DNA of 64,000 bases from a virus, in the IMG/VR virus record IMGVR_UViG_3300032213_002833, positions 1-64,000 of that record. One strand, given 5' to 3'. The notes under the pieces are model-generated. The model searched no databases and was not told where the DNA came from. It worked only from the letters and a program-made list of their open reading frames with translations. Position numbers and translations under genes: made by a program. This document shows positions 1-64,000 of the stretch, piece by piece (positions within the stretch are counted from its first letter, which is position 1; each line of letters starts with the position of its first letter).

Positions 1-1318
1 AAATAGCTGTTGGAGCTGTTATACTAGCAGTATCAATTCCTCTAGAGCATAAAACATTATCATATCCAGAAGTAGTTGTGCTAGCTTGTATAGTGATTTG
101 TCTAGAGCTTGCGTTAGTATTTCTAATATATATTTTTATTGATTTCCCATCTGTTAGGTTAGAGATAGTTAGAGTTCTACCAGCTGTGAAGCTAGCTATC
201 CAACTAGATATTGCACAATTAGGTGTAATATTAAGATTAGTTGTTCCAGTAGTAAAATTACAAGTTGTTAAAATAACACTTCCACTTGTAATAAGCGCTA
301 AAGATGAAGTTGTTGAATTTAAAGAATATGAAGAACTTATAGCATACGATGCTGTTAAATTATTTATAACACCAGTTTCACCAGTTATAGAACCAGTCAT
401 GTTAAGTGATCCAGTAATAGAAAGAGATCCAGTATGAGAATCATTTCCATTTTTAAGAATATAACGAGCATCTGCTGCTGGTACGTCTAAAGGGGATATT
501 ACTAACCATTGTCCCTCTCCGGTAATTGAACTAGTAGTATAAATAAAAGCATCACCATTGTTGTTGGGGTCAACATCTCCAGAAATAACCCATAACGTTC
601 CTGGGGTAAGTGAACCTGTATTAGCTCCGGAAGAAGATATAACTAATGATGATGAATTCCCTGTTATTGTAGATGATAATGCTACTGAAACGTTTCCTCC
701 AGGGGAAGGTAAAACTCCATTTACTGAGGTTACAATACCTGAGGTAGGGATATTTGAGTTTAAAGCATATGAAGCAGTTATAGCATAAGATGCCGTTCCA
801 AATAAACTTCCTGTTATGTCTGGAGCTAGTAAACTACCAGTTACTGTTAATGAGTTTACTCTAAATGTAGATTCCCATTGGTTCAATGAGGGGTTAACTT
901 GGGTTACTTTAAAAGGATTTATATTGTAATTTGGGTCCCAAAATCTAATACCATCTTGTTCAACTTGAAGAATAGAACCTGAAGTAGTTGAAGAGTTGAT
1001 GGATTTTATTCCAATACTACCAGGTTCAATAGAAAAAGTTGAAGTTAAAGATGGATCATAAGATGCTAATGTAATAGGTGTTCCTGTTAAATTTCCATCA
1101 TCTAAACTAATAAATGAACTTGAAGGGGCTACATTTATATCATATTGACTTAATAGTGTTGAGCCAAGAGCATTTATAGAACCAGTCATATTAAATGAAC
1201 CTGAAAGAGATATATCGTATTCTTCTATTCCGGTAAAGGCATCTATTGATTGGGTAACATGCCAAGGGCGGATTATTCCAAGAGAAGTTATTCCTGTTTT
1301 TGAGAATTGGTTAGCCAT
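1..1318 (-). CDS. Tail fibre/structural protein, C-terminus beyond the window
   Basis: The frame opens with an ATG at 1318 (product begins MANQFSKTGITSLGIIRPWH) and stays open to the left edge, so at least 439 residues are seen and the C-terminus is missing. It is rich in Ser, Thr, Gly and Asn, and has ITGSL and TASYA-type repeats (for example TASYAITASYALNS) that are common in beta-rich phage tail fibres and spikes. It is the last of the tail genes and follows the 696-residue spike. A TATAAATATT element lies just upstream of its start. Tail fibre is inferred from composition and position; no fold or catalytic site was recognised. Confidence 0.7.
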   Translation of the reverse strand, partial: MANQFSKTGITSLGIIRPWHVTQSIDAFTGIEEYDISLSGSFNMTGSINALGSTLLSQYDINVAPSSSFISLDDGNLTGTPITLASYDPSLTSTFSIEPGSIGIKSINSSTTSGSILQVEQDGIRFWDPNYNINPFKVTQVNPSLNQWESTFRVNSLTVTGSLLAPDITGSLFGTASYAITASYALNSNIPTSGIVTSVNGVLPSPGGNVSVALSSTITGNSSSLVISSSGANTGSLTPGTLWVISGDVDPNNNGDAFIYTTSSITGEGQWLVISPLDVPAADARYILKNGNDSHTGSLSITGSLNMTGSITGETGVINNLTASYAISSSYSLNSTTSSLALITSGSVILTTCNFTTGTTNLNITPNCAISSWIASFTAGRTLTISNLTDGKSIKIYIRNTNASSRQITIQASTTTSGYDNVLCSRGIDTASITAPTAI

Positions 1319-1329
1319 TTAAATTTTAT

Positions 1330-1339
1330 TATAAATATT
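1330..1339 (-). promoter_or_regulatory. AATATTTATA late-gene element
   Basis: TATAAATATT on the plus strand, read AATATTTATA on the coding strand, 11 nt before the start at 1318. The same element precedes several other late genes. It contains the T4 late-promoter core TATAAATA but in reverse orientation, so promoter function is uncertain. Confidence 0.4.
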
Positions 1340-1345
1340 AAATTA

Positions 1346-3436
1346 TTATTTTGATGCCCATCCTGTATTTCCTGTTCCTGATTCTTTTACATAAAGTGTA
1401 GAACCTACTCCACCCGTTAAATTAATATAAATAGTTCCTACGTCAGCAGCAAGTACTCCTTCAGGGGCTCCAGAACCTTTTAATTTTAATGGTGCATATA
1501 TGTTACCTTCTGTTATCCAATAATCTGGTTGTTTTCCTGAGGGATTGATAGAGGTTGGGTTTGTAATATTTAAATTATTTCCTGAGTCAAAGAAATTTGT
1601 AAAAGAACTGGTTGGGTTTATATAAGCTCCTCTAATTTTGTTTCCATCTCCTATTAATGTATTTCCTATAAATGTAAAGTTAGTTATATCAGCATTATTA
1701 TTTGCTTGTAAAAAATATCCATCTATTTGAGAACCACTAAAATAACAATTTTGAATATTTAAATTTTCAATTGGAGATGCTAAAGTTATAGGAATCGAAT
1801 AAGCATCATATATTTTGCAATTGTTTAGATTTAATTGTTTTAAATTTAATCCATTGTCTGTTATAACTAACCTAGGAGCATTGGTTTCACAATTTGTTAG
1901 TGTTACAGGTGTATCATCATATAAACGTAAAGCAGAATAAAATGCACTAGAACCAGTGGAAGGAGATGAATATATAGTTTTTAAATTTTCAATTCTAAAT
2001 TCATTTGAACCTCCGGTTAAGTTATTATTACTTAAATTAATTCCACAACGAGTATTATATGATTTTATATTTTTTATATTAACAAAAGAAGAAGTAATAG
2101 CAGAAATATTAAGACATATACTAGTATCATCAAAAGATGGATTATACATGTCAATATCTTCAATAGTTAAACGTTGAACTTCTGTACCTACAGATGAAAA
2201 ACCAATAGAACAATCATCTAGATTTAATCCCTTAATATATATTTCTTGCAGTCCATTATAATTTCCTGTTGATGCTCCAATATAACAATCTTTAACATTA
2301 CAATTTATTATATGTGTTGTTCTGCCTTCTATACTAAAACCATTAGGAAAATTAATAGGTGGTGGGGTACCATACCTATTAAATCCTCCAATTGCTGTAC
2401 AATTATAGAAATACACTGAACCACAAGTAGCATGTGAATCAAATATTGAAGATGTTGTATGGGCTTTACCTATAAAATTTGTTATTTTATTTCCCCATCC
2501 TACACCCCTATCTGAATCTGTTCCAAATGTTATAGAGTGTCTATTACTTTCACTAGTACCACTAAAAGTTCCATACATTGTTGAATTACCTATAGCTATA
2601 CCATACCCAGTAACATCTTTATTAGCACCATAGTTATTAACATGAACTGTTGGTGAATAACAATCTATTACACTTAAAGAACGTTCAATAGCCCCTATAA
2701 TTTTAACATCAATAGTTGGAGTATCTAAATATTTTAATAAAATTCCTTTTGAATCAATTTGACCTCCTTGTTCTATATTTAATGTTCCTACAGTTTCAAA
2801 TTTTCCTGAGGTAATTTTTGATACACTAGCATCATCTGAGAGTAGGTAAGTATCTTCCCACCAACCGTAAATATAAATTTCTCCATTAGAACCAGTAGCA
2901 TATACTCTTTGGATTTCTCCTTGGGTTCCACCTTCTCCTGATCCTGTATTAAAAGCTAATGCTGAGGTAACTTTAATTAAGTCTCCTTGTTTTATATTTA
3001 ATTGAGATAAAGTTATTGGGTTTATTGAAGCTGTGGAATAACCTCTTAAAATATCAGAGGTAGCATTGTATCTTGAAGATCTACTTCCGGTTGCAAATAA
3101 AACAAAATCAGTAGTATCAGATATTAATTTAGAGGTTGGTTCACTAAATACTATAGTATTAGTAGCATTAATAGGTTGGTTAACATTATAGATACCATTT
3201 AAACATATAGGAACATTTGTAACTCTAGATGCACTGAAAGAATTTTGAAGAGCATTTGTATCATCAACTATTCCATTTCCTATAGCACCATAATTTTCAG
3301 GGTAAATAAAACCACTTGATGTTAAATTTATAGGTAAATTAGTTAAACCAGAACCATCTCCAATAAAAGAACCTGTAAAAGATCCTGTTATTTCATAAAA
3401 TTGCCCTGCTAACTGCTTAGGTTGGATTAATGCCAT
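1346..3436 (-). CDS. Tail spike with pectate-lyase-3-like beta-helix
   Basis: A 696-residue virion protein, probably a receptor-binding spike or depolymerase. Residues around 45-65 (ENYGAIGNGIVDDTNALQNS) match the signature that opens the pectate lyase 3 / right-handed beta-helix domain of phage spikes. A long stretch of short Asn-, Ile- and Ser-rich strands follows, as in a parallel beta-helix. The N-terminus (ITGSFTGSFIGDGSGLTNLP) resembles tail-fibre attachment repeats. The ATG overlaps by 1 nt the stop of the upstream 47-residue gene, which suggests translational coupling. Enzyme activity cannot be assigned from the sequence. Confidence 0.75.
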   Translation of the reverse strand: MALIQPKQLAGQFYEITGSFTGSFIGDGSGLTNLPINLTSSGFIYPENYGAIGNGIVDDTNALQNSFSASRVTNVPICLNGIYNVNQPINATNTIVFSEPTSKLISDTTDFVLFATGSRSSRYNATSDILRGYSTASINPITLSQLNIKQGDLIKVTSALAFNTGSGEGGTQGEIQRVYATGSNGEIYIYGWWEDTYLLSDDASVSKITSGKFETVGTLNIEQGGQIDSKGILLKYLDTPTIDVKIIGAIERSLSVIDCYSPTVHVNNYGANKDVTGYGIAIGNSTMYGTFSGTSESNRHSITFGTDSDRGVGWGNKITNFIGKAHTTSSIFDSHATCGSVYFYNCTAIGGFNRYGTPPPINFPNGFSIEGRTTHIINCNVKDCYIGASTGNYNGLQEIYIKGLNLDDCSIGFSSVGTEVQRLTIEDIDMYNPSFDDTSICLNISAITSSFVNIKNIKSYNTRCGINLSNNNLTGGSNEFRIENLKTIYSSPSTGSSAFYSALRLYDDTPVTLTNCETNAPRLVITDNGLNLKQLNLNNCKIYDAYSIPITLASPIENLNIQNCYFSGSQIDGYFLQANNNADITNFTFIGNTLIGDGNKIRGAYINPTSSFTNFFDSGNNLNITNPTSINPSGKQPDYWITEGNIYAPLKLKGSGAPEGVLAADVGTIYINLTGGVGSTLYVKESGTGNTGWASK

Positions 3437-3579
3437 TATCTACCTTGTGCTACGTATGGTTTAATGTAATTTTTACTAGTTTTTGTTTTGCTAGTTTTTG
3501 ATTTTGCATGAACCCCAGGACGTTTTTTTCTAGGTTTTTTTATAAATGAAATTGCGGATTGTAACTTTGCTTTTGCCAT
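3436..3579 (-). CDS. Small basic protein (47 aa)
   Basis: An ATG at 3579 opens a 47-residue frame ending at 3436. The product (MAKAKLQSAISFIKKPRKKR at its N-terminus, then PGVHAKSKTSKTKTSKNYIK) is about one third Lys/Arg and has a Lys-Ser-Thr run, suggesting nucleic-acid binding or an unfolded basic tail. The reading is supported by its tight position: AATATTTATA lies 5 nt upstream and its stop codon overlaps the start of the spike gene by 1 nt. I recall similar short basic proteins in other marine T4-like phages, but no function is known to me. Confidence 0.65.
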   Translation of the reverse strand: MAKAKLQSAISFIKKPRKKRPGVHAKSKTSKTKTSKNYIKPYVAQGR

Positions 3580-3584
3580 TTTAT

Positions 3585-3594
3585 TATAAATATT
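3585..3594 (-). promoter_or_regulatory. AATATTTATA late-gene element
   Basis: Plus-strand TATAAATATT, 5 nt upstream of the start at 3579, in the same arrangement as at 1330, 16604 and 47301. It overlaps the last codon of the gene upstream. Confidence 0.4.
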
Positions 3595-4693
3595 ATAAAT
3601 CTAAATTAATTAATATGGTTGTATCTGTTACTGATGAAATAGGTAATGGTTGGGATAATTTAGCTACAGCTATTAAATCATTATCATTATTATATAAACC
3701 TACTGTAGTTACGTAAGGAGTAAAAAACGAACCCGTTACAAAATTATACATGGTTCCATTACCATTTGAAGTACATCCATTACTTCCTGAAATTAAAGTG
3801 CTTCCTGAAATTAAGGATGGGTTTTGAGAGAAATTAAATTCATTTTGTCTTATAGTACATTTATATTGAAGTTCATGTATTGTAGTGGTACTTTCAAAAG
3901 AACAAGTAATTAAATTTGAATCAAAGAAAGTAGTAAATAAACCTCCATAATATGATACTGGGTAAGTAGATGAAGTTCCATATGAAGAAGAGCCATATCC
4001 ATCTATAATTCCAAGTAATTCAGAATTAATAACAGCTATTCCATGCTCATATATTATGTTTCCTACATGAAAATCATTAACATTATATAATGAACTACTA
4101 AAAGTTAAATTTCCGTTATAATCATCCGTAATAGTACCCCATACGTTTGATAAAGAAAAACTACCTAATTTTATGTTTTCACCATATACTTTTGAAGGTA
4201 TAGAAATTACTCCTATTTTTGATCCAGATCCTGTAGGGAATGTCCTTTTTGGAGGAAGAGTAGTAGTTAAATAATTGTAATTATTAGTAGTAGATGCAGG
4301 ACCTGTTAAGGCATTTAAATTAATTGCAGTAGAAATATCAGGTACAAAATCAGTACTATCAAATGAAGCAGTTGCCGCTATTGAACCTGAAGGGTTGTCT
4401 AGAAAATTTGAATAATATAAATGTTTGATTGATTTATATATTAAATATTCATTTTGAGTATAAGGAATATACCCAGTATTTTGGGAAGGTTGCCAAGGGT
4501 TTGTTGTTACATTTGTTCCAATATATATAGAAATCCCTGGGGTGTTTAGTGAATTAGGCGATCCTCCATAAAGTGCTGTAGTTCCATAATTAACATACCC
4601 ATAACCATCTATTCCTTGAAAAATAAAAGATTTATTTATCTCAAAGGGAGATAAGACTACATCTGAAGTAAGGAAGGGTTTGAATACACTCAT
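3593..4693 (-). CDS. Tail-associated structural protein, paralog A
   Basis: A 366-residue Ser/Gly/Tyr/Asn-rich protein with no signal peptide. Its last ~80 residues (EFNFSQNPSLISGST, then YVTTVGLYNNDNDLIAVAKL) align closely with the end of the next gene upstream (EFNYSENPSFISGST, then YITTIGMYNDTTDLLAVAKI). The two are therefore diverged tandem copies sharing a C-terminal module, while their N-terminal two thirds differ. Position between the baseplate genes and the spike suggests a tail-fibre or baseplate attachment protein. The exact role is unknown. Confidence 0.65.
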   Translation of the reverse strand: MSVFKPFLTSDVVLSPFEINKSFIFQGIDGYGYVNYGTTALYGGSPNSLNTPGISIYIGTNVTTNPWQPSQNTGYIPYTQNEYLIYKSIKHLYYSNFLDNPSGSIAATASFDSTDFVPDISTAINLNALTGPASTTNNYNYLTTTLPPKRTFPTGSGSKIGVISIPSKVYGENIKLGSFSLSNVWGTITDDYNGNLTFSSSLYNVNDFHVGNIIYEHGIAVINSELLGIIDGYGSSSYGTSSTYPVSYYGGLFTTFFDSNLITCSFESTTTIHELQYKCTIRQNEFNFSQNPSLISGSTLISGSNGCTSNGNGTMYNFVTGSFFTPYVTTVGLYNNDNDLIAVAKLSQPLPISSVTDTTILINLDL

Positions 4694-4697
4694 TCAT

Positions 4698-5759
4698 TTA
4701 AAAATCTAATTTTACTCTAACAAGAATTTCTTTGGTAAAATCTTTTATTAAAGGTCTAGATATTTTTGCTACTGCTAATAAATCTGTAGTATCATTATAC
4801 ATCCCTATAGTAGTAATATATACTTGAGGGTGGTTAATGAAATTTTCAAATATTACTTCACCTGTTGAGCCTGATATGAAACTAGGGTTTTCTGAGTAGT
4901 TAAATTCACTATTTCTAGCTCTAACAAATATATAATCTGAGGTTATTGATTCTTGGGAATTTAATGAAAAATATCCTCCATTAGAAATAGCATCAAATAA
5001 TAATTCATTATTTAATCCATCTGAATCATAACTTCTACTTGGGATTAATCCAATAGCATAATCTAAAGCATACGGGTTTAACATAATTAAACCTAAATCT
5101 GGGAATACCATTCCGTAAGATCCTGAAGCCGGGGTGTAACTATTAGTTGAAACTCCAGTTCCATTTGAACCGGAAACTAATTGAAATACTCTAGTTGATC
5201 CTATAAATGTATTAGTAGTTAAATCATTTGAATTATCTGTTAAAGTAACAGTATTACCATAAGCTCCTCCTGATCCTGAAAGTACTAAATTAAGTGAGCC
5301 TGGAAAAAGTGATTCTTTATACAGGGCACGTTCAATAGTTAATACCCAAAAATGATCTCCTAAAATAAGAGTAGGATTAAGGGTTACATCTCCACACGGG
5401 CTATATGCAACATTAGCAGATGCTCCAAATAAAAAGTTTTGGGTTTCATCTTCTAAAATTAACGATCTATATTGCCCGTATAATGTTCTTGTTGGAGAAT
5501 ATCCAGGTACTATATTATTGTATAACTCACTTCCACTACCTAAAGAATCACAATATGCTATATCAAATTGGATTCTTGAATCAAAAGAAATAGATTCAGT
5601 TTGATATACAGCTAGATAATAATTTCCCGTAGAAGATGCTAATTGGGTAGAAGAGCTATAGAAAGATGTTAAGGTTGGATTTCCTGTTGACCATAAAGTA
5701 GAAGTTATTGAATCTGTGCTTACTACAAAATCTTCAGAATCTAATCTTTTATATGACAT
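4698..5759 (-). CDS. Tail-associated structural protein, paralog B
   Basis: A 353-residue structural protein whose C-terminal ~80 residues are clearly related to those of the downstream paralog A, from EFNYSENPSF to LVRVKLDF at the end. The rest is beta-rich and low in charge, typical of phage tail proteins. It lies 4 nt from paralog A. The start at 5759 is directly preceded by TATAAATA in the T4 late-promoter orientation, which makes a very short leader likely. Function is inferred from position only. Confidence 0.65.
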   Translation of the reverse strand: MSYKRLDSEDFVVSTDSITSTLWSTGNPTLTSFYSSSTQLASSTGNYYLAVYQTESISFDSRIQFDIAYCDSLGSGSELYNNIVPGYSPTRTLYGQYRSLILEDETQNFLFGASANVAYSPCGDVTLNPTLILGDHFWVLTIERALYKESLFPGSLNLVLSGSGGAYGNTVTLTDNSNDLTTNTFIGSTRVFQLVSGSNGTGVSTNSYTPASGSYGMVFPDLGLIMLNPYALDYAIGLIPSRSYDSDGLNNELLFDAISNGGYFSLNSQESITSDYIFVRARNSEFNYSENPSFISGSTGEVIFENFINHPQVYITTIGMYNDTTDLLAVAKISRPLIKDFTKEILVRVKLDF

Positions 5760-5767
5760 TATTTATA
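5760..5767 (-). promoter_or_regulatory. TATAAATA, T4-type late promoter candidate
   Basis: TATAAATA on the coding strand ends directly at the ATG at 5759. This is an exact match to the T4 late -10 element recognised by gp55, in the correct orientation. The placement would start transcription inside the first codons unless initiation is displaced, so function is uncertain. Confidence 0.4.
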
Positions 5768-5771
5768 TTTT

Positions 5772-6437
5772 TTACTGTGTTACGTAATTAATAGTAATAG
5801 GGATTACTAATCTAGCTCCACTATCTAAACCTATAAATGTTAAAGTACCATTTATTGAAGGGTTTGAACCAAACAAAGTATTCACTGTTGTTCCTCTAAG
5901 TGTAAATTGAGTTCCTATTATAGTTTTAGAAACATTTGTTCCTAAAGTTGTTGTTGAGTTTATATTTGCCGTTGTAGCAGCTGTGGTGTTTATACCAGTT
6001 GCAGTAAATGTATTTAACAACCTAACATCAGAAACTGTACATGTGTATCCACTAGTTTCAAATGTTTGAGCATTTCCTAAATAATTTAATGTTTGTGGAG
6101 TGATTGTGATTGATGATCCTTGTTGTAAAGTAATAGCACCATATCCTAAATCAAGTACAGGTAATTTAGCTGTTCCACGAGGTAAAGTAGCTAATTTATA
6201 TTTCATAATTTGAGTTTCAATAGGAAATGCCTCTAGTAAAGGCATATTCTCAATTGCTTCTCCATAAAATGAAGATCCTGAAGGGTGGTTTGGGTTGTAT
6301 AAGGTATAGTCTATTTCATCATCTGATAGGGCAAATTGTGTTATTCTAAAAGAACCATCATTTCTAGCTAAAAGTTCTCTACCTTTTTTTGTTAAAATAG
6401 CGTCAACCGTGACAACTTGATTATTTAAATATCCCAT
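5772..6437 (-). CDS. Tail/baseplate structural protein
   Basis: A 221-residue protein. The N-terminus (MGYLNNQVVTVDAILTKKGR, then ELLARNDGSFRITQFALSDD) is a conserved-looking segment that I associate with structural proteins of T4-like phages of marine bacteria. The C-terminal half is Thr/Asn-rich and beta-like. It sits between the giant protein and the two paralogous tail proteins, in the same transcription unit. Precise role unknown. Confidence 0.6.
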   Translation of the reverse strand: MGYLNNQVVTVDAILTKKGRELLARNDGSFRITQFALSDDEIDYTLYNPNHPSGSSFYGEAIENMPLLEAFPIETQIMKYKLATLPRGTAKLPVLDLGYGAITLQQGSSITITPQTLNYLGNAQTFETSGYTCTVSDVRLLNTFTATGINTTAATTANINSTTTLGTNVSKTIIGTQFTLRGTTVNTLFGSNPSINGTLTFIGLDSGARLVIPITINYVTQ

Positions 6438-6476
6438 TTTATTTTATTATGAATGTATTATATGTAATAAATATCA

Positions 6477-9400
6477 CTAAAGCAAGCCTTTTTGTGTAAG
6501 ATCAGCTACAAACACATCAATATTTTTATTTAGTTCAGGAACTATATATTCAGGAGTAATAATATAAGGTCCTACTGAGTTGATAGGTTTAAATCCTTCA
6601 AATACAATTTGTGAAGCATCATCAACATATCTTCTAATTAAAAAGTGATCTAAATTAAATACTGAGGAGCTAGCACTAACAGGAAGATCAGCATTAAAAT
6701 GGACTTCAATTGATCCAGTTTGAGTAATTCTGGCTGATCCACTATCGGCAGGTCCAAATATTTTTCCTACTTGATAAGTAAAATCTTCTCTTCCTTCAAA
6801 TCTAAATTCATCAGCATATTTTATAGACCAAGGTAATGCTATAGAATTAAAACCAGATCCAGAGATATCAATTTGTCTAACATTTGAATCATATAATTCA
6901 ACTAAAGTTTGGTTTGATGATGTTATAACATATGGATAATTTGTGGTATCAACATATCCCCAAATAGAATTAATTCCGGAAGATGTTATTGGTTGAGTGT
7001 ATAATGGGTATTGAGTTACTTTTAAATAAGAATTAGGTGGGTTTATTATAGAAGTAAGGGAAGTGGTTGGAATTCCAGTGTCATAATTATACCATGTCAC
7101 ATATACGTTATAAATATCATTAGCATTAAGTTGAGAGGTATTTACTGTTATTTGTAAATTTATATTTCCTGTTGCTATCTCATATTCAACAGATCCTACT
7201 TCAGTATTAGTAGTAGTATTTTTTATAATGATTTTATAAATAATTCCACTAGATGGGGAATTACCTGTTATAGTATATGTTTGAACATTTAATTGGGTTT
7301 CAAAAGTTAAATTAATACCATCCTGTAGAGCATTTAGGGGAACCTGGTATCCGGAAGAAGCTAGATATGAACCACCATATATTGCTGTATTAAAGTTTAT
7401 TAAATATTCAGTTTCAGGAGAAGGGAGGTTTTGTGATGATTTTCTAAATAATGCTGTATAATTTCCAACAGCTCCTACATCAGAAGGAATAATGTCTTCA
7501 AAACTCATTGTAGTATTCCATTGTGCACCTGGGGTACTTCCTGATTGGGTGTATAAGATAGGTTCAAGTCGGGCTCCTCCTCTAATTACTTTTCTATATT
7601 CTGTTGCTTCTCCACTTCCAGGAATAGTTGAGTTAATTTTAAATCTTTCTCCTGTAATAAATGTTCCTTGATTTGTTTGGAGTGAATTAGGGGATAAATT
7701 TGGAGTAACTATATTTCCTGTTTCATCTATTAAATATTTAATTTGAAAAGAAGAAGCATTCATTTTTTCGGGTGCCCAACTTCCTCCCATTTCACCATAT
7801 GCTACATATGATTTTAAGTTTTCAGCAGTTGGAATTTTACCAAACGTACCTGTATCACCTTTAGTCCATTTATTTATTTTTTGAGATGTTGATTTTGACC
7901 CTTTATAACGTGGAATTATATTGCGTTTTAAAGTGTAATTTGAGTCTTGAACTGCGGCTTTTTGAGCATTATCGTTTATTATTTGAGTAAAATTTGTTGG
8001 GGTTAGTAGATTTGTAACATAATCTACTTTTTGGAAGTTTTGACTTAAACGATTATCTTCAACATTATTTAATAATGCATTTTCATCACTATTGTAAAAA
8101 TTAGGAAATGTAACATAAGGTTCAAAAATAACAACAGGATCACAACTTGAAGTAATTACTGCTCTACTTTGGGTTACTTCAAATATTCCACTTACAATAT
8201 CTACAAATCCACTATAATATGAACCCCTTGTAAGTTTTAAATAGTATTGATCACCTTGAATAGGGTAAACTGAGGAGGAAAGGGAAGAATAAGTTAATGT
8301 ATTTAAATCGTGAAATTTTGAAGATAAAGAAGATTCAACTCCATTTCGTAATTGAGTTAAACTTACTTTTCCAAATATTGGAATACTACCACTAGTGGAA
8401 AGAGAAGCAGTAATTGAAATAGGTGTATTTGGTGTATTTCCAAAAGTTAATATCCCAGAGGATGTATCAAAATATGATAAAGTATCTCCAAATTCTACAT
8501 TCCAACTATCAATTATCATTTGATTTCTTCCTGGGGGGAATTGGTAGGAATTACTTAAAAGAGAAAGAGTATAATAATCTAATACTTGATTTGGAAGAGA
8601 AGATGAATTATAAAATTTAGTTGTTCCGTATAAATAATAAGTGGATTTTTCATTTAATAATTCTAAATCATACTCAGTATATGAACTTGAAATTGAGTTA
8701 TATATTAAAACTTTATTTAAATTTTCTAGGGCAACATTATTTTCACTTCCACTACAATCTACTTTAGCTATTTTTAAATATTTGGTTGCATAAAAAGAAA
8801 TAGTAATTGGAGGAGATGGTGGAAAAAGTGGAATAACTGTTGAAGTTTTTTTATTAAAAAATAAAATTTCTCCACTTTTAGGAGCAGTTTTTGAATTTAA
8901 AAAATTATTTTCAAATATTGAATCTTCAACAGATGAAGTACCATAATAATGTACTTGTTTGTAATTAAAAGATTGAATATTTAATGGGTAAGGTTCATTT
9001 AATACTCCATTAGATACTATTATAGTAGATCCACTATATTCACCGTTGTAAAACTCGTCTTGATCATCATGCAACATTAATACTGTACCTAAAGGAGTAT
9101 CAAATGTTTCGTTCCAACTTTGAGAAGTGTTATTAAGATAGTTAAATGGATTTACTACTCCACCAGCACCACCTTCAAAGTGTTCTACTGTTCCTGGTTC
9201 ATAGTCGTTCCATTGAGGTTTTAAAGTACCTGAAATGTCTAAATCTTCCCATTCCATTTGTGGTTGAGGGTATTTGTTTCTTTCAAGTAAATGTTGTTTT
9301 ATAATAATTCCAGAGGCAAGACTTGTACGTGCAGGTACAAAATCTCTAATCATTTTAAATAATGAATTATCGAAAAATTTAATTAAACGTATAAAATCTG

Positions 9401-12400
9401 TTAAATTGTAATTTTTAGTATATTTTTCAAAATAATCATTTCTTAATCTATCTAAATCAGGATATGTGTTATATAAATCAAATCTTTGTCTAGGATCACC
9501 TATATATTCTCCTATGTTAAAATACCCTAATTGGTCAACAATATCTTCATTTATTTCATTTGTAGGTGAAAAAGCTACCTCTAAATAATTAATATTTTGA
9601 GTATAACTTTGAGATACATTTGCCATTTGAGATAAAGCCATAAATGGTGATAAAGTATCTCCTTCAGGCATTACGTTATTTTCTATTCTAATTTTATCAG
9701 AAATAGTGTTTCTAATTCCAGCTACAGGTTGATCTGCAAATGTATATTCTCTATTAGGAATAAAATTAGGTGTAGCATCGTAATAAAAATCACTATCAGA
9801 AGCAAATGAGTGGGTTGTTATCCAAGAACCTGTTACTTTAGGATGAATTGAAATTGGTGCTATATATTGTTCTCCTCCAACTGAGGCTCTAAAAGCTAAT
9901 TCATTTGGAGCACTATTTAATGAATTTCCCTCAATTGAATGAGGATTCATTGTATAATCTACAAAAACATTTTCATTGATAGGAACAGTATAGTATCTAA
10001 TTTCTTGATATGATCCTGAAAATGGTATATAAGAGCCAAAAAGAGATCCAGTTCCATCATATATATCAACATCATATGATGCTATGTCATATCCTGTAAA
10101 ATTAAGGGCTGAAAAACTAACTGGGAAATAACTAGTAAAAGTATTATTCCAATTAGGGGAAGTAAAGGTTACAGAACTAGATTCTTTAAATCCTAATATA
10201 GTTCCATTATCTCCTCCTTCATATATTTTATTTTGAGAATATAATGTGTAAGTATCAGAATTTTTAGTAACCATTACTGACCACCACCCACCATCATAAA
10301 ATGGTAAGTAAACACTAGCGGTTTGAGTTGAAACACTAGTATCTGGGAAAAAGGTTAAATGAGCGTACTGATAATATGGATCAATTATTGAACCTGAATG
10401 TGAACCACTAATATAAGCAGATCCAGTGTATGTTAAAGTAACAGCACTACCTCCATCTCCATACCATAAACTTTGAGAATAAGGGATATTTGTTTGAGAT
10501 AACCCTTCAGTTTTAAATCTAAACATTAGGGTAGCAGGAACATCATTTGGAGCATTCCAAGAAGTATTTAAACTCCAAGAAGATGAAATAAAATTACTTC
10601 CTGAGGTATTGAAGGCATAATTAAATTCATTTTGCCAGTAATCCCAATCGTTTGTGTTTACTTTATCTTTACCACCATATTCATTAATTCTTAATATAGT
10701 ATCAGGAACACCATATGAAGTGATTAAAGCGCGTAAACCAGGTAAAGTACCTTTTGTTTTAAGTAGATATGGTATGTTGTGGTAAATGCGTTTATATAAC
10801 GATTTATTTACATCATCTAACGGTATATAATTGTTAGATGCTGAAATTAAAACATCAACATATTCAAATCCAGAAGGTGTAGGTAAAGATCCTGTTATGT
10901 TTGGAAAAGGGAATAAACCACCTTCAGGAGTTAAACCTAAAAATGCTGTATATAAATCTTCATTTGAAAAATTATTTTGATATAATTTAACACCAAAATC
11001 ACGAATTGCATCAGCAACTATATCATTTGAGATACCGTAATATAAACGATTGTCAGCATTATATTTATTGGTTATATCTTTATAATAAATCCAAATGTTA
11101 TCATAATGTTGGCCAACCATACTAACAAATAACTCATATGGTTCATTATCTGAGTCATCTCTTAAATATTCTGGGATGGAAAATAACAGATTATCTTTAT
11201 TATTGTTATCATATGTTGAAGCTGAGAGGATTATTCCTCCGTAAATTGGGCTGTTTTCGTTTAAACTTCCAAACCAAGAATTTACTTGGGTACTTCCTAT
11301 TTTAGCTAATTCATATGGTTGTACTGATGTTGTTTTAGGCCAAGCATATTGACTATTATCATAGTATAAGAAATACTCATAACCATCAAAATTGGTTATT
11401 AAATTGTTTATCTTAGCTTCATATACTGCTTTACTACTACTTATTTCAGTAGGGGATGAAGTTGTTGAATTTAGTAAAGCTATAGAAGAAGAATATTGTT
11501 CTATTAAATCTACTTTATAATAAAAATTTTCTAAACGGGTTTGAGCCGAACTAAAATGAATAAAATTTGAAAAATTTGTATAATCTACATTTATATCAAT
11601 TTCTTTTTCTTCAAGTAAACTATTAATTTGATTAACAGAACTAGTTAAAGAAGTTGAAATTAAATCTGAAAATGATAAAGGTAAAGTAGAATTATTAATT
11701 TGGTCTTTTAGTGGTAAATTAAAATTAGGTCCTCCTATTTGAATTGAATCTACTACTTGGATAGGCTCATCTTGAAAATCTACTTGATATGCTAATGGAT
11801 CTTCTAAAAATGTTGTTATATATAATGTACTATTTACATTAAAATTAAAAGGAAGAGGTTCATATAATTTAACTAATATAGTAGGATTATTAATATCCTG
11901 GTCATCTAGTTGGATATTATTAGCTATAATATATTGATTGTCTCCAAACCCTAAATAAAAATCAATAAAGTAAGGAGAATTTTCTCTTTCTCGAACAAAA
12001 AGAGTAGTTTGTTCTATTATTCCTAATAGATCTAATTCTGTACTATCTAATCTTAATTCTGTTCTATCTGAACTAATTTCAGAGATAAATAAAGAATTTG
12101 GGGTAGTACCTATTTTAGGGGTTAAAAAGTTATAATATGTTATATATTGACCAATATTATATCCTCTATCAAAAAGACTTTTTTCAGGGTCTAATATTAA
12201 ATTAGATATTACTCCTGGTTGGTTGTTAAAATTTGTTGGGAGGGTATATTCTTTAAAATCAAAAACAGAAGTTAATACATTTTTATTAACATCTAAAACT
12301 ATAAATTCAATTTTACTATTAGTACCTAAAAATGTATCTAAACTAAATTGAGGTATTAAACTTACCTGTGAAGATTGGTAGGTTTGAAGTTGAAATGAGT

Positions 12401-12431
12401 TTGGGTCAATTTGGGTTATTATGGTTGCCAT
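6477..12431 (-). CDS. Giant tail/baseplate protein (1984 aa)
   Basis: The largest gene in the window. The N-terminal third is helical and mixed, and it contains the segment LKTKGTLPGLRALITSYGVP near residue 560. A LamG/concanavalin-like jelly-roll region follows (residues ~610-760, with WWSVMVTKNSDTYTLYSQNK), then long Ser/Tyr/Asn-rich beta regions. It begins directly after the 119-residue gene, downstream of the gp6-like wedge gene. That is the place occupied by gp7 and gp8 in T4, so it may be a wedge protein fused to fibre-like modules, but no motif proves this. The glycan-binding-like region suggests contact with the cell surface. Confidence 0.65.
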   Translation of the reverse strand: MATIITQIDPNSFQLQTYQSSQVSLIPQFSLDTFLGTNSKIEFIVLDVNKNVLTSVFDFKEYTLPTNFNNQPGVISNLILDPEKSLFDRGYNIGQYITYYNFLTPKIGTTPNSLFISEISSDRTELRLDSTELDLLGIIEQTTLFVRERENSPYFIDFYLGFGDNQYIIANNIQLDDQDINNPTILVKLYEPLPFNFNVNSTLYITTFLEDPLAYQVDFQDEPIQVVDSIQIGGPNFNLPLKDQINNSTLPLSFSDLISTSLTSSVNQINSLLEEKEIDINVDYTNFSNFIHFSSAQTRLENFYYKVDLIEQYSSSIALLNSTTSSPTEISSSKAVYEAKINNLITNFDGYEYFLYYDNSQYAWPKTTSVQPYELAKIGSTQVNSWFGSLNENSPIYGGIILSASTYDNNNKDNLLFSIPEYLRDDSDNEPYELFVSMVGQHYDNIWIYYKDITNKYNADNRLYYGISNDIVADAIRDFGVKLYQNNFSNEDLYTAFLGLTPEGGLFPFPNITGSLPTPSGFEYVDVLISASNNYIPLDDVNKSLYKRIYHNIPYLLKTKGTLPGLRALITSYGVPDTILRINEYGGKDKVNTNDWDYWQNEFNYAFNTSGSNFISSSWSLNTSWNAPNDVPATLMFRFKTEGLSQTNIPYSQSLWYGDGGSAVTLTYTGSAYISGSHSGSIIDPYYQYAHLTFFPDTSVSTQTASVYLPFYDGGWWSVMVTKNSDTYTLYSQNKIYEGGDNGTILGFKESSSVTFTSPNWNNTFTSYFPVSFSALNFTGYDIASYDVDIYDGTGSLFGSYIPFSGSYQEIRYYTVPINENVFVDYTMNPHSIEGNSLNSAPNELAFRASVGGEQYIAPISIHPKVTGSWITTHSFASDSDFYYDATPNFIPNREYTFADQPVAGIRNTISDKIRIENNVMPEGDTLSPFMALSQMANVSQSYTQNINYLEVAFSPTNEINEDIVDQLGYFNIGEYIGDPRQRFDLYNTYPDLDRLRNDYFEKYTKNYNLTDFIRLIKFFDNSLFKMIRDFVPARTSLASGIIIKQHLLERNKYPQPQMEWEDLDISGTLKPQWNDYEPGTVEHFEGGAGGVVNPFNYLNNTSQSWNETFDTPLGTVLMLHDDQDEFYNGEYSGSTIIVSNGVLNEPYPLNIQSFNYKQVHYYGTSSVEDSIFENNFLNSKTAPKSGEILFFNKKTSTVIPLFPPSPPITISFYATKYLKIAKVDCSGSENNVALENLNKVLIYNSISSSYTEYDLELLNEKSTYYLYGTTKFYNSSSLPNQVLDYYTLSLLSNSYQFPPGRNQMIIDSWNVEFGDTLSYFDTSSGILTFGNTPNTPISITASLSTSGSIPIFGKVSLTQLRNGVESSLSSKFHDLNTLTYSSLSSSVYPIQGDQYYLKLTRGSYYSGFVDIVSGIFEVTQSRAVITSSCDPVVIFEPYVTFPNFYNSDENALLNNVEDNRLSQNFQKVDYVTNLLTPTNFTQIINDNAQKAAVQDSNYTLKRNIIPRYKGSKSTSQKINKWTKGDTGTFGKIPTAENLKSYVAYGEMGGSWAPEKMNASSFQIKYLIDETGNIVTPNLSPNSLQTNQGTFITGERFKINSTIPGSGEATEYRKVIRGGARLEPILYTQSGSTPGAQWNTTMSFEDIIPSDVGAVGNYTALFRKSSQNLPSPETEYLINFNTAIYGGSYLASSGYQVPLNALQDGINLTFETQLNVQTYTITGNSPSSGIIYKIIIKNTTTNTEVGSVEYEIATGNINLQITVNTSQLNANDIYNVYVTWYNYDTGIPTTSLTSIINPPNSYLKVTQYPLYTQPITSSGINSIWGYVDTTNYPYVITSSNQTLVELYDSNVRQIDISGSGFNSIALPWSIKYADEFRFEGREDFTYQVGKIFGPADSGSARITQTGSIEVHFNADLPVSASSSVFNLDHFLIRRYVDDASQIVFEGFKPINSVGPYIITPEYIVPELNKNIDVFVADLTQKGLL

Positions 12432-12434
12432 TTA

Positions 12435-12794
12435 TTAAAAAATAGATGAGGTAACTCCTGTTTGTAATTGGATAACTTGTTTTTGAGAATCTAATAGTTC
12501 AATTCTTAATTGAGCTATTTCCTCTTGTAAAAGTGTAATTTCTTCTAAATTAGAAGAAAAATTAATATATTCACTGCTTTTTTTAATTAAAAATTCATGC
12601 GAATTAGATTCTCCAAATTCAGGAATAACATAAAATAAATTATTGTAAAGATCAAAAAAATCTTCAATAGTTGGTTGAGTTTGGATTTGTTGTTGGATTG
12701 GTTGAATTCCTAATTGAGTAAATGAAGTATTTATTACTTTAGAGTAATCTTCTTTACTATAAAAAATTTTATTAAACTTTACATTTTCACTCAT
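12435..12794 (-). CDS. Small baseplate-region protein with C-terminal coiled coil
   Basis: A 119-residue protein. Residues ~75-112 form a Leu/Ile/Glu/Gln-rich heptad-like segment (EEITLLQEEIAQLRIELLDS) typical of a coiled coil. Its start overlaps by 1 nt the end of the upstream 392-residue gene, and the giant gene begins 4 nt after its end, so it is translated as part of the tail operon. It could be a chaperone or trimerisation partner of a tail protein; this is inference. Confidence 0.55.
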   Translation of the reverse strand: MSENVKFNKIFYSKEDYSKVINTSFTQLGIQPIQQQIQTQPTIEDFFDLYNNLFYVIPEFGESNSHEFLIKKSSEYINFSSNLEEITLLQEEIAQLRIELLDSQKQVIQLQTGVTSSIF

Positions 12795-13972
12795 TAGTTA
12801 ATAACTTTAAAATAATAATCATCATCAAAAATTAATGTAGAACCTCCAATTATAGTTTTAATTAAAATTTTATAATACCTTTCAGGTTCTAATCCACTCA
12901 TATAAATGTCAAAATAATTCCCATTATTATCAGCACTAATTTGAGTATATTGTTCATCAAAGTTAATAACAAATTCATTGGTAGCCAAGTCTTTTACAGC
13001 ATAATATGAAGAAGTTGGTAAATAATTTAAATTGGTAAATAATGAAGATGTTTGATATACTCTAGTAGGGTATAAAGGGCTTACATTAACATAAAATCTG
13101 TTTACACTATCTGGGAAGAATGACTCTGGGTTTTCAGATAGGGAGAGTTTTAAATTTGGGGTACTTACTATTGAAGATGATGATAAAGGGATTGAAGTAT
13201 AATCTCTCCATCTAAATTCTAATTGTGGGGGGTATATTGTATTTGTATCAACACTATAATATTTTAAAGTAGGTTGAACATATTGGCTAGGATTAAATTC
13301 TTGAGAACCTGTTAATTTAACTATAAATCCATAATTAGGAATATCACTATTATACCAAGCATCTACTATGCTATTTACATTAGCTTCAATGTCTTTTCTA
13401 TCTCTAAGGCTAAAAGAACTAAATGATCCTGAAAGGGGGTAAATAGAAAAAACATAATCTTCCTCTACATATCCTATTAATACATAAAATGATCCTGAGT
13501 TATCTAGGAACCAATTTCCTCCTCCAGGCATAGAGTAGGTAGGATTATATGAACTAGTATAAGAATAAGGTCCTATACTACCACTTAATGACCATTGAGA
13601 AGAACTTGAAAATAAAGAATATCCCCAAGAAGCACCATCTGAAACTTGAGGGGAGTCTAAATAATGACCTGTTCCATTATTCCATGATTGGGCTAAAGGT
13701 AAAATTTCTAAAAAAGTATTTTGATTGATTCCTTGTGCAGTAGCAATAAAATTCTTTAAAAATATATCATATTGACTTCCAGATATTTTATTTTCTATAA
13801 TATCTTGAATTTCATTTTGATCAAATTGAGTTAAAAACCTTGAAACTCCTGGGTTGCCATCTATTCCTAGAGTATTAGAGGCTTCACATATAGCATCTAA
13901 TCCTGTATTCATTAAAGGGTAACTAGAATATAAGGTAGTGTCCTGGGTAGGGAATATTTTATAAACGGCCAT
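12794..13972 (-). CDS. Baseplate/tail structural protein
   Basis: A 392-residue beta-rich protein. The N-terminus (MAVYKIFPTQDTTLYSSYPL) resembles the start of DNRLRE-like adhesive modules, and residues ~90-115 (LAQSWNNGTGHYLDSPQVSD) fit that pattern. It lies directly downstream of the gp6-like gene and overlaps the next gene by 1 nt. A structural baseplate role is inferred from order; the domain suggestion is weak. Confidence 0.55.
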   Translation of the reverse strand: MAVYKIFPTQDTTLYSSYPLMNTGLDAICEASNTLGIDGNPGVSRFLTQFDQNEIQDIIENKISGSQYDIFLKNFIATAQGINQNTFLEILPLAQSWNNGTGHYLDSPQVSDGASWGYSLFSSSSQWSLSGSIGPYSYTSSYNPTYSMPGGGNWFLDNSGSFYVLIGYVEEDYVFSIYPLSGSFSSFSLRDRKDIEANVNSIVDAWYNSDIPNYGFIVKLTGSQEFNPSQYVQPTLKYYSVDTNTIYPPQLEFRWRDYTSIPLSSSSIVSTPNLKLSLSENPESFFPDSVNRFYVNVSPLYPTRVYQTSSLFTNLNYLPTSSYYAVKDLATNEFVINFDEQYTQISADNNGNYFDIYMSGLEPERYYKILIKTIIGGSTLIFDDDYYFKVIN

Positions 13973-13986
13973 TTATAATGTTTTAT

Positions 13987-13995
13987 TATAAATAT
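13987..13995 (-). promoter_or_regulatory. ATATTTATA late-gene element
   Basis: Plus-strand TATAAATAT, 14 nt upstream of the start at 13972. A second partial match, TATAAATG, overlaps that start codon in coding orientation. Confidence 0.35.
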
Positions 13996-13999
13996 GGTA

Positions 14000-15844
14000 T
14001 TATAAAGGAACTACTTTGCCTTTTATGTCAGTATTAGGGTATCTTAATTCAAAAATACTAGGATCTAATGATGGATATATTACTTGATTTTGAGTAGCAG
14101 AAGATATATCATAAGCATATTGAGAATATCCTGTAATTGTTCCAGCTTTATTGGTTATAGAAATATCTTTTACTGTTTGAACTCCTTTAACTTTATCTAA
14201 AAGTACATAAAGATCTCTAATCAAAATAGGTTGATTAATTTGCCATTTAGATATATTAAAATAATCTTTTAATGCATTTATACAAGATAATAAAACCTCA
14301 TTATTATTAAATTCAGGTAAAACAATAATTGAAAAATCAACAGCGATATTAATTATATAAGCATCTCTAATTTCAATATTATCTCCAATCATTCTATATT
14401 GAGATAAATAAGTTCTTAAATTATTCTTTAATGTTATATTAGCATAATCTAATTGACCTTGAAAATTTTGAGATAAAACGTATAAATTTAAAGTTTCAAT
14501 TGTTGATACTTGATTATCTGTTAATTTAGGTTGTTCAATATGGGCTTTAGTAATTGAACCATAATTTGAAGGCATACTTAAAGCTCTAATAAGATAATCA
14601 TCTGCTGTAACTGAACGTTTTTGGGATGATATTAGGGCTAGAGTGTTTTGTCTTATTTCTTCTAATGTGTCTCCGGTTTTTCCTCCAGAAGCAGCAAGTG
14701 GGTTTGTTGCTGCTAAAGAATTAAAAATATAATTACCTGTGGTTGTATTTAAATTAAATGAATTAAACACAACATTTTCGGTTAAAATATTTGTTAATGT
14801 ATTTGATTGGATATTTGATGTTACTCCTCCACCTACTAAATATCTTACAGTTAAAGTTGTATTTGAAGGAGAAATACCATATGTGTTAGTATATAAAAAA
14901 TTAACAGGTGAATAAGCTGTTGTTAATTTATCTTTTAAAAAAGGTAATCCAATTCCAACATTGTTTGGATTTGGAGTTATTTGTTCATCAATATCATTTG
15001 GAGAACCTGCACCAAACTGTATTTGAAGGTTTTGTTGGGATGTAAAACGAGTAGCAAATCTTCTTTGAACTTTTTTTAATCTTAATAGATAAGGTACATC
15101 ATCTACTTTATTTGGATCATTTATATTTGTGTTTTTAATTGAATCTAATACCATTTCTTGACCTAAATGATCTACTTCATACCATATATTTCCATCTGAG
15201 TCTGTTATATCTAATATTTTAATTATATTATTGTCAGACAAATTTATAGTAGTAAATGGTTCAAAGTTATTAAAAGTAAAAGTTTGAGTATTAATAGTTG
15301 CTGAAATAGCATTTCTGGATTTTTTTAATAAGAAATATTGTGGGGTGTTACCAGCTACTTGATATACAGAAACTTCGGTTGGATCTTGAGAGATTGATAT
15401 AGAAAAATCAATTTTATCTTCTATAATAAAAGATATATTTTCTTGAGTTGAAACTTGAGTATTTTCTTTAACAGTCATAGCATAATCGTAATCTGGGACT
15501 ACTGATCCACTAACTGTTTTTCCTGGGAGTTGTTGGTAAAAATCAATGGTTGTTTGGGCAGCTGTTGTTACTTTTGGTTTATATCCAAACATGTATGCTA
15601 AATCAAATATATTATTATACTGTTGAGCATATTGAATAAAATTTTCTTGTAATTGATTATCCAAATAAAAACTTAAAACATCACCTACATATGCAGCTTG
15701 TTCCATAAACATCATACCAGGTGATGATGGGGAAAAATCATTATATGTGTTTGGAAAATATGTTCTAGAATATTCTATTAATCGTTGTCTTAATTCAGAA
15801 AAATCACGATTAATATATTTTATATCTCTATTTGTGGGTGTCAT
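14000..15844 (-). CDS. Baseplate wedge protein, gp6/baseplate J-like
   Basis: A 614-residue protein resembling T4 gp6, the wedge subunit that forms the iris-like ring of the baseplate. The N-terminal segment (RDIKYINRDFSELRQRLIEY) followed by SSPGMMFMEQAAYVGDVLSF is the characteristic start of gp6-like proteins. The central part (GDTLEEIRQNTLALISSQKR and SVTADDYLIRALSMPSNYGS) matches the baseplate J core. It follows the gp25-like gene with overlapping stop and start, the order seen in T4-type phages. This is one of the best-supported calls in the window. Confidence 0.85.
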   Translation of the reverse strand: MTPTNRDIKYINRDFSELRQRLIEYSRTYFPNTYNDFSPSSPGMMFMEQAAYVGDVLSFYLDNQLQENFIQYAQQYNNIFDLAYMFGYKPKVTTAAQTTIDFYQQLPGKTVSGSVVPDYDYAMTVKENTQVSTQENISFIIEDKIDFSISISQDPTEVSVYQVAGNTPQYFLLKKSRNAISATINTQTFTFNNFEPFTTINLSDNNIIKILDITDSDGNIWYEVDHLGQEMVLDSIKNTNINDPNKVDDVPYLLRLKKVQRRFATRFTSQQNLQIQFGAGSPNDIDEQITPNPNNVGIGLPFLKDKLTTAYSPVNFLYTNTYGISPSNTTLTVRYLVGGGVTSNIQSNTLTNILTENVVFNSFNLNTTTGNYIFNSLAATNPLAASGGKTGDTLEEIRQNTLALISSQKRSVTADDYLIRALSMPSNYGSITKAHIEQPKLTDNQVSTIETLNLYVLSQNFQGQLDYANITLKNNLRTYLSQYRMIGDNIEIRDAYIINIAVDFSIIVLPEFNNNEVLLSCINALKDYFNISKWQINQPILIRDLYVLLDKVKGVQTVKDISITNKAGTITGYSQYAYDISSATQNQVIYPSLDPSIFELRYPNTDIKGKVVPL

Positions 15845-16251
15845 TATGTAAATTGAATTTCTAAATTATCAGTTATATTTGTGTTTATCACAGAATATTT
15901 CATTATTACTGTAATTTGATTTATATCATCTTGGGTAGTAATGTCTAATTCTTCAACATTAACATTAGGAAAATAAAGATCTAATTTTAAAGAAATATCT
16001 TCTTTAAGGCTTTCTATATTATCTTCTGCTATTTGTTCAAAAATAAATTTTCTTAGTCCTCCACCAAAACTAGGATTTAAAAATCTTTCCCCAGGATTAG
16101 TTAAAAAAAAATTAATTAGATTATTTTTAATAGCATCTTTAGTTAAATAATTTGAAATAAATACTGCTGGGCCATTAAAAGGAAGATTTACCCCTACAGC
16201 AACGCTATTATCAAAGTCAATAGGATATATTTGTTGGGGGTTAAAAGCCAT
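15844..16251 (-). CDS. Baseplate wedge protein, gp25/GPW family
   Basis: A 135-residue protein of the gp25-like (GPW_gp25) family, which joins wedge to hub in contractile tails. The central segment AIKNNLINFFLTNPGERFLN and the following PSFGGGLRKFIFEQI are the family signature. Its length matches the usual ~130 residues. Stop and start overlap the neighbours on both sides by 1 nt, placing it in a coupled baseplate operon with the gp6-like gene. Confidence 0.9.
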   Translation of the reverse strand: MAFNPQQIYPIDFDNSVAVGVNLPFNGPAVFISNYLTKDAIKNNLINFFLTNPGERFLNPSFGGGLRKFIFEQIAEDNIESLKEDISLKLDLYFPNVNVEELDITTQDDINQITVIMKYSVINTNITDNLEIQFT

Positions 16252-16598
16252 TATTTAGTATTTAATAAACTCATAATTTGGTCCATTCCTACTTCACCTG
16301 CCCCTAAGTTACCATTTATAGGATCAGTTGATTGAGGTTTAAAAGATTGTTGAACATCGTTTGAAGTAAAACTTAAAGCTGTTTCTCCTAATACATCCAT
16401 ATATTTTGATCTCAAATCCATTGTAGGTGGAGTAAATGTTGGTTGAGAAGGTTGAATTGGGTTAGTTGTTGGAGCATATGATTCTCTAACAACTGTTTTT
16501 GGTGAGCGAACAGCTTCAAGTAAAATATCTTTTAATTCTTCTTGAATTGCTTCTCTAACTGCTTCTTTAATTAATTTTTTTAATCCGTCGGTTTTCAT
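16251..16598 (-). CDS. Conserved small baseplate-operon protein (115 aa)
   Basis: The first ~35 residues (MKTDGLKKLIKEAVREAIQE and following) form a strong amphipathic helix, then a Pro-rich linker (TTNPIQPSQPTFTPPTMD) and a variable C-terminus. It precedes the gp25-like gene with 1-nt overlap. The start is preceded by ATATTTATA within 6 nt. I recognise the helix type from marine phage contigs, but no function is known. Confidence 0.55.
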   Translation of the reverse strand: MKTDGLKKLIKEAVREAIQEELKDILLEAVRSPKTVVRESYAPTTNPIQPSQPTFTPPTMDLRSKYMDVLGETALSFTSNDVQQSFKPQSTDPINGNLGAGEVGMDQIMSLLNTK

Positions 16599-16603
16599 AT
16601 GTT

Positions 16604-16612
16604 TATAAATAT
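16604..16612 (-). promoter_or_regulatory. ATATTTATA late-gene element
   Basis: Plus-strand TATAAATAT starting 6 nt upstream of the start at 16598. It fits the recurring late-gene element. Confidence 0.4.
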
Positions 16613-16616
16613 AGGG

Positions 16617-18089
16617 TTAATCTGCTTTTAAATCATTTTGTTGAATATAAAATACTAGTTCATCTATTAATATCTGATCAATAGAACTAAAAGACCATTC
16701 TCCTTTTAAAAGGATAACATTTTCTGAATTTTTGGCTATTGCTCTTTTTCTTTTTAATGCTTTTTCAGTATTTTCAGTTTCAACATCCATTATAAATCCA
16801 TTTATTTGAACAATTGGAATAGCTTGATTTTGAGAAATAGCAGATTGAGCTAATTGAGCTAATGTAGTATTTAATATAGCCTGAGCTTGAGGAGTATCAG
16901 GGTAACAAAAAGACATAGCTTGATCTAAAAGATTTAAATATTGTATACATTGAATTAAAATATCTCTTATTAGGGTTAATAGTGATGAAATATCACTATT
17001 TAATTTTCTTAAATCTACTATAGTTTTGTCAAATTCTAATTTAAAATCTTCAATATTATTTATTATATTTACTGGGATGCCAGGGACAAAAGGAACTCCT
17101 GTTGATGCTGGGAGAGGGATGAGTTTTAATGTTTGGTAGGCTGTACTTAAAAGTTCAATGACACCTCCAGTTATGCCTATAACTTTAGTTGATGTGTCAA
17201 TTATTATAAAAAGTCCATTTAAAACAGATACTAAATTATTTTTCTTTTTTAATAAAATAGTAAGTTCTTCTTTAGATGGACAGAAATTACTTTCATCAGC
17301 AAAATATTCTAAAATTTCACTTTGACCTCTTTCTAAAAGTTCTTGAGCTTTAATCATGCCAAATTTAGCTAACAAATCTAAAAGAATAGGGATTAAATTT
17401 TGTTTTATATTAGAATATGACTTAATTAAAGTATCTGTTTGAGCATTCCTAGCACTAGAATCTGCTGTGGTTTTTATTTCTTTTTGAGTAGATTGTTTTT
17501 GTTTACTTTTTTCTTGGTAAAGTCCTCTATTTTGGTCAATTAAAATTATATCACCTAAATCACCTAAAGTAGAACCATCTCCTTTTAAAGGAATAATTTT
17601 TTTAGTTATATAACCAGGGGCACTTATTTTAACTTTAGGAGTTAAAAATGGAAAGGAAGATGGAACTACATCTCTAGGATCAGCATTTAAAAGAAAATTA
17701 CCATTAACATCTGTAAAAGTTTCAGAACATTTAAAAGGGACATATTTTTCTATAAACTCTACATCTGCTGAGGAAGTGATTAGATTCCAATTTAAGCTAT
17801 TTGGTTGGGGGATTTCAGAAGGTGGAACTCTTTTTCTTTGGGGGTTTTTAGTAATAAAATAATACTTTGTTATATCTTGATATTCTATAACATTATAACC
17901 AGTAATTGATGAATTTGTTGGAGTACCTAATAATCCTGTTTGGTTTCCAAGAAGGGGGTCTGGGGGTTGAGTAGATAAAGAAGGGTTAATGGTAGGAGTT
18001 TCATATATAGGAACTTCAAGTTCTACTTCTTTTTTATAAAAGTATTGTTTACTAAAATCACTATTTATACAAATTTGAAAATTTCCCAT
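16617..18089 (-). CDS. Baseplate/tail protein with CarboxypepD-reg-like segment
   Basis: A 490-residue protein. Residues ~120-175 (DVNGNFLLNADPRDVVPSSF, then PKVKISAPGYITKKIIPLKG) look like a carboxypeptidase-regulatory-like beta sandwich. The middle and C-terminal parts are helical (LIPILLDLLAKFGMIKAQEL). It lies between the spike-side genes and the gp25 operon, so a structural role is likely. TATAAATA in correct orientation sits 4 nt before its start. Confidence 0.55.
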   Translation of the reverse strand: MGNFQICINSDFSKQYFYKKEVELEVPIYETPTINPSLSTQPPDPLLGNQTGLLGTPTNSSITGYNVIEYQDITKYYFITKNPQRKRVPPSEIPQPNSLNWNLITSSADVEFIEKYVPFKCSETFTDVNGNFLLNADPRDVVPSSFPFLTPKVKISAPGYITKKIIPLKGDGSTLGDLGDIILIDQNRGLYQEKSKQKQSTQKEIKTTADSSARNAQTDTLIKSYSNIKQNLIPILLDLLAKFGMIKAQELLERGQSEILEYFADESNFCPSKEELTILLKKKNNLVSVLNGLFIIIDTSTKVIGITGGVIELLSTAYQTLKLIPLPASTGVPFVPGIPVNIINNIEDFKLEFDKTIVDLRKLNSDISSLLTLIRDILIQCIQYLNLLDQAMSFCYPDTPQAQAILNTTLAQLAQSAISQNQAIPIVQINGFIMDVETENTEKALKRKRAIAKNSENVILLKGEWSFSSIDQILIDELVFYIQQNDLKAD

Positions 18090-18093
18090 GTTT

Positions 18094-18101
18094 TATTTAT
18101 A
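18094..18101 (-). promoter_or_regulatory. TATAAATA, T4-type late promoter candidate
   Basis: Exact TATAAATA on the coding strand, 4 nt before the ATG at 18089 and overlapping the end of the upstream gene. Orientation agrees with T4 late promoters; the very short distance would imply an almost leaderless mRNA. Confidence 0.4.
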
Positions 18102-19716
18102 ATGATGATGTTTGGTTTGTTGTAAGTGACTGAAATGAACCAGTTACATTATTATATGAAGTAATTATGTCATTTATATTTTGTTGGCCTTGAAGAATAA
18201 CACTACCCAAACCAGAATTATTTACAAATTGTTCTAACCTAGCTCTAGTTTCAGCATTAAGTAAAGGTTTAAATTTAACTTTAGCATTGTTAAGAAAATC
18301 ACCAGTATCACTTGCAATTACTCTTCCTTTTAAAGAAACTGTAGCTATATTTTCTTTAGGAAAACTCCAAAGATTTATACAAGTTAAATTTTTAATTTTA
18401 TTACTATTTATAAAATCTTTTAAATTTGTAATATCTTGAGGGGCATTATATTCACTATTATTAACGATTTGATTTAATTGATCCCTATTTCTTGAAAAAA
18501 CTACTGTGGTTGGGGTTAGAGAAGTACTTGCTATTGTAGTTGTACTTTGAAAATTTTGTGATTTATATAAAGAAATAATAAATTGGTCTGTTAAATTAAA
18601 AGATGAAGTTTGGTTTTGTTGAGTTTGATTAATTGGAGGGTATGTTGAAAATAGTGATTGATATTCAGTTGGTGATGGAACTACTAAATTTTGATCAATG
18701 AATGGTGTTACTGATCCAGTTGGAGATAAAGGAGCAGTAGGAGAATTTTCTTTTAAAAAATCATTCCCATAAGCTTTCCAAGCGGATTTTGTACTGTTAC
18801 CACATTCTCCATATCCTGGTTTTGCTTTGTTTAGTGGTTTTCCACTAGTAGTCCATTTGTATTTTTTATTATCTAACCAATCTTGGAATTTTTTAATACC
18901 TTCTTCTCCTCCTGGGGGGCATTCTGTGTTGTTAGGTGATGGTTGAGTAGATTGGGTTACATTTGATGGAGTGGGTGGGGTAACAGTAGGTTGGGCAATA
19001 TCAAATGGGTTAAATGATGTTTGGGGTAAATTTACACCTTCTGGGGTTGGTTGGGAAAATATATTAGTTGAAGAAAATGGGTCTGAGGTTAAAGTAGATT
19101 GGGTAAATGTTTCAACTTCTGAATTAGGGTTTAAAATTGAGGGGTTTGGGTAATAAGCAACTTTATATACTCCTTGTCTAAGAGGTGGATTTGGTAGGGA
19201 AGAAGCTATTTGATTAACCTTATTTATAATATCAAAAAATTGTTGAGCTTCAGAAGTGTATTGTCCTAATATATTATTAAAACTATTAAGACTGTTATTT
19301 AAAGTATTAATATCAGTAGCTATATTATCCAATGAAGAAGTTGAATTACTTGAATTAAGATTTTGTTTAGTTTCTTCTAAAAGTTTTTTAAGTTCAGAAT
19401 CATCTGATTCTGGTTTTTTGAGTAAGTCATTTATTCGATTAACTCCTTGAGATATTTCATCCGCTAATAAAGTAATATCTTCAACTTTTTCTAAATTTAC
19501 TATTTGTTCATATGTAAATCCTACTATTGAACCAGTATAATATAATGTTCCATAAGCTGAACCATCTGGAGAAAATGTTTCTCTTACTAAAACTAGTTGG
19601 TTTAACTGGTTGGCCATTTTTTTAGCCATAGAAGGGAAATTCAATTTTGAAACTATATCTTCAGCAGTATAAGTTAAAGCATTTCCAAATATTAAATCAG
19701 GATTTATTACACTCAT
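18097..19716 (-). CDS. Baseplate-hub-region protein with peptidoglycan-binding-like motif
   Basis: A 539-residue protein. The N-terminal third is helical with a coiled-coil stretch (residues ~80-180). A Pro/Thr/Ser-rich linker follows, and around residues 270-315 there is a compact motif (GIKKFQDWLDNKKYKWTTSG, then a GYGECGNSTKSAWKAYGNDF segment). That motif resembles peptidoglycan_binding_1-like repeats found in phage tail proteins. It is encoded next to the gp5-like spike, so a cell-wall-contacting hub or spike accessory is plausible. The motif match is by eye only. Confidence 0.5.
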   Translation of the reverse strand: MSVINPDLIFGNALTYTAEDIVSKLNFPSMAKKMANQLNQLVLVRETFSPDGSAYGTLYYTGSIVGFTYEQIVNLEKVEDITLLADEISQGVNRINDLLKKPESDDSELKKLLEETKQNLNSSNSTSSLDNIATDINTLNNSLNSFNNILGQYTSEAQQFFDIINKVNQIASSLPNPPLRQGVYKVAYYPNPSILNPNSEVETFTQSTLTSDPFSSTNIFSQPTPEGVNLPQTSFNPFDIAQPTVTPPTPSNVTQSTQPSPNNTECPPGGEEGIKKFQDWLDNKKYKWTTSGKPLNKAKPGYGECGNSTKSAWKAYGNDFLKENSPTAPLSPTGSVTPFIDQNLVVPSPTEYQSLFSTYPPINQTQQNQTSSFNLTDQFIISLYKSQNFQSTTTIASTSLTPTTVVFSRNRDQLNQIVNNSEYNAPQDITNLKDFINSNKIKNLTCINLWSFPKENIATVSLKGRVIASDTGDFLNNAKVKFKPLLNAETRARLEQFVNNSGLGSVILQGQQNINDIITSYNNVTGSFQSLTTNQTSSL

Positions 19717-19717
19717 A

Positions 19718-20941
19718 TTATTGAATTTTTACAAATGAAGATTTAATTCCACCTTTTTCTCTATTTAAATATGGGAGAATATCATTATTTAAATATTGAA
19801 CAGCATTATAACAATGAATTTTTACACCAGTTGCTGTGGAATTTTGATAAAGTGTATCTGCTAAATTTCTAAGAGTAACAACTATATTTTTTAAAGTTTC
19901 AACAGTATCATTACCTAATAATACAGGTTGCATTACTTCAGGAGTATTTCCTAAAGTAATATTTGTACTAGAAATATTTACATTATCTGAATATAATGAA
20001 ATTTTAGGGCTAGATATGTTAATTTGATTTTGTCCACTTACAATGATATCATCTTTAGCATTTAAAACTAATCTACTAGAATTAAATAATATTTGTGGAT
20101 TTTTATATGATGAAGGAGTTGGTAATGATTTAGCACTTAACTTTAAATTTACAGATTGATAAGACGTTAAATAAATTGAAGATAAATCTTGGTTTATGTC
20201 TTCAGTAACTGGGAGGAAGCCAACAGCTAAATTATCTTTTCTTTGTCCGTTTCTTAATATAGTAATTGGGTCTCCATTTTCACCTGAGGTAGACCAATTA
20301 TTTGAATAAATGCTTAAAGACTTAGCCGTGTTACCTAATCTTATACTATTTCCAAATCTTCCTTCATGTATTACATCCCCAGCAAAAGGCATTAATGGGT
20401 GAATATCCTCTTTTTCTACAAAAGTATCTTGACTAGCATTAATAGGAGAATTAGGATTTTCAGTTGTTTCTGAGTCTATTCCTGAGATTCTATAAGCACC
20501 TGCTTCTACTTGATCATATGTTTGTTGTTGGAAAAATGGTTGTCCATTATCTAAAAATTGGGGTAAACCATTATAATGGGGTGTATTCCATAAATTAACA
20601 GAACTTACATAATAAAATTCCTTTTTTAAATTTCTTTTTGCCCCTGCTGTAGGGACTGCTAAAAAGAAACATTGAACATATTCTCCAACTAAAGGATAAT
20701 TTCTAATATTTGGAAAAAATGGTTTTGCTGTTTTAATCTCACCAGCACTATTTGAACCTAAATTTTCAAAATAAATTAAACCTATTCCATTTAAATCTAA
20801 ACCAGTTTCATTAAATTTTGGATGATTTTCATCTAAAATAATATCCACAACCCTTCCCATAACCAAAGACCCCTTTGAAGGGTTGGATGAAAAATTTTTA
20901 CCTTGGTTAAGACCTGAAAGGCCATTTCTGAGAATAGGCAT
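19718..20941 (-). CDS. Baseplate central spike, gp5-like, no lysozyme domain
   Basis: A 407-residue protein. The N-terminal ~110 residues (SLVMGRVVDIILDENHPKFN, later NYPLVGEYVQCFFLAVP) look like the OB fold of gp5/gpV-type spike proteins. Residues ~270-335 form short alternating strands (VLNAKDDIIVSGQNQINISS, then SPKISLYSDNVNISSTNITL) typical of the triple-stranded beta-helix needle. T4 gp5 has a lysozyme domain between these two parts; no lysozyme signature is visible here. It stands upstream of the other baseplate genes. The call depends on fold-level resemblance. Confidence 0.65.
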   Translation of the reverse strand: MPILRNGLSGLNQGKNFSSNPSKGSLVMGRVVDIILDENHPKFNETGLDLNGIGLIYFENLGSNSAGEIKTAKPFFPNIRNYPLVGEYVQCFFLAVPTAGAKRNLKKEFYYVSSVNLWNTPHYNGLPQFLDNGQPFFQQQTYDQVEAGAYRISGIDSETTENPNSPINASQDTFVEKEDIHPLMPFAGDVIHEGRFGNSIRLGNTAKSLSIYSNNWSTSGENGDPITILRNGQRKDNLAVGFLPVTEDINQDLSSIYLTSYQSVNLKLSAKSLPTPSSYKNPQILFNSSRLVLNAKDDIIVSGQNQINISSPKISLYSDNVNISSTNITLGNTPEVMQPVLLGNDTVETLKNIVVTLRNLADTLYQNSTATGVKIHCYNAVQYLNNDILPYLNREKGGIKSSFVKIQ

Positions 20942-21279
20942 TAATTTTTAGGATTAAATTTTTGTACCTCGTTTAGTAATTGTTGTTTTTCTTCTTCAGT
21001 CATCCCAAACCCATCTTCTTCAGATTTATTTGAAGCTAAAGCACGTTGAACAATAGTAGCCATTTTAACTAATTGTTCATCGTTTTTAATTCCTAATTCC
21101 ATGTATTCTTTAATTAATGGAACTATTAAAGTAGCATCACCTATATCATTAATAAGTGGTTTTAATTCACCTATTAAAGCAGTAATTTGAACTTCTTTTT
21201 TCTTTTGATTGTCGTATATTTCTTTTAGTAAGTCAGAAAATTTTTTCTTACCAAATATGTTAGATTCTAAATTACTCAT
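20941..21279 (-). CDS. Small helical tail-operon protein (112 aa)
   Basis: A highly charged helical protein (MSNLESNIFGKKKFSDLLKE, later LIVPLIKEYMELGIKNDEQL). It overlaps the spike gene by 1 nt. The proline-poor helical content and small size suit a tail assembly chaperone or hub partner, but no family was recognised. An ATATTTATA element lies 16 nt upstream of its start. Confidence 0.5.
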   Translation of the reverse strand: MSNLESNIFGKKKFSDLLKEIYDNQKKKEVQITALIGELKPLINDIGDATLIVPLIKEYMELGIKNDEQLVKMATIVQRALASNKSEEDGFGMTEEEKQQLLNEVQKFNPKN

Positions 21280-21295
21280 ATTGTTGTTTTTTGAG

Positions 21296-21304
21296 TATAA
21301 ATAT
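21296..21304 (-). promoter_or_regulatory. ATATTTATA late-gene element
   Basis: Plus-strand TATAAATAT between the sigma-factor-like gene and the 112-residue gene, 16 nt upstream of the latter. Confidence 0.35.
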
Positions 21305-21319
21305 GAGGATGTACAAAGA

Positions 21320-22051
21320 TTACAAGTTTATATACCCATTTTCTAAATAAAACACATAATGTTTTTTAAATACATCATAAAGAGTATTTGCTATTTTTGT
21401 AATTTTAGGTGTTTTAGCTTCAGGAACCATTTCATGTATGTAAATGTATAAAGCTTTTTTATTGAAAATATCTATTTGATCTCTTTTTCTAAACAATTCT
21501 AAAACAGCATCTGCAATTTTAGCATCATTTTCTTTTGGGAAAAAATCATATAAATTTACAGTAACATGATTTGTATAATTATCTATAAAATATGAAAGTT
21601 TATCTACTTCATTTGATGACTCTAACGTATAAGAATAAGAATCATCTTTAGATAATTCATCCACTGATGTTTTTTTAATTTTAGATTTATAATTTTTATC
21701 GTTATATAAAATACACCATCGTTTAACTATAGTCCCAAAATAAGAATATGCTTTAGCTCCATTATTTGGATTAAATAAATGGATTTTAGAGAGTAAAAAT
21801 ACTATAATTTCATGTTGTAAATGTTCTAAATTTTCTACCTCGGTATGATAAAACTTAAAAGTATGAATTATATTTTGGGTAAGTTTAAAAAAAGCATAAT
21901 GTATTTTTTCTTCATATATTTTACTTCTCAATTCTGAATCAGTAGTATTGTTATATAATACAATCGCATCTTCAGTTTCTTGGGTAAAATAATTTTTACT
22001 TTTGGGCTTTCTAGTCACTTTTTTAGTTGAATTTCCTAAGGTTAAACTCAT
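21320..22051 (-). CDS. Probable late-transcription sigma factor, gp55-like
   Basis: A 243-residue protein with the overall pattern of T4-type gp55 late sigma factors. A basic N-terminus is followed by a sigma region-2-like helical core (KIHYAFFKLTQNIIHTFKFY, then VENLEHLQHEIIVFLLSKIH, then AKAYSYFGTIVKRWCILYND). The Y-x-G-x-x-x-K-R-W segment resembles the region 2.3/2.4 recognition helix. gp55 directs host polymerase to TATAAATA late promoters, and such elements occur before several structural genes here. The start overlaps the end of the upstream membrane-protein gene. Similarity is by eye; it is slightly longer than T4 gp55 (185 aa). Confidence 0.65.
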   Translation of the reverse strand: MSLTLGNSTKKVTRKPKSKNYFTQETEDAIVLYNNTTDSELRSKIYEEKIHYAFFKLTQNIIHTFKFYHTEVENLEHLQHEIIVFLLSKIHLFNPNNGAKAYSYFGTIVKRWCILYNDKNYKSKIKKTSVDELSKDDSYSYTLESSNEVDKLSYFIDNYTNHVTVNLYDFFPKENDAKIADAVLELFRKRDQIDIFNKKALYIYIHEMVPEAKTPKITKIANTLYDVFKKHYVFYLENGYINL

Positions 22052-22310
22052 TGAGTATGTTTTGAATTTCTAATATTGATTTAAAAATGACTCCTACGTC
22101 ATCGTCTTTTTCAAAAATACCTGCACGATCTACTTCTTTAAGTTTTTTTTCTGAAATTTCAATTACACGAGATAAGCTATCTAGATAATTTAGGTATCCC
22201 ATCAATATGTCTTCTGATTTTTCTTGTTTTTTCATCAAATTGAAAGTCGTGAATCCTAAGACCACGACTATAACAGATAAAACACATGTTACAATTATTA
22301 ATGCTATCAT
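22023..22310 (-). CDS. Small membrane protein with cytoplasmic helix
   Basis: A 95-residue protein with one N-terminal transmembrane segment (MIALIIVTCVLSVIVVVLGF, continuing to residue ~25) and a charged helical tail. It overlaps the sigma-like gene by 29 nt at its 3' end and the HD-domain gene by 4 nt at its start (ATGA-type), suggesting translational coupling. Function unknown. Confidence 0.55.
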   Translation of the reverse strand: MIALIIVTCVLSVIVVVLGFTTFNLMKKQEKSEDILMGYLNYLDSLSRVIEISEKKLKEVDRAGIFEKDDDVGVIFKSILEIQNILNEFNLRKFN

Positions 22311-23101
22311 ATATTATCTAATAAATTTTTTAAACTATCACTTTTAAATGAACCTAATGCCTTTTCCTTTGTTGAAGTCTTTTTAGACATGTTTGGTTTA
22401 TTCCCTAATGTATAATTTTCTTTTTTAACATCCACGGATTTTTTACCTTCTTTTAATTTAGGTAACCATTCACGTTCAAATTCAATACGTGCCGCCATTA
22501 AATCTGCCTGATGTAAGATAAAAGGAAGAGATGTTCTTGGTTTTTGTTCCGGCATAAAATTTAAAAGGTATTTCTTATTTGCTTCATCATATAAACCATC
22601 ATGAGTCTGGATAGCAACCATTTCATTAAATGTATACTGGATACCATGTGATTGTAACATAAATAATCCTCTATCTGGAACAGATGAAAATGGAACTTTT
22701 GTATTAAACATGTAATCTTCTCCTAATTTATCTTTTCTCCATTGATCAGTCTGAGGTATATATGATTCTTCATCTTCGGACCCCATTTTACCTAGATCAT
22801 GATTTAAAGCTGAAAATACTAATTCTTCAGATGTAAAAGTAGACATATCAGCTCCTTCACTTGCCCATAAATCATATTGTTTTAAAGCGCATCTAATAAC
22901 GCGTAAAACATGTTCTACATACCCTCCAGGGAAAGCATTATGATATTCTTTTTTATGCGCGGCAGGCATTAACATTAAACGTTCAGAATATTGAGTGTAA
23001 AATTCTAAAACTTTTTCTTTACGTGGGGAAGAAATATAACCATCAATATAAGACATTAATTCTTCCCAATTGTCTTGGATTTGTTCGGCTGTTAAATTCA
23101 T
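22307..23101 (-). CDS. HD-domain phosphohydrolase
   Basis: A 264-residue protein with the metal-binding residues of the HD superfamily. His64 lies in GGYVEHVLRV, His101-Asp102 in ALNHDLGKMG and Asp200 in HQADLMAARI, with THDG at 167-170 as a further candidate ligand. Such proteins hydrolyse phosphomonoester or nucleotide substrates. The substrate is not predictable, but a nucleotide-pool or signalling-nucleotide role is plausible in a phage. The C-terminal ~50 residues are Lys-rich and probably disordered. Confidence 0.75.
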   Translation of the reverse strand: MNLTAEQIQDNWEELMSYIDGYISSPRKEKVLEFYTQYSERLMLMPAAHKKEYHNAFPGGYVEHVLRVIRCALKQYDLWASEGADMSTFTSEELVFSALNHDLGKMGSEDEESYIPQTDQWRKDKLGEDYMFNTKVPFSSVPDRGLFMLQSHGIQYTFNEMVAIQTHDGLYDEANKKYLLNFMPEQKPRTSLPFILHQADLMAARIEFEREWLPKLKEGKKSVDVKKENYTLGNKPNMSKKTSTKEKALGSFKSDSLKNLLDNI

Positions 23102-23117
23102 AACTTTTATTTATTAA

Positions 23118-23291
23118 TTAATTTTCGTTTTCTCTTTCTACAATTGATTGGGTATCATCCCTTACTTCAAGAACTTCTTGTAAGATTTCTCTAGCTGCTT
23201 CTATATTTCTTTCGTTTAAAGCATTTCTTAAACGTTTTAATTTACCTTCCATAGACTCCAAGCGTCTCAATACTAATTCTTTATATTTCAT
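23118..23291 (-). CDS. Small coiled-coil protein (57 aa)
   Basis: An ATG at 23291 opens a 57-residue frame (MKYKELVLRRLESMEGKLKR, then LRNALNERNIEAAREILQEV). It is almost entirely charged amphipathic helix. It fills the gap upstream of the HD-domain gene with correct strand and spacing. No family recognised. Confidence 0.55.
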   Translation of the reverse strand: MKYKELVLRRLESMEGKLKRLRNALNERNIEAAREILQEVLEVRDDTQSIVERENEN

Positions 23292-23385
23292 TTTTATTTA
23301 TTTACTTATTTTATTATAACATTTTATATTCTAAATATTTTTTAAATTAAAATATAATTAAAGGTAATAACTTTCTTTTGGGGAG

Positions 23386-23838
23386 TCACGCTTCTTTAAA
23401 AGAAGCTTTAAGAATTTCTTTTTCTATAAATTTCTGGATTTTGATTAAAAAAGCACATTTTTCATAATCCTCTATACTTTCAAAATACTTTATGCTCGAT
23501 TTTACACAAAATAACATTTCAGATGTAGAATTATATTGTAAAGCCTCCTTCCAATCTTTTTTTCTTACATTACATTCACTTATCCAAAACCAAGCCCTAT
23601 TAAACATCATAAAATCCCCAGCTTCATCAATTCCTAAAATATCTAAATCTTTATCAGCTTTAGAAAAAAACCCTACTACTTGTTTTTTAAAGTTCATCCC
23701 ATTCAGAATCATTTTAGTAAACATCCCAATCCTAAAATGTGGGGTTTCTTTAAATTCGTCAAGATTTTTTTTGGTTTTCTTATCTAATTTATTTTCATCA
23801 TCAAACCCAAATAATGCAAATATTCCCCCTAATCCCAT
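23386..23838 (-). CDS. Hypothetical protein (150 aa)
   Basis: Starts MGLGGIFALFGFDDENKLDK. The remainder is helical with aromatic and cysteine residues (FNRAWFWISECNVRKKDWKE), and the C-terminal half has the look of a helical-repeat protein. Flanked by other small genes on the same strand. No homologous family recognised. Confidence 0.5.
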   Translation of the reverse strand: MGLGGIFALFGFDDENKLDKKTKKNLDEFKETPHFRIGMFTKMILNGMNFKKQVVGFFSKADKDLDILGIDEAGDFMMFNRAWFWISECNVRKKDWKEALQYNSTSEMLFCVKSSIKYFESIEDYEKCAFLIKIQKFIEKEILKASFKEA

Positions 23839-23879
23839 ATGCCTATATGTATATACAATTACTTAATTAAATACGCGCG

Positions 23880-24119
23880 TTAATTCGTTGATCTTAAATG
23901 TTTAATTTTTAATCCTAAATTATTTAATTCATCTTCCAATAATGAAATTGATTTTTTTAATTCATCATATGCTCTAATCGGATTTAAAAAATCCGGATTT
24001 GCAGGATGGTATTGCCATACTTCATCAAGCATTATATTATAACCTATCAATTCATTTTGAATATTAGATATTTTTTGCTCTAATTGATGTAGTTCCATGG
24101 CTACAATTTGTTCATACAT
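23880..24119 (-). CDS. Small coiled-coil protein (79 aa)
   Basis: The product has two amphipathic helices around a central YHPANPDF turn (residues ~37-44). The start at 24119 overlaps the stop of the upstream T5orf172-like gene by 8 nt. An in-frame ATG at 24098 (MELHQLEQ) is an alternative start without overlap. No family recognised. Confidence 0.5.
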   Translation of the reverse strand: MYEQIVAMELHQLEQKISNIQNELIGYNIMLDEVWQYHPANPDFLNPIRAYDELKKSISLLEDELNNLGLKIKHLRSTN

Positions 24120-24564
24120 ATTTTGCTCCTATTTGTTCTATAATTTGTTTAGCTTCTTCCAACGATATTCTAAAAAATTCTCTTTGAGGATTAACTCTTT
24201 GTTTTTTAAAATATTTGTGAACCTCTTGTTCTATACGTTCACCTTTAAAACATTTAAAGGCCCATTCCACTTCATAACCCATAGGAACCCCAGTTCCTCG
24301 AGATACTTGAGTTGCTCTAGCAAATGGATCTTTTTTAGTATAACCTATTTTTATCATATTTGGGATTGCGGGATTAGACAAGATATAAACCCATTCATCA
24401 CCTTCGCGGCCAACAAATAGACCTCGTTTTTTACCCGTGTAATACGTTATTTTATCCCAACCATCTTCTTGCTCTTGAACCGTAAAATATGTAGGTGGAT
24501 TATTTGAGTAATCTTCAGAACAAGGAATAAATTTTTTAGCTTCTTCATATGTAATACGTTCCAT
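24112..24564 (-). CDS. T5orf172/MUG113-type GIY-YIG-superfamily protein
   Basis: A 150-residue protein. The core DEWVYILSNPAIPNMIKIGY, followed by TKKDPFARATQVSRGTGVPM and a helix with EVHKYFKKQRVNPQREFFRI, matches the T5orf172 / MUG113 domain, a GIY-YIG nuclease relative found in phages. The Y-x-L/I and K-I-G-Y positions correspond to the two short strands of the fold, and Arg and Glu candidates lie in the helix. Whether it cleaves DNA is not known for most members. Confidence 0.75.
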   Translation of the reverse strand: MERITYEEAKKFIPCSEDYSNNPPTYFTVQEQEDGWDKITYYTGKKRGLFVGREGDEWVYILSNPAIPNMIKIGYTKKDPFARATQVSRGTGVPMGYEVEWAFKCFKGERIEQEVHKYFKKQRVNPQREFFRISLEEAKQIIEQIGAKYV

Positions 24565-24567
24565 AAT

Positions 24568-24807
24568 TTAAAATCTAGCTTTAGCACCCGATCCTTTATA
24601 CCAAGGTAAACCTTCTCTTTCTTTTAAAATTTTACTATATTGTGCCTCCGTATATTTGATTCCATTCAAATAATACTCACGTTTTTTATAATTCCCTCCA
24701 GGAATCAAAGCAGGACCTTCCCAATTATGTAACTTACCATCAAAGGTATACATTATAGTTCCGTCTGCTGTTGTTAATTTTCTTGGTTTTTGATAAGTGT
24801 TGCTCAT
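24568..24807 (-). CDS. Small phage protein with DGKLHxxxGPA motif
   Basis: A 79-residue protein containing TMYTFDGKLHNWEGPALI followed by REYYLNGIKYT. This DGKLHR-EDGPA / YLNG pattern recurs in hydrophilic phage and viral proteins whose role is unknown to me. It overlaps the upstream membrane-protein gene by 4 nt. Confidence 0.55.
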   Translation of the reverse strand: MSNTYQKPRKLTTADGTIMYTFDGKLHNWEGPALIPGGNYKKREYYLNGIKYTEAQYSKILKEREGLPWYKGSGAKARF

Positions 24808-25070
24808 GTATTTTTATTTAGATTTTCCAAAATTACTAATATTCTTGCTTTTATTCTTGCAGATTTAAATTGCAAATAAAATACTACAGTCAATCCTATA
24901 AGTCCTAAAATATTAATCAAATTAAGTGTTAACACATTATAAGACATTAAAATAATTTCCAACAGGAAAAAACCTGTTATAATCATCAATGTATTAACAA
25001 CAATACTTAATTCACTATCCAATTTTTGGATTTGAGCCTCAATTTCTTTTTTGTCTACTAATTCTAACAT
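24804..25070 (-). CDS. Small two-helix membrane protein
   Basis: An 88-residue protein with two hydrophobic segments (residues ~24-44, VVNTLMIITGFFLLEIILMS, and ~48-66, LTLNLINILGLIGLTVVFYL) between charged ends. A promoter module of the shared type lies just upstream at 25083-25123, which groups it with the middle-type genes. Function unknown. Confidence 0.55.
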   Translation of the reverse strand: MLELVDKKEIEAQIQKLDSELSIVVNTLMIITGFFLLEIILMSYNVLTLNLINILGLIGLTVVFYLQFKSARIKARILVILENLNKNT

Positions 25071-25082
25071 AACCTTTATTTT

Positions 25083-25123
25083 TATATCCCAATATACGAA
25101 TCAAAAATCCAATAACCAAGGAT
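25083..25123 (-). promoter_or_regulatory. Shared promoter module, TTG variant
   Basis: On the coding strand: ATCCTTG, exactly 20 nt, TATATT, GGGATATA. It precedes the start at 25070. The -33 position holds TTG, the Bacteroidetes host element, instead of the GGA box. This is the most downstream copy of the family. Confidence 0.65.
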
Positions 25124-25125
25124 TT

Positions 25126-25563
25126 TTAATAAATTGGTTGCTCCCAAGAAGAAGTTACATTATTCCATAATTGTGAAATTAAATTCCAGCTTCCACTAGG
25201 ATAAGTTCCTCCATTTATAATAAATGGGTTTAATATACCTGGACCATATAATTCTTCAGGGGTTAGGGAAGGATTTGAATTAACTGTAACAATTAAAGGT
25301 CCTGTTCCTCTTAAATATACATTATCGGGGTTAATTGGTATAGTTGGAGTAAAGTCAAAGCTTGAATTTCCCGGGGGAATAACAGCACCTAAAATGTAAG
25401 AAGAGGTAACTACCCAATTAGGGTCAATGTTTACAAAATTTTCAAGAGTACCAACTATATTTTGTAATGAAGTTGAATCGTATACTTGTTGAAAGTTACG
25501 AATAGTTTCAATTACAAAGTAAACTGATCCTGATGATGGGTTTGAGAATGTAAAAGTAGACAT
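25126..25563 (-). CDS. Probable virion-associated protein (145 aa)
   Basis: A Ser/Asn/Pro/Gly-rich beta-type protein (MSTFTFSNPSSGSVYFVIET, later VYLRGTGPLIVTVNSNPSLT) with composition like the tail proteins at the left of the window. It stands apart from the main tail operon. A GATAAATATT-type element lies upstream. The structural role is inferred only from composition. Confidence 0.45.
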   Translation of the reverse strand: MSTFTFSNPSSGSVYFVIETIRNFQQVYDSTSLQNIVGTLENFVNIDPNWVVTSSYILGAVIPPGNSSFDFTPTIPINPDNVYLRGTGPLIVTVNSNPSLTPEELYGPGILNPFIINGGTYPSGSWNLISQLWNNVTSSWEQPIY

Positions 25564-25584
25564 TTATCGTTTTGACGATAAATA

Positions 25585-25827
25585 TTATTTTTTTACGTTC
25601 CAACTAAAGAAGTTGTTAAGCCATTTTTTACGGCCCGTACAATTACATTCTTGTAAACCAAACCATTCTTTGTATCGTTCTTGGGTAATACCAAATCTAG
25701 TTAATGTTGATTCAACAACATCACCCAAACCACGTCTTTGAAGTTCTTCTTGGGTCATTTCGTGGTTAATTCCTTTTGATTGTAATTCATTGATTACTTG
25801 GTCCATTTCTTGTCTTACGTCACTCAT
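25585..25827 (-). CDS. Small protein with C-terminal CxC motif
   Basis: An 80-residue helical protein ending in GLQECNCTGRKKWLNNFFSW. I have seen this CNC-x-x-RKKWLN type of ending in other phage proteins, but the function is unknown; the two Cys could bind metal. An ATATTTATA element is 13 nt upstream of its start. Confidence 0.5.
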   Translation of the reverse strand: MSDVRQEMDQVINELQSKGINHEMTQEELQRRGLGDVVESTLTRFGITQERYKEWFGLQECNCTGRKKWLNNFFSWNVKK

Positions 25828-25839
25828 AATTTTTATTTA

Positions 25840-26013
25840 TTATAAATATGTTTGACTTAAGTCTAGTTCGTGCTCGTAAAAATAAAGACAACACCACTTT
25901 GGGTTGTCACATTTTAGTTTTACCATTTTCCCACCATAACATCCTACTTGAAGTACGGTTGCCATGCCTGAAAATCTGGTTTTAACTCTGTCTCCTACTT
26001 TTAGTTTTTCCAT
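25840..26013 (-). CDS. Small SH3/KOW-like Cys-rich protein (57 aa)
   Basis: An ATG at 26013 opens a 57-residue frame. The N-terminus MEKLKVGDRVKTRFSGMATV resembles an SH3/KOW-type beta barrel (VGDRV-x-TRFSG-x-ATV), followed by CDNPKWCCLYF with three clustered Cys. Its first 32 nt overlap the end of the upstream gene in another frame, and AAAGGAAAAAT precedes the ATG. No homolog recognised. Confidence 0.5.
   Translation of the reverse strand: MEKLKVGDRVKTRFSGMATVLQVGCYGGKMVKLKCDNPKWCCLYFYEHELDLSQTYL
25841..25849 (-). promoter_or_regulatory. ATATTTATA late-gene element
   Basis: Plus-strand TATAAATAT, 13 nt upstream of the start at 25827. It overlaps the last codons of the 57-residue gene. Confidence 0.35.
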
Positions 26014-26194
26014 ATTTTTCCTTTATTTCGTCTAATATGTTGGTTAAAACGCCTTTCTTAAACGCATCATAGTCCTCCTGGTTGTCCTTAGGAAACGCAC
26101 TTAAATACGTATTATCTATTGGATCTAACGGGTAAAGATAAAATCCTTCCCTAATTTTTTTCTTTTGTTTTCTTGGTATTCTAAATTTTGTCAT
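25982..26194 (-). CDS. Hypothetical basic protein (70 aa)
   Basis: Begins MTKFRIPRKQKKKIREGFYL, with a strongly basic N-terminus, then a YPLDPIDNTYLS segment and a helical tail. It is directly adjacent to the upstream 87-residue gene (next nucleotide). No family recognised. Confidence 0.5.
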   Translation of the reverse strand: MTKFRIPRKQKKKIREGFYLYPLDPIDNTYLSAFPKDNQEDYDAFKKGVLTNILDEIKEKYGKTKSRRQS

Positions 26195-26458
26195 TTAAAG
26201 ACTATTAAATTCATTTTGTAATTCATCTCTCTCAAGTTTGGCTCTCTCTAGTTCTTTAGTTAACATTTCCTTTACAAAATCTTTAGATGAATATCTTAAT
26301 TCCATTTCACTGTTTCTCCCACATGACCCTACTGAATAACTGATTTTAACTAATCTAGAACAAGTGGCTTTTGCACGGATTAAATTATTTATATACTTGG
26401 TAAGTTCATCAATTTGATCATTTAATTTTTTTGCTTGGTAAAATGTTTCATTTTTCAT
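26195..26458 (-). CDS. Hypothetical coiled-coil protein (87 aa)
   Basis: Helical at both ends with a central segment containing CSRLVKISYSVGSCGRNSEM. A shared promoter module of the TTTG type lies upstream (26469-26509). No family recognised. Confidence 0.5.
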   Translation of the reverse strand: MKNETFYQAKKLNDQIDELTKYINNLIRAKATCSRLVKISYSVGSCGRNSEMELRYSSKDFVKEMLTKELERAKLERDELQNEFNSL

Positions 26459-26468
26459 ATAACCTGTT

Positions 26469-26509
26469 TTATTTTAAATATACGTATATCCCTTATCGAT
26501 GCCAAAGAT
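26469..26509 (-). promoter_or_regulatory. Shared promoter module, TTTG variant (weak)
   Basis: ATCTTTG, 20 nt, TATATT on the coding strand, upstream of the start at 26458. The distal TTCG and AGTATA parts are degenerate (ACG before TATATT, TAAAAT after), so this is the weakest member of the family. Confidence 0.45.
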
Positions 26510-26785
26510 TCTTATAAAAAAAGAGATTTGATTTTTATGGGTTTTTATCCCCCTTTTTCATTTTGGAAAATGTGAGTGTGTTGTGGGGATATATAGTTAT
26601 ATACAATGTCGATGGGTAAAGATCGTTTACGATCTGTGAAGTGGTCTAAGTGGCGTTCCTCACCACCCCACCCCGTATTGACATCGGCGCGCGTGGGGCC
26701 ATATGGCTATATCCATACCATATATATACGGCCGTACGGCACCAGGAATACCACCCTTACACCTTGGATCTCTAAAACCACAGAC
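26510..26785. other. Noncoding G+C-rich block
   Basis: No convincing frame is open here. The block is much richer in G+C than its surroundings and has several hairpins: AGATCG-TTTA-CGATCT at 26619-26634, a CCCCAC/GTGGGG pair inside ~26662-26698, and a palindromic GGCCATATGGCT. One arm of a 13-bp inverted repeat (26605-26617) lies here and its partner is inside the next gene (26902-26914). An RNA or recombination site is possible, but not shown. Confidence 0.4.
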
Positions 26786-26959
26786 TCACCATCTCACAGG
26801 CTCCATGGTCTGTGATCTTGCCACCATACCATTTTCAAACCAGTAAAACGCCAATTTACCCTCCGGTGTCAATATTGTGATTGTGGCTGTATCAGTTAAG
26901 CACCCATCGACATTTTGGATGCGTGATTGGTTTAATTGGATAAATGTGTCTATACTCAT
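26786..26959 (-). CDS. Hypothetical small protein (57 aa)
   Basis: An ATG at 26959 opens a 57-residue frame (MSIDTFIQLNQSRIQNVDGC, then LTDTATITILTPEGKLAFYW). Alternating polar and hydrophobic residues suggest a small beta-rich domain. No shared promoter module lies directly upstream. It overlaps the G+C-rich block that contains potential RNA structure, so the coding status is moderately uncertain. Confidence 0.45.
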   Translation of the reverse strand: MSIDTFIQLNQSRIQNVDGCLTDTATITILTPEGKLAFYWFENGMVARSQTMEPVRW

Positions 26960-27004
26960 GGCCTCCGAAAACCCGATTGCTCGGGCTCACAGGGCTGTAT
27001 AATT

Positions 27005-27032
27005 AAAAAAGATAAAACCGTTATGAAGCGGT
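27005..27032 (-). terminator. Probable terminator after tRNA-like element 1
   Basis: On the coding strand, stem ACCG / CGGT around loop CTTCATAA is followed by TTTATCTTTTTT. It stands 12 nt after the tRNA-like element. The stem is only 4 bp, but the loop is shared with the hairpin after element 2 at 35873-35889. Confidence 0.5.
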
Positions 27033-27043
27033 ATCTTAATCGT

Positions 27044-27111
27044 TGTCAGGACAGGATTCGAACCTGTTTATAGCACGCTCCGCATATAGGCACCAATTCC
27101 GCCACCTGACT
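27044..27111 (-). tRNA. tRNA-like element 1, no standard anticodon arm
   Basis: The minus strand has a paired acceptor-like end (GTCAGG at the 5' side, CCTGAC at the 3' side), a normal T arm (ACAGG TTCGAAT CCTGT) and a GGC/GCC D stem with loop GGAATTGGT. The 68-nt length is short. The middle segment has no 5-bp stem with a 7-nt loop and T33; the best pairing needs a bulge. It begins 9 nt after the end of a 35-residue gene and is followed by a terminator-like hairpin. It may be a decayed tRNA-Leu-type gene or a tRNA-like RNA. Confidence 0.5.
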
Positions 27112-27119
27112 ATATTTTT

Positions 27120-27227
27120 CTAAATCACATTTACCATCAATCCATAAATCACAAATCCAATCATCCCACCTATTACCAAAGCACCAATCCCTACTTGCCC
27201 TATATTTTCAAACCCTAACTTTTTCAT
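27120..27227 (-). CDS. Tiny membrane protein (35 aa)
   Basis: ATG at 27227. The product (MKKLGFENIGQVGIGALVIG, then GMIGFVIYGLMVNVI) is one transmembrane helix with a charged N-terminus. It follows the next tiny membrane gene by 1 nt. Both depend on the promoter module at 27344-27384. Function unknown. Confidence 0.55.
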   Translation of the reverse strand: MKKLGFENIGQVGIGALVIGGMIGFVIYGLMVNVI

Positions 27228-27228
27228 A

Positions 27229-27336
27229 TTACAATATAATATTTTTCAATACATTAAATAAAAGTACCCCTGCAATTCCACCTAGTATAATCGCAATTCC
27301 CCAAGCTTGTGTTTCAGTTAATCTCATTTTCATCAT
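27229..27336 (-). CDS. Tiny membrane protein (35 aa)
   Basis: The ATG at 27336 (a second Met follows directly) gives a 35-residue product with one transmembrane helix (AWGIAIILGGIAGVLLFNVL). It is the first gene after the promoter module at 27344-27384, with a 7-nt gap. Function unknown. Confidence 0.55.
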   Translation of the reverse strand: MMKMRLTETQAWGIAIILGGIAGVLLFNVLKNIIL

Positions 27337-27343
27337 TTTTATT

Positions 27344-27384
27344 TATACTACAATATACGAATTTCTTATTTACTCTCCAATTCC
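27344..27384 (-). promoter_or_regulatory. Shared promoter module, GGAATTG
   Basis: GGAATTG, 20-nt spacer ending in TTCG, TATATT, GTAGTATA. It drives the two tiny membrane genes and tRNA-like element 1. The box overlaps coding sequence of the gene upstream. Confidence 0.75.
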
Positions 27385-27536
27385 AAACTTAATTTAACAG
27401 CTAAACTATTTATCACTTTAATTTTTTCTAATTTAGCCTTAAAACCTCTTCTACTATCTAATTCTTTATTGGTTTGACTTAATACTAAATCTAAACCGTC
27501 AACCAATAAATCTAATTCTTCTAAACTTAATTTCAT
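27366..27536 (-). CDS. Hypothetical small helical protein (56 aa)
   Basis: ATG at 27536. The product begins MKLSLEELDLLVDGLDLVLS and is an amphipathic helical hairpin. It is preceded by the promoter module at 27552-27592, and its end carries the box of the next module. No family recognised. Confidence 0.55.
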   Translation of the reverse strand: MKLSLEELDLLVDGLDLVLSQTNKELDSRRGFKAKLEKIKVINSLAVKLSLELESK

Positions 27537-27551
27537 ATTTACCTTTTTAAT

Positions 27552-27592
27552 TATACTGAAATATACGAATTAAATGTTAAATGAGGTAGTCC
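27552..27592 (-). promoter_or_regulatory. Shared promoter module, GGACTAC
   Basis: GGACTAC, 20 nt, TATATT, TCAGTATA, upstream of the start at 27536. The box lies directly after the stop of the AT-hook repeat gene. Confidence 0.75.
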
Positions 27593-27915
27593 TAAGCTGC
27601 TACCTCATTATTATCAGTTTTATTCATTTTAGGTCGTCCTCGTTTAACTAAACCTAACTCTCTTTTCATTTCTAACTCCTTAATCCTTAACTGTCTTACA
27701 CTATTTTCATTTACAGGTCGTCCTAATTTTAACTCCCCATTTATCTTTTTACTCTCTAACTCTTTAATCCTTAACTGTCTTACACTATTACTTTCAACAG
27801 GTCGTCCTCGTTTTAACTCTCCATTACTTCTTTTTAACTCTAATTCTTTTAATCTTAATTGTCTTACACTGTTCTCATTTACAGGACGTCCTAATACTTT
27901 TACTTCATTTTTCAT
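27592..27915 (-). CDS. AT-hook-like GRP repeat protein
   Basis: A 107-residue protein with GRP cores at residues 9-11, 37-39, 65-67 and 93-95, a strict 28-residue period. Between them are three near-identical helical units (NENSVRQLRLKELELKR and variants). Two cores are RGRP, which is the centre of AT-hook motifs that bind the minor groove of AT-rich DNA. The matching 84-nt period is also visible in the DNA, indicating recent tandem duplication. In an AT-rich phage it may act as a DNA-organising or regulatory protein; this is inference. Confidence 0.65.
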   Translation of the reverse strand: MKNEVKVLGRPVNENSVRQLRLKELELKRSNGELKRGRPVESNSVRQLRIKELESKKINGELKLGRPVNENSVRQLRIKELEMKRELGLVKRGRPKMNKTDNNEVAA

Positions 27916-27956
27916 AACTTTACTTTTTTTAATTTAACTTATTTTCTTAACTTATT

Positions 27957-27997
27957 TATACTACAATATACGAATTACTTATTTATTTTACTATTCC
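27957..27997 (-). promoter_or_regulatory. Shared promoter module, GGAATAG
   Basis: GGAATAG, 20 nt, TATATT, GTAGTATA, upstream of the AT-hook repeat gene (start 27915). Confidence 0.75.
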
Positions 27998-28001
27998 TTA
28001 A

Positions 28002-28208
28002 CTATTCAACAATAAAATTTAACTCACAATCACCTTTAATTTCAATAATTTCATAACTTCCATCTAATTTCATTTCATTAACCAATTCATCAAAATCAAA
28101 TAATTCAAACATATCACCAAAATTTTCAACAAATTCCTCTTTAGAGTCATAAACAGTCATACCAAAATTTTCCTCTAAATAACAACAAATAAATTTACTT
28201 TTTTTCAT
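28002..28208 (-). CDS. Hypothetical acidic protein (68 aa)
   Basis: Begins MKKSKFICCYLEENFGMTVY and continues with many Glu/Asp residues; it is probably a compact alpha/beta domain. It has its own promoter module at 28227-28267. Acidic small early phage proteins often bind host proteins, but nothing specific is visible. Confidence 0.5.
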   Translation of the reverse strand: MKKSKFICCYLEENFGMTVYDSKEEFVENFGDMFELFDFDELVNEMKLDGSYEIIEIKGDCELNFIVE

Positions 28209-28226
28209 TTTTTTTACCTTTTTAAT

Positions 28227-28267
28227 TATAATACAATATACGAATTACTTATTAATTATACTATTCC
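28227..28267 (-). promoter_or_regulatory. Shared promoter module, GGAATAG
   Basis: GGAATAG, 20 nt, TATATT, GTATTATA, upstream of the start at 28208. Confidence 0.75.
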
Positions 28268-28271
28268 TTAA

Positions 28272-28394
28272 TTAATTAGGTCTAATAATACAATCTTCAA
28301 ATCTAAATAAAGGATTATACATTATTTCACAAGCCATTTCCTGAATTAAAAGTAATCCCATTAACCTTAATTCCATTTGTTCTTTTTTACTCAT
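28272..28394 (-). CDS. Hypothetical protein (40 aa)
   Basis: ATG at 28394 opens a 40-residue frame (MSKKEQMELRLMGLLLIQEM, then ACEIMYNPLFRFEDCIIRPN). It is preceded by a promoter module at 28411-28451, which supports it being a real gene despite its size. No family recognised. Confidence 0.5.
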   Translation of the reverse strand: MSKKEQMELRLMGLLLIQEMACEIMYNPLFRFEDCIIRPN

Positions 28395-28410
28395 CTTATC
28401 TTATTTTAAT

Positions 28411-28451
28411 TATACTGAAATATACGAAAGCCCTTTTAATTAAGGGCTTCC
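28411..28451 (-). promoter_or_regulatory. Shared promoter module, GGAAGCC, with hairpin
   Basis: GGAAGCC, 20 nt, TATATT, TCAGTATA. The box and spacer form a hairpin (AAGCCC / GGGCTT) that could end the upstream transcript while the same DNA starts the next. Confidence 0.7.
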
Positions 28452-28467
28452 ATTTATTATTATTTTA

Positions 28468-28884
28468 TTAACACTCCCATTTAATCTTTAATATACAAAT
28501 TCCTTCATTATATATACTTTCTTCTTTATAATCTAAAAAACTACCTTCAAAACCACTTTCTTTCATATATCTATAACTCCTCCAACTATAATCATTTAAT
28601 TTATTAAATTCAATTTTAAAACCTTCAAATTCTAAATTTTCTAAATATTCTTTAACTTTATTAAATACTTCATTATATAATTTTACTCCAAAATCATTTC
28701 TCTCTCTCATTTCATTACTCACAATACCTCCCTTCAATCTTCTAACAACCCCTTCTTTAACACCATATAAATCATTAAAACTATAACCAAATCTAACTCC
28801 TAATTCTTTATATAATTTTTCAATTATTTCATTTCTTACTATTAAACTTCCTTTAGTTTTTTCAACATCAATTTTACCAAACAT
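28468..28884 (-). CDS. Hypothetical protein (138 aa)
   Basis: Highly charged and helical; Phe, Tyr and Lys rich with a short central basic segment (GVVRRLKGGIVSNEMRERND). It has its own promoter module upstream at 28919-28959. No family recognised. Confidence 0.5.
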   Translation of the reverse strand: MFGKIDVEKTKGSLIVRNEIIEKLYKELGVRFGYSFNDLYGVKEGVVRRLKGGIVSNEMRERNDFGVKLYNEVFNKVKEYLENLEFEGFKIEFNKLNDYSWRSYRYMKESGFEGSFLDYKEESIYNEGICILKIKWEC

Positions 28885-28918
28885 AACTTTTACTTTTTTA
28901 ATTATTTATCTTTTTAAT

Positions 28919-28959
28919 TATAATACAATATACAAATTATTTTTTAATATTAATAGTCC
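28919..28959 (-). promoter_or_regulatory. Shared promoter module, GGACTAT
   Basis: GGACTAT, 20 nt, TATATT, GTATTATA, upstream of the start at 28884. The usual TTCG at the spacer end is TTTG here. Confidence 0.65.
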
Positions 28960-28970
28960 TTTATTAAACT

Positions 28971-28992
28971 AAAAAACCCCTATAAAAGGGGT
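28971..28992 (-). terminator. Rho-independent terminator
   Basis: On the coding strand, ACCCC / GGGGT stem with a 7-nt A/T-rich loop followed by TTTTT. It lies after the 137-residue gene (29019-29432) and just before the next promoter module. Confidence 0.65.
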
Positions 28993-29018
28993 CCTTTAAT
29001 TAATATTTTATATATTAT

Positions 29019-29432
29019 TTATTTAAACTTCTCTATTAAATCCTTTATTAATTCTTTAATATTCATATCCTCTAAACTACTTAATATAATTTCTTTTTCA
29101 ATATCTTTATATAAACTAAAACTATTTCCTTTACCATCTTTTAAACTAATATTAAATAATTTTCCTTTATCATTAAAATTTCTATTATTTTTATTAATAT
29201 AAAATACTCTTATATCATCTTCATCAAATTTATTTTCTATTTTTCTAATTTCTTCTTTTAATAAATCTACTTTCTCTTCTAATTCACTAATTTCTTTTAC
29301 TTTATTTAAAAATAAATCTTTATTTTCACTTTTTTCAAATAATTCTTTACTTTTATTAACTTCAATTAATTTAATATTATTAACTACTTCATTAACAACT
29401 ACATCTAATTCAATTTTACTTAACTTTTTCAT
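29019..29432 (-). CDS. Hypothetical coiled-coil protein (137 aa)
   Basis: Residues ~1-75 form a Lys/Glu-rich coiled coil (KISELEEKVDLLKEEIRKIE), followed by a smaller alpha/beta part. Strongly biased to Lys, Glu and Asn, as its neighbours. Promoter module at 29465-29505, terminator downstream. No family recognised. Confidence 0.5.
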   Translation of the reverse strand: MKKLSKIELDVVVNEVVNNIKLIEVNKSKELFEKSENKDLFLNKVKEISELEEKVDLLKEEIRKIENKFDEDDIRVFYINKNNRNFNDKGKLFNISLKDGKGNSFSLYKDIEKEIILSSLEDMNIKELIKDLIEKFK

Positions 29433-29464
29433 AACTTTACTTTTTTTAATTTAACTTTTTTAAT

Positions 29465-29505
29465 TATAATACAATATACAAATTTCTTTTTAAATAACCT
29501 ATTCC
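29465..29505 (-). promoter_or_regulatory. Shared promoter module, GGAATAG
   Basis: GGAATAG, 20 nt ending TTTG, TATATT, GTATTATA, upstream of the start at 29432. Confidence 0.7.
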
Positions 29506-29508
29506 TTT

Positions 29509-29820
29509 TTACCATCTAGGTTCAACCCAACTACACTCAATATCACTTCCTATTACTTTAAAAGTATATTCTAAAGGTTCATCATTAAATTCTCCCATAT
29601 ACTTTATTTCACCACCTTCATTTTTAATAAACTCTCTTACTTCAAAAAAGTTTTTAACATCTTCTTCATCATATAAATCATCATCTCCTTTTTCACATTC
29701 TTCAAACAAAAAACTTACTTTACTACCTACTTTATATTCATTATCATTCCCACAACAAAAATCATAAATCATTTCTTCAAAATAATTAATAACTTTTTCA
29801 TTTAATTTTTCATTTTTCAT
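29509..29820 (-). CDS. Hypothetical acidic protein (103 aa)
   Basis: An acidic alpha/beta protein (KGDDDLYDEEDVKNFFEVRE in the middle, ending IECSWVEPRW). Promoter module upstream at 29839-29879. No family recognised. Confidence 0.5.
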   Translation of the reverse strand: MKNEKLNEKVINYFEEMIYDFCCGNDNEYKVGSKVSFLFEECEKGDDDLYDEEDVKNFFEVREFIKNEGGEIKYMGEFNDEPLEYTFKVIGSDIECSWVEPRW

Positions 29821-29838
29821 CTTTTATCTTTTTTTAAT

Positions 29839-29879
29839 TATACTACAATATACGAATTAACTTTAATAATTACTATTCC
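29839..29879 (-). promoter_or_regulatory. Shared promoter module, GGAATAG
   Basis: GGAATAG, 20 nt, TATATT, GTAGTATA, upstream of the start at 29820. The box lies inside the end of the 37-residue gene. Confidence 0.75.
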
Positions 29880-29976
29880 TGTGTTTAGTTTTTCTAGTAT
29901 ATTTCTTTCTATTCCTATAGATGTTAGGTCTAGTAGCTTTGATAATTTCTTCCTGAGTGATAATAATTGTTTTCAT
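29863..29976 (-). CDS. Small basic protein (37 aa)
   Basis: ATG at 29976. The product is MKTIIITQEEIIKATRPNIY followed by a very basic tail rich in Arg, Lys and Asn. It begins only 13 nt after TATATT of the module at 29982-30022, so its leader must be very short. It could bind nucleic acid; this is inference from charge. Confidence 0.5.
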   Translation of the reverse strand: MKTIIITQEEIIKATRPNIYRNRKKYTRKTKHRNSNY

Positions 29977-29981
29977 TTTTC

Positions 29982-30022
29982 TTACTTGTAATATACGAAA
30001 GACATTTTAATAAGCCAAGTCC
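29982..30022 (-). promoter_or_regulatory. Shared promoter module, GGACTTG
   Basis: GGACTTG, 20 nt, TATATT, ACAAGTAA, upstream of the start at 29976. The box combines GGA with the host-like TTG. Confidence 0.7.
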
Positions 30023-30240
30023 TGAGCAGAGAGATGGCCGACAAGTAATTGTCAGCTTCTTTTAAAGTTCATTATGTTAGACAATTGAACGTTGCGTTGT
30101 GGTTACTGGAGGTTCTTTCTGTGCCCTAAGTCTGTTGCGTTCCCTGTTCTATTTCTAGCGTGTTCACTGATACATATGTGAAGGTAATGCCCTTTTACCG
30201 CTTTTCCAACCACTTTTTAATTTATTTTTAATTACTTTTA

Positions 30241-30279
30241 CCCCCCCTCCCCCCATTTTACCGCAAGGGGGACGGGGGG
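30241..30279. repeat. G+C-rich inverted repeat
   Basis: A run of 13 C in 14 nt (30241-30254) faces GGGGGACGGGGGG (30267-30279) across a 12-nt loop. This is an extreme composition in such an AT-rich genome and would form a very stable hairpin. On the plus strand a T-rich segment follows, so it could also terminate leftover transcription on that strand. Confidence 0.6.
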
Positions 30280-30350
30280 TTCATGTTTTTTGTATATATT
30301 TTTGGAAAAAGGTACAAAAGGACGTGGTTGATGAATGGGAGGGTTAGACC

Positions 30351-30729
30351 CTGACAATTCTCGTCCCCTATTTAGTGATCTGTATTTTCCACATATTATA
30401 ATTTTCATTTCTTGACAATTGACATTCCTCATTTGGTAATTGATATTCTTTGACGATTTCTATTCCCATGACGATTTTCATTATTTATTGGTGATTTCCA
30501 TTGGTAATTTATATTTCCATTTTATATTTACAAAACATAAATACAATTCATATTTACATTTTCCCATTATAATTTTCATTTACTTTTGATAATTGACATT
30601 TCCCATGTTGATTTTCATTCCACACATTGACGATTTTCATTTTGCGTTTATCTGTTGATAATTTCCGTTTTGGCTTAAGCTAAACTAATGTTTAGATTAG
30701 TTCATGATAATCGTTGTTGATTTCTATTC
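30351..30729. repeat. Iteron-like degenerate repeat array
   Basis: At least 12 copies of a degenerate ~17-nt unit, consensus TTGAYRATTTYCATTYC, all in the same orientation. Clear copies are at 30412-30428, 30433-30449, 30450-30466, 30468-30483, 30488-30504, 30501-30518, 30586-30603, 30607-30621, 30627-30643 and 30655-30671; weaker ones are at 30351-30368, 30397-30411, 30566-30583 and 30716-30729. Same-direction repeats in a noncoding region suggest a replication origin or a cooperative protein-binding site. Confidence 0.65.
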
Positions 30730-30837
30730 TTCGTTGTTTACACGTTCACTTTCATTATTTCTAACATCATACCTTACATACAATATAACCATCACTAAAC
30801 AAAACACATTCCAAACCATAACTAATTCTCCTTCCAT
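30724..30837 (-). CDS. Tiny membrane protein (37 aa)
   Basis: ATG at 30837 preceded by AAAGGTT. The product (MEGELVMVWNVFCLVMVILY, then VRYDVRNNESERVNNEE) has one transmembrane helix and a charged tail. It follows another tiny membrane gene by 5 nt. Its 3' end overlaps the last iteron. Confidence 0.5.
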   Translation of the reverse strand: MEGELVMVWNVFCLVMVILYVRYDVRNNESERVNNEE

Positions 30838-30842
30838 AACCT

Positions 30843-30935
30843 TTATTTATATTTTCTTCTTTTATTTCTTTTATTTATTTCATTCCCCACCAACCCAATC
30901 AACAACACTAAATTAATAATTTCTATTATTAACAT
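30843..30935 (-). CDS. Tiny membrane protein (30 aa)
   Basis: ATG at 30935, 30 residues: a hydrophobic helix (MLIIEIINLVLLIGLVG) and a basic tail. It is the first gene after the promoter module at 30954-30994. Size makes the call tentative; promoter and spacing support it. Confidence 0.45.
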   Translation of the reverse strand: MLIIEIINLVLLIGLVGNEINKRNKRRKYK

Positions 30936-30953
30936 TTTTTTCTTTATTTATAT

Positions 30954-30994
30954 TATACTGAAATATACGATCTCTATTTTATATCTGTTAGTCC
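30954..30994 (-). promoter_or_regulatory. Shared promoter module, GGACTAA, contains a stop codon
   Basis: GGACTAA, 20 nt, TATATT, TCAGTATA. The TAA in the box is the stop codon of the upstream gene (30988-31179). The module serves the two tiny membrane genes. Confidence 0.75.
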
Positions 30995-31179
30995 TCTAAT
31001 GTTTCTTCTACTGTAATTACTTCACTTCCCCAATCATATTGTTCATCAAATGTTATTCCTTCACTTCGATGTTCTCCGGTTTGTAATTTTTCAAGTGCTT
31101 CCTCTAGTGAATCCGCTTCAATAAGATATTCTATTGTTGCTTTTACTTGTACCTCTGTTTCAAATCTGAATTGTCCCAT
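30988..31179 (-). CDS. Small DpnD/PcfM-like protein (63 aa)
   Basis: Residues ~8-33 (EVQVKATIEYLIEADSLEEA) resemble the small DpnD/PcfM-type domain: a strand, then a helix with SLEEALEKL. The C-terminus is acidic and ends EETLED, whose last codons form part of the next promoter box. Function of this domain is unknown. Confidence 0.5.
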   Translation of the reverse strand: MGQFRFETEVQVKATIEYLIEADSLEEALEKLQTGEHRSEGITFDEQYDWGSEVITVEETLED

Positions 31180-31192
31180 GTTTTTCTTTATT

Positions 31193-31233
31193 TATACCTT
31201 AATATACGAAATCTCTTTAAATAATCTTAGTCC
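31193..31233 (-). promoter_or_regulatory. Shared promoter module, GGACTAA, contains a stop codon
   Basis: GGACTAA, 20 nt, TATATT, AAGGTATA, upstream of the start at 31179. The TAA is the stop codon of the 78-residue gene. Confidence 0.75.
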
Positions 31234-31463
31234 TTTAACCAAACATTTTCATAAAATTCTCTTAACATTTTACCATGTTCTGTTTTAACATAGTTTCTTC
31301 TTAAATCAAATAAATGTTGTAAACATCTATTATATGTCCAAAACTTCTCTACTGATTTATTTGTTTTACTATTGTAGAATCCCGCTTCACTTTCACCCCA
31401 TTCTTCAACTAAACATTTAACTATTTCTAATTTTGATTCAAATATATCTTTTAATTCTTTCAT
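31227..31463 (-). CDS. Hypothetical protein (78 aa)
   Basis: A helical protein with conserved-looking aromatic residues (ESEAGFYNSKTNKSVEKFWT). Promoter module at 31474-31514. No family recognised. Confidence 0.5.
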   Translation of the reverse strand: MKELKDIFESKLEIVKCLVEEWGESEAGFYNSKTNKSVEKFWTYNRCLQHLFDLRRNYVKTEHGKMLREFYENVWLKD

Positions 31464-31473
31464 TTTCTTAATT

Positions 31474-31514
31474 TATACTACAATATACGAAATTTATTTT
31501 AATAAGCTTAGTCC
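31474..31514 (-). promoter_or_regulatory. Shared promoter module, GGACTAA
   Basis: GGACTAA, 20 nt, TATATT, GTAGTATA, upstream of the start at 31463. Confidence 0.75.
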
Positions 31515-31519
31515 TTAAT

Positions 31520-31750
31520 TTAAAAATCCTTATGTTTAGATACTTGTATTAGAGTAATAAGTTCTTTTTCACTTTCTTTTACCTCAAATCCACCATTGTT
31601 GTGTGTTGTTACTCCTATTCTGGAGTGTTTTGGTTTATCTACTGATCCGTAGCTTCTTGTTTCTTCTACTTCATAAAAATGTCCTATCATATCTACATTT
31701 ATATAAATAGGAGTATTTCCTTTTAATGGTGTTACCTTAATCAATCTCAT
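31520..31750 (-). CDS. FlbD-like small protein (76 aa)
   Basis: The pattern MRLIKVTPLKGNTPIYINVD, then MIGHFYEV, a variable loop, then GGFEVKESEKELITLI, resembles the small FlbD-type beta fold (MIxVT-x-LNG-x-x-x-x-xNPDMIxxIE). Such proteins are also found in phages, where their role is unknown. Promoter at 31770-31810. Confidence 0.5.
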   Translation of the reverse strand: MRLIKVTPLKGNTPIYINVDMIGHFYEVEETRSYGSVDKPKHSRIGVTTHNNGGFEVKESEKELITLIQVSKHKDF

Positions 31751-31769
31751 AACCTTTATTTTCTTAATT

Positions 31770-31810
31770 TATACTTTAATATACGAAATCTTTTTTATAT
31801 TTTTTATTCC
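31770..31810 (-). promoter_or_regulatory. Shared promoter module, GGAATAA, contains a stop codon
   Basis: GGAATAA, 20 nt, TATATT, AAAGTATA, upstream of the start at 31750. The TAA is the stop of the 56-residue gene. Confidence 0.75.
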
Positions 31811-31974
31811 CCTAAAATTTCATCTAATTGATCAGTAATATATTCCTTTACATCACTATATTCAAACCCATCCTCTAACATTTGATCTGTTATGTCATTA
31901 ATTGCTTCTTTTAAATTTACAAATGAAACAAAGCTCAACATGTTTTCAATTCGTTCTCTTTTTTCAAAATCCAT
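31804..31974 (-). CDS. Hypothetical acidic helical protein (56 aa)
   Basis: ATG at 31974. The product (MDFEKRERIENMLSFVSFVN, then LKEAINDITDQMLEDGFEYS) is acidic and helical. It follows the 59-residue gene by 5 nt, so both probably use the promoter at 32185-32225. No family recognised. Confidence 0.55.
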   Translation of the reverse strand: MDFEKRERIENMLSFVSFVNLKEAINDITDQMLEDGFEYSDVKEYITDQLDEILGE

Positions 31975-31979
31975 AATCT

Positions 31980-32159
31980 TTATTTATTTAATTTTAACTT
32001 CAATTTCAAATCATTAATAGTCATTTCTACAAAACCTGCAGTCATAATAGGTGTTTTCCCATTCTGCTCTGCTTTTTCAATCTCAGCAACCATGTTTGCT
32101 TGTACTTTATCTAATCCATCACTGATTAAAAACTTCTCAAAACCATTTAATTTACTCAT
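31980..32159 (-). CDS. Hypothetical helical protein (59 aa)
   Basis: ATG at 32159 preceded by AAAGGTT. The product begins MSKLNGFEKFLISDGLDKVQ, has an ATxGFVEMTINDLK-like end and a Lys/Leu tail. First gene after promoter 32185-32225. No family recognised. Confidence 0.55.
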   Translation of the reverse strand: MSKLNGFEKFLISDGLDKVQANMVAEIEKAEQNGKTPIMTAGFVEMTINDLKLKLKLNK

Positions 32160-32184
32160 AACCTTTATTTTTTTTCTCTTTATT

Positions 32185-32225
32185 TATACTGTAATATACG
32201 AAAGCAGCTTTAATTAGCTGCTTCC
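32185..32225 (-). promoter_or_regulatory. Shared promoter module, GGAAGCA, with hairpin
   Basis: GGAAGCA, 20 nt, TATATT, ACAGTATA, upstream of the start at 32159. Spacer and box pair as AGCAGC / GCTGCT, and the end of the upstream gene lies inside the module. Confidence 0.7.
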
Positions 32226-32452
32226 TCTTTTACTTTTTCTATAATCATCCTTATCGCTTCTTGATTTTCGGGTAATGAATTATCTGGTTTAATTTTCAAT
32301 TCTGTCATTAAATCGTTTATTTTTGCCCATTCCCCTCTTGATTTTGAAGTAATGGTATGTTCTTTTCCGAACAATTTTTCATCTACTTTTACTTGTAAAA
32401 ATGCTTCTGCTTCTTTTTGTTGAATTACTTCAATCATTTGTTTTTTTGTCAT
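32210..32452 (-). CDS. Hypothetical protein (80 aa)
   Basis: A charged helical protein (MTKKQMIEVIQQKEAEAFLQ). A middle segment (GEWAKINDLMTELKIKPDNS) has an unassigned but ordered look. Promoter at 32469-32509. No family recognised. Confidence 0.5.
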   Translation of the reverse strand: MTKKQMIEVIQQKEAEAFLQVKVDEKLFGKEHTITSKSRGEWAKINDLMTELKIKPDNSLPENQEAIRMIIEKVKEEAAN

Positions 32453-32468
32453 AACTTTCTTTTTTATT

Positions 32469-32509
32469 TATACTGTAATATACGAAATCTTTTTTATATC
32501 TTCTATTCC
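32469..32509 (-). promoter_or_regulatory. Shared promoter module, GGAATAG, contains a stop codon
   Basis: GGAATAG, 20 nt, TATATT, ACAGTATA, upstream of the start at 32452. The TAG is the stop of the 128-residue gene. Confidence 0.75.
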
Positions 32510-32889
32510 TCTATTGAATCAGTATCATCTGCAGGATAAAATTCACTACTTACAACAACATCATCTTCCTCTTCCTCTTCAACAAATTCACTCAAAATAT
32601 CTGTGATGTGATCCATTACCCCATGAACATCAATTTGAATATCATCAATTGAAATTGTGTTCCCATAATCAATACTAAACGTAACATCATCTTTATCAAC
32701 CAACTCATCACTATTACGATCCAAACAACGCTCAATTTTACCTGAAATTTCATCTGCTAATTCCTGAGTAATGCCTGTTTGTTTCTCGGGTGTGATTTGT
32801 TCAATCAATAAAATTATTTTATCAATATCAACTGTTGATGATAATGCTTTTACTGTTGTTAGCTGTGCTACTAATTCTTCTTTTTTCAT
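32503..32889 (-). CDS. Hypothetical acidic protein (128 aa)
   Basis: N-terminal helices, a central beta segment (TFSIDYGNTISIDDIQIDVH) and a very acidic tail (VEEEEEDDVVV, ending DSIEE). The acidic end could mimic nucleic acid or keep the protein soluble. Promoter at 32918-32958. No family recognised. Confidence 0.5.
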   Translation of the reverse strand: MKKEELVAQLTTVKALSSTVDIDKIILLIEQITPEKQTGITQELADEISGKIERCLDRNSDELVDKDDVTFSIDYGNTISIDDIQIDVHGVMDHITDILSEFVEEEEEDDVVVSSEFYPADDTDSIEE

Positions 32890-32917
32890 AACTTTTTTTT
32901 AATTTATTTTCTTTATT

Positions 32918-32958
32918 TATACTGTAATATACGAAAGGGAGCTTACGCTCCCTCTTCC
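32918..32958 (-). promoter_or_regulatory. Shared promoter module, GGAAGAG, with hairpin
   Basis: GGAAGAG, 20 nt, TATATT, ACAGTATA, upstream of the start at 32889. GGGAGC / GCTCCC pairs inside the spacer. Confidence 0.7.
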
Positions 32959-33326
32959 TCTAATACATTTTGTAAATAATTAACCATTGGAGATTCAACT
33001 CTACCTACTAACCAAATACCATGTCTAGTTAAACAATAAACATACTCTATTCCACTACCAAAACCATCTTCAAACAATTCCTCTACATCGTTAAATGATT
33101 GAAATTTTAAATCTTCACCTCTATCTCTATGATATGCTACTGTATCTATAGTTGATTCTCCTAGTGAACTGATATCACCTAGTTCTAGTAATTTCTCTAA
33201 TTTTTCTTGATCGTAGTGTTCAAATAACTTTTTACCTACTGAATCTACATACCCATCAAAATGACAATAAATTGAATCTACTGTTTCGTCTTGATTTTCA
33301 ATTGCTATTCTACTTCTTGTTGCCAT
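32943..33326 (-). CDS. Conserved phage protein (127 aa)
   Basis: Begins MATRSRIAIENQDETVDSIY, then CHFDGYVDSVGKKLFEHYDQ. I recognise this pattern (MATRSRIA, YCHxDGY, VGxxLxxHY, LGDISSLGE) as a widespread conserved protein of large phages with no known function. The sequence covers the full family length. Promoter at 33343-33383. Confidence 0.7.
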   Translation of the reverse strand: MATRSRIAIENQDETVDSIYCHFDGYVDSVGKKLFEHYDQEKLEKLLELGDISSLGESTIDTVAYHRDRGEDLKFQSFNDVEELFEDGFGSGIEYVYCLTRHGIWLVGRVESPMVNYLQNVLEEEGA

Positions 33327-33342
33327 AATTTTTCTCTTTATT

Positions 33343-33383
33343 TATACTATAATATACGAAATTTCTTTAATATCTTCTATTCC
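33343..33383 (-). promoter_or_regulatory. Shared promoter module, GGAATAG
   Basis: GGAATAG, 20 nt, TATATT, ATAGTATA, upstream of the start at 33326. Confidence 0.75.
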
Positions 33384-33387
33384 TCTG

Positions 33388-33708
33388 TTAATCTTCTCTT
33401 GTTATACTTTCTAAACCAAACAATTCAGTTAATACTGTTTCTTCCATTTCTTCATAACATGTAAGCTCCATTGATGCTAATATCTCAGCTACAGTTGATG
33501 AATTTTGTACCTTTTCAATAGCTTTCATACAATGGTTAGTGTTAGTTTTGATTGTTTTAATAATATCTTCAATTGTATCAACTTTTTCCTCTCGATCTTC
33601 ATTGATTACTATTCTGATATCTTGTAACATGTCAAATTCAAAGTTTTCAATATGATTTTCTAACATATCAATTACTCGTTGCTTACCTTCTTTAAAATTA
33701 AACTTCAT
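33388..33708 (-). CDS. Internal-start product of the fused ORF (106 aa)
   Basis: The in-frame ATG at 33708 follows AAAAAGTT, the usual leader of its neighbours, and a complete promoter module at 33726-33766. The protein is helical and acidic with no known domain. This is the most likely separate product of the second half of the 192-residue frame. Confidence 0.55.
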   Translation of the reverse strand: MKFNFKEGKQRVIDMLENHIENFEFDMLQDIRIVINEDREEKVDTIEDIIKTIKTNTNHCMKAIEKVQNSSTVAEILASMELTCYEEMEETVLTELFGLESITRED

Positions 33709-33966
33709 AACTTTTTCTTTTTTTATTTCTTCAAATATACGATCTTCTTTTTGCTGAGAAACTTCCTCTACTTTTGTAAATTGATATTCAAAATAACCAC
33801 CATCTGCTTGTTCACCTGATAATTCATCTCTAATCCATTTTACAAAAACATATTCCTCATCATTCCATCCAATGTAATACTCTTCAACTATAGCTGTTGC
33901 TCCTTTTTTAGCTGCGTATGTACCTTCTCCTTCAAATTCTACTATGTCTCCTTTTTTAAATTTCAT
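33388..33966 (-). CDS. Fused ORF of two small proteins (192 aa)
   Basis: The frame from 33966 runs through without a stop. Residues 1-~70 (MKFKKGDIVEFEGEGTYAAK and following) look like a complete small SH3-like domain. Residues 87-192 (from MKFNFKEGKQRVIDMLENHI) look like a second complete helical protein with its own AAAGTT-ATG start and its own promoter module lying in frame between them. Residues ~72-86 are thus a translated promoter. Either a stop codon was lost, creating a fusion, or the phage makes both the fused and the short form. Confidence 0.6.
   Translation of the reverse strand: MKFKKGDIVEFEGEGTYAAKKGATAIVEEYYIGWNDEEYVFVKWIRDELSGEQADGGYFEYQFTKVEEVSQQKEDRIFEEIKKEKVMKFNFKEGKQRVIDMLENHIENFEFDMLQDIRIVINEDREEKVDTIEDIIKTIKTNTNHCMKAIEKVQNSSTVAEILASMELTCYEEMEETVLTELFGLESITRED
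33726..33766 (-). promoter_or_regulatory. Shared promoter module inside a reading frame, GGAAGTT
   Basis: GGAAGTT, 20 nt ending ATCG, TATATT, TGAAG. The module is translated in frame as part of the 192-residue ORF. Spacing matches all others exactly; the downstream AGTATA part is degenerate. Confidence 0.65.
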
Positions 33967-33981
33967 AACCTTTATTTCTTT

Positions 33982-34022
33982 TATACTGTAATATACGAAA
34001 GCCCTTTTATTTAAGGGCTTCC
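33982..34022 (-). promoter_or_regulatory. Shared promoter module, GGAAGCC, with hairpin
   Basis: GGAAGCC, 20 nt, TATATT, ACAGTATA, upstream of the start at 33966. AAGCCC / GGGCTT pairs across the spacer, and the end of the 254-residue gene lies inside it. Confidence 0.7.
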
Positions 34023-34771
34023 TGTTTTGAAAATTTATCTAACAATTTATCTAATCCTAATGTTTCAATCTCAGCATCATGTTTTTTATATAGGTATTCT
34101 ACATTTCTGTAAGTATCTAACTTAAATTGAACATAACTACCTGATTCAAATTTAACTTCAATAACATCAAATGTACCACTATGTTTTCCCCAATCACTTT
34201 TAACAGTTATTGTAGCATTTGGATACAATTTTGTATACTTTTCAACTGTACTTAGTTTTAAACCGTTTTTCCTTTTATATTCCTCCAACAATTGTTCTTG
34301 ACGGGAATCAAATGTTTTTAGTTTTTCAAGTAATGTTGCAGGTTTAATGTAGCGATAATTATCTTGAATAGTACTACAATTAACTTTATCTCTTTCAAAT
34401 TCAATATTGAATGTAGAATCACGCAATTCATTTGGGTTTGAATATGTACCAAATCGTTTTCCTTTCAAAAAAATACCCCCATCAATTGTTTTATATGTTA
34501 TTTCAGCTTTAAAGTCAGTTTTGTTATAGGTATAACCTATTGTCATTTCATTAGTAACAATTTCTATTTTAAATGTATTAACAAAATGAACATCCTTAAC
34601 AAAACCATTGTTGATAAGTAATTGTTCGCGTTGCTTATTTATACTTTCATTTGTATTAGCAATATCTTCTCTAATTTTGATAAATTCTGCTATTTTTTGT
34701 TCTTGTTCAGGTGTAAATAATATACCTGCAAACATGTCTAGTTGATTTGGGTCTTTAATTTCTTCGTTCAT
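34007..34771 (-). CDS. Hypothetical protein (254 aa)
   Basis: Begins MNEEIKDPNQLDMFAGILFT, has a coiled-coil (residues ~20-50), then a beta-rich middle (KIEIVTNEMTIGYTYNKTDF) and a helical end. The DPNQLDMFAG segment resembles short partner-binding peptides, but this is weak. Promoter at 34791-34831. No family recognised. Confidence 0.5.
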   Translation of the reverse strand: MNEEIKDPNQLDMFAGILFTPEQEQKIAEFIKIREDIANTNESINKQREQLLINNGFVKDVHFVNTFKIEIVTNEMTIGYTYNKTDFKAEITYKTIDGGIFLKGKRFGTYSNPNELRDSTFNIEFERDKVNCSTIQDNYRYIKPATLLEKLKTFDSRQEQLLEEYKRKNGLKLSTVEKYTKLYPNATITVKSDWGKHSGTFDVIEVKFESGSYVQFKLDTYRNVEYLYKKHDAEIETLGLDKLLDKFSKQEALK

Positions 34772-34790
34772 AACTTTTATTTTCTTAATT

Positions 34791-34831
34791 TATACTTTAA
34801 TATACGAAATTTCTTTTAAATTAACTATTCC
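34791..34831 (-). promoter_or_regulatory. Shared promoter module, GGAATAG, contains a stop codon
   Basis: GGAATAG, 20 nt, TATATT, AAAGTATA, upstream of the start at 34771. The TAG is the stop of the 79-residue gene. Confidence 0.75.
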
Positions 34832-35064
34832 TCTTCTAAATAAGTTAGGGTAACTGACATATAATTAGGTATCCAAAATGTTTGTCCTGCACAATGAGCA
34901 TATTGATCATTTGATTCGTGTTTTGTTACTTCAAAGTAACTTCGTTCACTATCATAGTACAACAATCTCCCACGCATTGTAGGAGATATATTTGTTGAAA
35001 CGAGTCTACCTATAGCTGATTCTAAATTAGGTATAGTAGCTTCTCGTGGTGTGTTTCGTCTCAT
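34825..35064 (-). CDS. Hypothetical protein (79 aa)
   Basis: A small beta-rich protein (TMRGRLLYYDSERSYFEVTK) ending in an acidic EEE. The ATG overlaps the TGA of the upstream tiny membrane gene by 4 nt (ATGA). No family recognised. Confidence 0.5.
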   Translation of the reverse strand: MRRNTPREATIPNLESAIGRLVSTNISPTMRGRLLYYDSERSYFEVTKHESNDQYAHCAGQTFWIPNYMSVTLTYLEEE

Positions 35065-35168
35065 TTTCTAAGACTTTTTATAACTGCAACAACTATATTA
35101 CCACAAACGGATAATAAAATTACTGTTCCCATAAATGTCCAAAATGAACTAAATATTGTTTCTATCAT
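35061..35168 (-). CDS. Tiny membrane protein (35 aa)
   Basis: ATG at 35168. The product MIETIFSSFWTFMGTVILLS, then VCGNIVVAVIKSLRK, has one transmembrane helix. It starts directly after the stop of the 67-residue gene and overlaps the next gene by 4 nt, so it is translated in a coupled row. Function unknown. Confidence 0.5.
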   Translation of the reverse strand: MIETIFSSFWTFMGTVILLSVCGNIVVAVIKSLRK

Positions 35169-35372
35169 TTATTTTTTATTTTTATATGATGCATATGCAA
35201 CTAAAAGCGCTATTCCCCCAATCAATACAACTGCTATAATTGGTATCCAAAGCGGGGCTGTAACCCACCACCAACTCCAAGTAATGTTGTTTGTTAATTT
35301 TAGAACCATGAATATAAGGAATAGTATCATACCAATTCCAATTCCGCCTGATGTGTTTTGTTTGTTGCTCAT
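35169..35372 (-). CDS. Small membrane protein (67 aa)
   Basis: Two hydrophobic helices (residues ~9-26, GGIGIGMILFLIFMVLKL, and ~37-61) with a Trp-rich linker (NITWSWWWVTAPLWIP). Small phage membrane proteins of this kind are common; lysis, exclusion or no essential role are all possible. It follows the 131-residue gene by 5 nt. Confidence 0.55.
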   Translation of the reverse strand: MSNKQNTSGGIGIGMILFLIFMVLKLTNNITWSWWWVTAPLWIPIIAVVLIGGIALLVAYASYKNKK

Positions 35373-35377
35373 TTTAT

Positions 35378-35773
35378 TTATTTATTTTCTTTAATTAACC
35401 AACCTACTTTAATCAAATGAAGTAAAAATGCTCTAAATTCCTCTAAACCTTGTTTATCAAACATTTCATTTGCATCCTTCATTGAGTCAGGATTACCTTC
35501 TAACACGCCCCACATAAAATTTGGATTATCTATTTCATCTTCTACCCAATCTTCCCTATCGTCAGAGCGTTTATCTGTTATGTTAATATATGGATCCGGG
35601 TAATGATCATCTAATGTTTCAGCATCATCTTTCATGATTATATTTGCTGTAAAACACCAATCACTTGATTCCCAGGTGCGTTCCATACTAACAGTAATTT
35701 CTTTATCTTCAATTTCTGTTTCAGGTGTTTCTCTAACATACCACACACCATTTACTTGAATTCTTTCTTCCAT
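35378..35773 (-). CDS. Hypothetical acidic protein (131 aa)
   Basis: Begins MEERIQVNGVWYVRETPETE, then a series of strands and a helical end (EEFRAFLLHLIKVGWLIKEN with local variation). The VNGVWYVRE element recurs in phage proteins of unknown role. Promoter at 35784-35824. Confidence 0.5.
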   Translation of the reverse strand: MEERIQVNGVWYVRETPETEIEDKEITVSMERTWESSDWCFTANIIMKDDAETLDDHYPDPYINITDKRSDDREDWVEDEIDNPNFMWGVLEGNPDSMKDANEMFDKQGLEEFRAFLLHLIKVGWLIKENK

Positions 35774-35783
35774 TTTTTTAATT

Positions 35784-35824
35784 TATGCTTTAATATACGA
35801 AATCTCTTTTGCTAATAAACGTCC
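35784..35824 (-). promoter_or_regulatory. Shared promoter module, GGACGTT
   Basis: GGACGTT, 20 nt, TATATT, AAAGCATA, upstream of the start at 35773. Confidence 0.7.
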
Positions 35825-35830
35825 TTTTTT

Positions 35831-35866
35831 AAAAAACCTACCGTGTGTTTGTAGCCACACGGTAGG
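35831..35866 (-). terminator. Strong rho-independent terminator
   Basis: On the coding strand an 11-bp perfect stem, CCTACCGTGTG / CACACGGTAGG, with an 8-nt loop, followed by six T. It ends the transcript carrying the DUF932-like gene and tRNA-like element 2. Confidence 0.85.
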
Positions 35867-35872
35867 AAAAGA

Positions 35873-35889
35873 AACGGTTATGAAGCGTT
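35873..35889 (-). other. Hairpin with shared CTTCATAA loop
   Basis: Stem AACG / CGTT around a CTTCATAAC loop, 3 nt after tRNA-like element 2. The hairpin after element 1 has the same loop but a different stem (ACCG / CGGT), i.e. a compensatory base-pair difference. Confidence 0.45.
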
Positions 35890-35892
35890 TTG

Positions 35893-35975
35893 TAGTCAGG
35901 GCAGGACTCGAACCTGCACTACACCTGGTATACACCATATTAAACTAGGAGCGTGTTTCATTACACCACCTGACT
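35893..35975 (-). tRNA. tRNA-like element 2, no standard anticodon arm
   Basis: A perfect 7-bp acceptor (AGTCAGG / CCTGACT), a T arm GCAGG TTCGAGT CCTGC and a D stem GTGT / ACAC with loop AATGAA lacking the usual GG. The central ~37 nt do not form a regular 5-bp anticodon stem with a 7-nt loop; a CCTA/TA-T-GG pairing needs a bulge, and a TGGT-GTAT-ACCA hairpin could be a variable arm. 83 nt overall, class II size. It may be a divergent or decayed tRNA or a tRNA-like RNA. Confidence 0.5.
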
Positions 35976-36130
35976 AACCCCGAATTTTCTAGTAGCGGCA
36001 CCTTTACGCGGCCGTCGGTTCTACTTGCGATGATCGTTGTTCCTTATTCTCCTACCCTTTTATTTCGGAACTAACCTGCTTATCTTTAAATACGAGTTTC
36101 TCAAGGGTACAGGTTATGTTTGTTTTTTGC
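35976..36130 (-). other. Noncoding spacer with possible RNA structure
   Basis: About 155 nt between tRNA-like element 2 and the DUF932-like gene with no gene visible. It contains an AACCTG / CAGGTT pair (around 36073-36117) enclosing a GAG-AAA-CTC hairpin, and is richer in G+C than its surroundings. Possibly a leader or processed RNA. Confidence 0.3.
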
Positions 36131-36934
36131 TTAGGCAGCTATAAATTCAGCTGCCATTGCAAATAGTTTTTGGTTAATTTCTAGGTCTTGTTTGAAATTC
36201 TTCACTTTACGTGCTTTTCTAATTCTAGTACCTGACATGTATTGGAAATCACCTTCCAATATTTTCTCTTGAATCACATTGAACACTGACCATAAATCAC
36301 TACCTTTATCTTCAGGTCGTGTTGGTTCAAGTAACAAATCTAAATCAATTTTAACTGAATCAATTTGTTCTTCTGTGAAGCGAGTTGACAATGCTTTTTT
36401 AGCTAATTCTTTTGCTTGCTCTTCACTCAATTTGATTGCTTTCATTTTATTCATTGATTCAACTGTCAAAGGCAATTGTTCAACCATTTCACGGATTTGT
36501 GATTGCAACTCTTCAAATGTATAGCCCATATGGCGAATTCGAACATTTTCAAATTCTTGAGTGGAAATAACTAAACCGTTTTCACACACAATTCGGAAAA
36601 TTCCGGCTGTAAATGTAAATGCATTCTTTCCATCATTGCTATTGGTAACAAGAATTTGGGGAAAAACATCATCTCCATCCGCTCCATTGATTACAATGTC
36701 TGGGTTACGGAATACAACTAGGTGTTTTTGGAAACCTTGCCCTTTACGTGCTTTAACTTGTTTAGCATCTACCACTTTGAATCCCAATTTTTCCATATCC
36801 TCAATTACTTTAAATGTTGGGATGTGTGTAAACTTGCTTGATACACTTGGACTTGTTGTTTCAGTGAAAATTGAATTTGCTCTTTCTTTAATCTCACTTG
36901 TTTTTAAAAAACCATCTTTGCTTAAATCTAACAT
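36131..36934 (-). CDS. DUF932-like protein, copy 1
   Basis: A 267-residue protein of the phage/plasmid DUF932-like type. The segment KHLVVFRNPDIVINGADGDD, then PQILVTNSNDGKNAFTFTAG and FRIVCENGLV is the family core (N-S-x-D-G-x-x-A / G-x-F-R-x-V-C-x-N-G-L-V). It is clearly paralogous to the gene at 37893-38648. Family function is unknown; members occur near phage replication and recombination genes, and a RecA-like gene lies 2 kb away. Promoter at 36969-37009. Confidence 0.75.
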   Translation of the reverse strand: MLDLSKDGFLKTSEIKERANSIFTETTSPSVSSKFTHIPTFKVIEDMEKLGFKVVDAKQVKARKGQGFQKHLVVFRNPDIVINGADGDDVFPQILVTNSNDGKNAFTFTAGIFRIVCENGLVISTQEFENVRIRHMGYTFEELQSQIREMVEQLPLTVESMNKMKAIKLSEEQAKELAKKALSTRFTEEQIDSVKIDLDLLLEPTRPEDKGSDLWSVFNVIQEKILEGDFQYMSGTRIRKARKVKNFKQDLEINQKLFAMAAEFIAA

Positions 36935-36968
36935 AACTTTTCTTTTTATTTAACTTATTTTCTTAATT

Positions 36969-37009
36969 TATACTTCAATATACGAACTTTCTCCTGTGAA
37001 GCCAATTCC
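36969..37009 (-). promoter_or_regulatory. Shared promoter module, GGAATTG
   Basis: GGAATTG, 20 nt, TATATT, GAAGTATA, upstream of the DUF932-like gene (start 36934). Confidence 0.75.
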
Positions 37010-37013
37010 TCTT

Positions 37014-37352
37014 TTATTTGTAAAACTTACTGTCGTCTATTTCAAAATCATCTTCGTCATCTACCTTGTAGTAGTCATCTTCTTCATCCAAATCATCTTC
37101 AATATCATCTTCTTCATCTCGGTATGGAGGTAATAGACCTGCCTTCTCCACAATCCAGAAAACTCTATCCTTGTATAAATCAATTGATACACCATTTATT
37201 TCAGTGATACCATTTATAGTTAATAAGGCCAATTCAGCTATTAGTTTACATGTGATTTGATCAACTTGTTCTGTTGTTAATTGATTTGCTTTAAATTTAT
37301 TTTTTAAATCTAAATAATCTACTTCAATTGTGTGTTTTTGTTTTTTTGCCAT
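37014..37352 (-). CDS. Hypothetical protein with acidic tail (112 aa)
   Basis: A helical N-terminal half (ending in a VFWIVEKAGLLPPYRDEEDD segment) and an extremely acidic last third. Acidic tails of this kind can compete with DNA for binding proteins or aid solubility. It lies 5 nt after the 82-residue gene. No family recognised. Confidence 0.5.
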   Translation of the reverse strand: MAKKQKHTIEVDYLDLKNKFKANQLTTEQVDQITCKLIAELALLTINGITEINGVSIDLYKDRVFWIVEKAGLLPPYRDEEDDIEDDLDEEDDYYKVDDEDDFEIDDSKFYK

Positions 37353-37357
37353 AACCT

Positions 37358-37606
37358 TTATTTTACTATTCTACTTGTTAACAAATTAATTAATGCTTGT
37401 ACTTCACCAAATTCAGTGAAACGTATTGCTGGGTCTGTATTGAATACTTCTACATACCAATTATCGTCTTTAATTTCGTCATTTGATCTAGTAATGAATG
37501 CTAAACCATCTACAATATCTAAAGCATAATAGTATGATTCATCTTCTTCATGTTCTTTCATTTCTTCCTTTTGGAATCTTAAAAGTTGTATTTCTCGTTC
37601 TGTCAT
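37358..37606 (-). CDS. Hypothetical protein (82 aa)
   Basis: Acidic and helical at the start (MTEREIQLLRFQKEEMKEHE), then strands (YYYALDIVDGLAFITRSNDE). The start overlaps the stop of the upstream gene by 4 nt (ATGA-type). No family recognised. Confidence 0.5.
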   Translation of the reverse strand: MTEREIQLLRFQKEEMKEHEEDESYYYALDIVDGLAFITRSNDEIKDDNWYVEVFNTDPAIRFTEFGEVQALINLLTSRIVK

Positions 37607-37836
37607 AATTTATTATTTAATTCGTCTCTAATAATTGCTGCTAATTCGTAATCTTCTTCTTCAATAACATGTTGTAATATATCATCTATTAATGCTCTAA
37701 AATCACCATTAAATTCTGTTTCTAATAGAAATTGAAATGCTAATTTATCGTCAATACACAATTTACTATCTCTAATAATTGGGTGGAAATCAATATTGCT
37801 TCTTGCTATTTGATTTAAAATTCTTCTTTCGTTCAT
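37603..37836 (-). CDS. Small protein with UVR-like helical motif (77 aa)
   Basis: The C-terminal segment (VIEEEDYELAAIIRDELNNK) is a good match to the UVR/UvrBC helical-hairpin motif (xxEDYExAAxxRDxL). This motif mediates protein contacts in UvrB, UvrC and some Clp-associated regulators, and small phage proteins also carry it. Promoter at 37848-37888. Confidence 0.6.
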   Translation of the reverse strand: MNERRILNQIARSNIDFHPIIRDSKLCIDDKLAFQFLLETEFNGDFRALIDDILQHVIEEEDYELAAIIRDELNNKL

Positions 37837-37847
37837 AACCTTTTTTC

Positions 37848-37888
37848 TTACTTGAAATATACGAAAGCCCTCTTACGAGGGCTATTCC
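37848..37888 (-). promoter_or_regulatory. Shared promoter module, GGAATAG, with hairpin
   Basis: GGAATAG, 20 nt, TATATT, TCAAGTAA, upstream of the start at 37836. AGCCCTC / GAGGGCT pairs inside the module. Confidence 0.7.
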
Positions 37889-37892
37889 TCTT

Positions 37893-38648
37893 TTAAATTG
37901 CTATTGCATATTGATTTACTAAGCTGAATAATTGTTTATTTAATCTAATATCTTCATTCATGTTATTAACATCATGTGTTAAGTTTTCTTGGATTCTGTT
38001 GAATACCGTCCATAAATCGTTACTTTCATCTTCAACTCTATTAACTGTAAGTAAATCATCAATGTTAATATCTTCTAAATCATTATATCTTAAACGAGCT
38101 GCTTCAGTAGCTAACTTACGCATATCTTCAATTGATAATCCTTTATGTTTCATTTCATTAACTTCAGTTAATAATTTATCAGTTTTATTAGTTACTGAGG
38201 CAATGAAGTGATCTAGATTCATATAGTTAACTTCAATATGTTTGATATTCTCTGATTCAGCGTGTTGATCAAATCTTACTAAACCATTTGTACATACCTG
38301 TCTAAACATACCTAAACTCATTTGTAATGGTTTTGCTCCGTTACAACTATTTGAAATAGTAATTGATGTATATGCTTCATCTTTACCTTTACTATTTTTA
38401 ATAGCAAAATCAGGATGATGCATCTGAACGTAATTATTTAATATTTTACGATTTCTACCTCGTTGTTCATCAACTCCTTTTAGTTGCCATCCTTCATGTT
38501 GTAGTTTTGTAATTACATCTAATGTTGGAATATAAAATTCCTTTGTTTTAATTTTTTGAACGTTTCTGATGTTGTTTACATCTAACGAATTAGCAAACGC
38601 AATTGCTTTGTTGATATCATTATCAACGGGGATAAATTTGTACTTCAT
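37893..38648 (-). CDS. DUF932-like protein, copy 2
   Basis: A 251-residue paralog of the gene at 36131-36934. Shared elements are a long-helix N-terminus, HHPDFAIKNSKGKDEAYTSI, then NSCNGAKPLQMSLGMFRQVC followed by TNGLVRF. The two copies have diverged strongly outside the core, so the duplication is old or one copy was acquired separately. Promoter at 38665-38705. Function unknown. Confidence 0.75.
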   Translation of the reverse strand: MKYKFIPVDNDINKAIAFANSLDVNNIRNVQKIKTKEFYIPTLDVITKLQHEGWQLKGVDEQRGRNRKILNNYVQMHHPDFAIKNSKGKDEAYTSITISNSCNGAKPLQMSLGMFRQVCTNGLVRFDQHAESENIKHIEVNYMNLDHFIASVTNKTDKLLTEVNEMKHKGLSIEDMRKLATEAARLRYNDLEDINIDDLLTVNRVEDESNDLWTVFNRIQENLTHDVNNMNEDIRLNKQLFSLVNQYAIAI

Positions 38649-38664
38649 ATTTCTTTTTTTTAAT

Positions 38665-38705
38665 TATACTTTAATATACGAAAGGGAGATTGCTCTACCT
38701 CTTCC
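38665..38705 (-). promoter_or_regulatory. Shared promoter module, GGAAGAG, with hairpin
   Basis: GGAAGAG, 20 nt, TATATT, AAAGTATA, upstream of the start at 38648. GGTAGAG / CTCCC pairs imperfectly in the spacer. Confidence 0.7.
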
Positions 38706-38707
38706 TC

Positions 38708-39511
38708 TTATTCATCTTGATTAAATGCGTAAAACACTCCGTCTTGATAGATTGAAAAGAATATTTTAAAATCTTTATCGCAATCACGATTCTTTTCGAA
38801 ATGTAATGAACGCTCTAATCCGTCTTTACTACGTTCTACTTTGCAAAATGCTTCCATCATATGTTTCAATCGGTTTGATCCTGCAAATTCATCTGATTTA
38901 GTTACTTGTTGAATGTTAATAAATGATGTATAGTAATTTAATTTGTTTTTACCTTTTTTAACATCATCTTGTAATTTCAAAAACCATGATTCAGCTTGTT
39001 TTGATGTACCTCCGTTTTGATCTTTGTACATATCTAATATTTCTGCTACTGAATCAACTGCAATTACATCGTAACCTAAGCTAAATACATGTTCAACTGT
39101 TTCTTTGATGTTATCCATATGATCTTTCAAAAACAACGTTTGAACACAACCAAACGCAGGTATTCTTCTACAGTATTTGTAATGTCCGATTTGATCCATT
39201 TCGCCTTGTACTAACAAACATTTCAAACCTTGTTTAGTAAATCTAGATAACATATCCATTACTATAGTTGATTTACCTGAACCTGGTCCACCTGCAATCA
39301 TCATTGATGTACCAGGCATTAAACCTCCTTCAGTAGATAAAATAATATCTATTTCTGTTTGTGTTTTTAAAGGTATAAACAATGATTCGTTAAAATTCAA
39401 ATCATTACCTCTAAATAATTTAACCGATTCAGGGTTAAATTCAACTACTTGTTTTTGTTTTGCAGGACGACCTCTACGTTCTTGTTTCATTTCTCTAACT
39501 TCAATTTTCAT
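38708..39511 (-). CDS. RecA/RadA-like ATPase
   Basis: A 267-residue protein with Walker A GGPGSGKST (residues 74-82), a Walker B-like VIAVD (149-153) and a RecA-type core of alternating strands and helices. It resembles the RadA/KaiC/Sak4 group of single-domain recombinases of phages, which load on ssDNA or aid annealing. The N-terminus carries RGRPAK (residues 13-18), an AT-hook-like core as in the repeat protein at 27592-27915. Neighbours include the DUF932-like genes, which suits a recombination or replication module. Promoter at 39530-39570. Confidence 0.8.
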   Translation of the reverse strand: MKIEVREMKQERRGRPAKQKQVVEFNPESVKLFRGNDLNFNESLFIPLKTQTEIDIILSTEGGLMPGTSMMIAGGPGSGKSTIVMDMLSRFTKQGLKCLLVQGEMDQIGHYKYCRRIPAFGCVQTLFLKDHMDNIKETVEHVFSLGYDVIAVDSVAEILDMYKDQNGGTSKQAESWFLKLQDDVKKGKNKLNYYTSFINIQQVTKSDEFAGSNRLKHMMEAFCKVERSKDGLERSLHFEKNRDCDKDFKIFFSIYQDGVFYAFNQDE

Positions 39512-39529
39512 AACTTTTCTTTTTTTATT

Positions 39530-39570
39530 TATACTATAATATACGAATTTCTTTTTACTTAAAATATTCC
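39530..39570 (-). promoter_or_regulatory. Shared promoter module, GGAATAT
   Basis: GGAATAT, 20 nt, TATATT, ATAGTATA, upstream of the RecA-like gene (start 39511). Confidence 0.75.
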
Positions 39571-39575
39571 TCTAA

Positions 39576-39809
39576 TTAAATATTACTGTTATAATCTTCT
39601 CTAATCTCTTGCATTTCTTTTTTATATAAATCTTTATCAAAATAAATTATAACCATAATTAATCCAAATAAAATCTGTATAATAACACCCCATATAATAA
39701 AACGTTTAATCAACTTAATATTTGTTGGATTTTTTAATATTTCAGTTATTAATATAAATAAACCAAATCTAACCCCAACCGCTAAAATAAATTTTTCTAC
39801 TTTATTCAT
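39576..39809 (-). CDS. Small two-helix membrane protein (77 aa)
   Basis: Two hydrophobic segments (residues ~7-26 and ~36-56, IIWGVIIQILFGLIMVIIYF) and a charged C-terminus. Own promoter at 39821-39861. Candidate for phage-host membrane interaction; no family recognised. Confidence 0.5.
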   Translation of the reverse strand: MNKVEKFILAVGVRFGLFILITEILKNPTNIKLIKRFIIWGVIIQILFGLIMVIIYFDKDLYKKEMQEIREDYNSNI

Positions 39810-39820
39810 CTTTCTAATTT

Positions 39821-39861
39821 TATACTATAATATACGAATTTTCTTTTAAATATCTTATTCC
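39821..39861 (-). promoter_or_regulatory. Shared promoter module, GGAATAA
   Basis: GGAATAA, 20 nt, TATATT, ATAGTATA, upstream of the start at 39809. Confidence 0.75.
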
Positions 39862-39862
39862 C

Positions 39863-40072
39863 TCAAAGAAAATATTTTTCTAATTTAAATGAAGTCCCTT
39901 GTTGAATAAGTTTAATTTGAGAGTCTCTATGTAACGGTTTTGCTTCCTCCAATTCATCACTAAATGCTGGGTAACCACCTTGTAAACCACAGAAAACCTG
40001 AGCAGCTTCATTTAATAATATGAATGCTGGTTCAGGTTTTTCTATTAATTTTTTATCTAATAATACTTTCAT
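39863..40072 (-). CDS. Hypothetical protein (69 aa)
   Basis: The frame is open further upstream, but the promoter module at 40083-40123 lies inside that extension, and the 40072 ATG (MKVLLDKKLIEKPEPAFILL) follows a GGG-rich leader. I therefore choose 40072. The product is a small alpha/beta protein with GLQGGYPAFSDELEEAKPLH. No family recognised. Confidence 0.5.
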   Translation of the reverse strand: MKVLLDKKLIEKPEPAFILLNEAAQVFCGLQGGYPAFSDELEEAKPLHRDSQIKLIQQGTSFKLEKYFL

Positions 40073-40082
40073 TCCCTTTGTT

Positions 40083-40123
40083 TTGCAGGGAATATACGAA
40101 AAGAATTTTGGGTATCCTATTCC
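40083..40123 (-). promoter_or_regulatory. Shared promoter module, GGAATAG
   Basis: GGAATAG, 20 nt, TATATT, then CCCTGCAA in place of the AGTATA part. It decides the start at 40072 instead of an upstream one. Confidence 0.65.
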
Positions 40124-40124
40124 T

Positions 40125-40382
40125 TTAGAACCTTGCAAGGGGATCACATGGTGGTAGGTTTTTTGTTGACTCACCCCTTGAATTGAATATTTTTTCTTCA
40201 GGCATCACTGAAACTAAAATTCCATTGATTTTGAATGAGCCGCCTTGTTTAAGTAATTTTTTGAATAGTGTTTCGTGATTGGTACTCCACTCTTCACTTG
40301 CTTTAATTACGGTTTGTTTATCTACTATTTGACCATCAAATTTGATGATGATTCCTTTTCTAATTGATTGTGGTGATATCAT
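40125..40382 (-). CDS. Hypothetical protein (85 aa)
   Basis: Small alpha/beta protein (MISPQSIRKGIIIKFDGQIV), with a Lys/Gly loop (LLKQGGSFKINGILVSVMPE) near its end. It overlaps the upstream gene by 23 nt. No family recognised. Confidence 0.45.
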   Translation of the reverse strand: MISPQSIRKGIIIKFDGQIVDKQTVIKASEEWSTNHETLFKKLLKQGGSFKINGILVSVMPEEKIFNSRGESTKNLPPCDPLARF

Positions 40383-40590
40383 TTTCTTCTATTATTTCTA
40401 CTTCTTGAATTGTTTCTACAAACATAAAATGTGTTCCATTGTTTAAAACGTGATCAACATTTGGTAATACATCTCTACATTCTTTTACCATTTCCATATT
40501 TACAACTCCATTTTTACCTGAAAAGTCGGCTATTTTAATTTGGCGATGAACTATATAGTAATTGTCATTATGTCTATACCACTGTCTCAT
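40360..40590 (-). CDS. Hypothetical protein (76 aa)
   Basis: A beta-rich small protein (MRQWYRHNDNYYIVHRQIKI, later HVLNNGTHFMFVETIQEVEI). It overlaps its neighbours on both sides by a few nt, indicating a coupled row. No family recognised. Confidence 0.45.
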   Translation of the reverse strand: MRQWYRHNDNYYIVHRQIKIADFSGKNGVVNMEMVKECRDVLPNVDHVLNNGTHFMFVETIQEVEIIEENDITTIN

Positions 40591-40817
40591 TTTATGTTGT
40601 ATTGTTTTTTATATTTTTCTATAAATGATTCTCCAATTCCAATTTCAACTATTTCATAGTTATTTGGTAATACAGGTTTACGTTTTGAAGCATCTATTAT
40701 TGTATCAATATCTGATTCTGTAATTAACATGTAGTATTTTTTACCTGTTGGTTTTCTATAAATTACCACTGTTGGTATTTTATTTTCGCTTGGTCTTCCT
40801 TTGTTTTCGTACTTCAT
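40587..40817 (-). CDS. Small protein with GRP motif (76 aa)
   Basis: I prefer the ATG at 40817 (MKYENKGRPSENKIPTVVIY) over an upstream one because it reduces overlap with the lipoprotein gene to 38 nt. KGRPSE is a possible single AT-hook-like core, as in two other proteins of this region. The rest is a small alpha/beta domain. Function unknown. Confidence 0.5.
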   Translation of the reverse strand: MKYENKGRPSENKIPTVVIYRKPTGKKYYMLITESDIDTIIDASKRKPVLPNNYEIVEIGIGESFIEKYKKQYNIK

Positions 40818-41055
40818 TTCTTGATATTTGGATACGAAACGTATCATTTATAACATATGTTTCAGAGGGAAGCCAACTACATAGTTGTTCTTCATCTAAA
40901 TGGACATGTTCCTCTTCTAAGTGTAGAGTATCATTTGTAATTACTAGTAAGTCAAAATATTCATAATCAATATTTGAACCATAAGCATCACAATCAGCAT
41001 TTTTAGTTGATTTACAGGCAATCAATAGCGGTAAAATAAACAGTAATTTTTTCAT
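40780..41055 (-). CDS. Phage-encoded lipoprotein
   Basis: A 91-residue protein with a typical lipoprotein signal: MKK, a hydrophobic core (LLFILPLLIA) and the lipobox L-L-I-A-C with the lipid-attachment Cys at residue 14. The mature part is acidic with a His/Glu-rich stretch (HLEEEHVHLDEEQLC). Small phage lipoproteins in other systems block receptors or exclude superinfecting phage; that role is inferred here. Its 3' end overlaps the next gene. Confidence 0.6.
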   Translation of the reverse strand: MKKLLFILPLLIACKSTKNADCDAYGSNIDYEYFDLLVITNDTLHLEEEHVHLDEEQLCSWLPSETYVINDTFRIQISRNEVRKQRKTKRK

Positions 41056-41056
41056 T

Positions 41057-41650
41057 TTAGATATTTTTTCTTAATATTAAATCATAATAATTAGTTGTTT
41101 CTTCCCCTTCTTTTGTGTGTCTAACCCAAGTATTTGGAAATTCTGTTTTACATTGCTCAATACGCTCTGCTTTTGACTTTGTTTTATCAGTGTAATATTC
41201 ATAAAATACCCATGATTCCCAATAATGAGTCTGCTCAGGTGCATTCCATGTAATTGCTATTTGATATCCAAAAAATACAAATGACCAAATTGGAGCCCAT
41301 TCAAAGCGAATATCTTTATCTGTCCATTTTGTTTTCCATCCCAATTCAACAAAGTCAATACCAATACGTTTGTTTTTTGGATAGGTATATCTCATTGCGC
41401 GAGAATATGCAGTGTCATAATCGGGTACTGTTTGGGGTGATCCATATTTTGCATTGCGTTCATTAAAATCTTCTACACGTTTTATCTGGCGTAATGCATC
41501 TTCGTGAGCTAATGCCGGAGTTGCTTTAACCCATCTACGTGGGTAGAAATATGGGGTACCAATAGCTGTTTTTCCAATATAAAACCTTGGTTTAAGTGGT
41601 TTAAATGGGGAGAAATATGCTTTTAAATATCTAAAATCTTTCATTTTCAT
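41057..41650 (-). CDS. Conserved phage protein (197 aa)
   Basis: The start is chosen at the ATG 41650 (MKMKDFRYLKAYFSPFKPLK), because the promoter module at 41652-41692 abuts it and a longer frame would begin with TTG inside the previous gene. The product is rich in aromatic residues (WAPIWSFVFFGYQIAITWNA). I recognise this kind of protein from other large phages, function unknown. An alternative start is 41644. Confidence 0.6.
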   Translation of the reverse strand: MKMKDFRYLKAYFSPFKPLKPRFYIGKTAIGTPYFYPRRWVKATPALAHEDALRQIKRVEDFNERNAKYGSPQTVPDYDTAYSRAMRYTYPKNKRIGIDFVELGWKTKWTDKDIRFEWAPIWSFVFFGYQIAITWNAPEQTHYWESWVFYEYYTDKTKSKAERIEQCKTEFPNTWVRHTKEGEETTNYYDLILRKNI

Positions 41651-41651
41651 T

Positions 41652-41692
41652 TTTATTATAATATACAAAACATTTTTTAAATAACCTAGTCC
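41652..41692 (-). promoter_or_regulatory. Shared promoter module, GGACTAG
   Basis: GGACTAG, 20 nt ending TTTG, TATATT, ATAATAAA, ending 2 nt before the start at 41650. Confidence 0.7.
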
Positions 41693-41693
41693 C

Positions 41694-42170
41694 TTAATCC
41701 CACCAAGATTCAATATTTTGCTCTATTATTTTAAACAATAATCTACGTGAACGATCTTGATTTTTATAGGCTATACGCATTGCAATAACAAAATCGTCTT
41801 TATCTGTTTTATCTATTAAATCATATTGTTTTCTATATTTTTTAAAGTATTCATCTAAATTGTCTTCTTCTGAGTAGTCTGTATATTCAAATGCATATAG
41901 ACCTTCTTGTTGAATCTCAATTAAACGAGCACATAAAAGCATTTTTTCAGCGTCACGATGAGCATCATTATGTACTCCATTGTTGTGGATATATTTTGCT
42001 TGGAATTCTAGTTTTGTTTTAAGTACTTCATAGATGAAATGCTGATCCCAATCTCTATCGTTCCAAATAGTAGGATACCATCTTAGCATGTTCCTAACAC
42101 CTTCAGTACAATCATAATACCATTCTCTAACTTTAGTGTAACGCCACCAACGTATTATTTTGTCTTTCAT
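41694..42170 (-). CDS. Conserved phage protein (158 aa)
   Basis: A Trp/Tyr-rich helical protein (MKDKIIRWWRYTKVREWYYD, then HFIYEVLKTKLEFQAKYIHN). Such a segment (E-x-Q-A-K-Y-x-x-N, with H-x-x-D-A-E-K-M below) recurs in conserved hypothetical proteins of large phages. It overlaps the upstream gene by 4 nt. Function unknown. Confidence 0.55.
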   Translation of the reverse strand: MKDKIIRWWRYTKVREWYYDCTEGVRNMLRWYPTIWNDRDWDQHFIYEVLKTKLEFQAKYIHNNGVHNDAHRDAEKMLLCARLIEIQQEGLYAFEYTDYSEEDNLDEYFKKYRKQYDLIDKTDKDDFVIAMRIAYKNQDRSRRLLFKIIEQNIESWWD

Positions 42171-42493
42171 ATTTTAAATAATTCGTAATTACTATTTTCT
42201 GTTTTGAACTTGATATAGTCTTCTCTTTGCTCTACAATTTCAGTTACAACTGTTGTTTGCCAAGTGAAGAATGGGCTGAATGGAGACATTAACAATGATC
42301 TACCTATTGCTGGTTCTGTATGTTTTTCTTTGAAAAATCCATCATCTCCAAATTCCAACCACATTATATCTTCTGATTGTTTTGTTAATCCATCTCTTTC
42401 TCTAACCAATTTCCAATTGGGAGTTGGTTGTGTAAGTTCCTCTGCTAACTCTTCTAAGTTAATTGGTAGTTTAATTTGATTTAATTTGCTCAT
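42167..42493 (-). CDS. Hypothetical protein (108 aa)
   Basis: A small protein with a helical start and beta-rich end (FTWQTTVVTEIVEQREDYIK). It overlaps the upstream gene by 23 nt and the downstream one by 4 nt. No family recognised. Confidence 0.5.
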   Translation of the reverse strand: MSKLNQIKLPINLEELAEELTQPTPNWKLVRERDGLTKQSEDIMWLEFGDDGFFKEKHTEPAIGRSLLMSPFSPFFTWQTTVVTEIVEQREDYIKFKTENSNYELFKI

Positions 42494-42767
42494 TTTGTTT
42501 TGTTTTTAGTCCCCACATCAATCCAACCCATTCCATTTCTTTTTCAGCACGTGCAGCGTATAGATCTAATTTTTTCATTAAATATTTTTTGCCCCATTTT
42601 TTCCATTCATCACGTTGTTCTTCAGTCATTTCATATTGATTAAACCAATTTTCTTGATTTTGAATATCATCAAACGTGACGTTATGTCCGGCAATGCGAA
42701 ACATTTCATTAATCAAATCAACTACTGCTTGTTCTCGTTTTTCTTCTCTTGTTAATCTCTTTGCCAT
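42471..42767 (-). CDS. Hypothetical helical protein (98 aa)
   Basis: Basic N-terminus (MAKRLTREEKREQAVVDLIN), then helical with many Trp and Glu residues (WKKWGKKYLMKKLDLYAARA). One nt after the 74-residue gene. Conserved-looking, function unknown. Confidence 0.5.
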   Translation of the reverse strand: MAKRLTREEKREQAVVDLINEMFRIAGHNVTFDDIQNQENWFNQYEMTEEQRDEWKKWGKKYLMKKLDLYAARAEKEMEWVGLMWGLKTKQNEQIKSN

Positions 42768-42768
42768 T

Positions 42769-42993
42769 TTATTCTAAAGTTAAACCACTATCATTTTTCA
42801 ATTCATGTAGATGTTTTCTAATTCTCTCTAGAGCATCATATACATCTCCAGTTATTTTGTCATTGTACTTTAATTCAGATCGTAAATGTTGATCTAAATC
42901 CCACACTAACATTTTCCATTTAGCTCCATTGATTGCTGATTCCATTTCTTCTCTATCTTCAAACGGATCAAATTCTATTGTTACTTTTGCCAT
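42769..42993 (-). CDS. Hypothetical protein (74 aa)
   Basis: Begins MAKVTIEFDPFEDREEMESA and continues AINGAKWKMLVWDLDQHLRS. This FDPFEDxEExxxAxxGxxW pattern is seen in many large phages (a small conserved hypothetical family). First gene after promoter 43012-43052. Confidence 0.6.
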   Translation of the reverse strand: MAKVTIEFDPFEDREEMESAINGAKWKMLVWDLDQHLRSELKYNDKITGDVYDALERIRKHLHELKNDSGLTLE

Positions 42994-43011
42994 AACTTAT
43001 TTTCTTTAATT

Positions 43012-43052
43012 TATACTTTAATATACGAAATTTCTATTATAAAAACTAGTCC
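43012..43052 (-). promoter_or_regulatory. Shared promoter module, GGACTAG, contains a stop codon
   Basis: GGACTAG, 20 nt, TATATT, AAAGTATA, upstream of the start at 42993. The TAG is the stop of the 22-residue frame at 43046-43114. Confidence 0.75.
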
Positions 43053-43114
43053 CTTTGTTTTGAATTCCAAAAAGCTAACCCAATAATTATCCAAATTGTT
43101 ATTATTATAGCCAT
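43046..43114 (-). CDS. Micro-ORF, membrane peptide (22 aa)
   Basis: ATG at 43114 opens MAIIITIWIIIGLAFWNSKQ and two more residues. It is one hydrophobic helix. It overlaps the stop of the metallophosphoesterase gene, and its own stop lies in the next promoter box. Very short, so tentative. Confidence 0.35.
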   Translation of the reverse strand: MAIIITIWIIIGLAFWNSKQRD

Positions 43115-43821
43115 ATTATTTCATTTGTTATATTATCCCATTCAAATGATAATGGTAAGTTTGTATATGCATATCGCTCATTTAAAACAGATGCGTTTAT
43201 AAAATGGGTATGTCCGTTAAAATAATAACCTGCACTACCATGAATATGACCAAACACGTGAATTTTTGGTTTAATTTGATCTACTCGATAACGTAACATT
43301 TCACAACCAACTCGCAAACTTGAACCACCTGGTATATCTAAATGTCCGTAAGGTGGACCATGTGTGATCAATATGTCTGTATTGTCAGGTATAGCATCCC
43401 AACGTGCTTTCATTTCATCCCCATTTCGAGGTAAATTGAACGCCCAATTGTAGAATTCAGGTTGCCACGGTGAACCGTAAATGCGAATATTATCTTCTGG
43501 TATGTCTCCATTTGGTCCATCAAAGTAATCAACCAATTCTTCATCCTGCAAGTATTCTATTGTTTCAAACTCGTCTAGAATCATTTTTTTCCATTCAGGG
43601 TCATTTTCAAATAAACGATCGTGGTTTCCAGCAATGAATGTTTTGTTTTTGTAGTTGTCTATTTTATCAAACCATTCTAGAAATTGAGTTGCCTCTGTTT
43701 GGTGATAACCTGTATTCATAAAGTCACCAGCATGAATCAATATGTCTCCACCTGGTAGATCTTTATTTAATAGATGGTGTTTACCGTGAGTATCTGATAT
43801 GAATGTGATGGTTAATTTCAT
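43105..43821 (-). CDS. Calcineurin-like metallophosphoesterase
   Basis: A 238-residue protein beginning MKLTITFISDTHGKHHLLNK. Metal-binding motifs are present in order: SDTHG (residues 9-13), GD (GDFM ~31), GNHDR (~65), THGPPYGH (~150) and GHIHG (~190), as in MPPED-type phosphoesterases. It could act on nucleic acid, nucleotides or phosphoproteins. A start 13 codons upstream exists, but the ATG at 43821 overlaps the stop of the upstream 29-residue gene (ATGA) and begins the fold directly. Confidence 0.85.
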   Translation of the reverse strand: MKLTITFISDTHGKHHLLNKDLPGGDILIHAGDFMNTGYHQTEATQFLEWFDKIDNYKNKTFIAGNHDRLFENDPEWKKMILDEFETIEYLQDEELVDYFDGPNGDIPEDNIRIYGSPWQPEFYNWAFNLPRNGDEMKARWDAIPDNTDILITHGPPYGHLDIPGGSSLRVGCEMLRYRVDQIKPKIHVFGHIHGSAGYYFNGHTHFINASVLNERYAYTNLPLSFEWDNITNEIIWL

Positions 43822-43907
43822 CCAAATACAATTGCAATTAATAATGTGATTGTAAACCAAGCAGATACTACTAGAATAGGTAATAGATTTTTTTTAAGTG
43901 TTTCCAT
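43818..43907 (-). CDS. Tiny membrane protein (29 aa)
   Basis: ATG at 43907; product METLKKNLLPILVVSAWFTI, then TLLIAIVFG, one transmembrane helix. The TGA overlaps the metallophosphoesterase start (ATGA). First gene after the module at 43921-43961. Confidence 0.5.
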   Translation of the reverse strand: METLKKNLLPILVVSAWFTITLLIAIVFG

Positions 43908-43920
43908 AACTTTTATTTTT

Positions 43921-43961
43921 TTAATTTTAATATACGAAAAGAAAATCTAAAATCCAAATTA
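43921..43961 (-). promoter_or_regulatory. Shared promoter module, TTTG variant, contains a stop codon
   Basis: TAATTTG, 20 nt, TATATT, AAAATTAA, upstream of the start at 43907. The TAA is the stop codon of the type IX-like protein gene. The -33 position is the host TTTG. Confidence 0.65.
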
Positions 43962-46031
43962 TCTTATAATTTTCTTTGAAGTACCATCTTCGTACACCTC
44001 AAACACAACCCCTTTAACTTCAGGGCCTACTTCTTGCCCCATTAGATTAACATATTTAACCACTTTTTTTACTTTAATAGTATTATCTAAAGCAATTGGA
44101 CCATATACTTTAAATTGTCCATCTATATCATGTTGAACTAATCTATAGTAATTTAAACCAAAATAATCAATATTATCCAAATAATAATAATTGATATTTT
44201 CAGTTGAATTACCTGCTGATGGTTTATTTGCTATTTCTCTCCAAGTTTCACCATTAATTGATTTCTCAACTATAAAATGAGATGAATTTTGTTCAGATGC
44301 TGTAGCCCATTTTAAATTATTGAATGTTGGGTATTCTATTCCTTCAAAATATAGAAGTTCTACTGGTAATGCTTGTGGGGAAGTTATTGATATTTTAAAG
44401 GTTCCTGTTGTTCCACCTCCATATTCCCAAACACGAATGTATATTGTTTCATATTGATTAAAATCTGATCTAGTAATATAAGACATTGCACCATTTGGGC
44501 TATCATCATCATCACATTCAATTTCTATTAATGCACCAATTGTTCCCCTATATATTGCCATACCAGCATCTGTTATATTCCCAGTTTGTGTATCAAAATC
44601 TAAAGCATATATGTGTTGAGGTACTATAATTTTAAACCAAACATCTTCACCAATGTATGAAGCACATGATGGTGTGGATTCTGTTGTTGTATTTGAAGAA
44701 TATAAATTTGTATATGTTACATAATTAATACCATTAGTTATAGTTAATTCAATGGCTTCACTAGGATTATCATTTGTAGGAGGGGAGGGTGGAGCAGTAC
44801 AAGTTCTACTTATAGTAAATGTACCTGTAGTAGTATTACCTGTTGAATAATGGGCAATCCAAACGTAATATTGTTGTAAATTTGTTGTAGTAAATGTATA
44901 ACTTTCAACGGAATTTGATAGAGCATCATCTTTAGAAGCGATAATTGAAAACGAACCACAAGATATCCCAGATAAAATGACCATTTCATGATCAAACACT
45001 GCTGTTGAGGATATTGTTGTTTGCTGTCCATCCCCAGTAAATTTATACCATACACCAAAGCTAGAAGTTACTGAACTTGCTGGTGGTGTTTCGGATACAG
45101 AATTTAATGTTGTACCAGCTAAATTAGATGTTGCACAAGGTAAAGATGTTGCTCCTGAGCAGAGATCATTTGAGGGGGGAGTTAATGTTGTAAAAGACCA
45201 AGTAGAACATCCAGTTGCTAAACCAACTGAGTTTTGAGGAACAATTTTCCAATAATAAGTTGTTCCAGTAGAAAGAGTTGGAGTATATGAAGTACCAGCT
45301 TGGTTTGTTGATACTAAGGGAGGTGTTGGTGAATTACCAAAATATACATCATATCCAGTTGCTCCACTAGCAGCTGCCCAAGATAAAATTTGATTTGTTG
45401 CTATATTTGTTGCACTATTTGTAGGGGATGTTGGGGACGCTATACATGAAGGAGCAGTTGTAGATGGAGTATATGTTACTGTAATGTTGTCAAGTAAAGC
45501 GGGTGGGGAAACTCCACCACTAGCATCATTTCTCCACGTAAATATTATTCTACGGGTTGTTCCTGCAATTGTGTTTGGTAAATTATATGTTGTTGTAGCA
45601 CATACTGTTTGTCCTTGTAAAGTTCCTAAAAGTACACGACTCGCATTTGAAGTAATTAATGTTCCTGCTGTTGGGGAAAATGAATTTATACAAGACCAAG
45701 TTTGTAAATAATCAAAACTAGCTTCTCCATTTAATTTTCTATTAAAAGAAAGTTGAATATTTGTAGCACCTGAGGGGATAACTACATCTAAATAGGCATG
45801 AACAGTAGATGCTGATGTAATAGTATATGCGTAAGATGAATTATTGTTACTAATATATAAAGCAGAAAGTCCATTACATTGATTAGATGAACCTCTAAAC
45901 CATTTATTCGTTTGGGTTCCATTAGTTAGAGTTAATGAATTAGCAGATTCAAATGTTTCACTAAATGCTGTGGTTTGAGCATCTAGAAATAAATTTACTG
46001 AAAGGGAAATAAATAAAATTAAGTTTTTCAT
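43959..46031 (-). CDS. Secreted multidomain protein with type IX secretion-like C-terminus
   Basis: A 690-residue protein starting MKNLILFISLSVNLFLDAQT, a clear signal peptide. Order of modules: a beta-sandwich (residues ~20-190), a fibronectin-III-like domain (~195-285, with NQILSWAAASGATGYDVYFG), two PPC/CUB-like beta domains with NDLCSG and NDNPSEAIEL borders, then LPVELLYFEGIEYPTFNNLK and a Cys-free T9SS-A-like end (VNLMGQEVGPEVKGVVFEVY). The C-terminal type is the sorting signal used by Bacteroidetes type IX secretion. In a phage this would export the product to the host surface. ATG 46031 is preferred over a GTG at 46052. Confidence 0.75.
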   Translation of the reverse strand: MKNLILFISLSVNLFLDAQTTAFSETFESANSLTLTNGTQTNKWFRGSSNQCNGLSALYISNNNSSYAYTITSASTVHAYLDVVIPSGATNIQLSFNRKLNGEASFDYLQTWSCINSFSPTAGTLITSNASRVLLGTLQGQTVCATTTYNLPNTIAGTTRRIIFTWRNDASGGVSPPALLDNITVTYTPSTTAPSCIASPTSPTNSATNIATNQILSWAAASGATGYDVYFGNSPTPPLVSTNQAGTSYTPTLSTGTTYYWKIVPQNSVGLATGCSTWSFTTLTPPSNDLCSGATSLPCATSNLAGTTLNSVSETPPASSVTSSFGVWYKFTGDGQQTTISSTAVFDHEMVILSGISCGSFSIIASKDDALSNSVESYTFTTTNLQQYYVWIAHYSTGNTTTGTFTISRTCTAPPSPPTNDNPSEAIELTITNGINYVTYTNLYSSNTTTESTPSCASYIGEDVWFKIIVPQHIYALDFDTQTGNITDAGMAIYRGTIGALIEIECDDDDSPNGAMSYITRSDFNQYETIYIRVWEYGGGTTGTFKISITSPQALPVELLYFEGIEYPTFNNLKWATASEQNSSHFIVEKSINGETWREIANKPSAGNSTENINYYYLDNIDYFGLNYYRLVQHDIDGQFKVYGPIALDNTIKVKKVVKYVNLMGQEVGPEVKGVVFEVYEDGTSKKIIR

Positions 46032-46166
46032 ATTAAAAAAATTAATACTCACTTGAAGAACCTTTATAAGAAACCCCCATCTACCATGGGCCGGTCGAGT
46101 TTTGTTTATAAATATTTTAAATTAAAATAAAACGTAGGAGGTTTGACGGTTATTTACTATTTATCG
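46032..46166 (-). promoter_or_regulatory. Leader of the type IX-like gene
   Basis: About 75 nt between an AATATTTATA element (46107-46116) and the ATG. It contains a hairpin CCCAT / ATGGG (46076-46090) and AAAGG near 46063. The long leader is unusual here, so translational control is possible. Confidence 0.4.
46107..46116 (-). promoter_or_regulatory. AATATTTATA element
   Basis: Plus-strand TATAAATATT upstream of the type IX-like gene leader. Same element as before the late tail genes, which suggests late expression. Confidence 0.35.
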
Positions 46167-46559
46167 TTATCCTTTGAGTATTTGTTTGGATCCTTCCCAA
46201 GATCCTTTTAACACGACTTTATCTATTCGAGAGTCAATGTAGCTTTTTGCTTCACCAATGGCACGATGAAGTTCTTCTTCGTGTTTGTGGTGTTCTCTAT
46301 CGATGTGGTCGATTTGATTTAATATGGTTTTTTCAACCATTGATACATCGCGGCCTGTAATTTCAAATTGTTTCCAAACTTCGCGATTTTTGTCTTCGAT
46401 TTCTCGTCTTAAATCACCTTCAATGGCAGCACATAGCTGTTGAAGTGATTCTGTTTTTCTAGTTAATTGATTAATCTTAGCCAAACCTACAACAATAGAA
46501 GCAGATATTCCTGCTGCCACAATCGTAAGCATACCTAAAACAAATGATGTTATTTCCAT
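46167..46559 (-). CDS. Membrane-anchored coiled-coil protein (130 aa)
   Basis: One N-terminal transmembrane helix (MEITSFVLGMLTIVAAGISA, continuing to ~26) and a long charged coiled coil (residues ~35-115). No shared promoter or terminator lies directly upstream except a terminator at 46634-46662. A spanin, holin-associated or exclusion role is possible; nothing specific is visible. Confidence 0.55.
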   Translation of the reverse strand: MEITSFVLGMLTIVAAGISASIVVGLAKINQLTRKTESLQQLCAAIEGDLRREIEDKNREVWKQFEITGRDVSMVEKTILNQIDHIDREHHKHEEELHRAIGEAKSYIDSRIDKVVLKGSWEGSKQILKG

Positions 46560-46633
46560 GTTTTCTAATTTTTATATGTCAAAGAACTCCTACGTTTGCC
46601 CTTAATATAATATTCCTTTTTTAAATAACCAAG

Positions 46634-46662
46634 GAAAAATAAACCCTACTGTAAAGTAGGGT
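46634..46662 (-). terminator. Rho-independent terminator after tRNA-Ala
   Basis: On the coding strand, ACCCTACT / AGTAGGGT stem with a 4-nt loop followed by TTTATTTTT. It lies 5 nt after tRNA-Ala and ends the tRNA/membrane-gene transcript. Confidence 0.8.
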
Positions 46663-46667
46663 TGAAG

Positions 46668-46741
46668 TGGAGGATAACGGATTCGAACCGTTGACCCTTT
46701 GCGTGCAAGGCAAATGCTCTAGCCAACTGAGCTAATCCCCC
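46668..46741 (-). tRNA. tRNA-Ala (anticodon TGC)
   Basis: A complete 74-nt cloverleaf: acceptor GGGGGAT / ATCCTCC, anticodon stem TTTGC / GCAAA with loop CTTGCAC (anticodon TGC, Ala GCA), T arm AACGG TTCGAAT CCGTT. No CCA is encoded. Its 5' end overlaps the end of the upstream membrane gene by 10 nt. Confidence 0.95.
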
Positions 46742-47118
46742 AACAATTTATAAAATAGAGTAAATGTTAAACCAAATATAATTCTAGTCACTATTACCCA
46801 TAAAATAACCAACCATATACTATTACATGGAATAGCTATAAACAACACCCCAGCAAATATAAATAAATTTCTCAAAAGCTTAAATAAATGCCAAGCATCT
46901 GTTAAACCTACAAATATTGTTGTTGATCCTGGGAATTTGGCTCCTTCTGTTGGATCTCCATTTTTATATTTGTTTCTCCAAGACAGGGTTGGGTCCCAAA
47001 ATCTTTTATTTCTAAAACAATAAAATATAGAATATGAATAGTGGAACTGTAAAGTATCCATTATTGCTTCAAATAAACCAGCAAAAGCAAAAAACAATAT
47101 GCCTATTAAGGGAATCAA
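46732..47118 (-). CDS. Small membrane protein (128 aa)
   Basis: Three to four hydrophobic helices (residues ~2-20, ~80-98, LFIFAGVLFIAIPCNSIWLV, ~103-122) and a central polar loop with KFPGSTTIFVGLTDAWHLFK. It overlaps tRNA-Ala by 10 nt and the next gene by 4 nt. I associate the F-x-D-x-W-H-x-x-K segment with small phage/bacterial membrane proteins, function unknown. Confidence 0.55.
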   Translation of the reverse strand: MIPLIGILFFAFAGLFEAIMDTLQFHYSYSIFYCFRNKRFWDPTLSWRNKYKNGDPTEGAKFPGSTTIFVGLTDAWHLFKLLRNLFIFAGVLFIAIPCNSIWLVILWVIVTRIIFGLTFTLFYKLLGD

Positions 47119-47297
47119 TGTTTTTTTCTATTTTGAATGTAGTAAACTAAATTTGCTACAAAACCTCCATACACTGCAATAAAAGTGGAGATTTTTAAGT
47201 ACCAACTATCAAGATATCCATTTGCTAACCAAAATGGCCATAAAATACACATTACACCTAAAAATACAATTGCTAATATGCTAGTTATGTTATTCAT
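47115..47297 (-). CDS. Small two-helix membrane protein (60 aa)
   Basis: The start is placed at 47297 (MNNITSILAIVFLGVMCILW); a longer frame would begin inside tRNA-Ser. Two transmembrane helices and a basic end (YIQNRKKH). An AATATTTATA element lies 3 nt upstream, as before late genes. Confidence 0.55.
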   Translation of the reverse strand: MNNITSILAIVFLGVMCILWPFWLANGYLDSWYLKISTFIAVYGGFVANLVYYIQNRKKH

Positions 47298-47300
47298 GTT

Positions 47301-47310
47301 TATAAATATT
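47301..47310 (-). promoter_or_regulatory. AATATTTATA late-gene element
   Basis: Plus-strand TATAAATATT 3 nt before the start at 47297 and 3 nt after tRNA-Ser. Confidence 0.35.
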
Positions 47311-47313
47311 AAG

Positions 47314-47400
47314 CGGAAGTGGTAGGATTCGAACCTACGGAACCCTTTCGAGTTCACTAGTTTTCAAGACTAGCCTTTTAAGCCGCTCAAGCACACTTCC
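47314..47400 (-). tRNA. tRNA-Ser (anticodon TGA)
   Basis: An 87-nt class II tRNA: acceptor GGAAGTG / CACTTCC, anticodon stem CTAGT / ACTAG with loop CTTGAAA (anticodon TGA, Ser UCA), a long variable arm and T arm GTAGG TTCGAAT CCTAC. Class II shape supports Ser. Confidence 0.95.
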
Positions 47401-47403
47401 ATT

Positions 47404-47412
47404 TATAAATAT
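47404..47412 (-). promoter_or_regulatory. ATATTTATA element between tRNAs
   Basis: Plus-strand TATAAATAT between tRNA-Leu and tRNA-Ser. It could be a start point for tRNA-Ser and the following gene, or only spacer. Confidence 0.3.
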
Positions 47413-47417
47413 GTTAG

Positions 47418-47501
47418 TACTCGGAGTGGGACTTGAACCCACACGACCAACTGGCCAACAGATTTTAAGTCTGTCTTGTCTACCATTTCCAACATCCGAG
47501 C
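47418..47501 (-). tRNA. tRNA-Leu (anticodon TAA)
   Basis: An 84-nt class II tRNA: acceptor GCTCGGA / TCCGAGT, anticodon stem ACAGA / TCTGT with loop CTTAAAA (anticodon TAA, Leu UUA), long variable arm, T arm GTGGG TTCAAGT CCCAC. UUA is expected to be a frequent codon in such an AT-rich phage. Confidence 0.95.
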
Positions 47502-47506
47502 ATTTG

Positions 47507-47580
47507 CGGTGCGTATGGGATTCGAACCCATGACCCCTTGCGTGACAGGCAAGTATTCTAACCAACTGAACTAACGCACC
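47507..47580 (-). tRNA. tRNA-Asp (anticodon GTC)
   Basis: A 74-nt cloverleaf: acceptor GGTGCGT / ACGCACC, anticodon stem CTTGC / GCAAG with loop CTGTCAC (anticodon GTC, Asp), T arm ATGGG TTCGAAT CCCAT, discriminator G as typical for Asp. Confidence 0.95.
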
Positions 47581-47584
47581 TTTG

Positions 47585-47657
47585 AGCCGATGGAGGGATT
47601 CGAACCCCCGACCTACTGATTACAAATCAGTTGCTCTACCAGCTGAGCTACATCGGC
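47585..47657 (-). tRNA. tRNA-Thr (anticodon TGT)
   Basis: A 73-nt cloverleaf: acceptor GCCGATG / CATCGGC, anticodon stem ACTGA / TCAGT with loop TTTGTAA (anticodon TGT, Thr ACA), T arm CGGGG TTCGAAT CCCTC. Its first base directly follows the U tract of the hairpin upstream. Confidence 0.95.
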
Positions 47658-47704
47658 AAAAAACCCCTAGTAGTATTCCAAGCGTCCTTGGCACTTGCTA
47701 GGGG
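47658..47704 (-). terminator. Terminator-like hairpin abutting tRNA-Thr
   Basis: On the coding strand CCCCTAG / CTAGGGG, with an inner CCAAG / CTTGG hairpin, followed by TTTTTT. The T run ends exactly where tRNA-Thr begins, with no room for a promoter. It is either a leaky terminator of the RNA upstream or a processing element. Confidence 0.65.
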
Positions 47705-48040
47705 GTGATACTTGGTTATAGGGTTGTCTATGAAGGCACCGTCGCGCACCCATAAAGCAGATCCCATTTCCCAATATCGAGAAAGACCATCTGAGTGAGC
47801 AGATCTAACGGTATGCCCGATGGTACTTGGCCTACGTCTATCTCAACGCAGGGGGGAGTGTTACATTGATTTGGGTTCAATGTAAAAAACCTTTGTAGAC
47901 TCCAAACCATAAGGTAAAGAGCAACTCTAGAACCGGAGAACTAGAGGATCCCAATGTTTCCATTGGTGGGGTAAAAGACCTACCCTGGTACGCTCGATCG
48001 GGGGCACCCCAGTCCAGAAGCGTGGTAGGTACTGTCAAAC
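47705..48040 (-). ncRNA. Putative structured noncoding RNA
   Basis: About 340 nt without a convincing gene, visibly richer in G+C than its surroundings. Perfect hairpins: TTACATTGA / TCAATGTAA (47861-47885), CTCTAG / CTAGAG (47925-47946), CCAATG-GAAA-CATTGG (47951-47966), GGGG-TGC-CCCC (48001-48010), ATCTG / CAGAT (47789-47804), and an outer ACCTACC / GGTAGGT pair (47978-47984 with 48024-48030) enclosing ACGCT / AGCGT. A CTGG / CCAG pair could make a pseudoknot. An AATATTTATA element lies just upstream and a U-tract hairpin just downstream, giving plausible ends. Two frames of 60 and 102 codons cross it but ignore this structure. Confidence 0.6.
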
Positions 48041-48393
48041 TATAAATATTGTTTAAGTAATTCTCCTTTATAGTGTTTTTCATATGTTCCTCGAGGATCA
48101 TCATAATATATTGCCATATACTTTGCCAATTTATCAAATGATTCAAATACAAATGTTTGACAACCAACACTAACAATAAACCCATTATGTACGTGTTTAA
48201 TGGTTACATCATACTGGGCTAATTTATCATTCATGTCTACAACAGGCATTGGTCTGCAATCTTCTTCTCTCTCATATGCTTCAAGTGCTGGTGTTTCATC
48301 TTGAGCAGATTCCTCCAGGTTGATAATGTCTGCAATTGCGTCTTGAAATGCTCTTCCTAGATCTGCTACTTGTTCTTGTTGTCTTCTGTTCAT
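48040..48393 (-). CDS. Hypothetical protein (117 aa)
   Basis: The start is placed at 48393 (MNRRQQEQVADLGRAFQDAI), after AAGTTAT; a longer frame would begin in tRNA-like element 3. A helical N-terminus, an acidic middle and a beta-rich end (VTIKHVHNGFIVSVGCQTFV). The last codons coincide with the AATATTTATA element of the RNA downstream. No family recognised. Confidence 0.6.
   Translation of the reverse strand: MNRRQQEQVADLGRAFQDAIADIINLEESAQDETPALEAYEREEDCRPMPVVDMNDKLAQYDVTIKHVHNGFIVSVGCQTFVFESFDKLAKYMAIYYDDPRGTYEKHYKGELLKQYL
48041..48050 (-). promoter_or_regulatory. AATATTTATA element before the structured RNA
   Basis: Plus-strand TATAAATATT overlapping the last codons of the 117-residue gene. 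It could start the structured RNA. Confidence 0.35.
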
Positions 48394-48472
48394 ATAACTT
48401 ATTTTATTTAAAAAAGGACTTGTAAAACCCATCTCCATTGAGGTAAGGAAACTCCATCCAATGTTTTTTGCG

Positions 48473-48596
48473 TAGTCAGGACAGGATTCGAACCTGTAAT
48501 GGTTGTTAGTGGCTTTGTTGACGGGCGGTACAGCTTCCACACTGCATCTCCCAATACCAATTCTAACTCAGCGTCTACCAATTACGCCACCTGACT
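48473..48596 (-). tRNA. tRNA-like element 3 with extended middle
   Basis: A 7-bp acceptor (AGTCAGG / CCTGACT), a canonical D arm (GCGT / ACGC with AATTGGTAG) and T arm (ACAGG TTCGAAT CCTGT), so both ends look like a real tRNA-Leu-type gene. The part between D arm and T arm is ~73 nt, versus ~30-35 in a class II tRNA. A GTTAG / CTAAC pair would close a 54-nt loop in place of the anticodon loop. It contains a 12-nt match to the 16S rRNA decoding region. It may be an interrupted tRNA, a fusion or a tRNA-like RNA. Confidence 0.55.
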
Positions 48597-48695
48597 ATAA
48601 AAACACACTCTTTAGCCTTCTACTCCCAGCCCCGAGAAATTGTATATAGCTTAGCCCGCCTCACCGCTGTGTGGGAACTGAAGTTTATGTGTTTG
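48597..48695 (-). other. RNA-like segment closed by a 7-bp stem
   Basis: AAACACA / TGTGTTT (48601-48607 with 48688-48694) encloses ~80 nt of G+C-richer sequence between tRNA-like elements 4 and 3. It contains no reading frame of note. Possibly another small stable RNA of the cluster. Confidence 0.35.
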
Positions 48696-48760
48696 TAACC
48701 AGGAAGGGACTCGAACCCTTTGCAGCATTAGGACGTTTCCCCGTACGCCAAACCCTGGTT
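48696..48760 (-). tRNA. tRNA-like element 4, short
   Basis: A 7-bp acceptor (AACCAGG / CCTGGTT) and a full T arm (AAGGG TTCGAGT CCCTT). Only 33 nt lie between them, enough for one arm (GCGT / ACGT with ACGGGGAA), so a normal D arm and anticodon arm cannot both exist. 65 nt overall. Probably a truncated or derived tRNA. A 49-codon frame runs through it but is taken as chance. Confidence 0.45.
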
Positions 48761-48925
48761 GGGGGGTGGAGATTTGTAAACCAACGCATGATCACCCTTA
48801 CGTCTTGTTTCTTTTGTCTTCGGCACTCCACCATTGTAAGTACAACTTAACTTGCGCCGCCGTTCACGAATCTTCCGAAATTCTAACGGCTGTTACTGTT
48901 AACTATCGGAATCAAGTAACTGCTG
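48761..48925 (-). other. RNA-like segment between tRNA-Glu and element 4
   Basis: Two structured parts: GGTGGAG / CTCCACC (48765-48771 with 48826-48832) closes a 68-nt segment, and further up CCGTT / AACGG with an inner GAAT / ATTC, plus GTTACT / AGTAAC. No gene is supportable. It may be part of a processed multi-RNA transcript starting before tRNA-Glu. Confidence 0.35.
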
Positions 48926-48997
48926 TATTCGGTATGGGGTTCGAACCCATGCTTCCGCCGTGAAAGGGCGGCGTGTTAACCACTTCACTAACCGAAC
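48926..48997 (-). tRNA. tRNA-Glu (anticodon TTC)
   Basis: A 72-nt cloverleaf: acceptor GTTCGGT / ACCGAAT, anticodon stem CCGCC / GGCGG with loop CTTTCAC (anticodon TTC, Glu GAA), T arm ATGGG TTCGAAC CCCAT. It leads the RNA cluster. Confidence 0.9.
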
Positions 48998-49003
48998 ATA
49001 GTT

Positions 49004-49102
49004 TTATTTCCTTTGTTTGTTTTTTCTGCTTGCTTCTGTTTTTACAAACGTTATCCAACCTTGTAATTGTTCTACTCTTTGTTTTGCACTTACTTTACTC
49101 AT
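49004..49102 (-). CDS. Small basic protein (32 aa)
   Basis: ATG at 49102; product MSKVSAKQRVEQLQGWITFV, then KTEASRKNKQRK. It is helical and basic, ending 7 nt before tRNA-Glu. Short, so tentative. Confidence 0.45.
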   Translation of the reverse strand: MSKVSAKQRVEQLQGWITFVKTEASRKNKQRK

Positions 49103-49126
49103 GTTTTTTATTTAAATCTACTAATT

Positions 49127-49597
49127 TTATTTTACTACTCCAAGTTCTTTTTCTACTTCTTTGATATGTTTGCATTTTCTATCACGAGCTCTCCATACAC
49201 CAGGACAATCACAACGTAAAAATCCATTTTTTGTTTCTTTTACAAGATATGTTCCACCCCCACTTGAACTTTCAAAACTCCAACTTTTTAATTCTGGTTG
49301 TTTTGGTTTTAATTGCGTTTCCTCTACTTTAATTTTAGGTAAATTATCAATTACTATAATGTCATCTAAAGTTGTTTCAGGGTGGCATTCTATACCTGCT
49401 GGCATAATAACTGTCTTATTAAATAGTCTAGCTATTGCTAATGGTAAATATGTATGTTTTTCAACCTTGTATTTGAATGGCCTACAATGGCAAAATGTTA
49501 TATCATCTTGGTTTGGGTAAACAACAGCATCTTTATTTAATACTATTTTTGTTTCTTTTCTACCATCACCGTACTCTATAACTAATTCCTTTAACAT
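49127..49597 (-). CDS. SWIM zinc-finger protein (156 aa)
   Basis: The C-terminus (NGFLRCDCPGVWRARDRKCK followed by HIKEVEKEL) is a SWIM motif, C-x-C-x(n)-C-x-H, which binds zinc and then DNA or protein. The N-terminal ~100 residues are beta-rich with a further CHC (residues ~36-38). Promoter module of the TTTG type at 49608-49648. SWIM proteins take part in recombination or transposition regulation; role here unknown. Confidence 0.75.
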   Translation of the reverse strand: MLKELVIEYGDGRKETKIVLNKDAVVYPNQDDITFCHCRPFKYKVEKHTYLPLAIARLFNKTVIMPAGIECHPETTLDDIIVIDNLPKIKVEETQLKPKQPELKSWSFESSSGGGTYLVKETKNGFLRCDCPGVWRARDRKCKHIKEVEKELGVVK

Positions 49598-49607
49598 AAC
49601 CTTTCTT

Positions 49608-49648
49608 TTGAATTAAATATACGAAAGAAAAATTTAAAAGCCAAATTA
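49608..49648 (-). promoter_or_regulatory. Shared promoter module, TTTG variant, contains a stop codon
   Basis: TAATTTG, 20 nt, TATATT, TAATTCAA, upstream of the SWIM gene (start 49597). The TAA is the stop of the 117-residue gene. The most upstream copy found. Confidence 0.6.
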
Positions 49649-49999
49649 CTTTTTGGTTCTTTTTTTACTGTCCTTTACATCATTAAGTAATTGTTTTGTC
49701 TTTAAAAATTTTATTGCCTTAACAATTTCGGCACATCCTTCATATAGCTCATTGTCTTCATATATAGACAAGTTACTTTCCAACGTTTCAATAAAATCTT
49801 GTCTATCAACTGTTACGTCATATATCGTTTCTTCATTTTCCACTAGTATTGAAAGAGCATGGAGATAACGCTTTCTTCCAGTTAAATTTTTTAAAATAGT
49901 TTCAACTAACGCTTTTGAAATTCTCAAATCACGCTGAGCAACCATTTTCTCAAACTCCTCACTATCAAATACACTAATTTCTATTGCCATGTCTGTCAT
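49646..49999 (-). CDS. Hypothetical protein (117 aa)
   Basis: Helical and acidic (FDSEEFEKMVAQRDLRISKA, later YEGCAEIVKAIKFLKTKQLL) with a basic end. It lies 1 nt after the 51-residue gene. No family recognised. Confidence 0.5.
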   Translation of the reverse strand: MTDMAIEISVFDSEEFEKMVAQRDLRISKALVETILKNLTGRKRYLHALSILVENEETIYDVTVDRQDFIETLESNLSIYEDNELYEGCAEIVKAIKFLKTKQLLNDVKDSKKRTKK

Positions 50000-50000
50000 A

Positions 50001-50156
50001 TTAAAATAAATTTAAAAACTTAGGATCAATTTCTTTTCCCTTTAATTTACTATTTCTCTCGTCATTCTCCAACATCTTTGTAGCGATTTTTTCAAGATGT
50101 TTTTCCTTTTGTTTATCGTAGTCTCTAACTATTTTACTATGTTTTTTGCTTTTCAT
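50001..50156 (-). CDS. Small charged helical protein (51 aa)
   Basis: ATG at 50156; product MKSKKHSKIVRDYDKQKEKH, then LEKIATKMLENDERNSKLKG. Almost entirely charged helix, basic. It fills the gap between neighbours on the same strand. No family recognised. Confidence 0.5.
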   Translation of the reverse strand: MKSKKHSKIVRDYDKQKEKHLEKIATKMLENDERNSKLKGKEIDPKFLNLF

Positions 50157-50170
50157 TTCAGTTATACATA

Positions 50171-50818
50171 TTATTTTTTTCTTGAAACTAAATCATATGG
50201 GTCATCACTTACTTTTCCATTAAATCCCCCTAGTTCCTCTAAACGTTTAGCTGTATATGAGTCTATTTGAAAATCAACTTTTTCAGTTGTATTGTATACG
50301 GCATGTCCCTCAATTGATTCAATATCTTTGTCAGTGAATACATTTCCTATATTCATAAAATAACAGTTATAACAAGATAATTGAGCATTTCCATTTGTAT
50401 AGTCGTGTTTATGGTTATTTAAAAACGTCATCAACAATGGTGTTTTACCATCAACATCTCTTCTTTCATCAAACCCACAATAGTAACATTGCTCTAACAT
50501 ATAACCTGATTCAATTAATTTGAATTTAAGTTTTTCAGCATTAAATGAAGAAGCATCTACTGTCCCATTTACAATTTCCTCTATTGGGGCTATTTTATCT
50601 AAATGACTACTGGTGATAAATTTTGGGATACCTTTACCACTTTGATTTTTATGTAATTCAAACAAAGACAAACCTGTTTCCTCGTCTTTGTAAGCTTTCA
50701 TAAATGGCTTCAAATGCTGGTAAGAACAATTTAAATATCTAGCTGCTGCTCTAACTGAGCGAGTATATTTCATTGCTCTGACACAATCTTCTTTTGATAT
50801 GGGTTTGGGTTGGGCCAT
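50171..50818 (-). CDS. HNH-like endonuclease
   Basis: A 215-residue protein. An N-terminal helix-turn-helix-like part (DCVRAMKYTRSVRAAARYLN) is followed by a zinc-ribbon HNH-like core: CYYCGFDERR (residues ~112-121), LLMTFLNNHKHDYTNGNAQL and SCYNCYF. These are the paired CxxC ribbons and the N/H residues of phage HNH nucleases. Homing or packaging-type cleavage are both possible. It starts 1 nt after the zinc-finger gene. Confidence 0.7.
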   Translation of the reverse strand: MAQPKPISKEDCVRAMKYTRSVRAAARYLNCSYQHLKPFMKAYKDEETGLSLFELHKNQSGKGIPKFITSSHLDKIAPIEEIVNGTVDASSFNAEKLKFKLIESGYMLEQCYYCGFDERRDVDGKTPLLMTFLNNHKHDYTNGNAQLSCYNCYFMNIGNVFTDKDIESIEGHAVYNTTEKVDFQIDSYTAKRLEELGGFNGKVSDDPYDLVSRKK

Positions 50819-50819
50819 A

Positions 50820-51128
50820 CTATAGATCTTCTATTCCATCCAATAATGTATTATCCCAAAGTTTCATATCATCATCTGCATCATCATTTAATTCTACTTT
50901 ATCAAATGATATGTTTTTAGGTTGTTTAATGCGTTCCATTCTATCTGCTTCATTTGCGTCTAAAATTACCATATCATTCCAAGTATGGTCTTTTTCACCA
51001 TAAACCATTGACATACCTTTTTTAGCTCCAACTGTAGAGCAATCAACACATGTTTTTGTGTTTGGAAGTGCTTTTACCCTTAAAGGATTAATTTCTTCTT
51101 TACATTTAATGCACATTCTACTTTCCAT
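50820..51128 (-). CDS. DksA/TraR-like zinc-finger protein (102 aa)
   Basis: The N-terminus (MCIKCKEEINPLRVKALPNT, then KTCVDC) is a C4 zinc finger of the DksA/TraR type, including the P-x-R-x-x-A-x-P segment between the Cys pairs. DksA/TraR proteins act on RNA polymerase via a coiled coil that is absent here, so this may be only the finger used for another contact. The C-terminal part is acidic. It overlaps the upstream gene by 11 nt. Confidence 0.7.
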   Translation of the reverse strand: MESRMCIKCKEEINPLRVKALPNTKTCVDCSTVGAKKGMSMVYGEKDHTWNDMVILDANEADRMERIKQPKNISFDKVELNDDADDDMKLWDNTLLDGIEDL

Positions 51129-51501
51129 CGTATCGTTTTAAAAATTTATATAATTGTACAGGAGTTTCAATTTTATGTTTAACTCCATCTTCATCCATTA
51201 AAGGATATACCCCACCTTCAGAGGAAATACTATCAAATACCCACCATAAAATAATTTCAGTTTTTAATTCACCAAAATATTTTTCCATAAGTAGTCTTAT
51301 TGATATTATGTATGGATTATCATATTTTTCTATATGAACACCAACTGTGCCTAAAACAGCACTTACTGCCTCAATTTGACACATGTTTTCAAGTAACTCA
51401 AAGAAAAATTTCTCCTCTTTTTTCCCTAATGACTTTTCACTTTCTTTTACCCTACCATGTTTTCCAACCAGTTCAGATAAATTTTTAAACTTTTCGCTCA
51501 T
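51118..51501 (-). CDS. Hypothetical protein (127 aa)
   Basis: Helical (MSEKFKNLSELVGKHGRVKE, then LLENMCQIEAVSAVLGTVGV) with an acidic and aromatic C-terminus. No family recognised. Confidence 0.5.
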   Translation of the reverse strand: MSEKFKNLSELVGKHGRVKESEKSLGKKEEKFFFELLENMCQIEAVSAVLGTVGVHIEKYDNPYIISIRLLMEKYFGELKTEIILWWVFDSISSEGGVYPLMDEDGVKHKIETPVQLYKFLKRYDGK

Positions 51502-51655
51502 ATTTTTTAATATTGAATATTTTTACAAAATCATCAATTTCAATTCGTTTTGTAATAGCTGCTTTTTTAATAGCTTCAGTTATATTATCTGCTTGAATTT
51601 TACCTTGTGCCTCTTGGGATGAATCACGCTTGTTGTAGTAAATATAGGTTTTCAT
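51485..51655 (-). CDS. Small hypothetical protein (56 aa)
   Basis: ATG at 51655; product MKTYIYYNKRDSSQEAQGKI, then QADNITEAIKKAAITKRIEI. A ferredoxin-like small fold is possible. It overlaps the glycosyltransferase gene by 32 nt and the downstream gene by 17 nt. Confidence 0.5.
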   Translation of the reverse strand: MKTYIYYNKRDSSQEAQGKIQADNITEAIKKAAITKRIEIDDFVKIFNIKKYERKV

Positions 51656-52826
51656 TTTTTATGTTTATTAAATTATTTTGATATTCTTCTAAATGACTTA
51701 TTGTAAGTTTAAATATGTCAAGACTGAATTCACCTATCTCTCCACTATCTTTTATAATTTCAGGCAATTGTTGAAGTAATTGGAAGTTTTGGTTTGTTAG
51801 TTGGGTAATATCAAATTCAATTACTATATCATTTTCACCAATTGGGTCGTTATGCCCTATATGAAATACTCGTTTGGTTAAATCAAATGAAGTATTTGGT
51901 TGTTCTTGTTCTATATAAGAATCAATTATAATATGCATATCATCTTCAATATAAATTCTATCACACCATGGTTCTAGTACTCCAAGTAATTGTAAATTAC
52001 AATTTTTAACTACATAAGCAATGTTGTATTTTGGAGAAATTATTGGATGTTGATAAGCATCGTTTTTAATCCAACTACCCCATTTACGTAAATAATGACG
52101 ATAAGATTTATTTTTCATATTATGGAAATAAGGGTTTGTAGTTATATTTTCTATTCCATCTTGAAATTGGCCTCCTCTACATGTTAAATGATATACTAAT
52201 GAATCTCTACTTTGTATGCAAGTCATTCCATTTAATATCATCCTATTAAAAATATCTGAATCTTCATAATATGAATGGAGATATTCATCATGCAAATCAG
52301 TATCTAGTAGATCGTTTTTATAACATATCCAAGGGGCGAATATTCCATTAGTTATTTGATCTTTATATTCTATTAAAGATTTTTCAACAAATTTATTAAA
52401 TTCTTCAAGTTTAAAATCCTCAGGGTACATCCCAAAATCTTGAATTATTTTTTCCAATCCTGGTGGGTGAAGAGGTGGTTCAATTCTAGTTGCTGAAATA
52501 ATTGTTTTGGGTTGGAGGTGTTTAAGTAAATTAATATCAAATCCTTTAGCCATATACATATCAGCGTGGAACATACATACTATTTCTGTTGATGCTGCTT
52601 TAATACATCTATTATATCCTGCCGCAATTCCTTGAGGGGAAGTTTCTTGGTTTACAAGATATTTAATATTATTTTCTTTTAACCATTCTATAGTTCCATC
52701 ATTACTTGAATCAACCCACACTATAATTTGGTTATCATATGTTGAATTGTTTTGGATACTTTGAATAGAAGATTTTAGATATCTAAGATTATCCTTACTT
52801 GGGATACAAAACGTTATTTTTTCCAT
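51624..52826 (-). CDS. Glycosyltransferase family 2-like (400 aa)
   Basis: N-terminal GT-A fold: MEKITFCIPSKDNLRYLKSS, then IIVWVDSSNDGTIEWLKEN (donor-binding D) and MFHADMYMAKGFD (DxD-type motif). The C-terminal ~150 residues are a separate part without known domain. It transfers a sugar from a nucleotide donor to an unknown acceptor. It ends the modification island and overlaps the FkbM-like gene by 13 nt, as part of one operon. Confidence 0.75.
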   Translation of the reverse strand: MEKITFCIPSKDNLRYLKSSIQSIQNNSTYDNQIIVWVDSSNDGTIEWLKENNIKYLVNQETSPQGIAAGYNRCIKAASTEIVCMFHADMYMAKGFDINLLKHLQPKTIISATRIEPPLHPPGLEKIIQDFGMYPEDFKLEEFNKFVEKSLIEYKDQITNGIFAPWICYKNDLLDTDLHDEYLHSYYEDSDIFNRMILNGMTCIQSRDSLVYHLTCRGGQFQDGIENITTNPYFHNMKNKSYRHYLRKWGSWIKNDAYQHPIISPKYNIAYVVKNCNLQLLGVLEPWCDRIYIEDDMHIIIDSYIEQEQPNTSFDLTKRVFHIGHNDPIGENDIVIEFDITQLTNQNFQLLQQLPEIIKDSGEIGEFSLDIFKLTISHLEEYQNNLINIKNENLYLLQQA

Positions 52827-53560
52827 TTCATTTGAGTTTGAGTTTCAATAAATTTTATTTCATCTTGATGTTTCTCAGGGATAACTAAAATACAATCTTC
52901 AAGATGTTCAGTACATAGTAATCTATATGTTACATATCCCCATTCTTCTAATAATTTGATTACTTGTTGATCATTTTCTTGGTTAGGATAATTCTCAAGA
53001 AATATTATTGGATAGTTTGACTTAATTGTTTTTTCACCACCTATAAGAGCATTTAATTCAGATCCCTGAACATCTAGTTTTATTAAGTTTAGTTTGGGTA
53101 AATTTAAAGAGTCTATTGTTATTGTTTCTACTTCTTCTTCTCCTTTATCTAGATCTGTTAATCCTCTTCCCCCATAATTGATGCAATTTTCTGAGAAATG
53201 CTGTTCACTGGTGGGGGACATTTTTAAGGTACTAAATGAATTACTTAAACCTAACCTATACTGTTTGATTATATTAGATGCCCCATTTAATAAAACGTTT
53301 GTAGATAAAATGTTAAATATTAAAGGTTGAGGTTCAAAACTATATACTATTCCTTTATCAGCTAAGGAGGCGAAGCAAATTGAATGAAAACCTAAATTAG
53401 CTCCTCCATCTAATATAATATAATCTTCTTTAATAAATTGACTATAAAAATAAAATAAATGTTGTTCCCAATACCCGTAGTTTGCTATACAATTACTAAT
53501 TAAATCTTTTTCTAATAAGCAAAAATTTCCATAATTAGTTTCTTTAAAATATATGTTCAT
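52814..53560 (-). CDS. FkbM-family methyltransferase
   Basis: A 248-residue protein with SAM-binding DGGANLGFHSICFASLADKG (motif I, residues ~55), SFEPQP (motif II), the family marker IKLDVQGSELNALIGGEK and IIFLENYP. FkbM enzymes O-methylate sugars or other small acceptors. Placed inside the glycosyltransferase island, it probably caps glycans. Confidence 0.85.
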   Translation of the reverse strand: MNIYFKETNYGNFCLLEKDLISNCIANYGYWEQHLFYFYSQFIKEDYIILDGGANLGFHSICFASLADKGIVYSFEPQPLIFNILSTNVLLNGASNIIKQYRLGLSNSFSTLKMSPTSEQHFSENCINYGGRGLTDLDKGEEEVETITIDSLNLPKLNLIKLDVQGSELNALIGGEKTIKSNYPIIFLENYPNQENDQQVIKLLEEWGYVTYRLLCTEHLEDCILVIPEKHQDEIKFIETQTQMKWKK

Positions 53561-53581
53561 ACTCTTATTATCTGTTGATTG

Positions 53582-54424
53582 TTATTTAAGGAAATTTTGA
53601 ATTGCTGTATAACTTTCTTGTTCATATGTTTTATATAAATTATCTTCCCTAGTAGATAAAGTATTGGTTCTTTTTAATGGGTGTTGGTAATTATGCCCTT
53701 TTATTCTATTTTTAATGATATATTGAGGGATTTTATTTTTTAAAAATACTAAATTAGCACAATAATCTTCCCTAGAAAAATGTAAATCATTAGGAATAAA
53801 CTTGGGAAGATTAGGAGATAAAGCTAATAATGCTCCATCTATTTTAGGTGAACCATTTTTAATTATTTTTATGTCTCCCATATCATTTACATTGTTTAAA
53901 GCTTCATAATTTATGTAATCATCACAAAACAAATATGGTGGAAGGGCATTATTTCTTTTAGGCCAACTTCTTTCATACAAATCCAACCCTTCAAATTCAA
54001 CTACCCCCCATGAATCGTCCCCCATTTTTCTAGAGGCTAAACTTAATATATGAGGTTCTTGAATTTCTATATTAGATAAAATATAAAAATAATCTTCAGG
54101 AACTAAACAATCACTTTCTCCCCATACTGTATACTTGTAATCATTTGAGTATGTCTCTCTTCTCCAATCCCCTATATTATAAAAAGGATCATTATCTGTT
54201 TTATAAATAATCTCAGCATCTTTTAATACAGGATGATCAATGAATTCATTAAACATATCCTCAGATTTCCCTTCTATAGGTTTTTCTAGATATGTCTGGG
54301 AATTTAGGCAAAGGAGTAATTTTATGGGGAGTGAAGAGTGTTTTAATGAATATTGAAGGGAATCTAATGTTTCATTTAGTATTTTAGATTCATACCACAT
54401 TATATGTTGTTGATATAATATCAT
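53582..54424 (-). CDS. Glycosyltransferase-like protein (280 aa)
   Basis: GT-A-like with donor region LLLCLNSQTYLEKP, then VWGESDCLVPEDYFYILSNI, in which ESDC replaces DxD. It overlaps the next upstream gene by 4 nt. The divergent acidic motif makes family assignment less certain. Confidence 0.6.
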   Translation of the reverse strand: MILYQQHIMWYESKILNETLDSLQYSLKHSSLPIKLLLCLNSQTYLEKPIEGKSEDMFNEFIDHPVLKDAEIIYKTDNDPFYNIGDWRRETYSNDYKYTVWGESDCLVPEDYFYILSNIEIQEPHILSLASRKMGDDSWGVVEFEGLDLYERSWPKRNNALPPYLFCDDYINYEALNNVNDMGDIKIIKNGSPKIDGALLALSPNLPKFIPNDLHFSREDYCANLVFLKNKIPQYIIKNRIKGHNYQHPLKRTNTLSTREDNLYKTYEQESYTAIQNFLK

Positions 54425-55131
54425 AATTGATAATTTTTAGCTAAATTTCGATAATGGTTTAATATATGAATAGAATTTATTTTTTCAAAGTACTTATACA
54501 TTCCTCTTTCAGCTAAAGTATTATAACTGCTTGAATTAGTTTCTTTTATTGTTGCACTCCCTAAATGAACTGCAGTTACTACATCTAATACTCCTACTTT
54601 CCATTCATTTTGTTCACATACATACCCAGAATAAACATCATTTCCCCAACCATATGTTAGATCATCATCATATTGTTTTAAATACTCTATAAAATCTCTA
54701 TGGATTAAAGGACATTGAAAATCAACCCAAGGAACTTGTCTAATATCTTTTGAATACCAATTATTCATTGTTGGCCAATAACATTGATTCTCTTCAGGTT
54801 GGATGATTGAAGGAGATATAATTTTATATTCATGAAGTTCATTTCTAAGAGTTTTTACAAAATCTTTTCCATGGACTACTAAATCACTGTTTAAAAATAA
54901 TAAAGAATCATATTCTGGGTTGTCTAATATCCATTGGAAAGCTAAGTTAAGTCCTCCCCCAAACATTAAGTTTTGGTCTACTCTGATAGAGGGGTTATCA
55001 GGTTTTATTTCACTTCCATTATCTAATATAACTAAATCATAATCTTGATTTTCATATGGTTTAAGTTGTCTATATAAACGATCAGTAAAATGTTTTGTAT
55101 TATAGTGGAGGATAACTGCTAATGTTTTCAT
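54421..55131 (-). CDS. Glycosyltransferase family 2 (236 aa)
   Basis: GT2 motifs in order: VILHYNTKHFTDRLYRQLKP, DLVILDNGS, then MFGGGLNLAFQWIL and SLLFLNSDLVV (N-x-D for DxD). The short length is typical of phage GT2 enzymes. A TATAAATA late-promoter match lies 20 nt upstream of its start. Confidence 0.85.
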   Translation of the reverse strand: MKTLAVILHYNTKHFTDRLYRQLKPYENQDYDLVILDNGSEIKPDNPSIRVDQNLMFGGGLNLAFQWILDNPEYDSLLFLNSDLVVHGKDFVKTLRNELHEYKIISPSIIQPEENQCYWPTMNNWYSKDIRQVPWVDFQCPLIHRDFIEYLKQYDDDLTYGWGNDVYSGYVCEQNEWKVGVLDVVTAVHLGSATIKETNSSSYNTLAERGMYKYFEKINSIHILNHYRNLAKNYQL

Positions 55132-55151
55132 CTTAAAGAAATATATAATGT

Positions 55152-55159
55152 TATTTATA
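55152..55159 (-). promoter_or_regulatory. TATAAATA, T4-type late promoter candidate
   Basis: Exact TATAAATA in coding orientation, ending 20 nt before the ATG at 55131. Here distance and orientation both fit a T4 late promoter. Confidence 0.5.
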
Positions 55160-55163
55160 CTTT

Positions 55164-55721
55164 TTATTTTTTAAACCCATAAAAATATAAATCATGTAAT
55201 TCTACACCTAAACATTCACCATATTCTATATCATATTGTTCATATTGATGAATAAATTCTTTAAAATTATTTATATCATCTATACTTAGATTTCTGTAAT
55301 AATCAGACCATTCTTCTGAGATTTGTAATAATAATGGGGCAGCATATGATCCGTCACTGCCTCTAGTTCCATGTTCTTGCCTATTAGGGGCGGCGCATGT
55401 AAATAAAAATAAACCTCCTGGTTTGAGCATTCTAGTAATGTTTAAAAGGCTTTTTTCCCAAAACATATCATGTTCAAAAACCTCAGTACTTATAATTACA
55501 TCATAACTATTATCAGGGGCTTGATATTGATGAGATATACTAATAATGTCTACATTAGGCCCCTCAGCAACATCTAATCCAGTATATTCACAATTGGTAA
55601 ATAAATGTTTATTACTTCCGTTTATATCTAATGAACCTACATCCAAAACTTTTTTTCCTATAAAATACTCTGGGAATTGTGATTTAATTTTGTTACAATA
55701 ATTTACTACGGTAAAATGCAT
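55164..55721 (-). CDS. SAM-dependent methyltransferase, class I
   Basis: A 185-residue enzyme with motif I GKKVLDVGSLDINGSNKHLF, GLDVAEGPNVDIIS (acidic residue after strand 2) and DVIISTEVFEHDMFWEKSLL, then RMLKPGGLFLFTCAAPNRQE: a complete Methyltransf_11-like pattern. It probably acts on glycan or another small acceptor because of its neighbours. Confidence 0.85.
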   Translation of the reverse strand: MHFTVVNYCNKIKSQFPEYFIGKKVLDVGSLDINGSNKHLFTNCEYTGLDVAEGPNVDIISISHQYQAPDNSYDVIISTEVFEHDMFWEKSLLNITRMLKPGGLFLFTCAAPNRQEHGTRGSDGSYAAPLLLQISEEWSDYYRNLSIDDINNFKEFIHQYEQYDIEYGECLGVELHDLYFYGFKK

Positions 55722-55746
55722 AATTTTAATTTTTTATTAGTTAATA

Positions 55747-56538
55747 TTAATATATAATGTTTGTACTCCAATTTGATTGTAAAATAACTCCTAAATAATA
55801 TTTAGATAACTTATCATTATCTAACTTATAATGTTTATCATATTCATATTGTGATGAATAATGGTAAACTTTAAATAATGGGCCCCTAGGGTATATTGGG
55901 ATTGTGTTATCATGTAATAACCATTCTCCATACCATGTAAACTCTGATGGGGTTGTTTTGAATAAATCTGTAAAATTTAAATTATTTGGTTGTAAATATT
56001 TTTCATATAATGACTTCCAAACAGAAGCAGACCAAATAACAGGTGAAGGACCAAAGTCATAAATAACTCCATCTCTTTGAAAGAACTCCATTATAGATAA
56101 ACGGTCATTTTTATATTCTTTATACGGATCAAAACCTGGTTGATGTTTATCCATAAATTCAAAAAGTTCTCGATGCTCATGACATATAGTATATGGAGTA
56201 TTATCATTATACATGAAATCTTTAACATAAAAAGGTTTAATAAAAACACTATCTGAATCTATACAAACATAATTTTCACATAATTGTAGTTTCCAAAATT
56301 GACTTTTTACTACTTGTTGGCCTAACCAACCTTGATTAGTAGAGTCAATATCTTCATCTGGGATCAATGTGTATAGATTGTCACCTAATATATTAGAAAA
56401 TAATTCTAAATCTTCTTTTGGGGTTGAAATAAAAAATGGGATAGAGTCTCTATTATATAGTGTTATACTGTCTAAAAGAGATTTTACTCTATATACATCA
56501 TTTTTATATGATTTACAATATAAAACTATTTTTTCCAT
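55747..56538 (-). CDS. Glycosyltransferase-like protein, DUF6492-type
   Basis: A 263-residue GT-A-like protein: MEKIVLYCKSYKNDVYRVKS, a donor region and VCIDSDSVFIKPFYVKDFMY with DSD as the metal motif. The W-Y-G-E-W-L-L motif further on is typical of this type. Unknown acceptor. Confidence 0.7.
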   Translation of the reverse strand: MEKIVLYCKSYKNDVYRVKSLLDSITLYNRDSIPFFISTPKEDLELFSNILGDNLYTLIPDEDIDSTNQGWLGQQVVKSQFWKLQLCENYVCIDSDSVFIKPFYVKDFMYNDNTPYTICHEHRELFEFMDKHQPGFDPYKEYKNDRLSIMEFFQRDGVIYDFGPSPVIWSASVWKSLYEKYLQPNNLNFTDLFKTTPSEFTWYGEWLLHDNTIPIYPRGPLFKVYHYSSQYEYDKHYKLDNDKLSKYYLGVILQSNWSTNIIY

Positions 56539-56564
56539 TAATTATAATTTTTTATTGTTTTGAA

Positions 56565-57188
56565 TTAAATATTTGTATAAAATTCATTTTGTTTCTCTTG
56601 TCTTTCTATTGTTTTTGGGTGGTTTAAAGCAAAATACTCTACATCAGGTAATGCTGTATATATTTTAAAGCCATCTAAACGCTCATGTACTTTGTTTACC
56701 CATTGAATTTCCGGTTTATTTTTCCAAATACGCCATTGGTAATCAGGCCAATTAACCCATCCAGCATCATTTACTTTCCAACCCCATTTTGCAATGTGTT
56801 CCGGAGTTAAACCCTCTACTGTATTTACTCGTGGAACTAGGAAAACATCTATATCTTCGTTTTCAACTAGTATATCGGGTAAAACTGCTATTAGATTTTC
56901 ATTTGGTATTTCATCAGCATCAATTTGAAAAATATAATCTCCAGTACAAAATGAAGATAGTTTATTTTTCCAATCAGCAAAATGCCCTTCAAATTTTGCT
57001 TTATACCATGAAAACTCTCCATTCACTGAATGGGAACGGAGGAAATCCTCAATTTCAGGGTCACCATTTGTTTCATCATATAAGATCACTATGTTGTCTT
57101 GTAAACGTTTATGTTGAAGCAAAAACCCCACTAAACGTTGAATTTCAATAAATTCGTTACAGACTGTGATTGCGTACGTAATTTTCAT
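56565..57188 (-). CDS. Glycosyltransferase family 2 (207 aa)
   Basis: GT2 motifs: MKITYAITVCNEFIEIQRLV, IVILYDETNGDPEIEDFLRS, DYIFQIDADEIPNENLIAVL (DAD metal motif) and KVHERLDG. A complete GT-A core but no C-terminal extension. It begins the downstream part of the modification operon. Confidence 0.8.
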   Translation of the reverse strand: MKITYAITVCNEFIEIQRLVGFLLQHKRLQDNIVILYDETNGDPEIEDFLRSHSVNGEFSWYKAKFEGHFADWKNKLSSFCTGDYIFQIDADEIPNENLIAVLPDILVENEDIDVFLVPRVNTVEGLTPEHIAKWGWKVNDAGWVNWPDYQWRIWKNKPEIQWVNKVHERLDGFKIYTALPDVEYFALNHPKTIERQEKQNEFYTNI

Positions 57189-57195
57189 ATACCTT

Positions 57196-57354
57196 TTATT
57201 TTTTCGTTGTTGTATTAATTTTAGTAGGTAAATCTATTCCGTTACCTAATTCTAATAGTTTAAAATATTTTTCATCTCCAACTACACCATCAACAGTCCA
57301 TTCTGTTTTTACCCCATTTTCGTAAATGGGAATGGAATATGTTTCTTTATTCAT
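57196..57354 (-). CDS. Small hypothetical protein (52 aa)
   Basis: ATG at 57354; product MNKETYSIPIYENGVKTEWT, then VDGVVGDEKYFKLLELGNGI. A beta-rich small protein. It lies between the GIY-YIG gene and the GT2 gene. No family recognised. Confidence 0.5.
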   Translation of the reverse strand: MNKETYSIPIYENGVKTEWTVDGVVGDEKYFKLLELGNGIDLPTKINTTTKK

Positions 57355-57398
57355 ATAACTTTTATTTTATTGAATATAATAATGGTTTTGGAGGTATC

Positions 57399-58064
57399 CT
57401 AGTTATTTTGGTATTTCCAAATAAAACCCCCTGAGGTTTTGCTTGAACCTGTTAAAGCTCCTGAAAGGGTGCCTTGGGCTACTCCTATATATTGAGATGC
57501 TTCATTTACAGAAGGAAAAATTTTTAATATTTCTTTAGTATGTTTATCTAACATCATAACAGGTTTTTTATTTTTTTCTTTAGGAACCCCTTTTGTAATT
57601 TCAGATCGTTTTTGGCGGGATTGTTCTGAATGATTTTTATATCCAGCATTTGGTTTTTTCTTTCCTTTATTTCCTTCTCTTCTCTTTTGGTTAATTATTT
57701 CTTTCTCTTCATTTGTTTTCAATGACCAAATTTTTTTTAAATTATTTTTAAATTCTTCACTTTTAGGTCCTCCTCCTTGGTCATGTAAACTACAAAATAA
57801 AACCTTTTTCCAATTCCCTTTAAATTGATCCAAGTAATATTGTTTCCAATATGTTTCTCTTTCATTAAGTTGTTCTATAGAACATTCTTCTATAACATCA
57901 TGAATATGATTTTCCCAACCATATTTTTTAATAGAATTTAAAATAATATTTCCTATTGAATTCATGTATTTATAATGTTGTTTTCTTCCCAAAACATCAA
58001 TGCTTTGCCCTATATAAATCTTTCCAGAAGGAGACGTAATTTTGTATATTCCAATAATTTTCAT
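57399..58064 (-). CDS. GIY-YIG homing endonuclease
   Basis: The start at 58064 (MKIIGIYKITSPSGKIYIGQ) is preferred over one 6 codons upstream. GIYKI and YIGQS form the GIY-YIG active site, and RETYWKQYYL carries the conserved Glu. Basic NUMOD3-like repeats (SEEFKNNLKKIW, KKPNAGYKNHSEQSRQKRSE) and an IENR1/NUMOD-like end (SVNEASQYIGVAQGTLSGAL) bind DNA. Free-standing SegA-like homing endonucleases spread in T4-type phages. It is inserted within the sugar-modification island. Confidence 0.9.
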   Translation of the reverse strand: MKIIGIYKITSPSGKIYIGQSIDVLGRKQHYKYMNSIGNIILNSIKKYGWENHIHDVIEECSIEQLNERETYWKQYYLDQFKGNWKKVLFCSLHDQGGGPKSEEFKNNLKKIWSLKTNEEKEIINQKRREGNKGKKKPNAGYKNHSEQSRQKRSEITKGVPKEKNKKPVMMLDKHTKEILKIFPSVNEASQYIGVAQGTLSGALTGSSKTSGGFIWKYQNN

Positions 58065-58067
58065 TTG

Positions 58068-58096
58068 AAAAAAGAACCTCAACGGATTTTGAGGTT
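58068..58096 (-). terminator. Rho-independent terminator before the homing endonuclease
   Basis: On the coding strand AACCTCAA / TTGAGGTT with a 6-nt loop, followed by CTTTTTT. It ends the transcript of the 155-residue gene 4 nt before the GIY-YIG start. A further stem CCGTA / TACGG lies close by, so a ~130-nt spacer is mostly structured. Confidence 0.75.
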
Positions 58097-58198
58097 ACGG
58101 GCTCTACTTTCCATTGAGGTTTTGTTTAAATATTTTACATCGTAGCCGTAACTCTACGGTTATACATATTGGAAAAATATGGAAAGATACAAAATATT

Positions 58199-58666
58199 TT
58201 AACTATTCTGGAAGATGTTTATGTAATCTAATGCCTCAATATAATCACGCTCGTCAAACAATTTCATATTAGCCATATCCATTTTATATTCCATAAACCC
58301 ACCTGGTTTACCGGGGATTGGGTGATTGACTCTTTCTCTTTCAGGGATTTTAATTGATTTTACTGCTGCCCACCCCCAACTTTGAGCATTTGAACCATTA
58401 GCAAATACCATACCTAATCCAGATTCATTGATTGTGTTTGGAATCCAAGTTAAACCTGTTTTTTCATCTTTCCAAGCTAAATCTTTATATAATTCAGGTA
58501 AAGTTTCCATTTGAGTTTCATAAAACTCTTCACCTTCTTTCATTAAGCTGTTAGTCCAAAAACCACAAGATAAACTTAGGTAATTTGATATATCAGGGGT
58601 AACCTGTGTTTTATAACACAAGTCACCTCCTGATTTTGGGCAATTTATTATTTCTTCGTATTGCAT
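58199..58666 (-). CDS. Conserved phage protein (155 aa)
   Basis: Begins MQYEEIINCPKSGGDLCYKT, then SLSCGFWTNSLMKEGEEFYE and a Trp-rich core (SWGWAAVKSIKIPERERVNH). I recognise this arrangement from other T4-like phages of marine bacteria; function unknown. It overlaps nothing and lies 2 nt from the GT4 gene. Confidence 0.6.
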   Translation of the reverse strand: MQYEEIINCPKSGGDLCYKTQVTPDISNYLSLSCGFWTNSLMKEGEEFYETQMETLPELYKDLAWKDEKTGLTWIPNTINESGLGMVFANGSNAQSWGWAAVKSIKIPERERVNHPIPGKPGGFMEYKMDMANMKLFDERDYIEALDYINIFQNS

Positions 58667-58668
58667 AT

Positions 58669-59973
58669 TTATTTTGTTTCTGTTGTTTCTACTTTTTTAA
58701 GTTTTGGGAGCTCTATTTTAGAAAGTTTTGGTAATTGAAGTTGGACATGTTTTGGAAATTCAGGTATTTTTTCTTCAAATACTTTACCTAGTTTTTCTTT
58801 CATATTGTCAAATGAAAATTTAGATCTTGATTGAAAACCTTGTCTTTTTGCTTTTTCAGCATATCCTTTATAGTTTTCAAATACATCTTTTAAATAATGT
58901 CCTACGTGACCAGTATCAACTGAGAACCATTGTGCTTCTTTTAATAACATGTTATTTGCAGCACTCGGGTGTACATTGGTTAATTCACCAGGTAACAACG
59001 TAGTAAATTCAGGGTTTAAATAGTCAATATGGCCACTCCAATTTGTTGTAATAATTGGTTTATTAACCATAGAAAACTCAAGTAATGGACGACCAAACCC
59101 TTCTCCTTTAGTTAAATTAACCATTGCTTTAACTTTAGAGTGATTATAGATTTCATTCATTTCCTCGTCTGTAAATTCACCATGTAGTAAATAAACATTT
59201 GGTAAATTATTTGATTTACAAGAATCTTTAATTGCTTTAATTTTTTTCAATAATTCATCTCTATCCATATAAGATGATCCTACTTGAGATGTTTTTAAAA
59301 TTAATGCTGGTTTTTTAGATTTGTTTTTAAATGTTTCAAAAAATGCTTTAATAAGCAATCCTACATTTTTTCTATCCTCACCTAATTGACCTTGCATCCA
59401 ATGTCCTACAAACAAATAAGCAAATTCTTCTTTAATTGAAGATAAATCAAAAGTTGATTTAACTGGTTTATATGTTTCAATGTTTGCACCCTCAAATATT
59501 ACCTCACTATCTCCATTCCACTCAATGGTTCCCATTGGTTGGTTGGTTCTTTGGTCGCGTTTTTCAAATTTACTATTTTTAAGTACTTCAATTGTATGTT
59601 TTGAGGAACCTAAAATTAAATCCATTCTACCACATCCTTCAACCCATTCAGCTGGGGAAATTGTAGTTTCAATTCCAGCGGTGCAACCAATGTTATATTT
59701 TCCAATTGGTTGAAATTCATTTGGAACGGTAATTTGCATCCAGATTTCTGGTTGAGATGGTAATTGTGGTGAGGTTAATAGGTGTGAAGTTAAAAATGAC
59801 CATTCCGGATTATCTTTAATAAATCCTTTTGGTGTTGCACCCCATCGTTGAGGTAAAACTTTAACATCGTATTTATCTAATTCAATAATCGCTTTAACGA
59901 TATCGCGAGAACGTGCTCCATAACCACTATAAGTGTCAATTGGGCAACTAATTACAAAAACTGGTTTGCTCAT
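58669..59973 (-). CDS. Glycosyltransferase family 4, GT-B (434 aa)
   Basis: A GT-B enzyme: N-terminal VISCPIDTYSGYGARSRDIV, central FVGHWMQGQLGEDRKNVGLL (GT4 hinge), then VNLTKGEGFGRPLLEFSMVN with the E-x7-E donor-binding motif. It ends with a Lys/Leu/Glu-rich tail. It is the second of two GT4 genes in tandem. Confidence 0.85.
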   Translation of the reverse strand: MSKPVFVISCPIDTYSGYGARSRDIVKAIIELDKYDVKVLPQRWGATPKGFIKDNPEWSFLTSHLLTSPQLPSQPEIWMQITVPNEFQPIGKYNIGCTAGIETTISPAEWVEGCGRMDLILGSSKHTIEVLKNSKFEKRDQRTNQPMGTIEWNGDSEVIFEGANIETYKPVKSTFDLSSIKEEFAYLFVGHWMQGQLGEDRKNVGLLIKAFFETFKNKSKKPALILKTSQVGSSYMDRDELLKKIKAIKDSCKSNNLPNVYLLHGEFTDEEMNEIYNHSKVKAMVNLTKGEGFGRPLLEFSMVNKPIITTNWSGHIDYLNPEFTTLLPGELTNVHPSAANNMLLKEAQWFSVDTGHVGHYLKDVFENYKGYAEKAKRQGFQSRSKFSFDNMKEKLGKVFEEKIPEFPKHVQLQLPKLSKIELPKLKKVETTETK

Positions 59974-59977
59974 AATT

Positions 59978-61417
59978 TTAATATAATAATTCGTGTTTAA
60001 TTGTATCTTCTTTTATCTCATTGCAATTGATTAACTCATACTTTACTCGTGGAATCCACGTGTCAAATAATTTATCTATCGCGTTAATTGCTCTAACTCC
60101 CATATGCTCACCAGTTAATCCTGCTTCATTTACAGCCCAATGTCTTCCTGTTTTACCAAGTGATTTTCTTGTTTCTCTATCCATTGCATATACTTCCGAA
60201 ATTCGAGCGGCTGCATCTTCGGCTGTACATCTATCATCCCAAATATAAGGTGTTTTAGGTGAACCTTGAATTGAACGATTTGTTGGATAAACCGGAAATG
60301 CCCATGAACCATGGTTTTTCAATCTACCAGTGTGGTTTGAAGGTAATTTTGGGGTTGGTGTAAACCAATTACCATATTCGTCTTCAAATCGCATTTGATC
60401 TTGCATTCCACCTGTTACGTTAGCTATAATTACAGTTCCCGCTAAAATTGCCTCTGTTAATGATAGACCCCATCCTTCATTTGAAGTTAACAAAATCTGA
60501 GTGTCTGCAATGTTATACAAATAGTTCAAATGTTTGTGGTCTAATTTATTAGTTGAAAAATAAATTGCATTTGGATAATCTTGAAACAATATTTTTCTAA
60601 CTGCATCTAGATCCGTTCCATGCTCACTTATTACCTCGGTGTGTAAAACCATAGCACATTTTTGAGCTTTCTCTTTTGGTAATGTGTCTAAAAAGAATCT
60701 AAACGCAAGCATTGTATCCGGAATTTGTTTACGTCTAATATTTCTTGAATTAAAAAATACTACAAAATCTTTTTCCTCTCCCGAAAATAAATTTTTCTTA
60801 AATGCCTCTAATTCTTTTAGTTCATTTTCGTTTTCAATCGGATAAAAATGATTTTCATTTAAACCATGAGGAACATACTCTATAATTTTACCTTCTGCTT
60901 TCTCACCCAATACAAGTTCATTTATCAATTTTGTTTGTTTTGAAATTGCTAGTAACGCATCACACGACTCGTAAAATGCTTTGTTGTACAATGGTGCTGG
61001 GTAATCATCCCAGATGTTTAAATAAATGATTGGGGTTGTTTTTCTAATCTCGTTTTCAATCATAAATAACCACTCAAAGTATCTTGGGTCCGTAATCAAC
61101 ATGATTGCATCTGGTTTTTCAATTTCAATCATGTGTCTAATCAAATCTGCATCACCGTAACCGTTTGTTGGGTATAAAAACACTGATGTATCTGTTAGGC
61201 CTGTACTTGAGTTTGTGTCTTGAGATAAATCAAAACGTTTGCCTTGTTCTGGATGATTAATTGCTCCTGCAATATTGACCCAATTGAAATGTTGTGCTGT
61301 GTGTAAAACTAGTTCACGTGCTACTGTTGCTACACCCGAATGGACTCTAATGTCGTCGCAAATCAATAGGATTTTTTTTCTCTCGTTTTGAGGTAAATAA
61401 CCGAATTTGTCTTTCAT
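59978..61417 (-). CDS. Glycosyltransferase family 4, GT-B (479 aa)
   Basis: N-terminal ILLICDDIRVHSGVATVARE and C-terminal LLTSNEGWGLSLTEAILAGT (E-x7-E) show a complete GT-B fold, with FNSRNIRRKQIPDTMLAFRF as hinge region. It is 4 nt from the second GT4 gene. Both enzymes probably act on the same glycan, on the virion, host surface or DNA. Confidence 0.85.
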   Translation of the reverse strand: MKDKFGYLPQNERKKILLICDDIRVHSGVATVARELVLHTAQHFNWVNIAGAINHPEQGKRFDLSQDTNSSTGLTDTSVFLYPTNGYGDADLIRHMIEIEKPDAIMLITDPRYFEWLFMIENEIRKTTPIIYLNIWDDYPAPLYNKAFYESCDALLAISKQTKLINELVLGEKAEGKIIEYVPHGLNENHFYPIENENELKELEAFKKNLFSGEEKDFVVFFNSRNIRRKQIPDTMLAFRFFLDTLPKEKAQKCAMVLHTEVISEHGTDLDAVRKILFQDYPNAIYFSTNKLDHKHLNYLYNIADTQILLTSNEGWGLSLTEAILAGTVIIANVTGGMQDQMRFEDEYGNWFTPTPKLPSNHTGRLKNHGSWAFPVYPTNRSIQGSPKTPYIWDDRCTAEDAAARISEVYAMDRETRKSLGKTGRHWAVNEAGLTGEHMGVRAINAIDKLFDTWIPRVKYELINCNEIKEDTIKHELLY

Positions 61418-61448
61418 ATATAACTTTATTTTGTTTAAATGTAAAAAA

Positions 61449-61646
61449 TTAATCTTCGCTTTCCAAGCTTAGATCATTGTGATTGTGTACTTTTTTTCTA
61501 AAGTCCTCGTCTGTTAAATAAAGGTGAATTGCTCGTTCACTTAGTTTTTGAAACGAAAACTTGCGTTTAATACACTCGATTTTAAATTTGTCGAATAGGT
61601 CCGTATCTATTTTTACGGAGGTTAATTGTTGGTTTTTTTCACTCAT
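61449..61646 (-). CDS. Ribbon-helix-helix-like regulator (65 aa)
   Basis: The pattern LTSVKIDTDLFDKFKIECIK, then RKFSFQKLSERAIHLYLTDE, is that of small phage DNA-binding proteins with a ribbon-helix-helix-like core (strand VKID, helix, helix). It may regulate transcription near the glycosyltransferase operon. Family knowledge by eye. Confidence 0.6.
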   Translation of the reverse strand: MSEKNQQLTSVKIDTDLFDKFKIECIKRKFSFQKLSERAIHLYLTDEDFRKKVHNHNDLSLESED

Positions 61647-61689
61647 ATGTTTTTAATTTTATGTTATCATATATACATATGGTGGTATA

Positions 61690-62625
61690 TTAATAGGTTG
61701 CAGAGCATAAGTGAGTTTTATGAAAAGGACAATACTTGCAATTATCGTTTATTTTAGGTTGGTGTTCAACTTGTTTAAAACCATTTCGATCAAATGCTTG
61801 TTCTATAAATTCCTCTATTGATTTTGTTACTTTATTTAGTTTTACTTTACCTGCTGCTGGTTTGTGGATTTGTACACGTTTGATAACAAAATTTTCGCTT
61901 TCAAATATTTTACGTTTTACAATCAAAAATTCAACTTCAATATTTTCTAATGGGATATTGTAAATCTCGGAGAAATATTTTTTATATGCTATGAGTTGAA
62001 ATTGTTTATTTTCATCCGATTTTTGTTTTTTATTCCAACCATTATAAGATGTTTTAATATCTATAATTCTAATTTTATTTGTTGGTTCGTGATATAAAAC
62101 AACATCAATGAATCCTTGAAGTAATACGTTTTGGTATTTTGAATGTGGGGTTAGTACAATAGGTATTTCACATCCAACTAAATGCCATCCTCGTTTACCA
62201 AAATATTTTGTTTTGTCTTTAGATAGTTCTCTTATTATTTCAACTCCATCTTCGTAAAATTCTCTTAGTTCTCCAGGTTCAGAGAAATGTTGGTTGTTGT
62301 TTGATTTGTATTGTTTTTTATATTCTTCACGGAGTTTTTCCTCTAGCATTTCAGATGTGTTAAGTCTGTCTGCTTCGGCTCCACTTTGTTCATAAAATAC
62401 AGTTAGGTAATGCTGGAGTGTTTCGTGGAATGCTGTTCCAAAAACAGTGTGAATGGTTGAAGTGAATTGTTTGTGTCCTTCCTTGTATTGTAGTGACCAT
62501 TTTTTAGGGCAATCATTGAACATTGAAAGTTGAGAGTAGGAAATGGACTTTTGAGTTGCAAAGTCTATTTGAGGTAGAACTTTTTCTTTTATTTCCTTTA
62601 ATACGGAAGGTACCTTTTTTTTCAT
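61690..62625 (-). CDS. PD-(D/E)XK nuclease, Cas4/RecB-like with Fe-S-type Cys
   Basis: The start at 62625 (MKKKVPSVLKEIKEKVLPQI) is preferred; 5 extra codons are possible. Core: SYSQLSMFNDCPKKWSLQYK, VFGTAFHETLQHYL, GFIDVVLYHEPTN and IRIIDIKTSYNGW (D-x-K). One early Cys (in FNDCPKKW) and three near the end (NDNCKYCPFHKTHLC) match the 4-Cys iron-sulphur arrangement of Cas4/AddB-type nucleases. It probably trims or recombines DNA. Confidence 0.8.
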   Translation of the reverse strand: MKKKVPSVLKEIKEKVLPQIDFATQKSISYSQLSMFNDCPKKWSLQYKEGHKQFTSTIHTVFGTAFHETLQHYLTVFYEQSGAEADRLNTSEMLEEKLREEYKKQYKSNNNQHFSEPGELREFYEDGVEIIRELSKDKTKYFGKRGWHLVGCEIPIVLTPHSKYQNVLLQGFIDVVLYHEPTNKIRIIDIKTSYNGWNKKQKSDENKQFQLIAYKKYFSEIYNIPLENIEVEFLIVKRKIFESENFVIKRVQIHKPAAGKVKLNKVTKSIEEFIEQAFDRNGFKQVEHQPKINDNCKYCPFHKTHLCSATY

Positions 62626-62637
62626 TGTATAAAGATA

Positions 62638-62664
62638 CAAAAAAAGCCTGCCAAAGGCAAGCTT
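62638..62664 (-). terminator. Rho-independent terminator
   Basis: On the coding strand AAGC-TTGCC / GGCAGGCTT, with a 3-nt loop, followed by TTTTT. It ends the operon of the small conserved genes just before the nuclease gene. Confidence 0.8.
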
Positions 62665-62750
62665 TCTTTAAATTTTTGAAATTATCTTGATAGCGACAAT
62701 AAGATAATCTCTTGCTATAACTAGCAAACGGTCCTAAGCCGTGTCGTAAG

Positions 62751-62984
62751 TTACTTAATGATACCGGCTCTTAACTGCCAAAGTTTCATTTCTTCAATAT
62801 TTTCTTGAGGTCCAACTATGTTTTCGTAATCAATCATTCCTAATGTTCCTCCGATACGAGATAAATCTATAGCGTTTTCAGCAACACGATGTAAATCCAT
62901 ATCGTCTTTGGCATCTTCTCTAGCATATTCGAGTAATCGAATAAATAGAGGAACATCTAATTTAATCGTGTCTTTTGGGTTCAT
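62751..62984 (-). CDS. Conserved phage protein (77 aa)
   Basis: The pattern MNPKDTIKLDVPLFIRLLEY, then AREDAKDDMDLHRVAENAID, is a well-conserved small protein of large phages (LDVPLFIRLLEYAREDA). Function unknown. It lies 1 nt after the next upstream gene. Confidence 0.65.
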   Translation of the reverse strand: MNPKDTIKLDVPLFIRLLEYAREDAKDDMDLHRVAENAIDLSRIGGTLGMIDYENIVGPQENIEEMKLWQLRAGIIK

Positions 62985-62985
62985 G

Positions 62986-63534
62986 TTAGTAGTTATTTGG
63001 TTCTTCTACTTCTTTTCCTTCGTCTAAATCTTCATCATCTTTTTCTTCCCCTTCTTCTAGGTCTTGTTCTCTGTTTTCAAATTTAGTTTCGTATCTTTCA
63101 CTTAAGAAATGTTCAAAAGCATCTTCGTATGATTCTTTTTCACGTTTAGCAAATGGGCTATTAATAGCACCCATTCCAACAAAGTTTTCGTTTATTGATT
63201 CTTTGTTTTCTTTTTCTTCGTTTTCTTGCAATTTAGCTTTATATTCACCTTCTGTGATTACACCTGCTAACATTTGCATACGTAATTGTTCGTTTGTCAT
63301 AATTGTGGTTTCTAAAATTGTGTTATATCTAAATTCATAAGCATTGAATAATCTATTTAATTCTTTACTTACAATACGTTGTTGTTCTAAACTTGAGGAA
63401 GAATTTATTATGGATAAAAAAGCATCTAAAATGTCTTTCATGACCCATATATCCTCAGGATGATCCGTTTTTAATTTTTTATTTAAATTATCTAAACGTT
63501 TTCCTATAGGTTGAAAAGAATCATTTTTTTCCAT
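62986..63534 (-). CDS. Acidic protein, possibly with internal start (182 aa)
   Basis: A helical first part (residues 1-78) and, from Met79 (MTNEQLRMQMLAGVITEGEY), a second part that resembles separate small scaffold/core-like phage proteins, with a strongly acidic tail (EEGEEKDDEDLDEGKEVEEP). An internal start at 63300 could make a short form, as in phage prohead core proteins, but no promoter or clear ribosome site is visible. The full frame is the safer reading. Confidence 0.5.
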   Translation of the reverse strand: MEKNDSFQPIGKRLDNLNKKLKTDHPEDIWVMKDILDAFLSIINSSSSLEQQRIVSKELNRLFNAYEFRYNTILETTIMTNEQLRMQMLAGVITEGEYKAKLQENEEKENKESINENFVGMGAINSPFAKREKESYEDAFEHFLSERYETKFENREQDLEEGEEKDDEDLDEGKEVEEPNNY

Positions 63535-63688
63535 TTCTCCAATAATTTACAGCAACATCTACAGCGGTTCTCAATTGCTCAATTAAATCATCAACTTTCT
63601 TCTTTTCTTCAGGGTTTATCTCACTTTCATTTAAAGTGTTTTTCCACTCTAAATTTTCAAATTTAATATCCTTGTATTTACCTTCCAT
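63521..63688 (-). CDS. Small helical protein (55 aa)
   Basis: ATG at 63688; product MEGKYKDIKFENLEWKNTLN, then ESEINPEEKKKVDDLIEQLR. It overlaps the 182-residue gene by 14 nt. An AATATTTATA element lies 6 nt upstream. No family recognised. Confidence 0.5.
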   Translation of the reverse strand: MEGKYKDIKFENLEWKNTLNESEINPEEKKKVDDLIEQLRTAVDVAVNYWRNGKK

Positions 63689-63694
63689 GTTTAT

Positions 63695-63704
63695 TATAAA
63701 TATT
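63695..63704 (-). promoter_or_regulatory. AATATTTATA late-gene element
   Basis: Plus-strand TATAAATATT 6 nt before the start at 63688, overlapping the stop of the 93-residue gene. Confidence 0.3.
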
Positions 63705-63984
63705 ATAGAGTTTTTGATTTACGCAATACTGTTAAAGCTTTCTGCATGTATAGAATATCATCTAATTTTTCCTGGATACTATGTTCGAGCCAATCTTCTA
63801 GAGATAGGTCGGATCTATCCAAATCTGTGTTGTATTTCTGTTTTCCTATAGTGGCTCTTTCAATAAATTTATCAATGATAGAATCTACGATTGAATCTGT
63901 TGTTGAAATTATTCGTTCGTTTTTTCCAATTGATATTCCGTATGGTTTACCTGTTAAAGGATCTTTTTGTGGTACAAATGTCAT
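63703..63984 (-). CDS. Conserved phage protein (93 aa)
   Basis: Begins MTFVPQKDPLTGKPYGISIG. The C-terminal half (KQKYNTDLDRSDLSLEDWLE, then HSIQEKLDDILYMQKALTVL) is a conserved phage pattern (KYxTDLDRxDLSxxEWLxHxQEELxDxxLYxxxL) related to MazG-like or DUF-type helical proteins. Function unknown, possibly nucleotide-related. Confidence 0.6.
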   Translation of the reverse strand: MTFVPQKDPLTGKPYGISIGKNERIISTTDSIVDSIIDKFIERATIGKQKYNTDLDRSDLSLEDWLEHSIQEKLDDILYMQKALTVLRKSKTL

Positions 63985-64000
63985 TTCATTAATTTTTTGG

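Follow-up and report, generated by a model that had tools for sequence, protein, structure and literature searches.

A modular phage protein with a signal peptide and a putative short-form type IX sorting tail

That a dedicated outer-membrane secretion system should put phage proteins on the surface of a living host is not normally expected. A gene in a 64-kb stretch of phage DNA (the window, part of a partial IMG/VR virus record of 70.5 kb) raises the question of whether the type IX secretion system (T9SS) of Bacteroidota may be used in this way. A first-pass annotation had described the gene product, P0001, as carrying a signal peptide and a T9SS-type C terminus and had proposed either display by host machinery or capture of a host gene. 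Here, we ask what the tail of P0001 is, whether the gene belongs to the phage, and what the protein may do.

Gene, modules, and genome setting

The protein encoded by the P0001 gene begins with MKNLILFISLSVNLFLDAQTT and ends with NLMGQEVGPEVKGVVFEVYEDGTSKKIIR (Table 1). From the N to the C terminus, it consists of a signal peptide, a chain of beta-sandwich modules, an LPVEL domain, and a short C-terminal tail; five modules stand before the tail. The signal peptide is of the Bacteroidota type (MKNLILFISLSVNLFLDAQ, followed by TT) and was confirmed by eye, in agreement with the first-pass annotation. Our scripted signal peptide rule was crude, as it missed P0001 and nine relatives whose signal peptides are visible by eye. 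The rule was passed by 42 of 52 phage family members, compared with 4.6% of other phage ORFs (control).

Table 1. Positions of the P0001 gene, its parts, and flanking elements in the window
Feature	Positions	Strand	Basis
Calcineurin-like metallophosphoesterase, downstream neighbor of P0001 gene	43105..43821	-	PF00149, 6e-17
TCGTATATTAAA, promoter-like element of next gene	43926..43937	-	19 matches vs 1.4 expected
Gene for secreted modular protein P0001, 690 aa	43959..46031	-	Intact open frame; ATG at 46031, stop at 43959 (frame reading, minus strand)
Putative short C-terminal sorting tail (mini-CTD), residues 655-690, KKVVKYVNLMGQEVGPEVKGVVFEVYEDGTSKKIIR	43962..44069	-	Tail comparisons, profile searches, AF2
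LPVEL domain, residues 554-646	44094..44372	-	AF2 mostly above 85
Domain 4, GBD_T9SS_assoc-like (PF23759), residues 416-550	44382..44786	-	PF23759 sub-threshold in homologues
Domain 3, CUB/PPC-like beta-sandwich, residues 291-415	44787..45161	-	Movable module; CUB-type structural matches in modest model
Domain 2, fibronectin-III-like, residues 197-290	45162..45443	-	Sub-threshold match to solved FN3, E 0.11; homologous module in other phage proteins
Domain 1, jelly-roll/CBM-like beta-sandwich, residues 20-196	45444..45974	-	AF2 pLDDT about 70-86 over strands; Foldseek
Sec signal peptide, residues 1-19	45975..46031	-	Sequence reading; predicted cleavage after LDAQ
AATATTTATAA, candidate promoter element upstream of P0001 gene	46106..46116	-	Alignment; kept in four homologues

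P0001 matched no family in Pfam, NCBIfam, or PHROG, and sequence searches of the PDB gave no significant match. Its homologues contain a CUB domain (6.6e-6, in L004), a GEVED domain (in L009), and sub-threshold PPC and GBD_T9SS_assoc matches. Both AF2 models of P0001 were beta-sandwiches, with good confidence for the C-terminal one (mean pLDDT, 83.6) and modest confidence for the N-terminal one (67.0). Foldseek returned generic beta-sandwich and carbohydrate-binding folds with low TM for both models (carbohydrate-binding and adhesive folds for domain 1), and no T9SS C-terminal domain (CTD) was among the matches listed for either. The FN3-, CUB-, and PPC-like labels, which the first-pass annotation had also used, are therefore soft: homologues and a modest-confidence fold model point to them, and no curated model matches P0001 itself. 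The modules are mixed and matched among phages, with domains 1 to 4 found in 8, 13, 20, and 32 viral ORFs, respectively (counted within our own ORF set, near-duplicate loci included).

The virus record contains baseplate and tail genes. With 46% identity between its baseplate wedge protein and the counterpart in immuto, a cultured Flavobacterium phage whose genome has 160 kb, the record is probably part of a larger myovirus genome. The baseplate protein of Microcystis phage Mel-JY01 (L205; PP395634.1:163494-165350) is likewise 46% identical to that of the window phage, and no T9SS tail was found in Mel-JY01. Elsewhere in the window, a cluster of six tRNA genes (Ala, Ser, Leu, Asp, Thr, and Glu; 46667-48997) lies directly upstream of the P0001 gene, GC content falls to 20% with a GC skew of about -0.77 at 28001-30000, and a small putative lipoprotein (MKKLLFILPLLIAC; 40780-41055, minus strand) is another candidate phage envelope protein.

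The first-pass annotation had taken a promoter module at the P0001 stop codon as a sign that the gene is under phage control. This does not hold, as copies of the TCGTATATT element stand upstream of other genes: 27 of its 29 copies (25091-49624, minus strand) are intergenic, mostly 19 to 50 nt upstream of gene starts, and by position they form a clear phage promoter-like class. The TCGTATATTAAA copy lies directly downstream of the P0001 stop and about 69 nt upstream of the first possible start of the next ORF; it would serve that gene, and nothing suggests that it controls the P0001 gene. Upstream of P0001, we considered AATATTTATAA as a late promoter. Seven of 12 TATTTATAA copies are intergenic (P of about 0.01 versus AT-only words), and with the enrichment weak after this AT control, we leave the element as a lead.

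The short tail and its relation to T9SS sorting domains

In Bacteroidota, the LPVEL domain stands before T9SS sorting domains (78 bacterial and at least 80 phage loci). Searching with the C-terminal 137 residues of P0001, we obtained confirmed matches in 95 stretches of IMG/VR contigs and in 102 from bacteria and kept 80 of each. The tail following the LPVEL domain was 46 to 48 aa long in 67 of 69 nonredundant phage proteins, a proportion that is no unbiased census, since the query by which both the phage and the bacterial sets were ranked itself included the short tail. In 87 of 92 bacterial proteins, the tail was 81 to 102 aa long and ended in a canonical CTD; four others had a short tail, and the fifth (60 residues) stops at a contig end.

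Phages also encode subtilases with such tails. A subtilase was encoded in 12 of 55 phage records, mostly within about 100 to 500 bp of the family gene; in about a quarter of related records, such an enzyme, secreted and ending in a T9SS-like tail, is encoded, usually beside the family gene. S8 subtilases that bear signal peptides and end in T9SS-like tails were seen in L007 (10897-12360, minus strand), L008, L100, L117, L121, L160, L163, L164, and L168; these mostly adjoin the family gene, and their tails are short except in G048/L168, where the tail is canonical. The subtilase relative in the G048 phage ends in a true PF18962 domain. Other canonical CTDs in phages occur in G041, G042, three huge-phage records, and immuto gp015 (NC_055915.1:12691-13422; L218:4692-5423), a cohesin-domain protein with a PF18962 sorting domain (2.4e-8). 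Like P0001, gp015 combines a signal peptide with a T9SS sorting end, in a phage related by its baseplate wedge protein; it differs from P0001 in its cohesin-type domain and canonical CTD. A C-type lectin gene, gp013, lies directly upstream of gp015, and the short-tail gene was not found in immuto.

The named sorting-domain models do not reach the P0001 tail. Comparing the C terminus with TIGR04183-type models, as the first-pass annotation had advised, gave no match: P0001 was unmatched by TIGR04183 in NCBIfam at E values up to 10 and by PF18962 in Pfam at E values up to 1, and TIGR04183 matched 0 of 41 relatives. The LPVELLYFEG stretch, earlier taken as the sorting end, belongs to the module before the tail. 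Direct comparison of the short and canonical tail profiles scored 0.9% and was not significant. The phage subtilase tails, however, gave matches on both sides, to the phage short tail at 72% (E = 3.5e-5) and to canonical type A tails at 91% (E = 9e-7), with reversed controls not significant. In profile comparison, the subtilase tail thus appears to be an intermediate joining the short and canonical forms.

AF2 predicted three strands in the tail (243-247, 261-266, and 271-275 of the C-terminal 276 aa; pLDDT of about 90), arranged as a single three-stranded sheet, as for short T9SS CTDs. Such CTDs are known from Prevotella intermedia and were described as seen in no other species; they are 43 to 55 aa long with a GxY motif D, are cleaved and glycosylated, and are modelled to bind PorV like long CTDs (Ye et al. 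2025; PMC11969387). The P0001 tail resembles them in being short, in its predicted three-stranded sheet, in the conserved Gly of a motif-B-like loop, and in its basic final strand. P0001-type tails differ in having about 36 to 46 aa and a GxxhxxY motif and in occurring in other Bacteroidia genomes (including Fluviicola) and in phages. GxY is absent from the phage short tail, which has G-V-V-F-E-V-Y, and present in the phage subtilase tails. From GQEV to the next conserved G/D, 43 of 51 tails have 5 to 6 residues; the corresponding motif B-D gap is 1 to 6 aa in the P. intermedia CTDs, with motif boundaries defined differently in the two cases. Compared with the type A sorting domain (TIGR04183/PF18962), the P0001 tail shares the post-LPVEL position, the extreme C-terminal placement, and the order of hydrophobic strand, NL.G loop, strand, and basic strand, but it is about half as long, lacks the PNP start, and falls below the model's reach. 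The predicted three-stranded tail also agrees with the report that 22 residues at the end of HBP35 are enough to export GFP (PMC10202324).

We also considered the short tail as a phage-only feature and rejected this, as bacteria bear it too. Of 296 genomes sampled from the class, 19 gave matches to the short-tail profile (A3), and three bacterial genomes had 7, 3, and 13 copies. The bacterial tails form the extreme C terminus of unrelated secreted proteins (e.g., multicopper oxidase-like and nuclease/LRR proteins), and bacteria with both the short tail and a T9SS include Fluviicola. Viral and bacterial short-tail profiles matched with a probability of 99% (E = 5e-17); by this comparison, the two are homologous. 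All 19 tail-bearing genomes encode SprA, which is consistent with T9SS use but discriminates little because SprA is near universal in the class sample (288 of 296). SprA and PorU were both present in the three tail-bearing bacterial genomes tested. In phages, we found no SprA homologue in 13 records and no PorU sortase homologue in 27 records tested; the partial record carrying P0001 likewise encodes neither. As the searched phage records encode no SprA or PorU homologue, the host machinery would be used.

For the P0001 tail, we nevertheless favor the reading as a T9SS sorting domain of short form, one that goes undetected by the named models; in this sense, the T9SS-type C terminus of the first-pass annotation is retained. 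An unlikely alternative is that P0001 stays in the periplasm or is secreted by Sec only, its tail being a folding or oligomerization element unrelated to T9SS. The failure of the curated models and of the direct profile match would fit this, but the tail stands where other proteins have a canonical CTD behind the same LPVEL domain, has been shuffled onto unrelated secreted proteins, and is linked to type A tails via the subtilases.

Ig-, FN3-, and CUB-like modules are common on virions, and many family members lie in tailed-phage genomes. P0001 could accordingly be a receptor-binding or decoration protein of the virion, with a phage structural fold as its C-terminal region. We find this less likely still, given that most family members have a signal peptide N terminus, that the P0001 gene lies outside the structural genes of the window, and that bacterial secreted proteins bear the same short tail. 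Export by the host T9SS via the short tail is the best-supported reading of the sequence comparisons for P0001.

Residence of the gene in phages

An independent 95-kb phage contig, L002, encodes a full-length P0001 homologue of 79% identity, and the gene order matches the window in both directions, the metallophosphoesterase gene adjoining on the downstream side and the same small genes lying upstream. The baseplate wedge proteins of the two phages are also 79% identical. The metallophosphoesterase gene is near the homologue in L009 as well, where the P0001 homologue (10001-12455) occupies two frames, of 406 and 365 aa, owing to a frameshift or sequencing error. The dN/dS ratio was 0.21 for the P0001 gene and below 0.36 for each part, tail included. 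Beyond L002, a search for relatives suggested by the first-pass annotation found the C-terminal module in at least 95 IMG/VR contigs; this organization is not, as the first-pass annotation held, highly unusual for a phage, and phage T9SS cargo had been published earlier (PMC7468147). Of 51 family-bearing records searched whole, 50 contained the short tail, mostly once, and the remaining record is truncated within the gene. Many of the records are fragments, and the baseplate protein is common to only 9 of the 51.

In a tree of the LPVEL domain, which is poorly resolved (94 columns), 49 short-tail phage rows and one bacterial row formed one group, and the few phage copies outside it look like separate gains. 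Bacteroidota-type LPVEL/T9SS genes also appeared in L035, L081, and L086, from bins named Actinomyces, Puniceispirillum, and Bradyrhizobiaceae; these contigs are probably mis-binned.

By its conservation and synteny, the P0001 gene has long been present in the lineage of the window phage. A recent capture of a host gene or an assembly join, as the first-pass annotation had envisaged, is highly improbable: the domain architecture is Bacteroidota style, but the gene and its neighbors recur in independent contig L002 (which rules out an assembly join and, with dN/dS, a chimera or host DNA), its divergence from L002 equals that of the baseplate wedge protein, the phage copies cluster together, the gene occurs in diverse phages, and the best bacterial match to P0001 is 39%, whereas a recent capture would call for a near-identical bacterial gene.

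Proposed route, role, and significance

We think it probable that P0001 is a secreted, modular, adhesin-like protein, encoded by a long-resident phage gene and exported by the host T9SS by means of a short three-stranded sorting tail; its host, export, and function are inferred. P0001 would be made inside an infected cell, presumably of Bacteroidota, and its signal peptide would direct it through Sec into the periplasm. There, the tail, a reduced sorting domain that would keep the B-loop and the last two strands, may be recognized, and the protein may be taken across the outer membrane by the host type IX translocon and a PorV-type shuttle, to be displayed by the infected cell or set free from it. 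The proposal that the phage uses host machinery for display thus remains the best-supported one, through a tail that the named models miss. The first-pass annotation had suggested adhesion, receptor masking, or competition, each of which is possible. Once outside, P0001 could bind glycans or receptors and so change the cell surface, with the result that other phages are kept out or cells adhere. Its adhesive modules, its surface route, and the companion protease of some phages make remodelling of the infected-cell surface the most likely role; superinfection exclusion in particular is possible but rather doubtful.

Phage-encoded T9SS cargo is already known from Cryophage, in which an endoglucanase, a GH39 protein, and a PA14 protein were reported with type A sorting domains (2020; PMC7468147). 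As with P0001, these are Bacteroidota phage genes with T9SS sorting ends, for which use of the host system was proposed, perhaps in competition or superinfection exclusion (PMC7468147). The P0001 family differs in its short tail, undetected by the tested models, its modular adhesin-like build, and its wide phage set. New here are the short-tail form, its breadth, and the canonical CTD in immuto gp015. More tentatively, the short tail may represent a distinct class of T9SS signal, common to Bacteroidota phages and a minority of Bacteroidia, with which many phages dress the infected cell in interchangeable adhesins and a companion subtilase.

If the proposed export of P0001 and its relatives is real, a sizeable group of Bacteroidota phages displays proteins by a tail that annotation pipelines miss, and the T9SS secretomes of phages and bacteria alike are undercounted. 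The canonical tail in the cultured phage immuto makes the question of surface display testable at the bench.

Follow-up and report, generated by a model that had tools for sequence, protein, structure and literature searches.

Genomic setting of the locus

The viral sequence investigated here (IMG/VR virus record IMGVR_UViG_3300032213_002833) is a metagenomic fragment of 70,527 bases, of which the first 64 kb were analysed and are referred to as the window. Every open reading frame of at least 250 aa is carried by the minus strand. Baseplate-wedge-like genes in the window point to a contractile-tailed phage, whose host presumably belongs to the Bacteroidota; an NCBIfam search for host-marker domains returned nothing useful.

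A non-coding, G+C-rich stretch separates a 117-aa gene (48040-48393) from a tRNA-Thr gene (47584-47657). It encodes a structured RNA of approximately 375 nt, which runs on the minus strand from about 48033 to 47658, starts with AGUACCUACCACGCU at its 5' end and finishes in a terminator hairpin followed by six U. The product of the 117-aa gene has no significant match in Pfam or PHROGs and matches no toxin family, and the gene is also kept in phages that have no RNA at the corresponding site (L003-L005). The features of the locus are as follows; R1 and R2 are covariance models described below.

48040..48393, minus strand: upstream gene, 117 aa, no assigned function (Pfam, PHROGs)
47972..48033, minus strand: domain A, putative abiF-type antitoxin motif 1 (covariation; R1 matches upstream of Abi_2 genes in Bacteroidota)
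47951..47966, minus strand: hairpin B, GAAA loop, optional (compensatory changes in homologues; missing from short forms)
47925..47946, minus strand: hairpin C, CUCUAG...CUAGAG, optional (paired in homologues with compensatory changes)
47886..47924, minus strand: module D, CUUUACC...AAAGG, optional (alignment)
47861..47885, minus strand: hairpin E, UUACAUUGA...UCAAUGUAA, optional (alignment)
47831..47852, minus strand: hairpin F, between A and G (compensatory pairs, columns 208-229; in 20/20 aligned forms)
47782..47827, minus strand: domain G, putative abiF-type antitoxin motif 2 (covariation; R2 matches upstream of Abi_2 genes)
47706..47783, minus strand: domain H (covariation; no credible bacterial counterpart)
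47658..47704, minus strand: domain I, intrinsic terminator hairpin and U-run (strong compensatory pairs, columns 360-400)
47584..47657, minus strand: tRNA-Thr(UGU), directly 3' of the RNA terminator (ARAGORN and Rfam)

Conservation and architecture of the RNA

An earlier note on this DNA had proposed a structured RNA at this site. Folding of the single sequence was mildly better than that of shuffled sequences (z of -2.7 on the minus strand and -1.8 on the plus strand, which is mildly unusual); homologues were therefore sought, and the proof of the structure is comparative. Starting from a neighbouring protein, we reached six viral contigs; the RNA is retained in two of them, with 91% identity in L002 and 82% in L007. 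An exact 19-mer from the 5' part retrieved 23 viral stretches, and looser patterns retrieved more, giving about 30 full-length phage homologues. Three pattern matches (L128, L131 and L145), to which the model gave less than 18 bits, were judged to be chance matches in apparently coding sequence and were discarded.

From these homologues, 20 distinct full-length RNAs of 216 to 398 nt were aligned. With the alignment as its sole input, RNAalifold returned a consensus fold of 56 pairs, 22 of them double-compensatory, across A, F, G, H and I. This bears out the proposed structure and carries out the covariance test on related phages that the earlier note had suggested. More specifically, 96.5% of the cells in domain A pair, against 21-40% with slid partners, and the pair counts of the named structures (A, G and H) agree with the consensus fold, with slid partners scoring far lower. 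A coding origin was rejected: no reading frame, the feature named earlier as evidence against an RNA, is conserved among the homologues, and the lengths vary over the whole range given above.

Domains A, F, G and H and terminator I are common to all 20 aligned forms; B, C, D and E, which fill the interval from A to F, can be absent or exchanged. Domain A consists of P1 (ACCUACC/GGUAGGU), P2 (ACGCU/AGCGU), a 3'-side bulge ACCAG and a variable P3, followed by CUUUU. Domain G follows the same plan with a different sequence: P1 (ACCAUC/GAUGGU), P2 (GCA/UGC), a conserved 12-nt loop and a 3'-side bulge. In domain H, the covarying stem GAUAUUGG/CCAAGUAUC encloses an invariant GGGAA ... UAUAACC together with a variable inserted helix, and domain I reads CCCCUAG...CUAGGGG-UUUUUU. 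Module D/E is also found as an independent unit in one viral contig (L011, 456-522), placed between the terminator of the RNA and tRNA-Thr.

Several further details of the earlier description could be assessed. The G+C enrichment in an AT-rich genome is confirmed (about 46% versus about 30%), as is the GAAA tetraloop stem (47951-47966). The U-tract hairpin proposed as a boundary is a real terminator and part of the RNA, but it occupies 47704-47658, just outside the left edge then assigned to the element. The promoter-like element found no support: the 5' end has no sigma-70-like site next to it, and conservation does not extend into the sequence upstream. The possible pseudoknot, which can be drawn in domain A as UCUGG/CCAG, was rejected because the pairing is not conserved in four homologues (L020, L034, L035 and L036).

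The suspected association with tRNA clusters is borne out by a same-strand tRNA less than 1 kb away in 29 of the 30 full-length homologues, several of which lie about 10 nt after a tRNA. GOLLD and ROOL are likewise large structured RNAs close to phage tRNAs. The RNA described here differs from them in size and shows no sequence or model match to either, in line with the earlier failure to recognise them; the suggested Rfam search, run at the gathering threshold and at E up to 10, returned only tRNAs and chance matches.

Domain A resembles RNAs upstream of Abi_2 genes

AbiD/AbiF toxins are HEPN RNases that are restrained by a small RNA whose gene lies immediately upstream. In Clostridioides difficile, this RNA is RCd22, which has two abiF motifs and neutralises AbiF by direct binding, both in cis and in trans; neutralisation is lost when its stems are broken and kept when pairing is restored (PMC12373285). 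A passage in a review (PMC12737573) states that single-stranded bulge nucleotides of PbAbiFr inhibit the RNase and lists PDB 8vz6 as PbAbiF with its RNA. For the AbiF proteins of Bacteroidota, anti-phage activity is not itself shown in the open-access literature searched.

The sole bacterial pattern match to the 5' domain was found in a genome of Ekhidna (Bacteroidota), approximately 120 nt upstream of a protein identified as Abi_2 by Pfam (E 8e-55) and as AbiD by PADLOC. The Ekhidna protein matches, in addition, the Abi protein in PDB 8vz6. A covariance model built from 18 phage A domains only (R1) was then searched in 395 Bacteroidota genomes at E up to 0.01, which yielded 25 matches in 22 genomes. 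Eighteen of the 25 lie directly upstream of an Abi_2 (AbiD/AbiF) gene on the same strand, with a chance expectation of about 1e-5 per match; by an independent Pfam profile search, Abi_2 occurs in 43 of the 395 genomes. Three more matches lie at contig ends (G289, G339 and G379). Two weak matches of 28 bits (G049:C30 and G324:C137) appear to fall inside methylase-like coding sequence and were rejected.

At some bacterial places, for instance in G058, the motif occurs without an Abi_2 gene. Motifs of abiF type without a downstream Abi_2 were also seen beside type I restriction-modification genes (L036 5411-5463; L049 1494-1549, corresponding to L103 1494-1556). In L056, a single Abi_2 gene is preceded by two copies with equal scores (849-897 and 1429-1477), spaced 580 nt apart.

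Between phage and host RNAs, the P1 stems differ by paired changes, with ACCUACC/GGUAGGU in the phage and ACUUGCC/GGCAAGU or ACUCGCC/GGCGAGU in the hosts. Unpaired nucleotides (the ACCAG bulge, ACGCUUC and the CUUUU tail) are for the most part kept while the helices differ, and this combination of kept unpaired nucleotides and drifting helices is the pattern that would be expected of a common protein-binding site. Judged by sequence, domain A is homologous to the RNAs found ahead of AbiD/AbiF toxin genes in Bacteroidota.

Domain G as a second motif and the relation to the Rfam abiF family

Prior to the search with domain G, an AbiF-type association was recorded as a prediction. A covariance model of this domain alone (R2) was run against the same 395 genomes, and 8 of its 10 best matches are found directly upstream of Abi_2 genes, as are 12 of the full set of 31 obtained with E up to 0.1. 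Domain G, by the same kind of comparison, is likewise homologous to RNAs preceding AbiD/AbiF toxin genes in Bacteroidota. With homologues directly upstream of Abi_2 for R1 (18/25) and R2 (12/31), both domains fit the wider AbiF/AbiD-associated antitoxin family. A model of domain H (R3), searched likewise in the 395 Bacteroidota genomes, gave only noise-level matches, none of them near Abi_2; the approach therefore does not yield Abi_2 for just any phage RNA.

The Abi_2 loci found with R2 are mostly distinct from the best R1 loci and mostly belong to another AbiF clade. In a tree of 28 AbiF proteins, the owners of A-type and G-type RNAs fall largely into separate clades, with 7 label changes versus 14.7 after shuffling; because some rows of the tree are near-copies, this split is supporting evidence rather than proof. 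By these comparisons, A and G resemble RNAs of largely different AbiF clades.

The Rfam abiF model (RF03085) finds nothing in 47640-48920, even when E values up to 10 are allowed, and the gathering threshold is not reached. Its architecture (P1 - 1 nt - P2 - loop - ~6-nt 3' bulge - P1') is nevertheless that of domain A, which reads CCUACC-A-CGC...GCG-UACCAG-GGUAGG, with covariation, when compared with the RF03085 structure line; domain G is similar. Furthermore, RF03085 matches some further Abi_2 loci, and the RNA in L066 scores 25 bits with R1 and 34 bits with RF03085, so that R1, R2 and RF03085 look like branches of one motif type.

Taken side by side, the phage motifs share with RF03085 and RCd22 the order P1, 1-nt 5' bulge, short P2, loop, 5-6 nt 3'-side bulge and P1', and their bacterial relatives are located just upstream of Abi_2 genes. 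The tandem arrangement of two motifs is also that of RCd22. In contrast to RF03085 and RCd22, the phage RNA lies below any Rfam threshold and lacks a downstream toxin gene; its motifs resemble RNAs of different clades, and it carries the extra domains F, H and I as well as the optional hairpins.

Orphan status and single-motif forms in other phages

The Abi_2 profile has no match in 50 viral records, comprising 29 phage records (about 1.6 Mb) and two complete crAss-like genomes, searched at E up to 1, and 19 further viral contigs, searched at E up to 0.01, three of which are false pattern matches and one of which is the same phage as cr7_1. In bacteria the Abi_2 toxin usually follows directly 3' of the RNA, and it never does so in the phages examined. 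The locus accordingly differs from a complete type III toxin-antitoxin system, which has its cognate toxin gene adjacent. Because the record holding the window is a 70.5 kb fragment and most viral records may be incomplete, the search excludes a distant toxin less than fully. As far as sequence can establish it, the phage RNA is an orphan with homology to host antitoxins.

A blast search of the window RNA against cultured phages gave no match. A short homologue gave weak crAss-like matches, which were then confirmed by the R1 model. In two complete genomes of crAss-like Burzaovirus, one orphan motif lies in an intergenic gap that carries no annotation (R1, 42 bits):

NC_055899.1 49878-49924 and NC_055895.1 (L125, L126 2475-2521): crAss-like motif, before a fibre or outer capsid gene

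Further single-motif RNAs in phages (L129, L134, L138 and L139) are closely similar to bacterial antitoxins, and single-motif forms in other phages mostly have no tRNA nearby. In lactococcal phage sk1, which part of the literature connects with insensitivity to AbiF, neither Rfam nor R1 detects an abiF motif.

Proposed role of the phage RNA

With two antitoxin motifs present and no toxin gene, the RNA is probably a decoy that disarms AbiF defence. We consider it likely that it acts as a bivalent antitoxin mimic, in which A and G bind and silence host AbiF RNases as a means of counter-defence. We infer that the RNA is expressed, binds AbiF and neutralises it. It would be transcribed together with the tRNA cluster during infection and then fold, after which A and G would occupy, in trans, the antitoxin site of the host's AbiF HEPN ribonucleases. 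In this way, the phage RNA would replace or outnumber the cell's own antitoxin; AbiF would consequently stay unreleased and abortive infection would fail. The location in a tRNA array may simply provide co-transcription and processing. A role shared with the phage tRNAs against tRNA-cleaving defence is also possible, given the reported cleavage of tRNA anticodons by Cas13a (cited in PMC12373285).

A broader version is put forward more tentatively: A and G would disarm two AbiF clades, while H and the exchangeable hairpins would serve as decoys for further RNA-binding defence toxins, forming a polyvalent array whose modules are swapped between phages on a common scaffold, closed by a terminator and located in the tRNA cluster.

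The large extra domains without a bacterial counterpart and the tight tRNA link (29/30 full-length forms) would also suit a motif that the phage took from bacteria and now employs in a structural or regulatory capacity, such as a stable scaffold or an element in tRNA-transcript processing, with no role against AbiF. We regard this as unlikely: the unpaired nucleotides shared with host antitoxins are kept while the helices drift, and the single-motif forms elsewhere mostly lack neighbouring tRNAs. A toxin-antitoxin system of AbiF type carried by the phage for superinfection exclusion or addiction, in which this RNA would supply the antitoxin and the toxin would be distant or too diverged for the profile, is very unlikely. 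Complete AbiF systems on prophages do exist (PMC12373285), but the Abi_2 search described above was negative in all 50 viral records, and the toxin's usual place directly after the RNA is never taken by one in the phages. A decoy for another HEPN RNase such as Cas13, which is thought to descend from AbiF (PMC12373285, PMC12737573), is scarcely credible, as the credible bacterial relatives sit at Abi_2 genes; nor was any likeness to a CRISPR repeat noticed.

As a bivalent antitoxin mimic, the RNA has a precedent in phage PhiTE, whose pseudo-ToxI mimics the ToxI antitoxin and counters ToxIN (PMC3475682). Both are orphan phage RNAs that resemble a type III antitoxin and are proposed to act against abortive infection. 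The ToxI pseudoknot repeats, however, target ToxN and are structurally unrelated to the phage RNA, and PhiTE represents selected escape mutants, whereas the present RNA is a conserved family in many wild phages with two apparent specificities. Within the open-access literature searched, a family of conserved phage RNAs directed against AbiF would be new. Members of the family are present in crAss-like phages from the human gut as well as in many environmental phages; the RNA looks bivalent and would put a name to one class of the ornate RNAs found in phage tRNA clusters. If the proposal is true, such RNAs would neutralise specific AbiF clades, and domain H could act as bait for a further defence protein.

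Further tRNA-like sequences in the window

Additional tRNA-like sequences were observed on the minus strand. ARAGORN reported a tRNA with an odd anticodon (tRNA-???) at 35892-35975. A second tRNA-like sequence near the locus, at 48700-48765, has acceptor and T arms, apparently without a normal anticodon arm, and the GC-rich sequences flanking it (48600-48700 and 48765-48920) also appear structured. The first, at 48473-48596, was missed by ARAGORN and scores 37 bits with the Rfam tRNA model; it contains an insert of approximately 55 nt, apparently inside the anticodon loop. A long insert is likewise present in its L033 homologue, where the anticodon stem shows a compensatory change.
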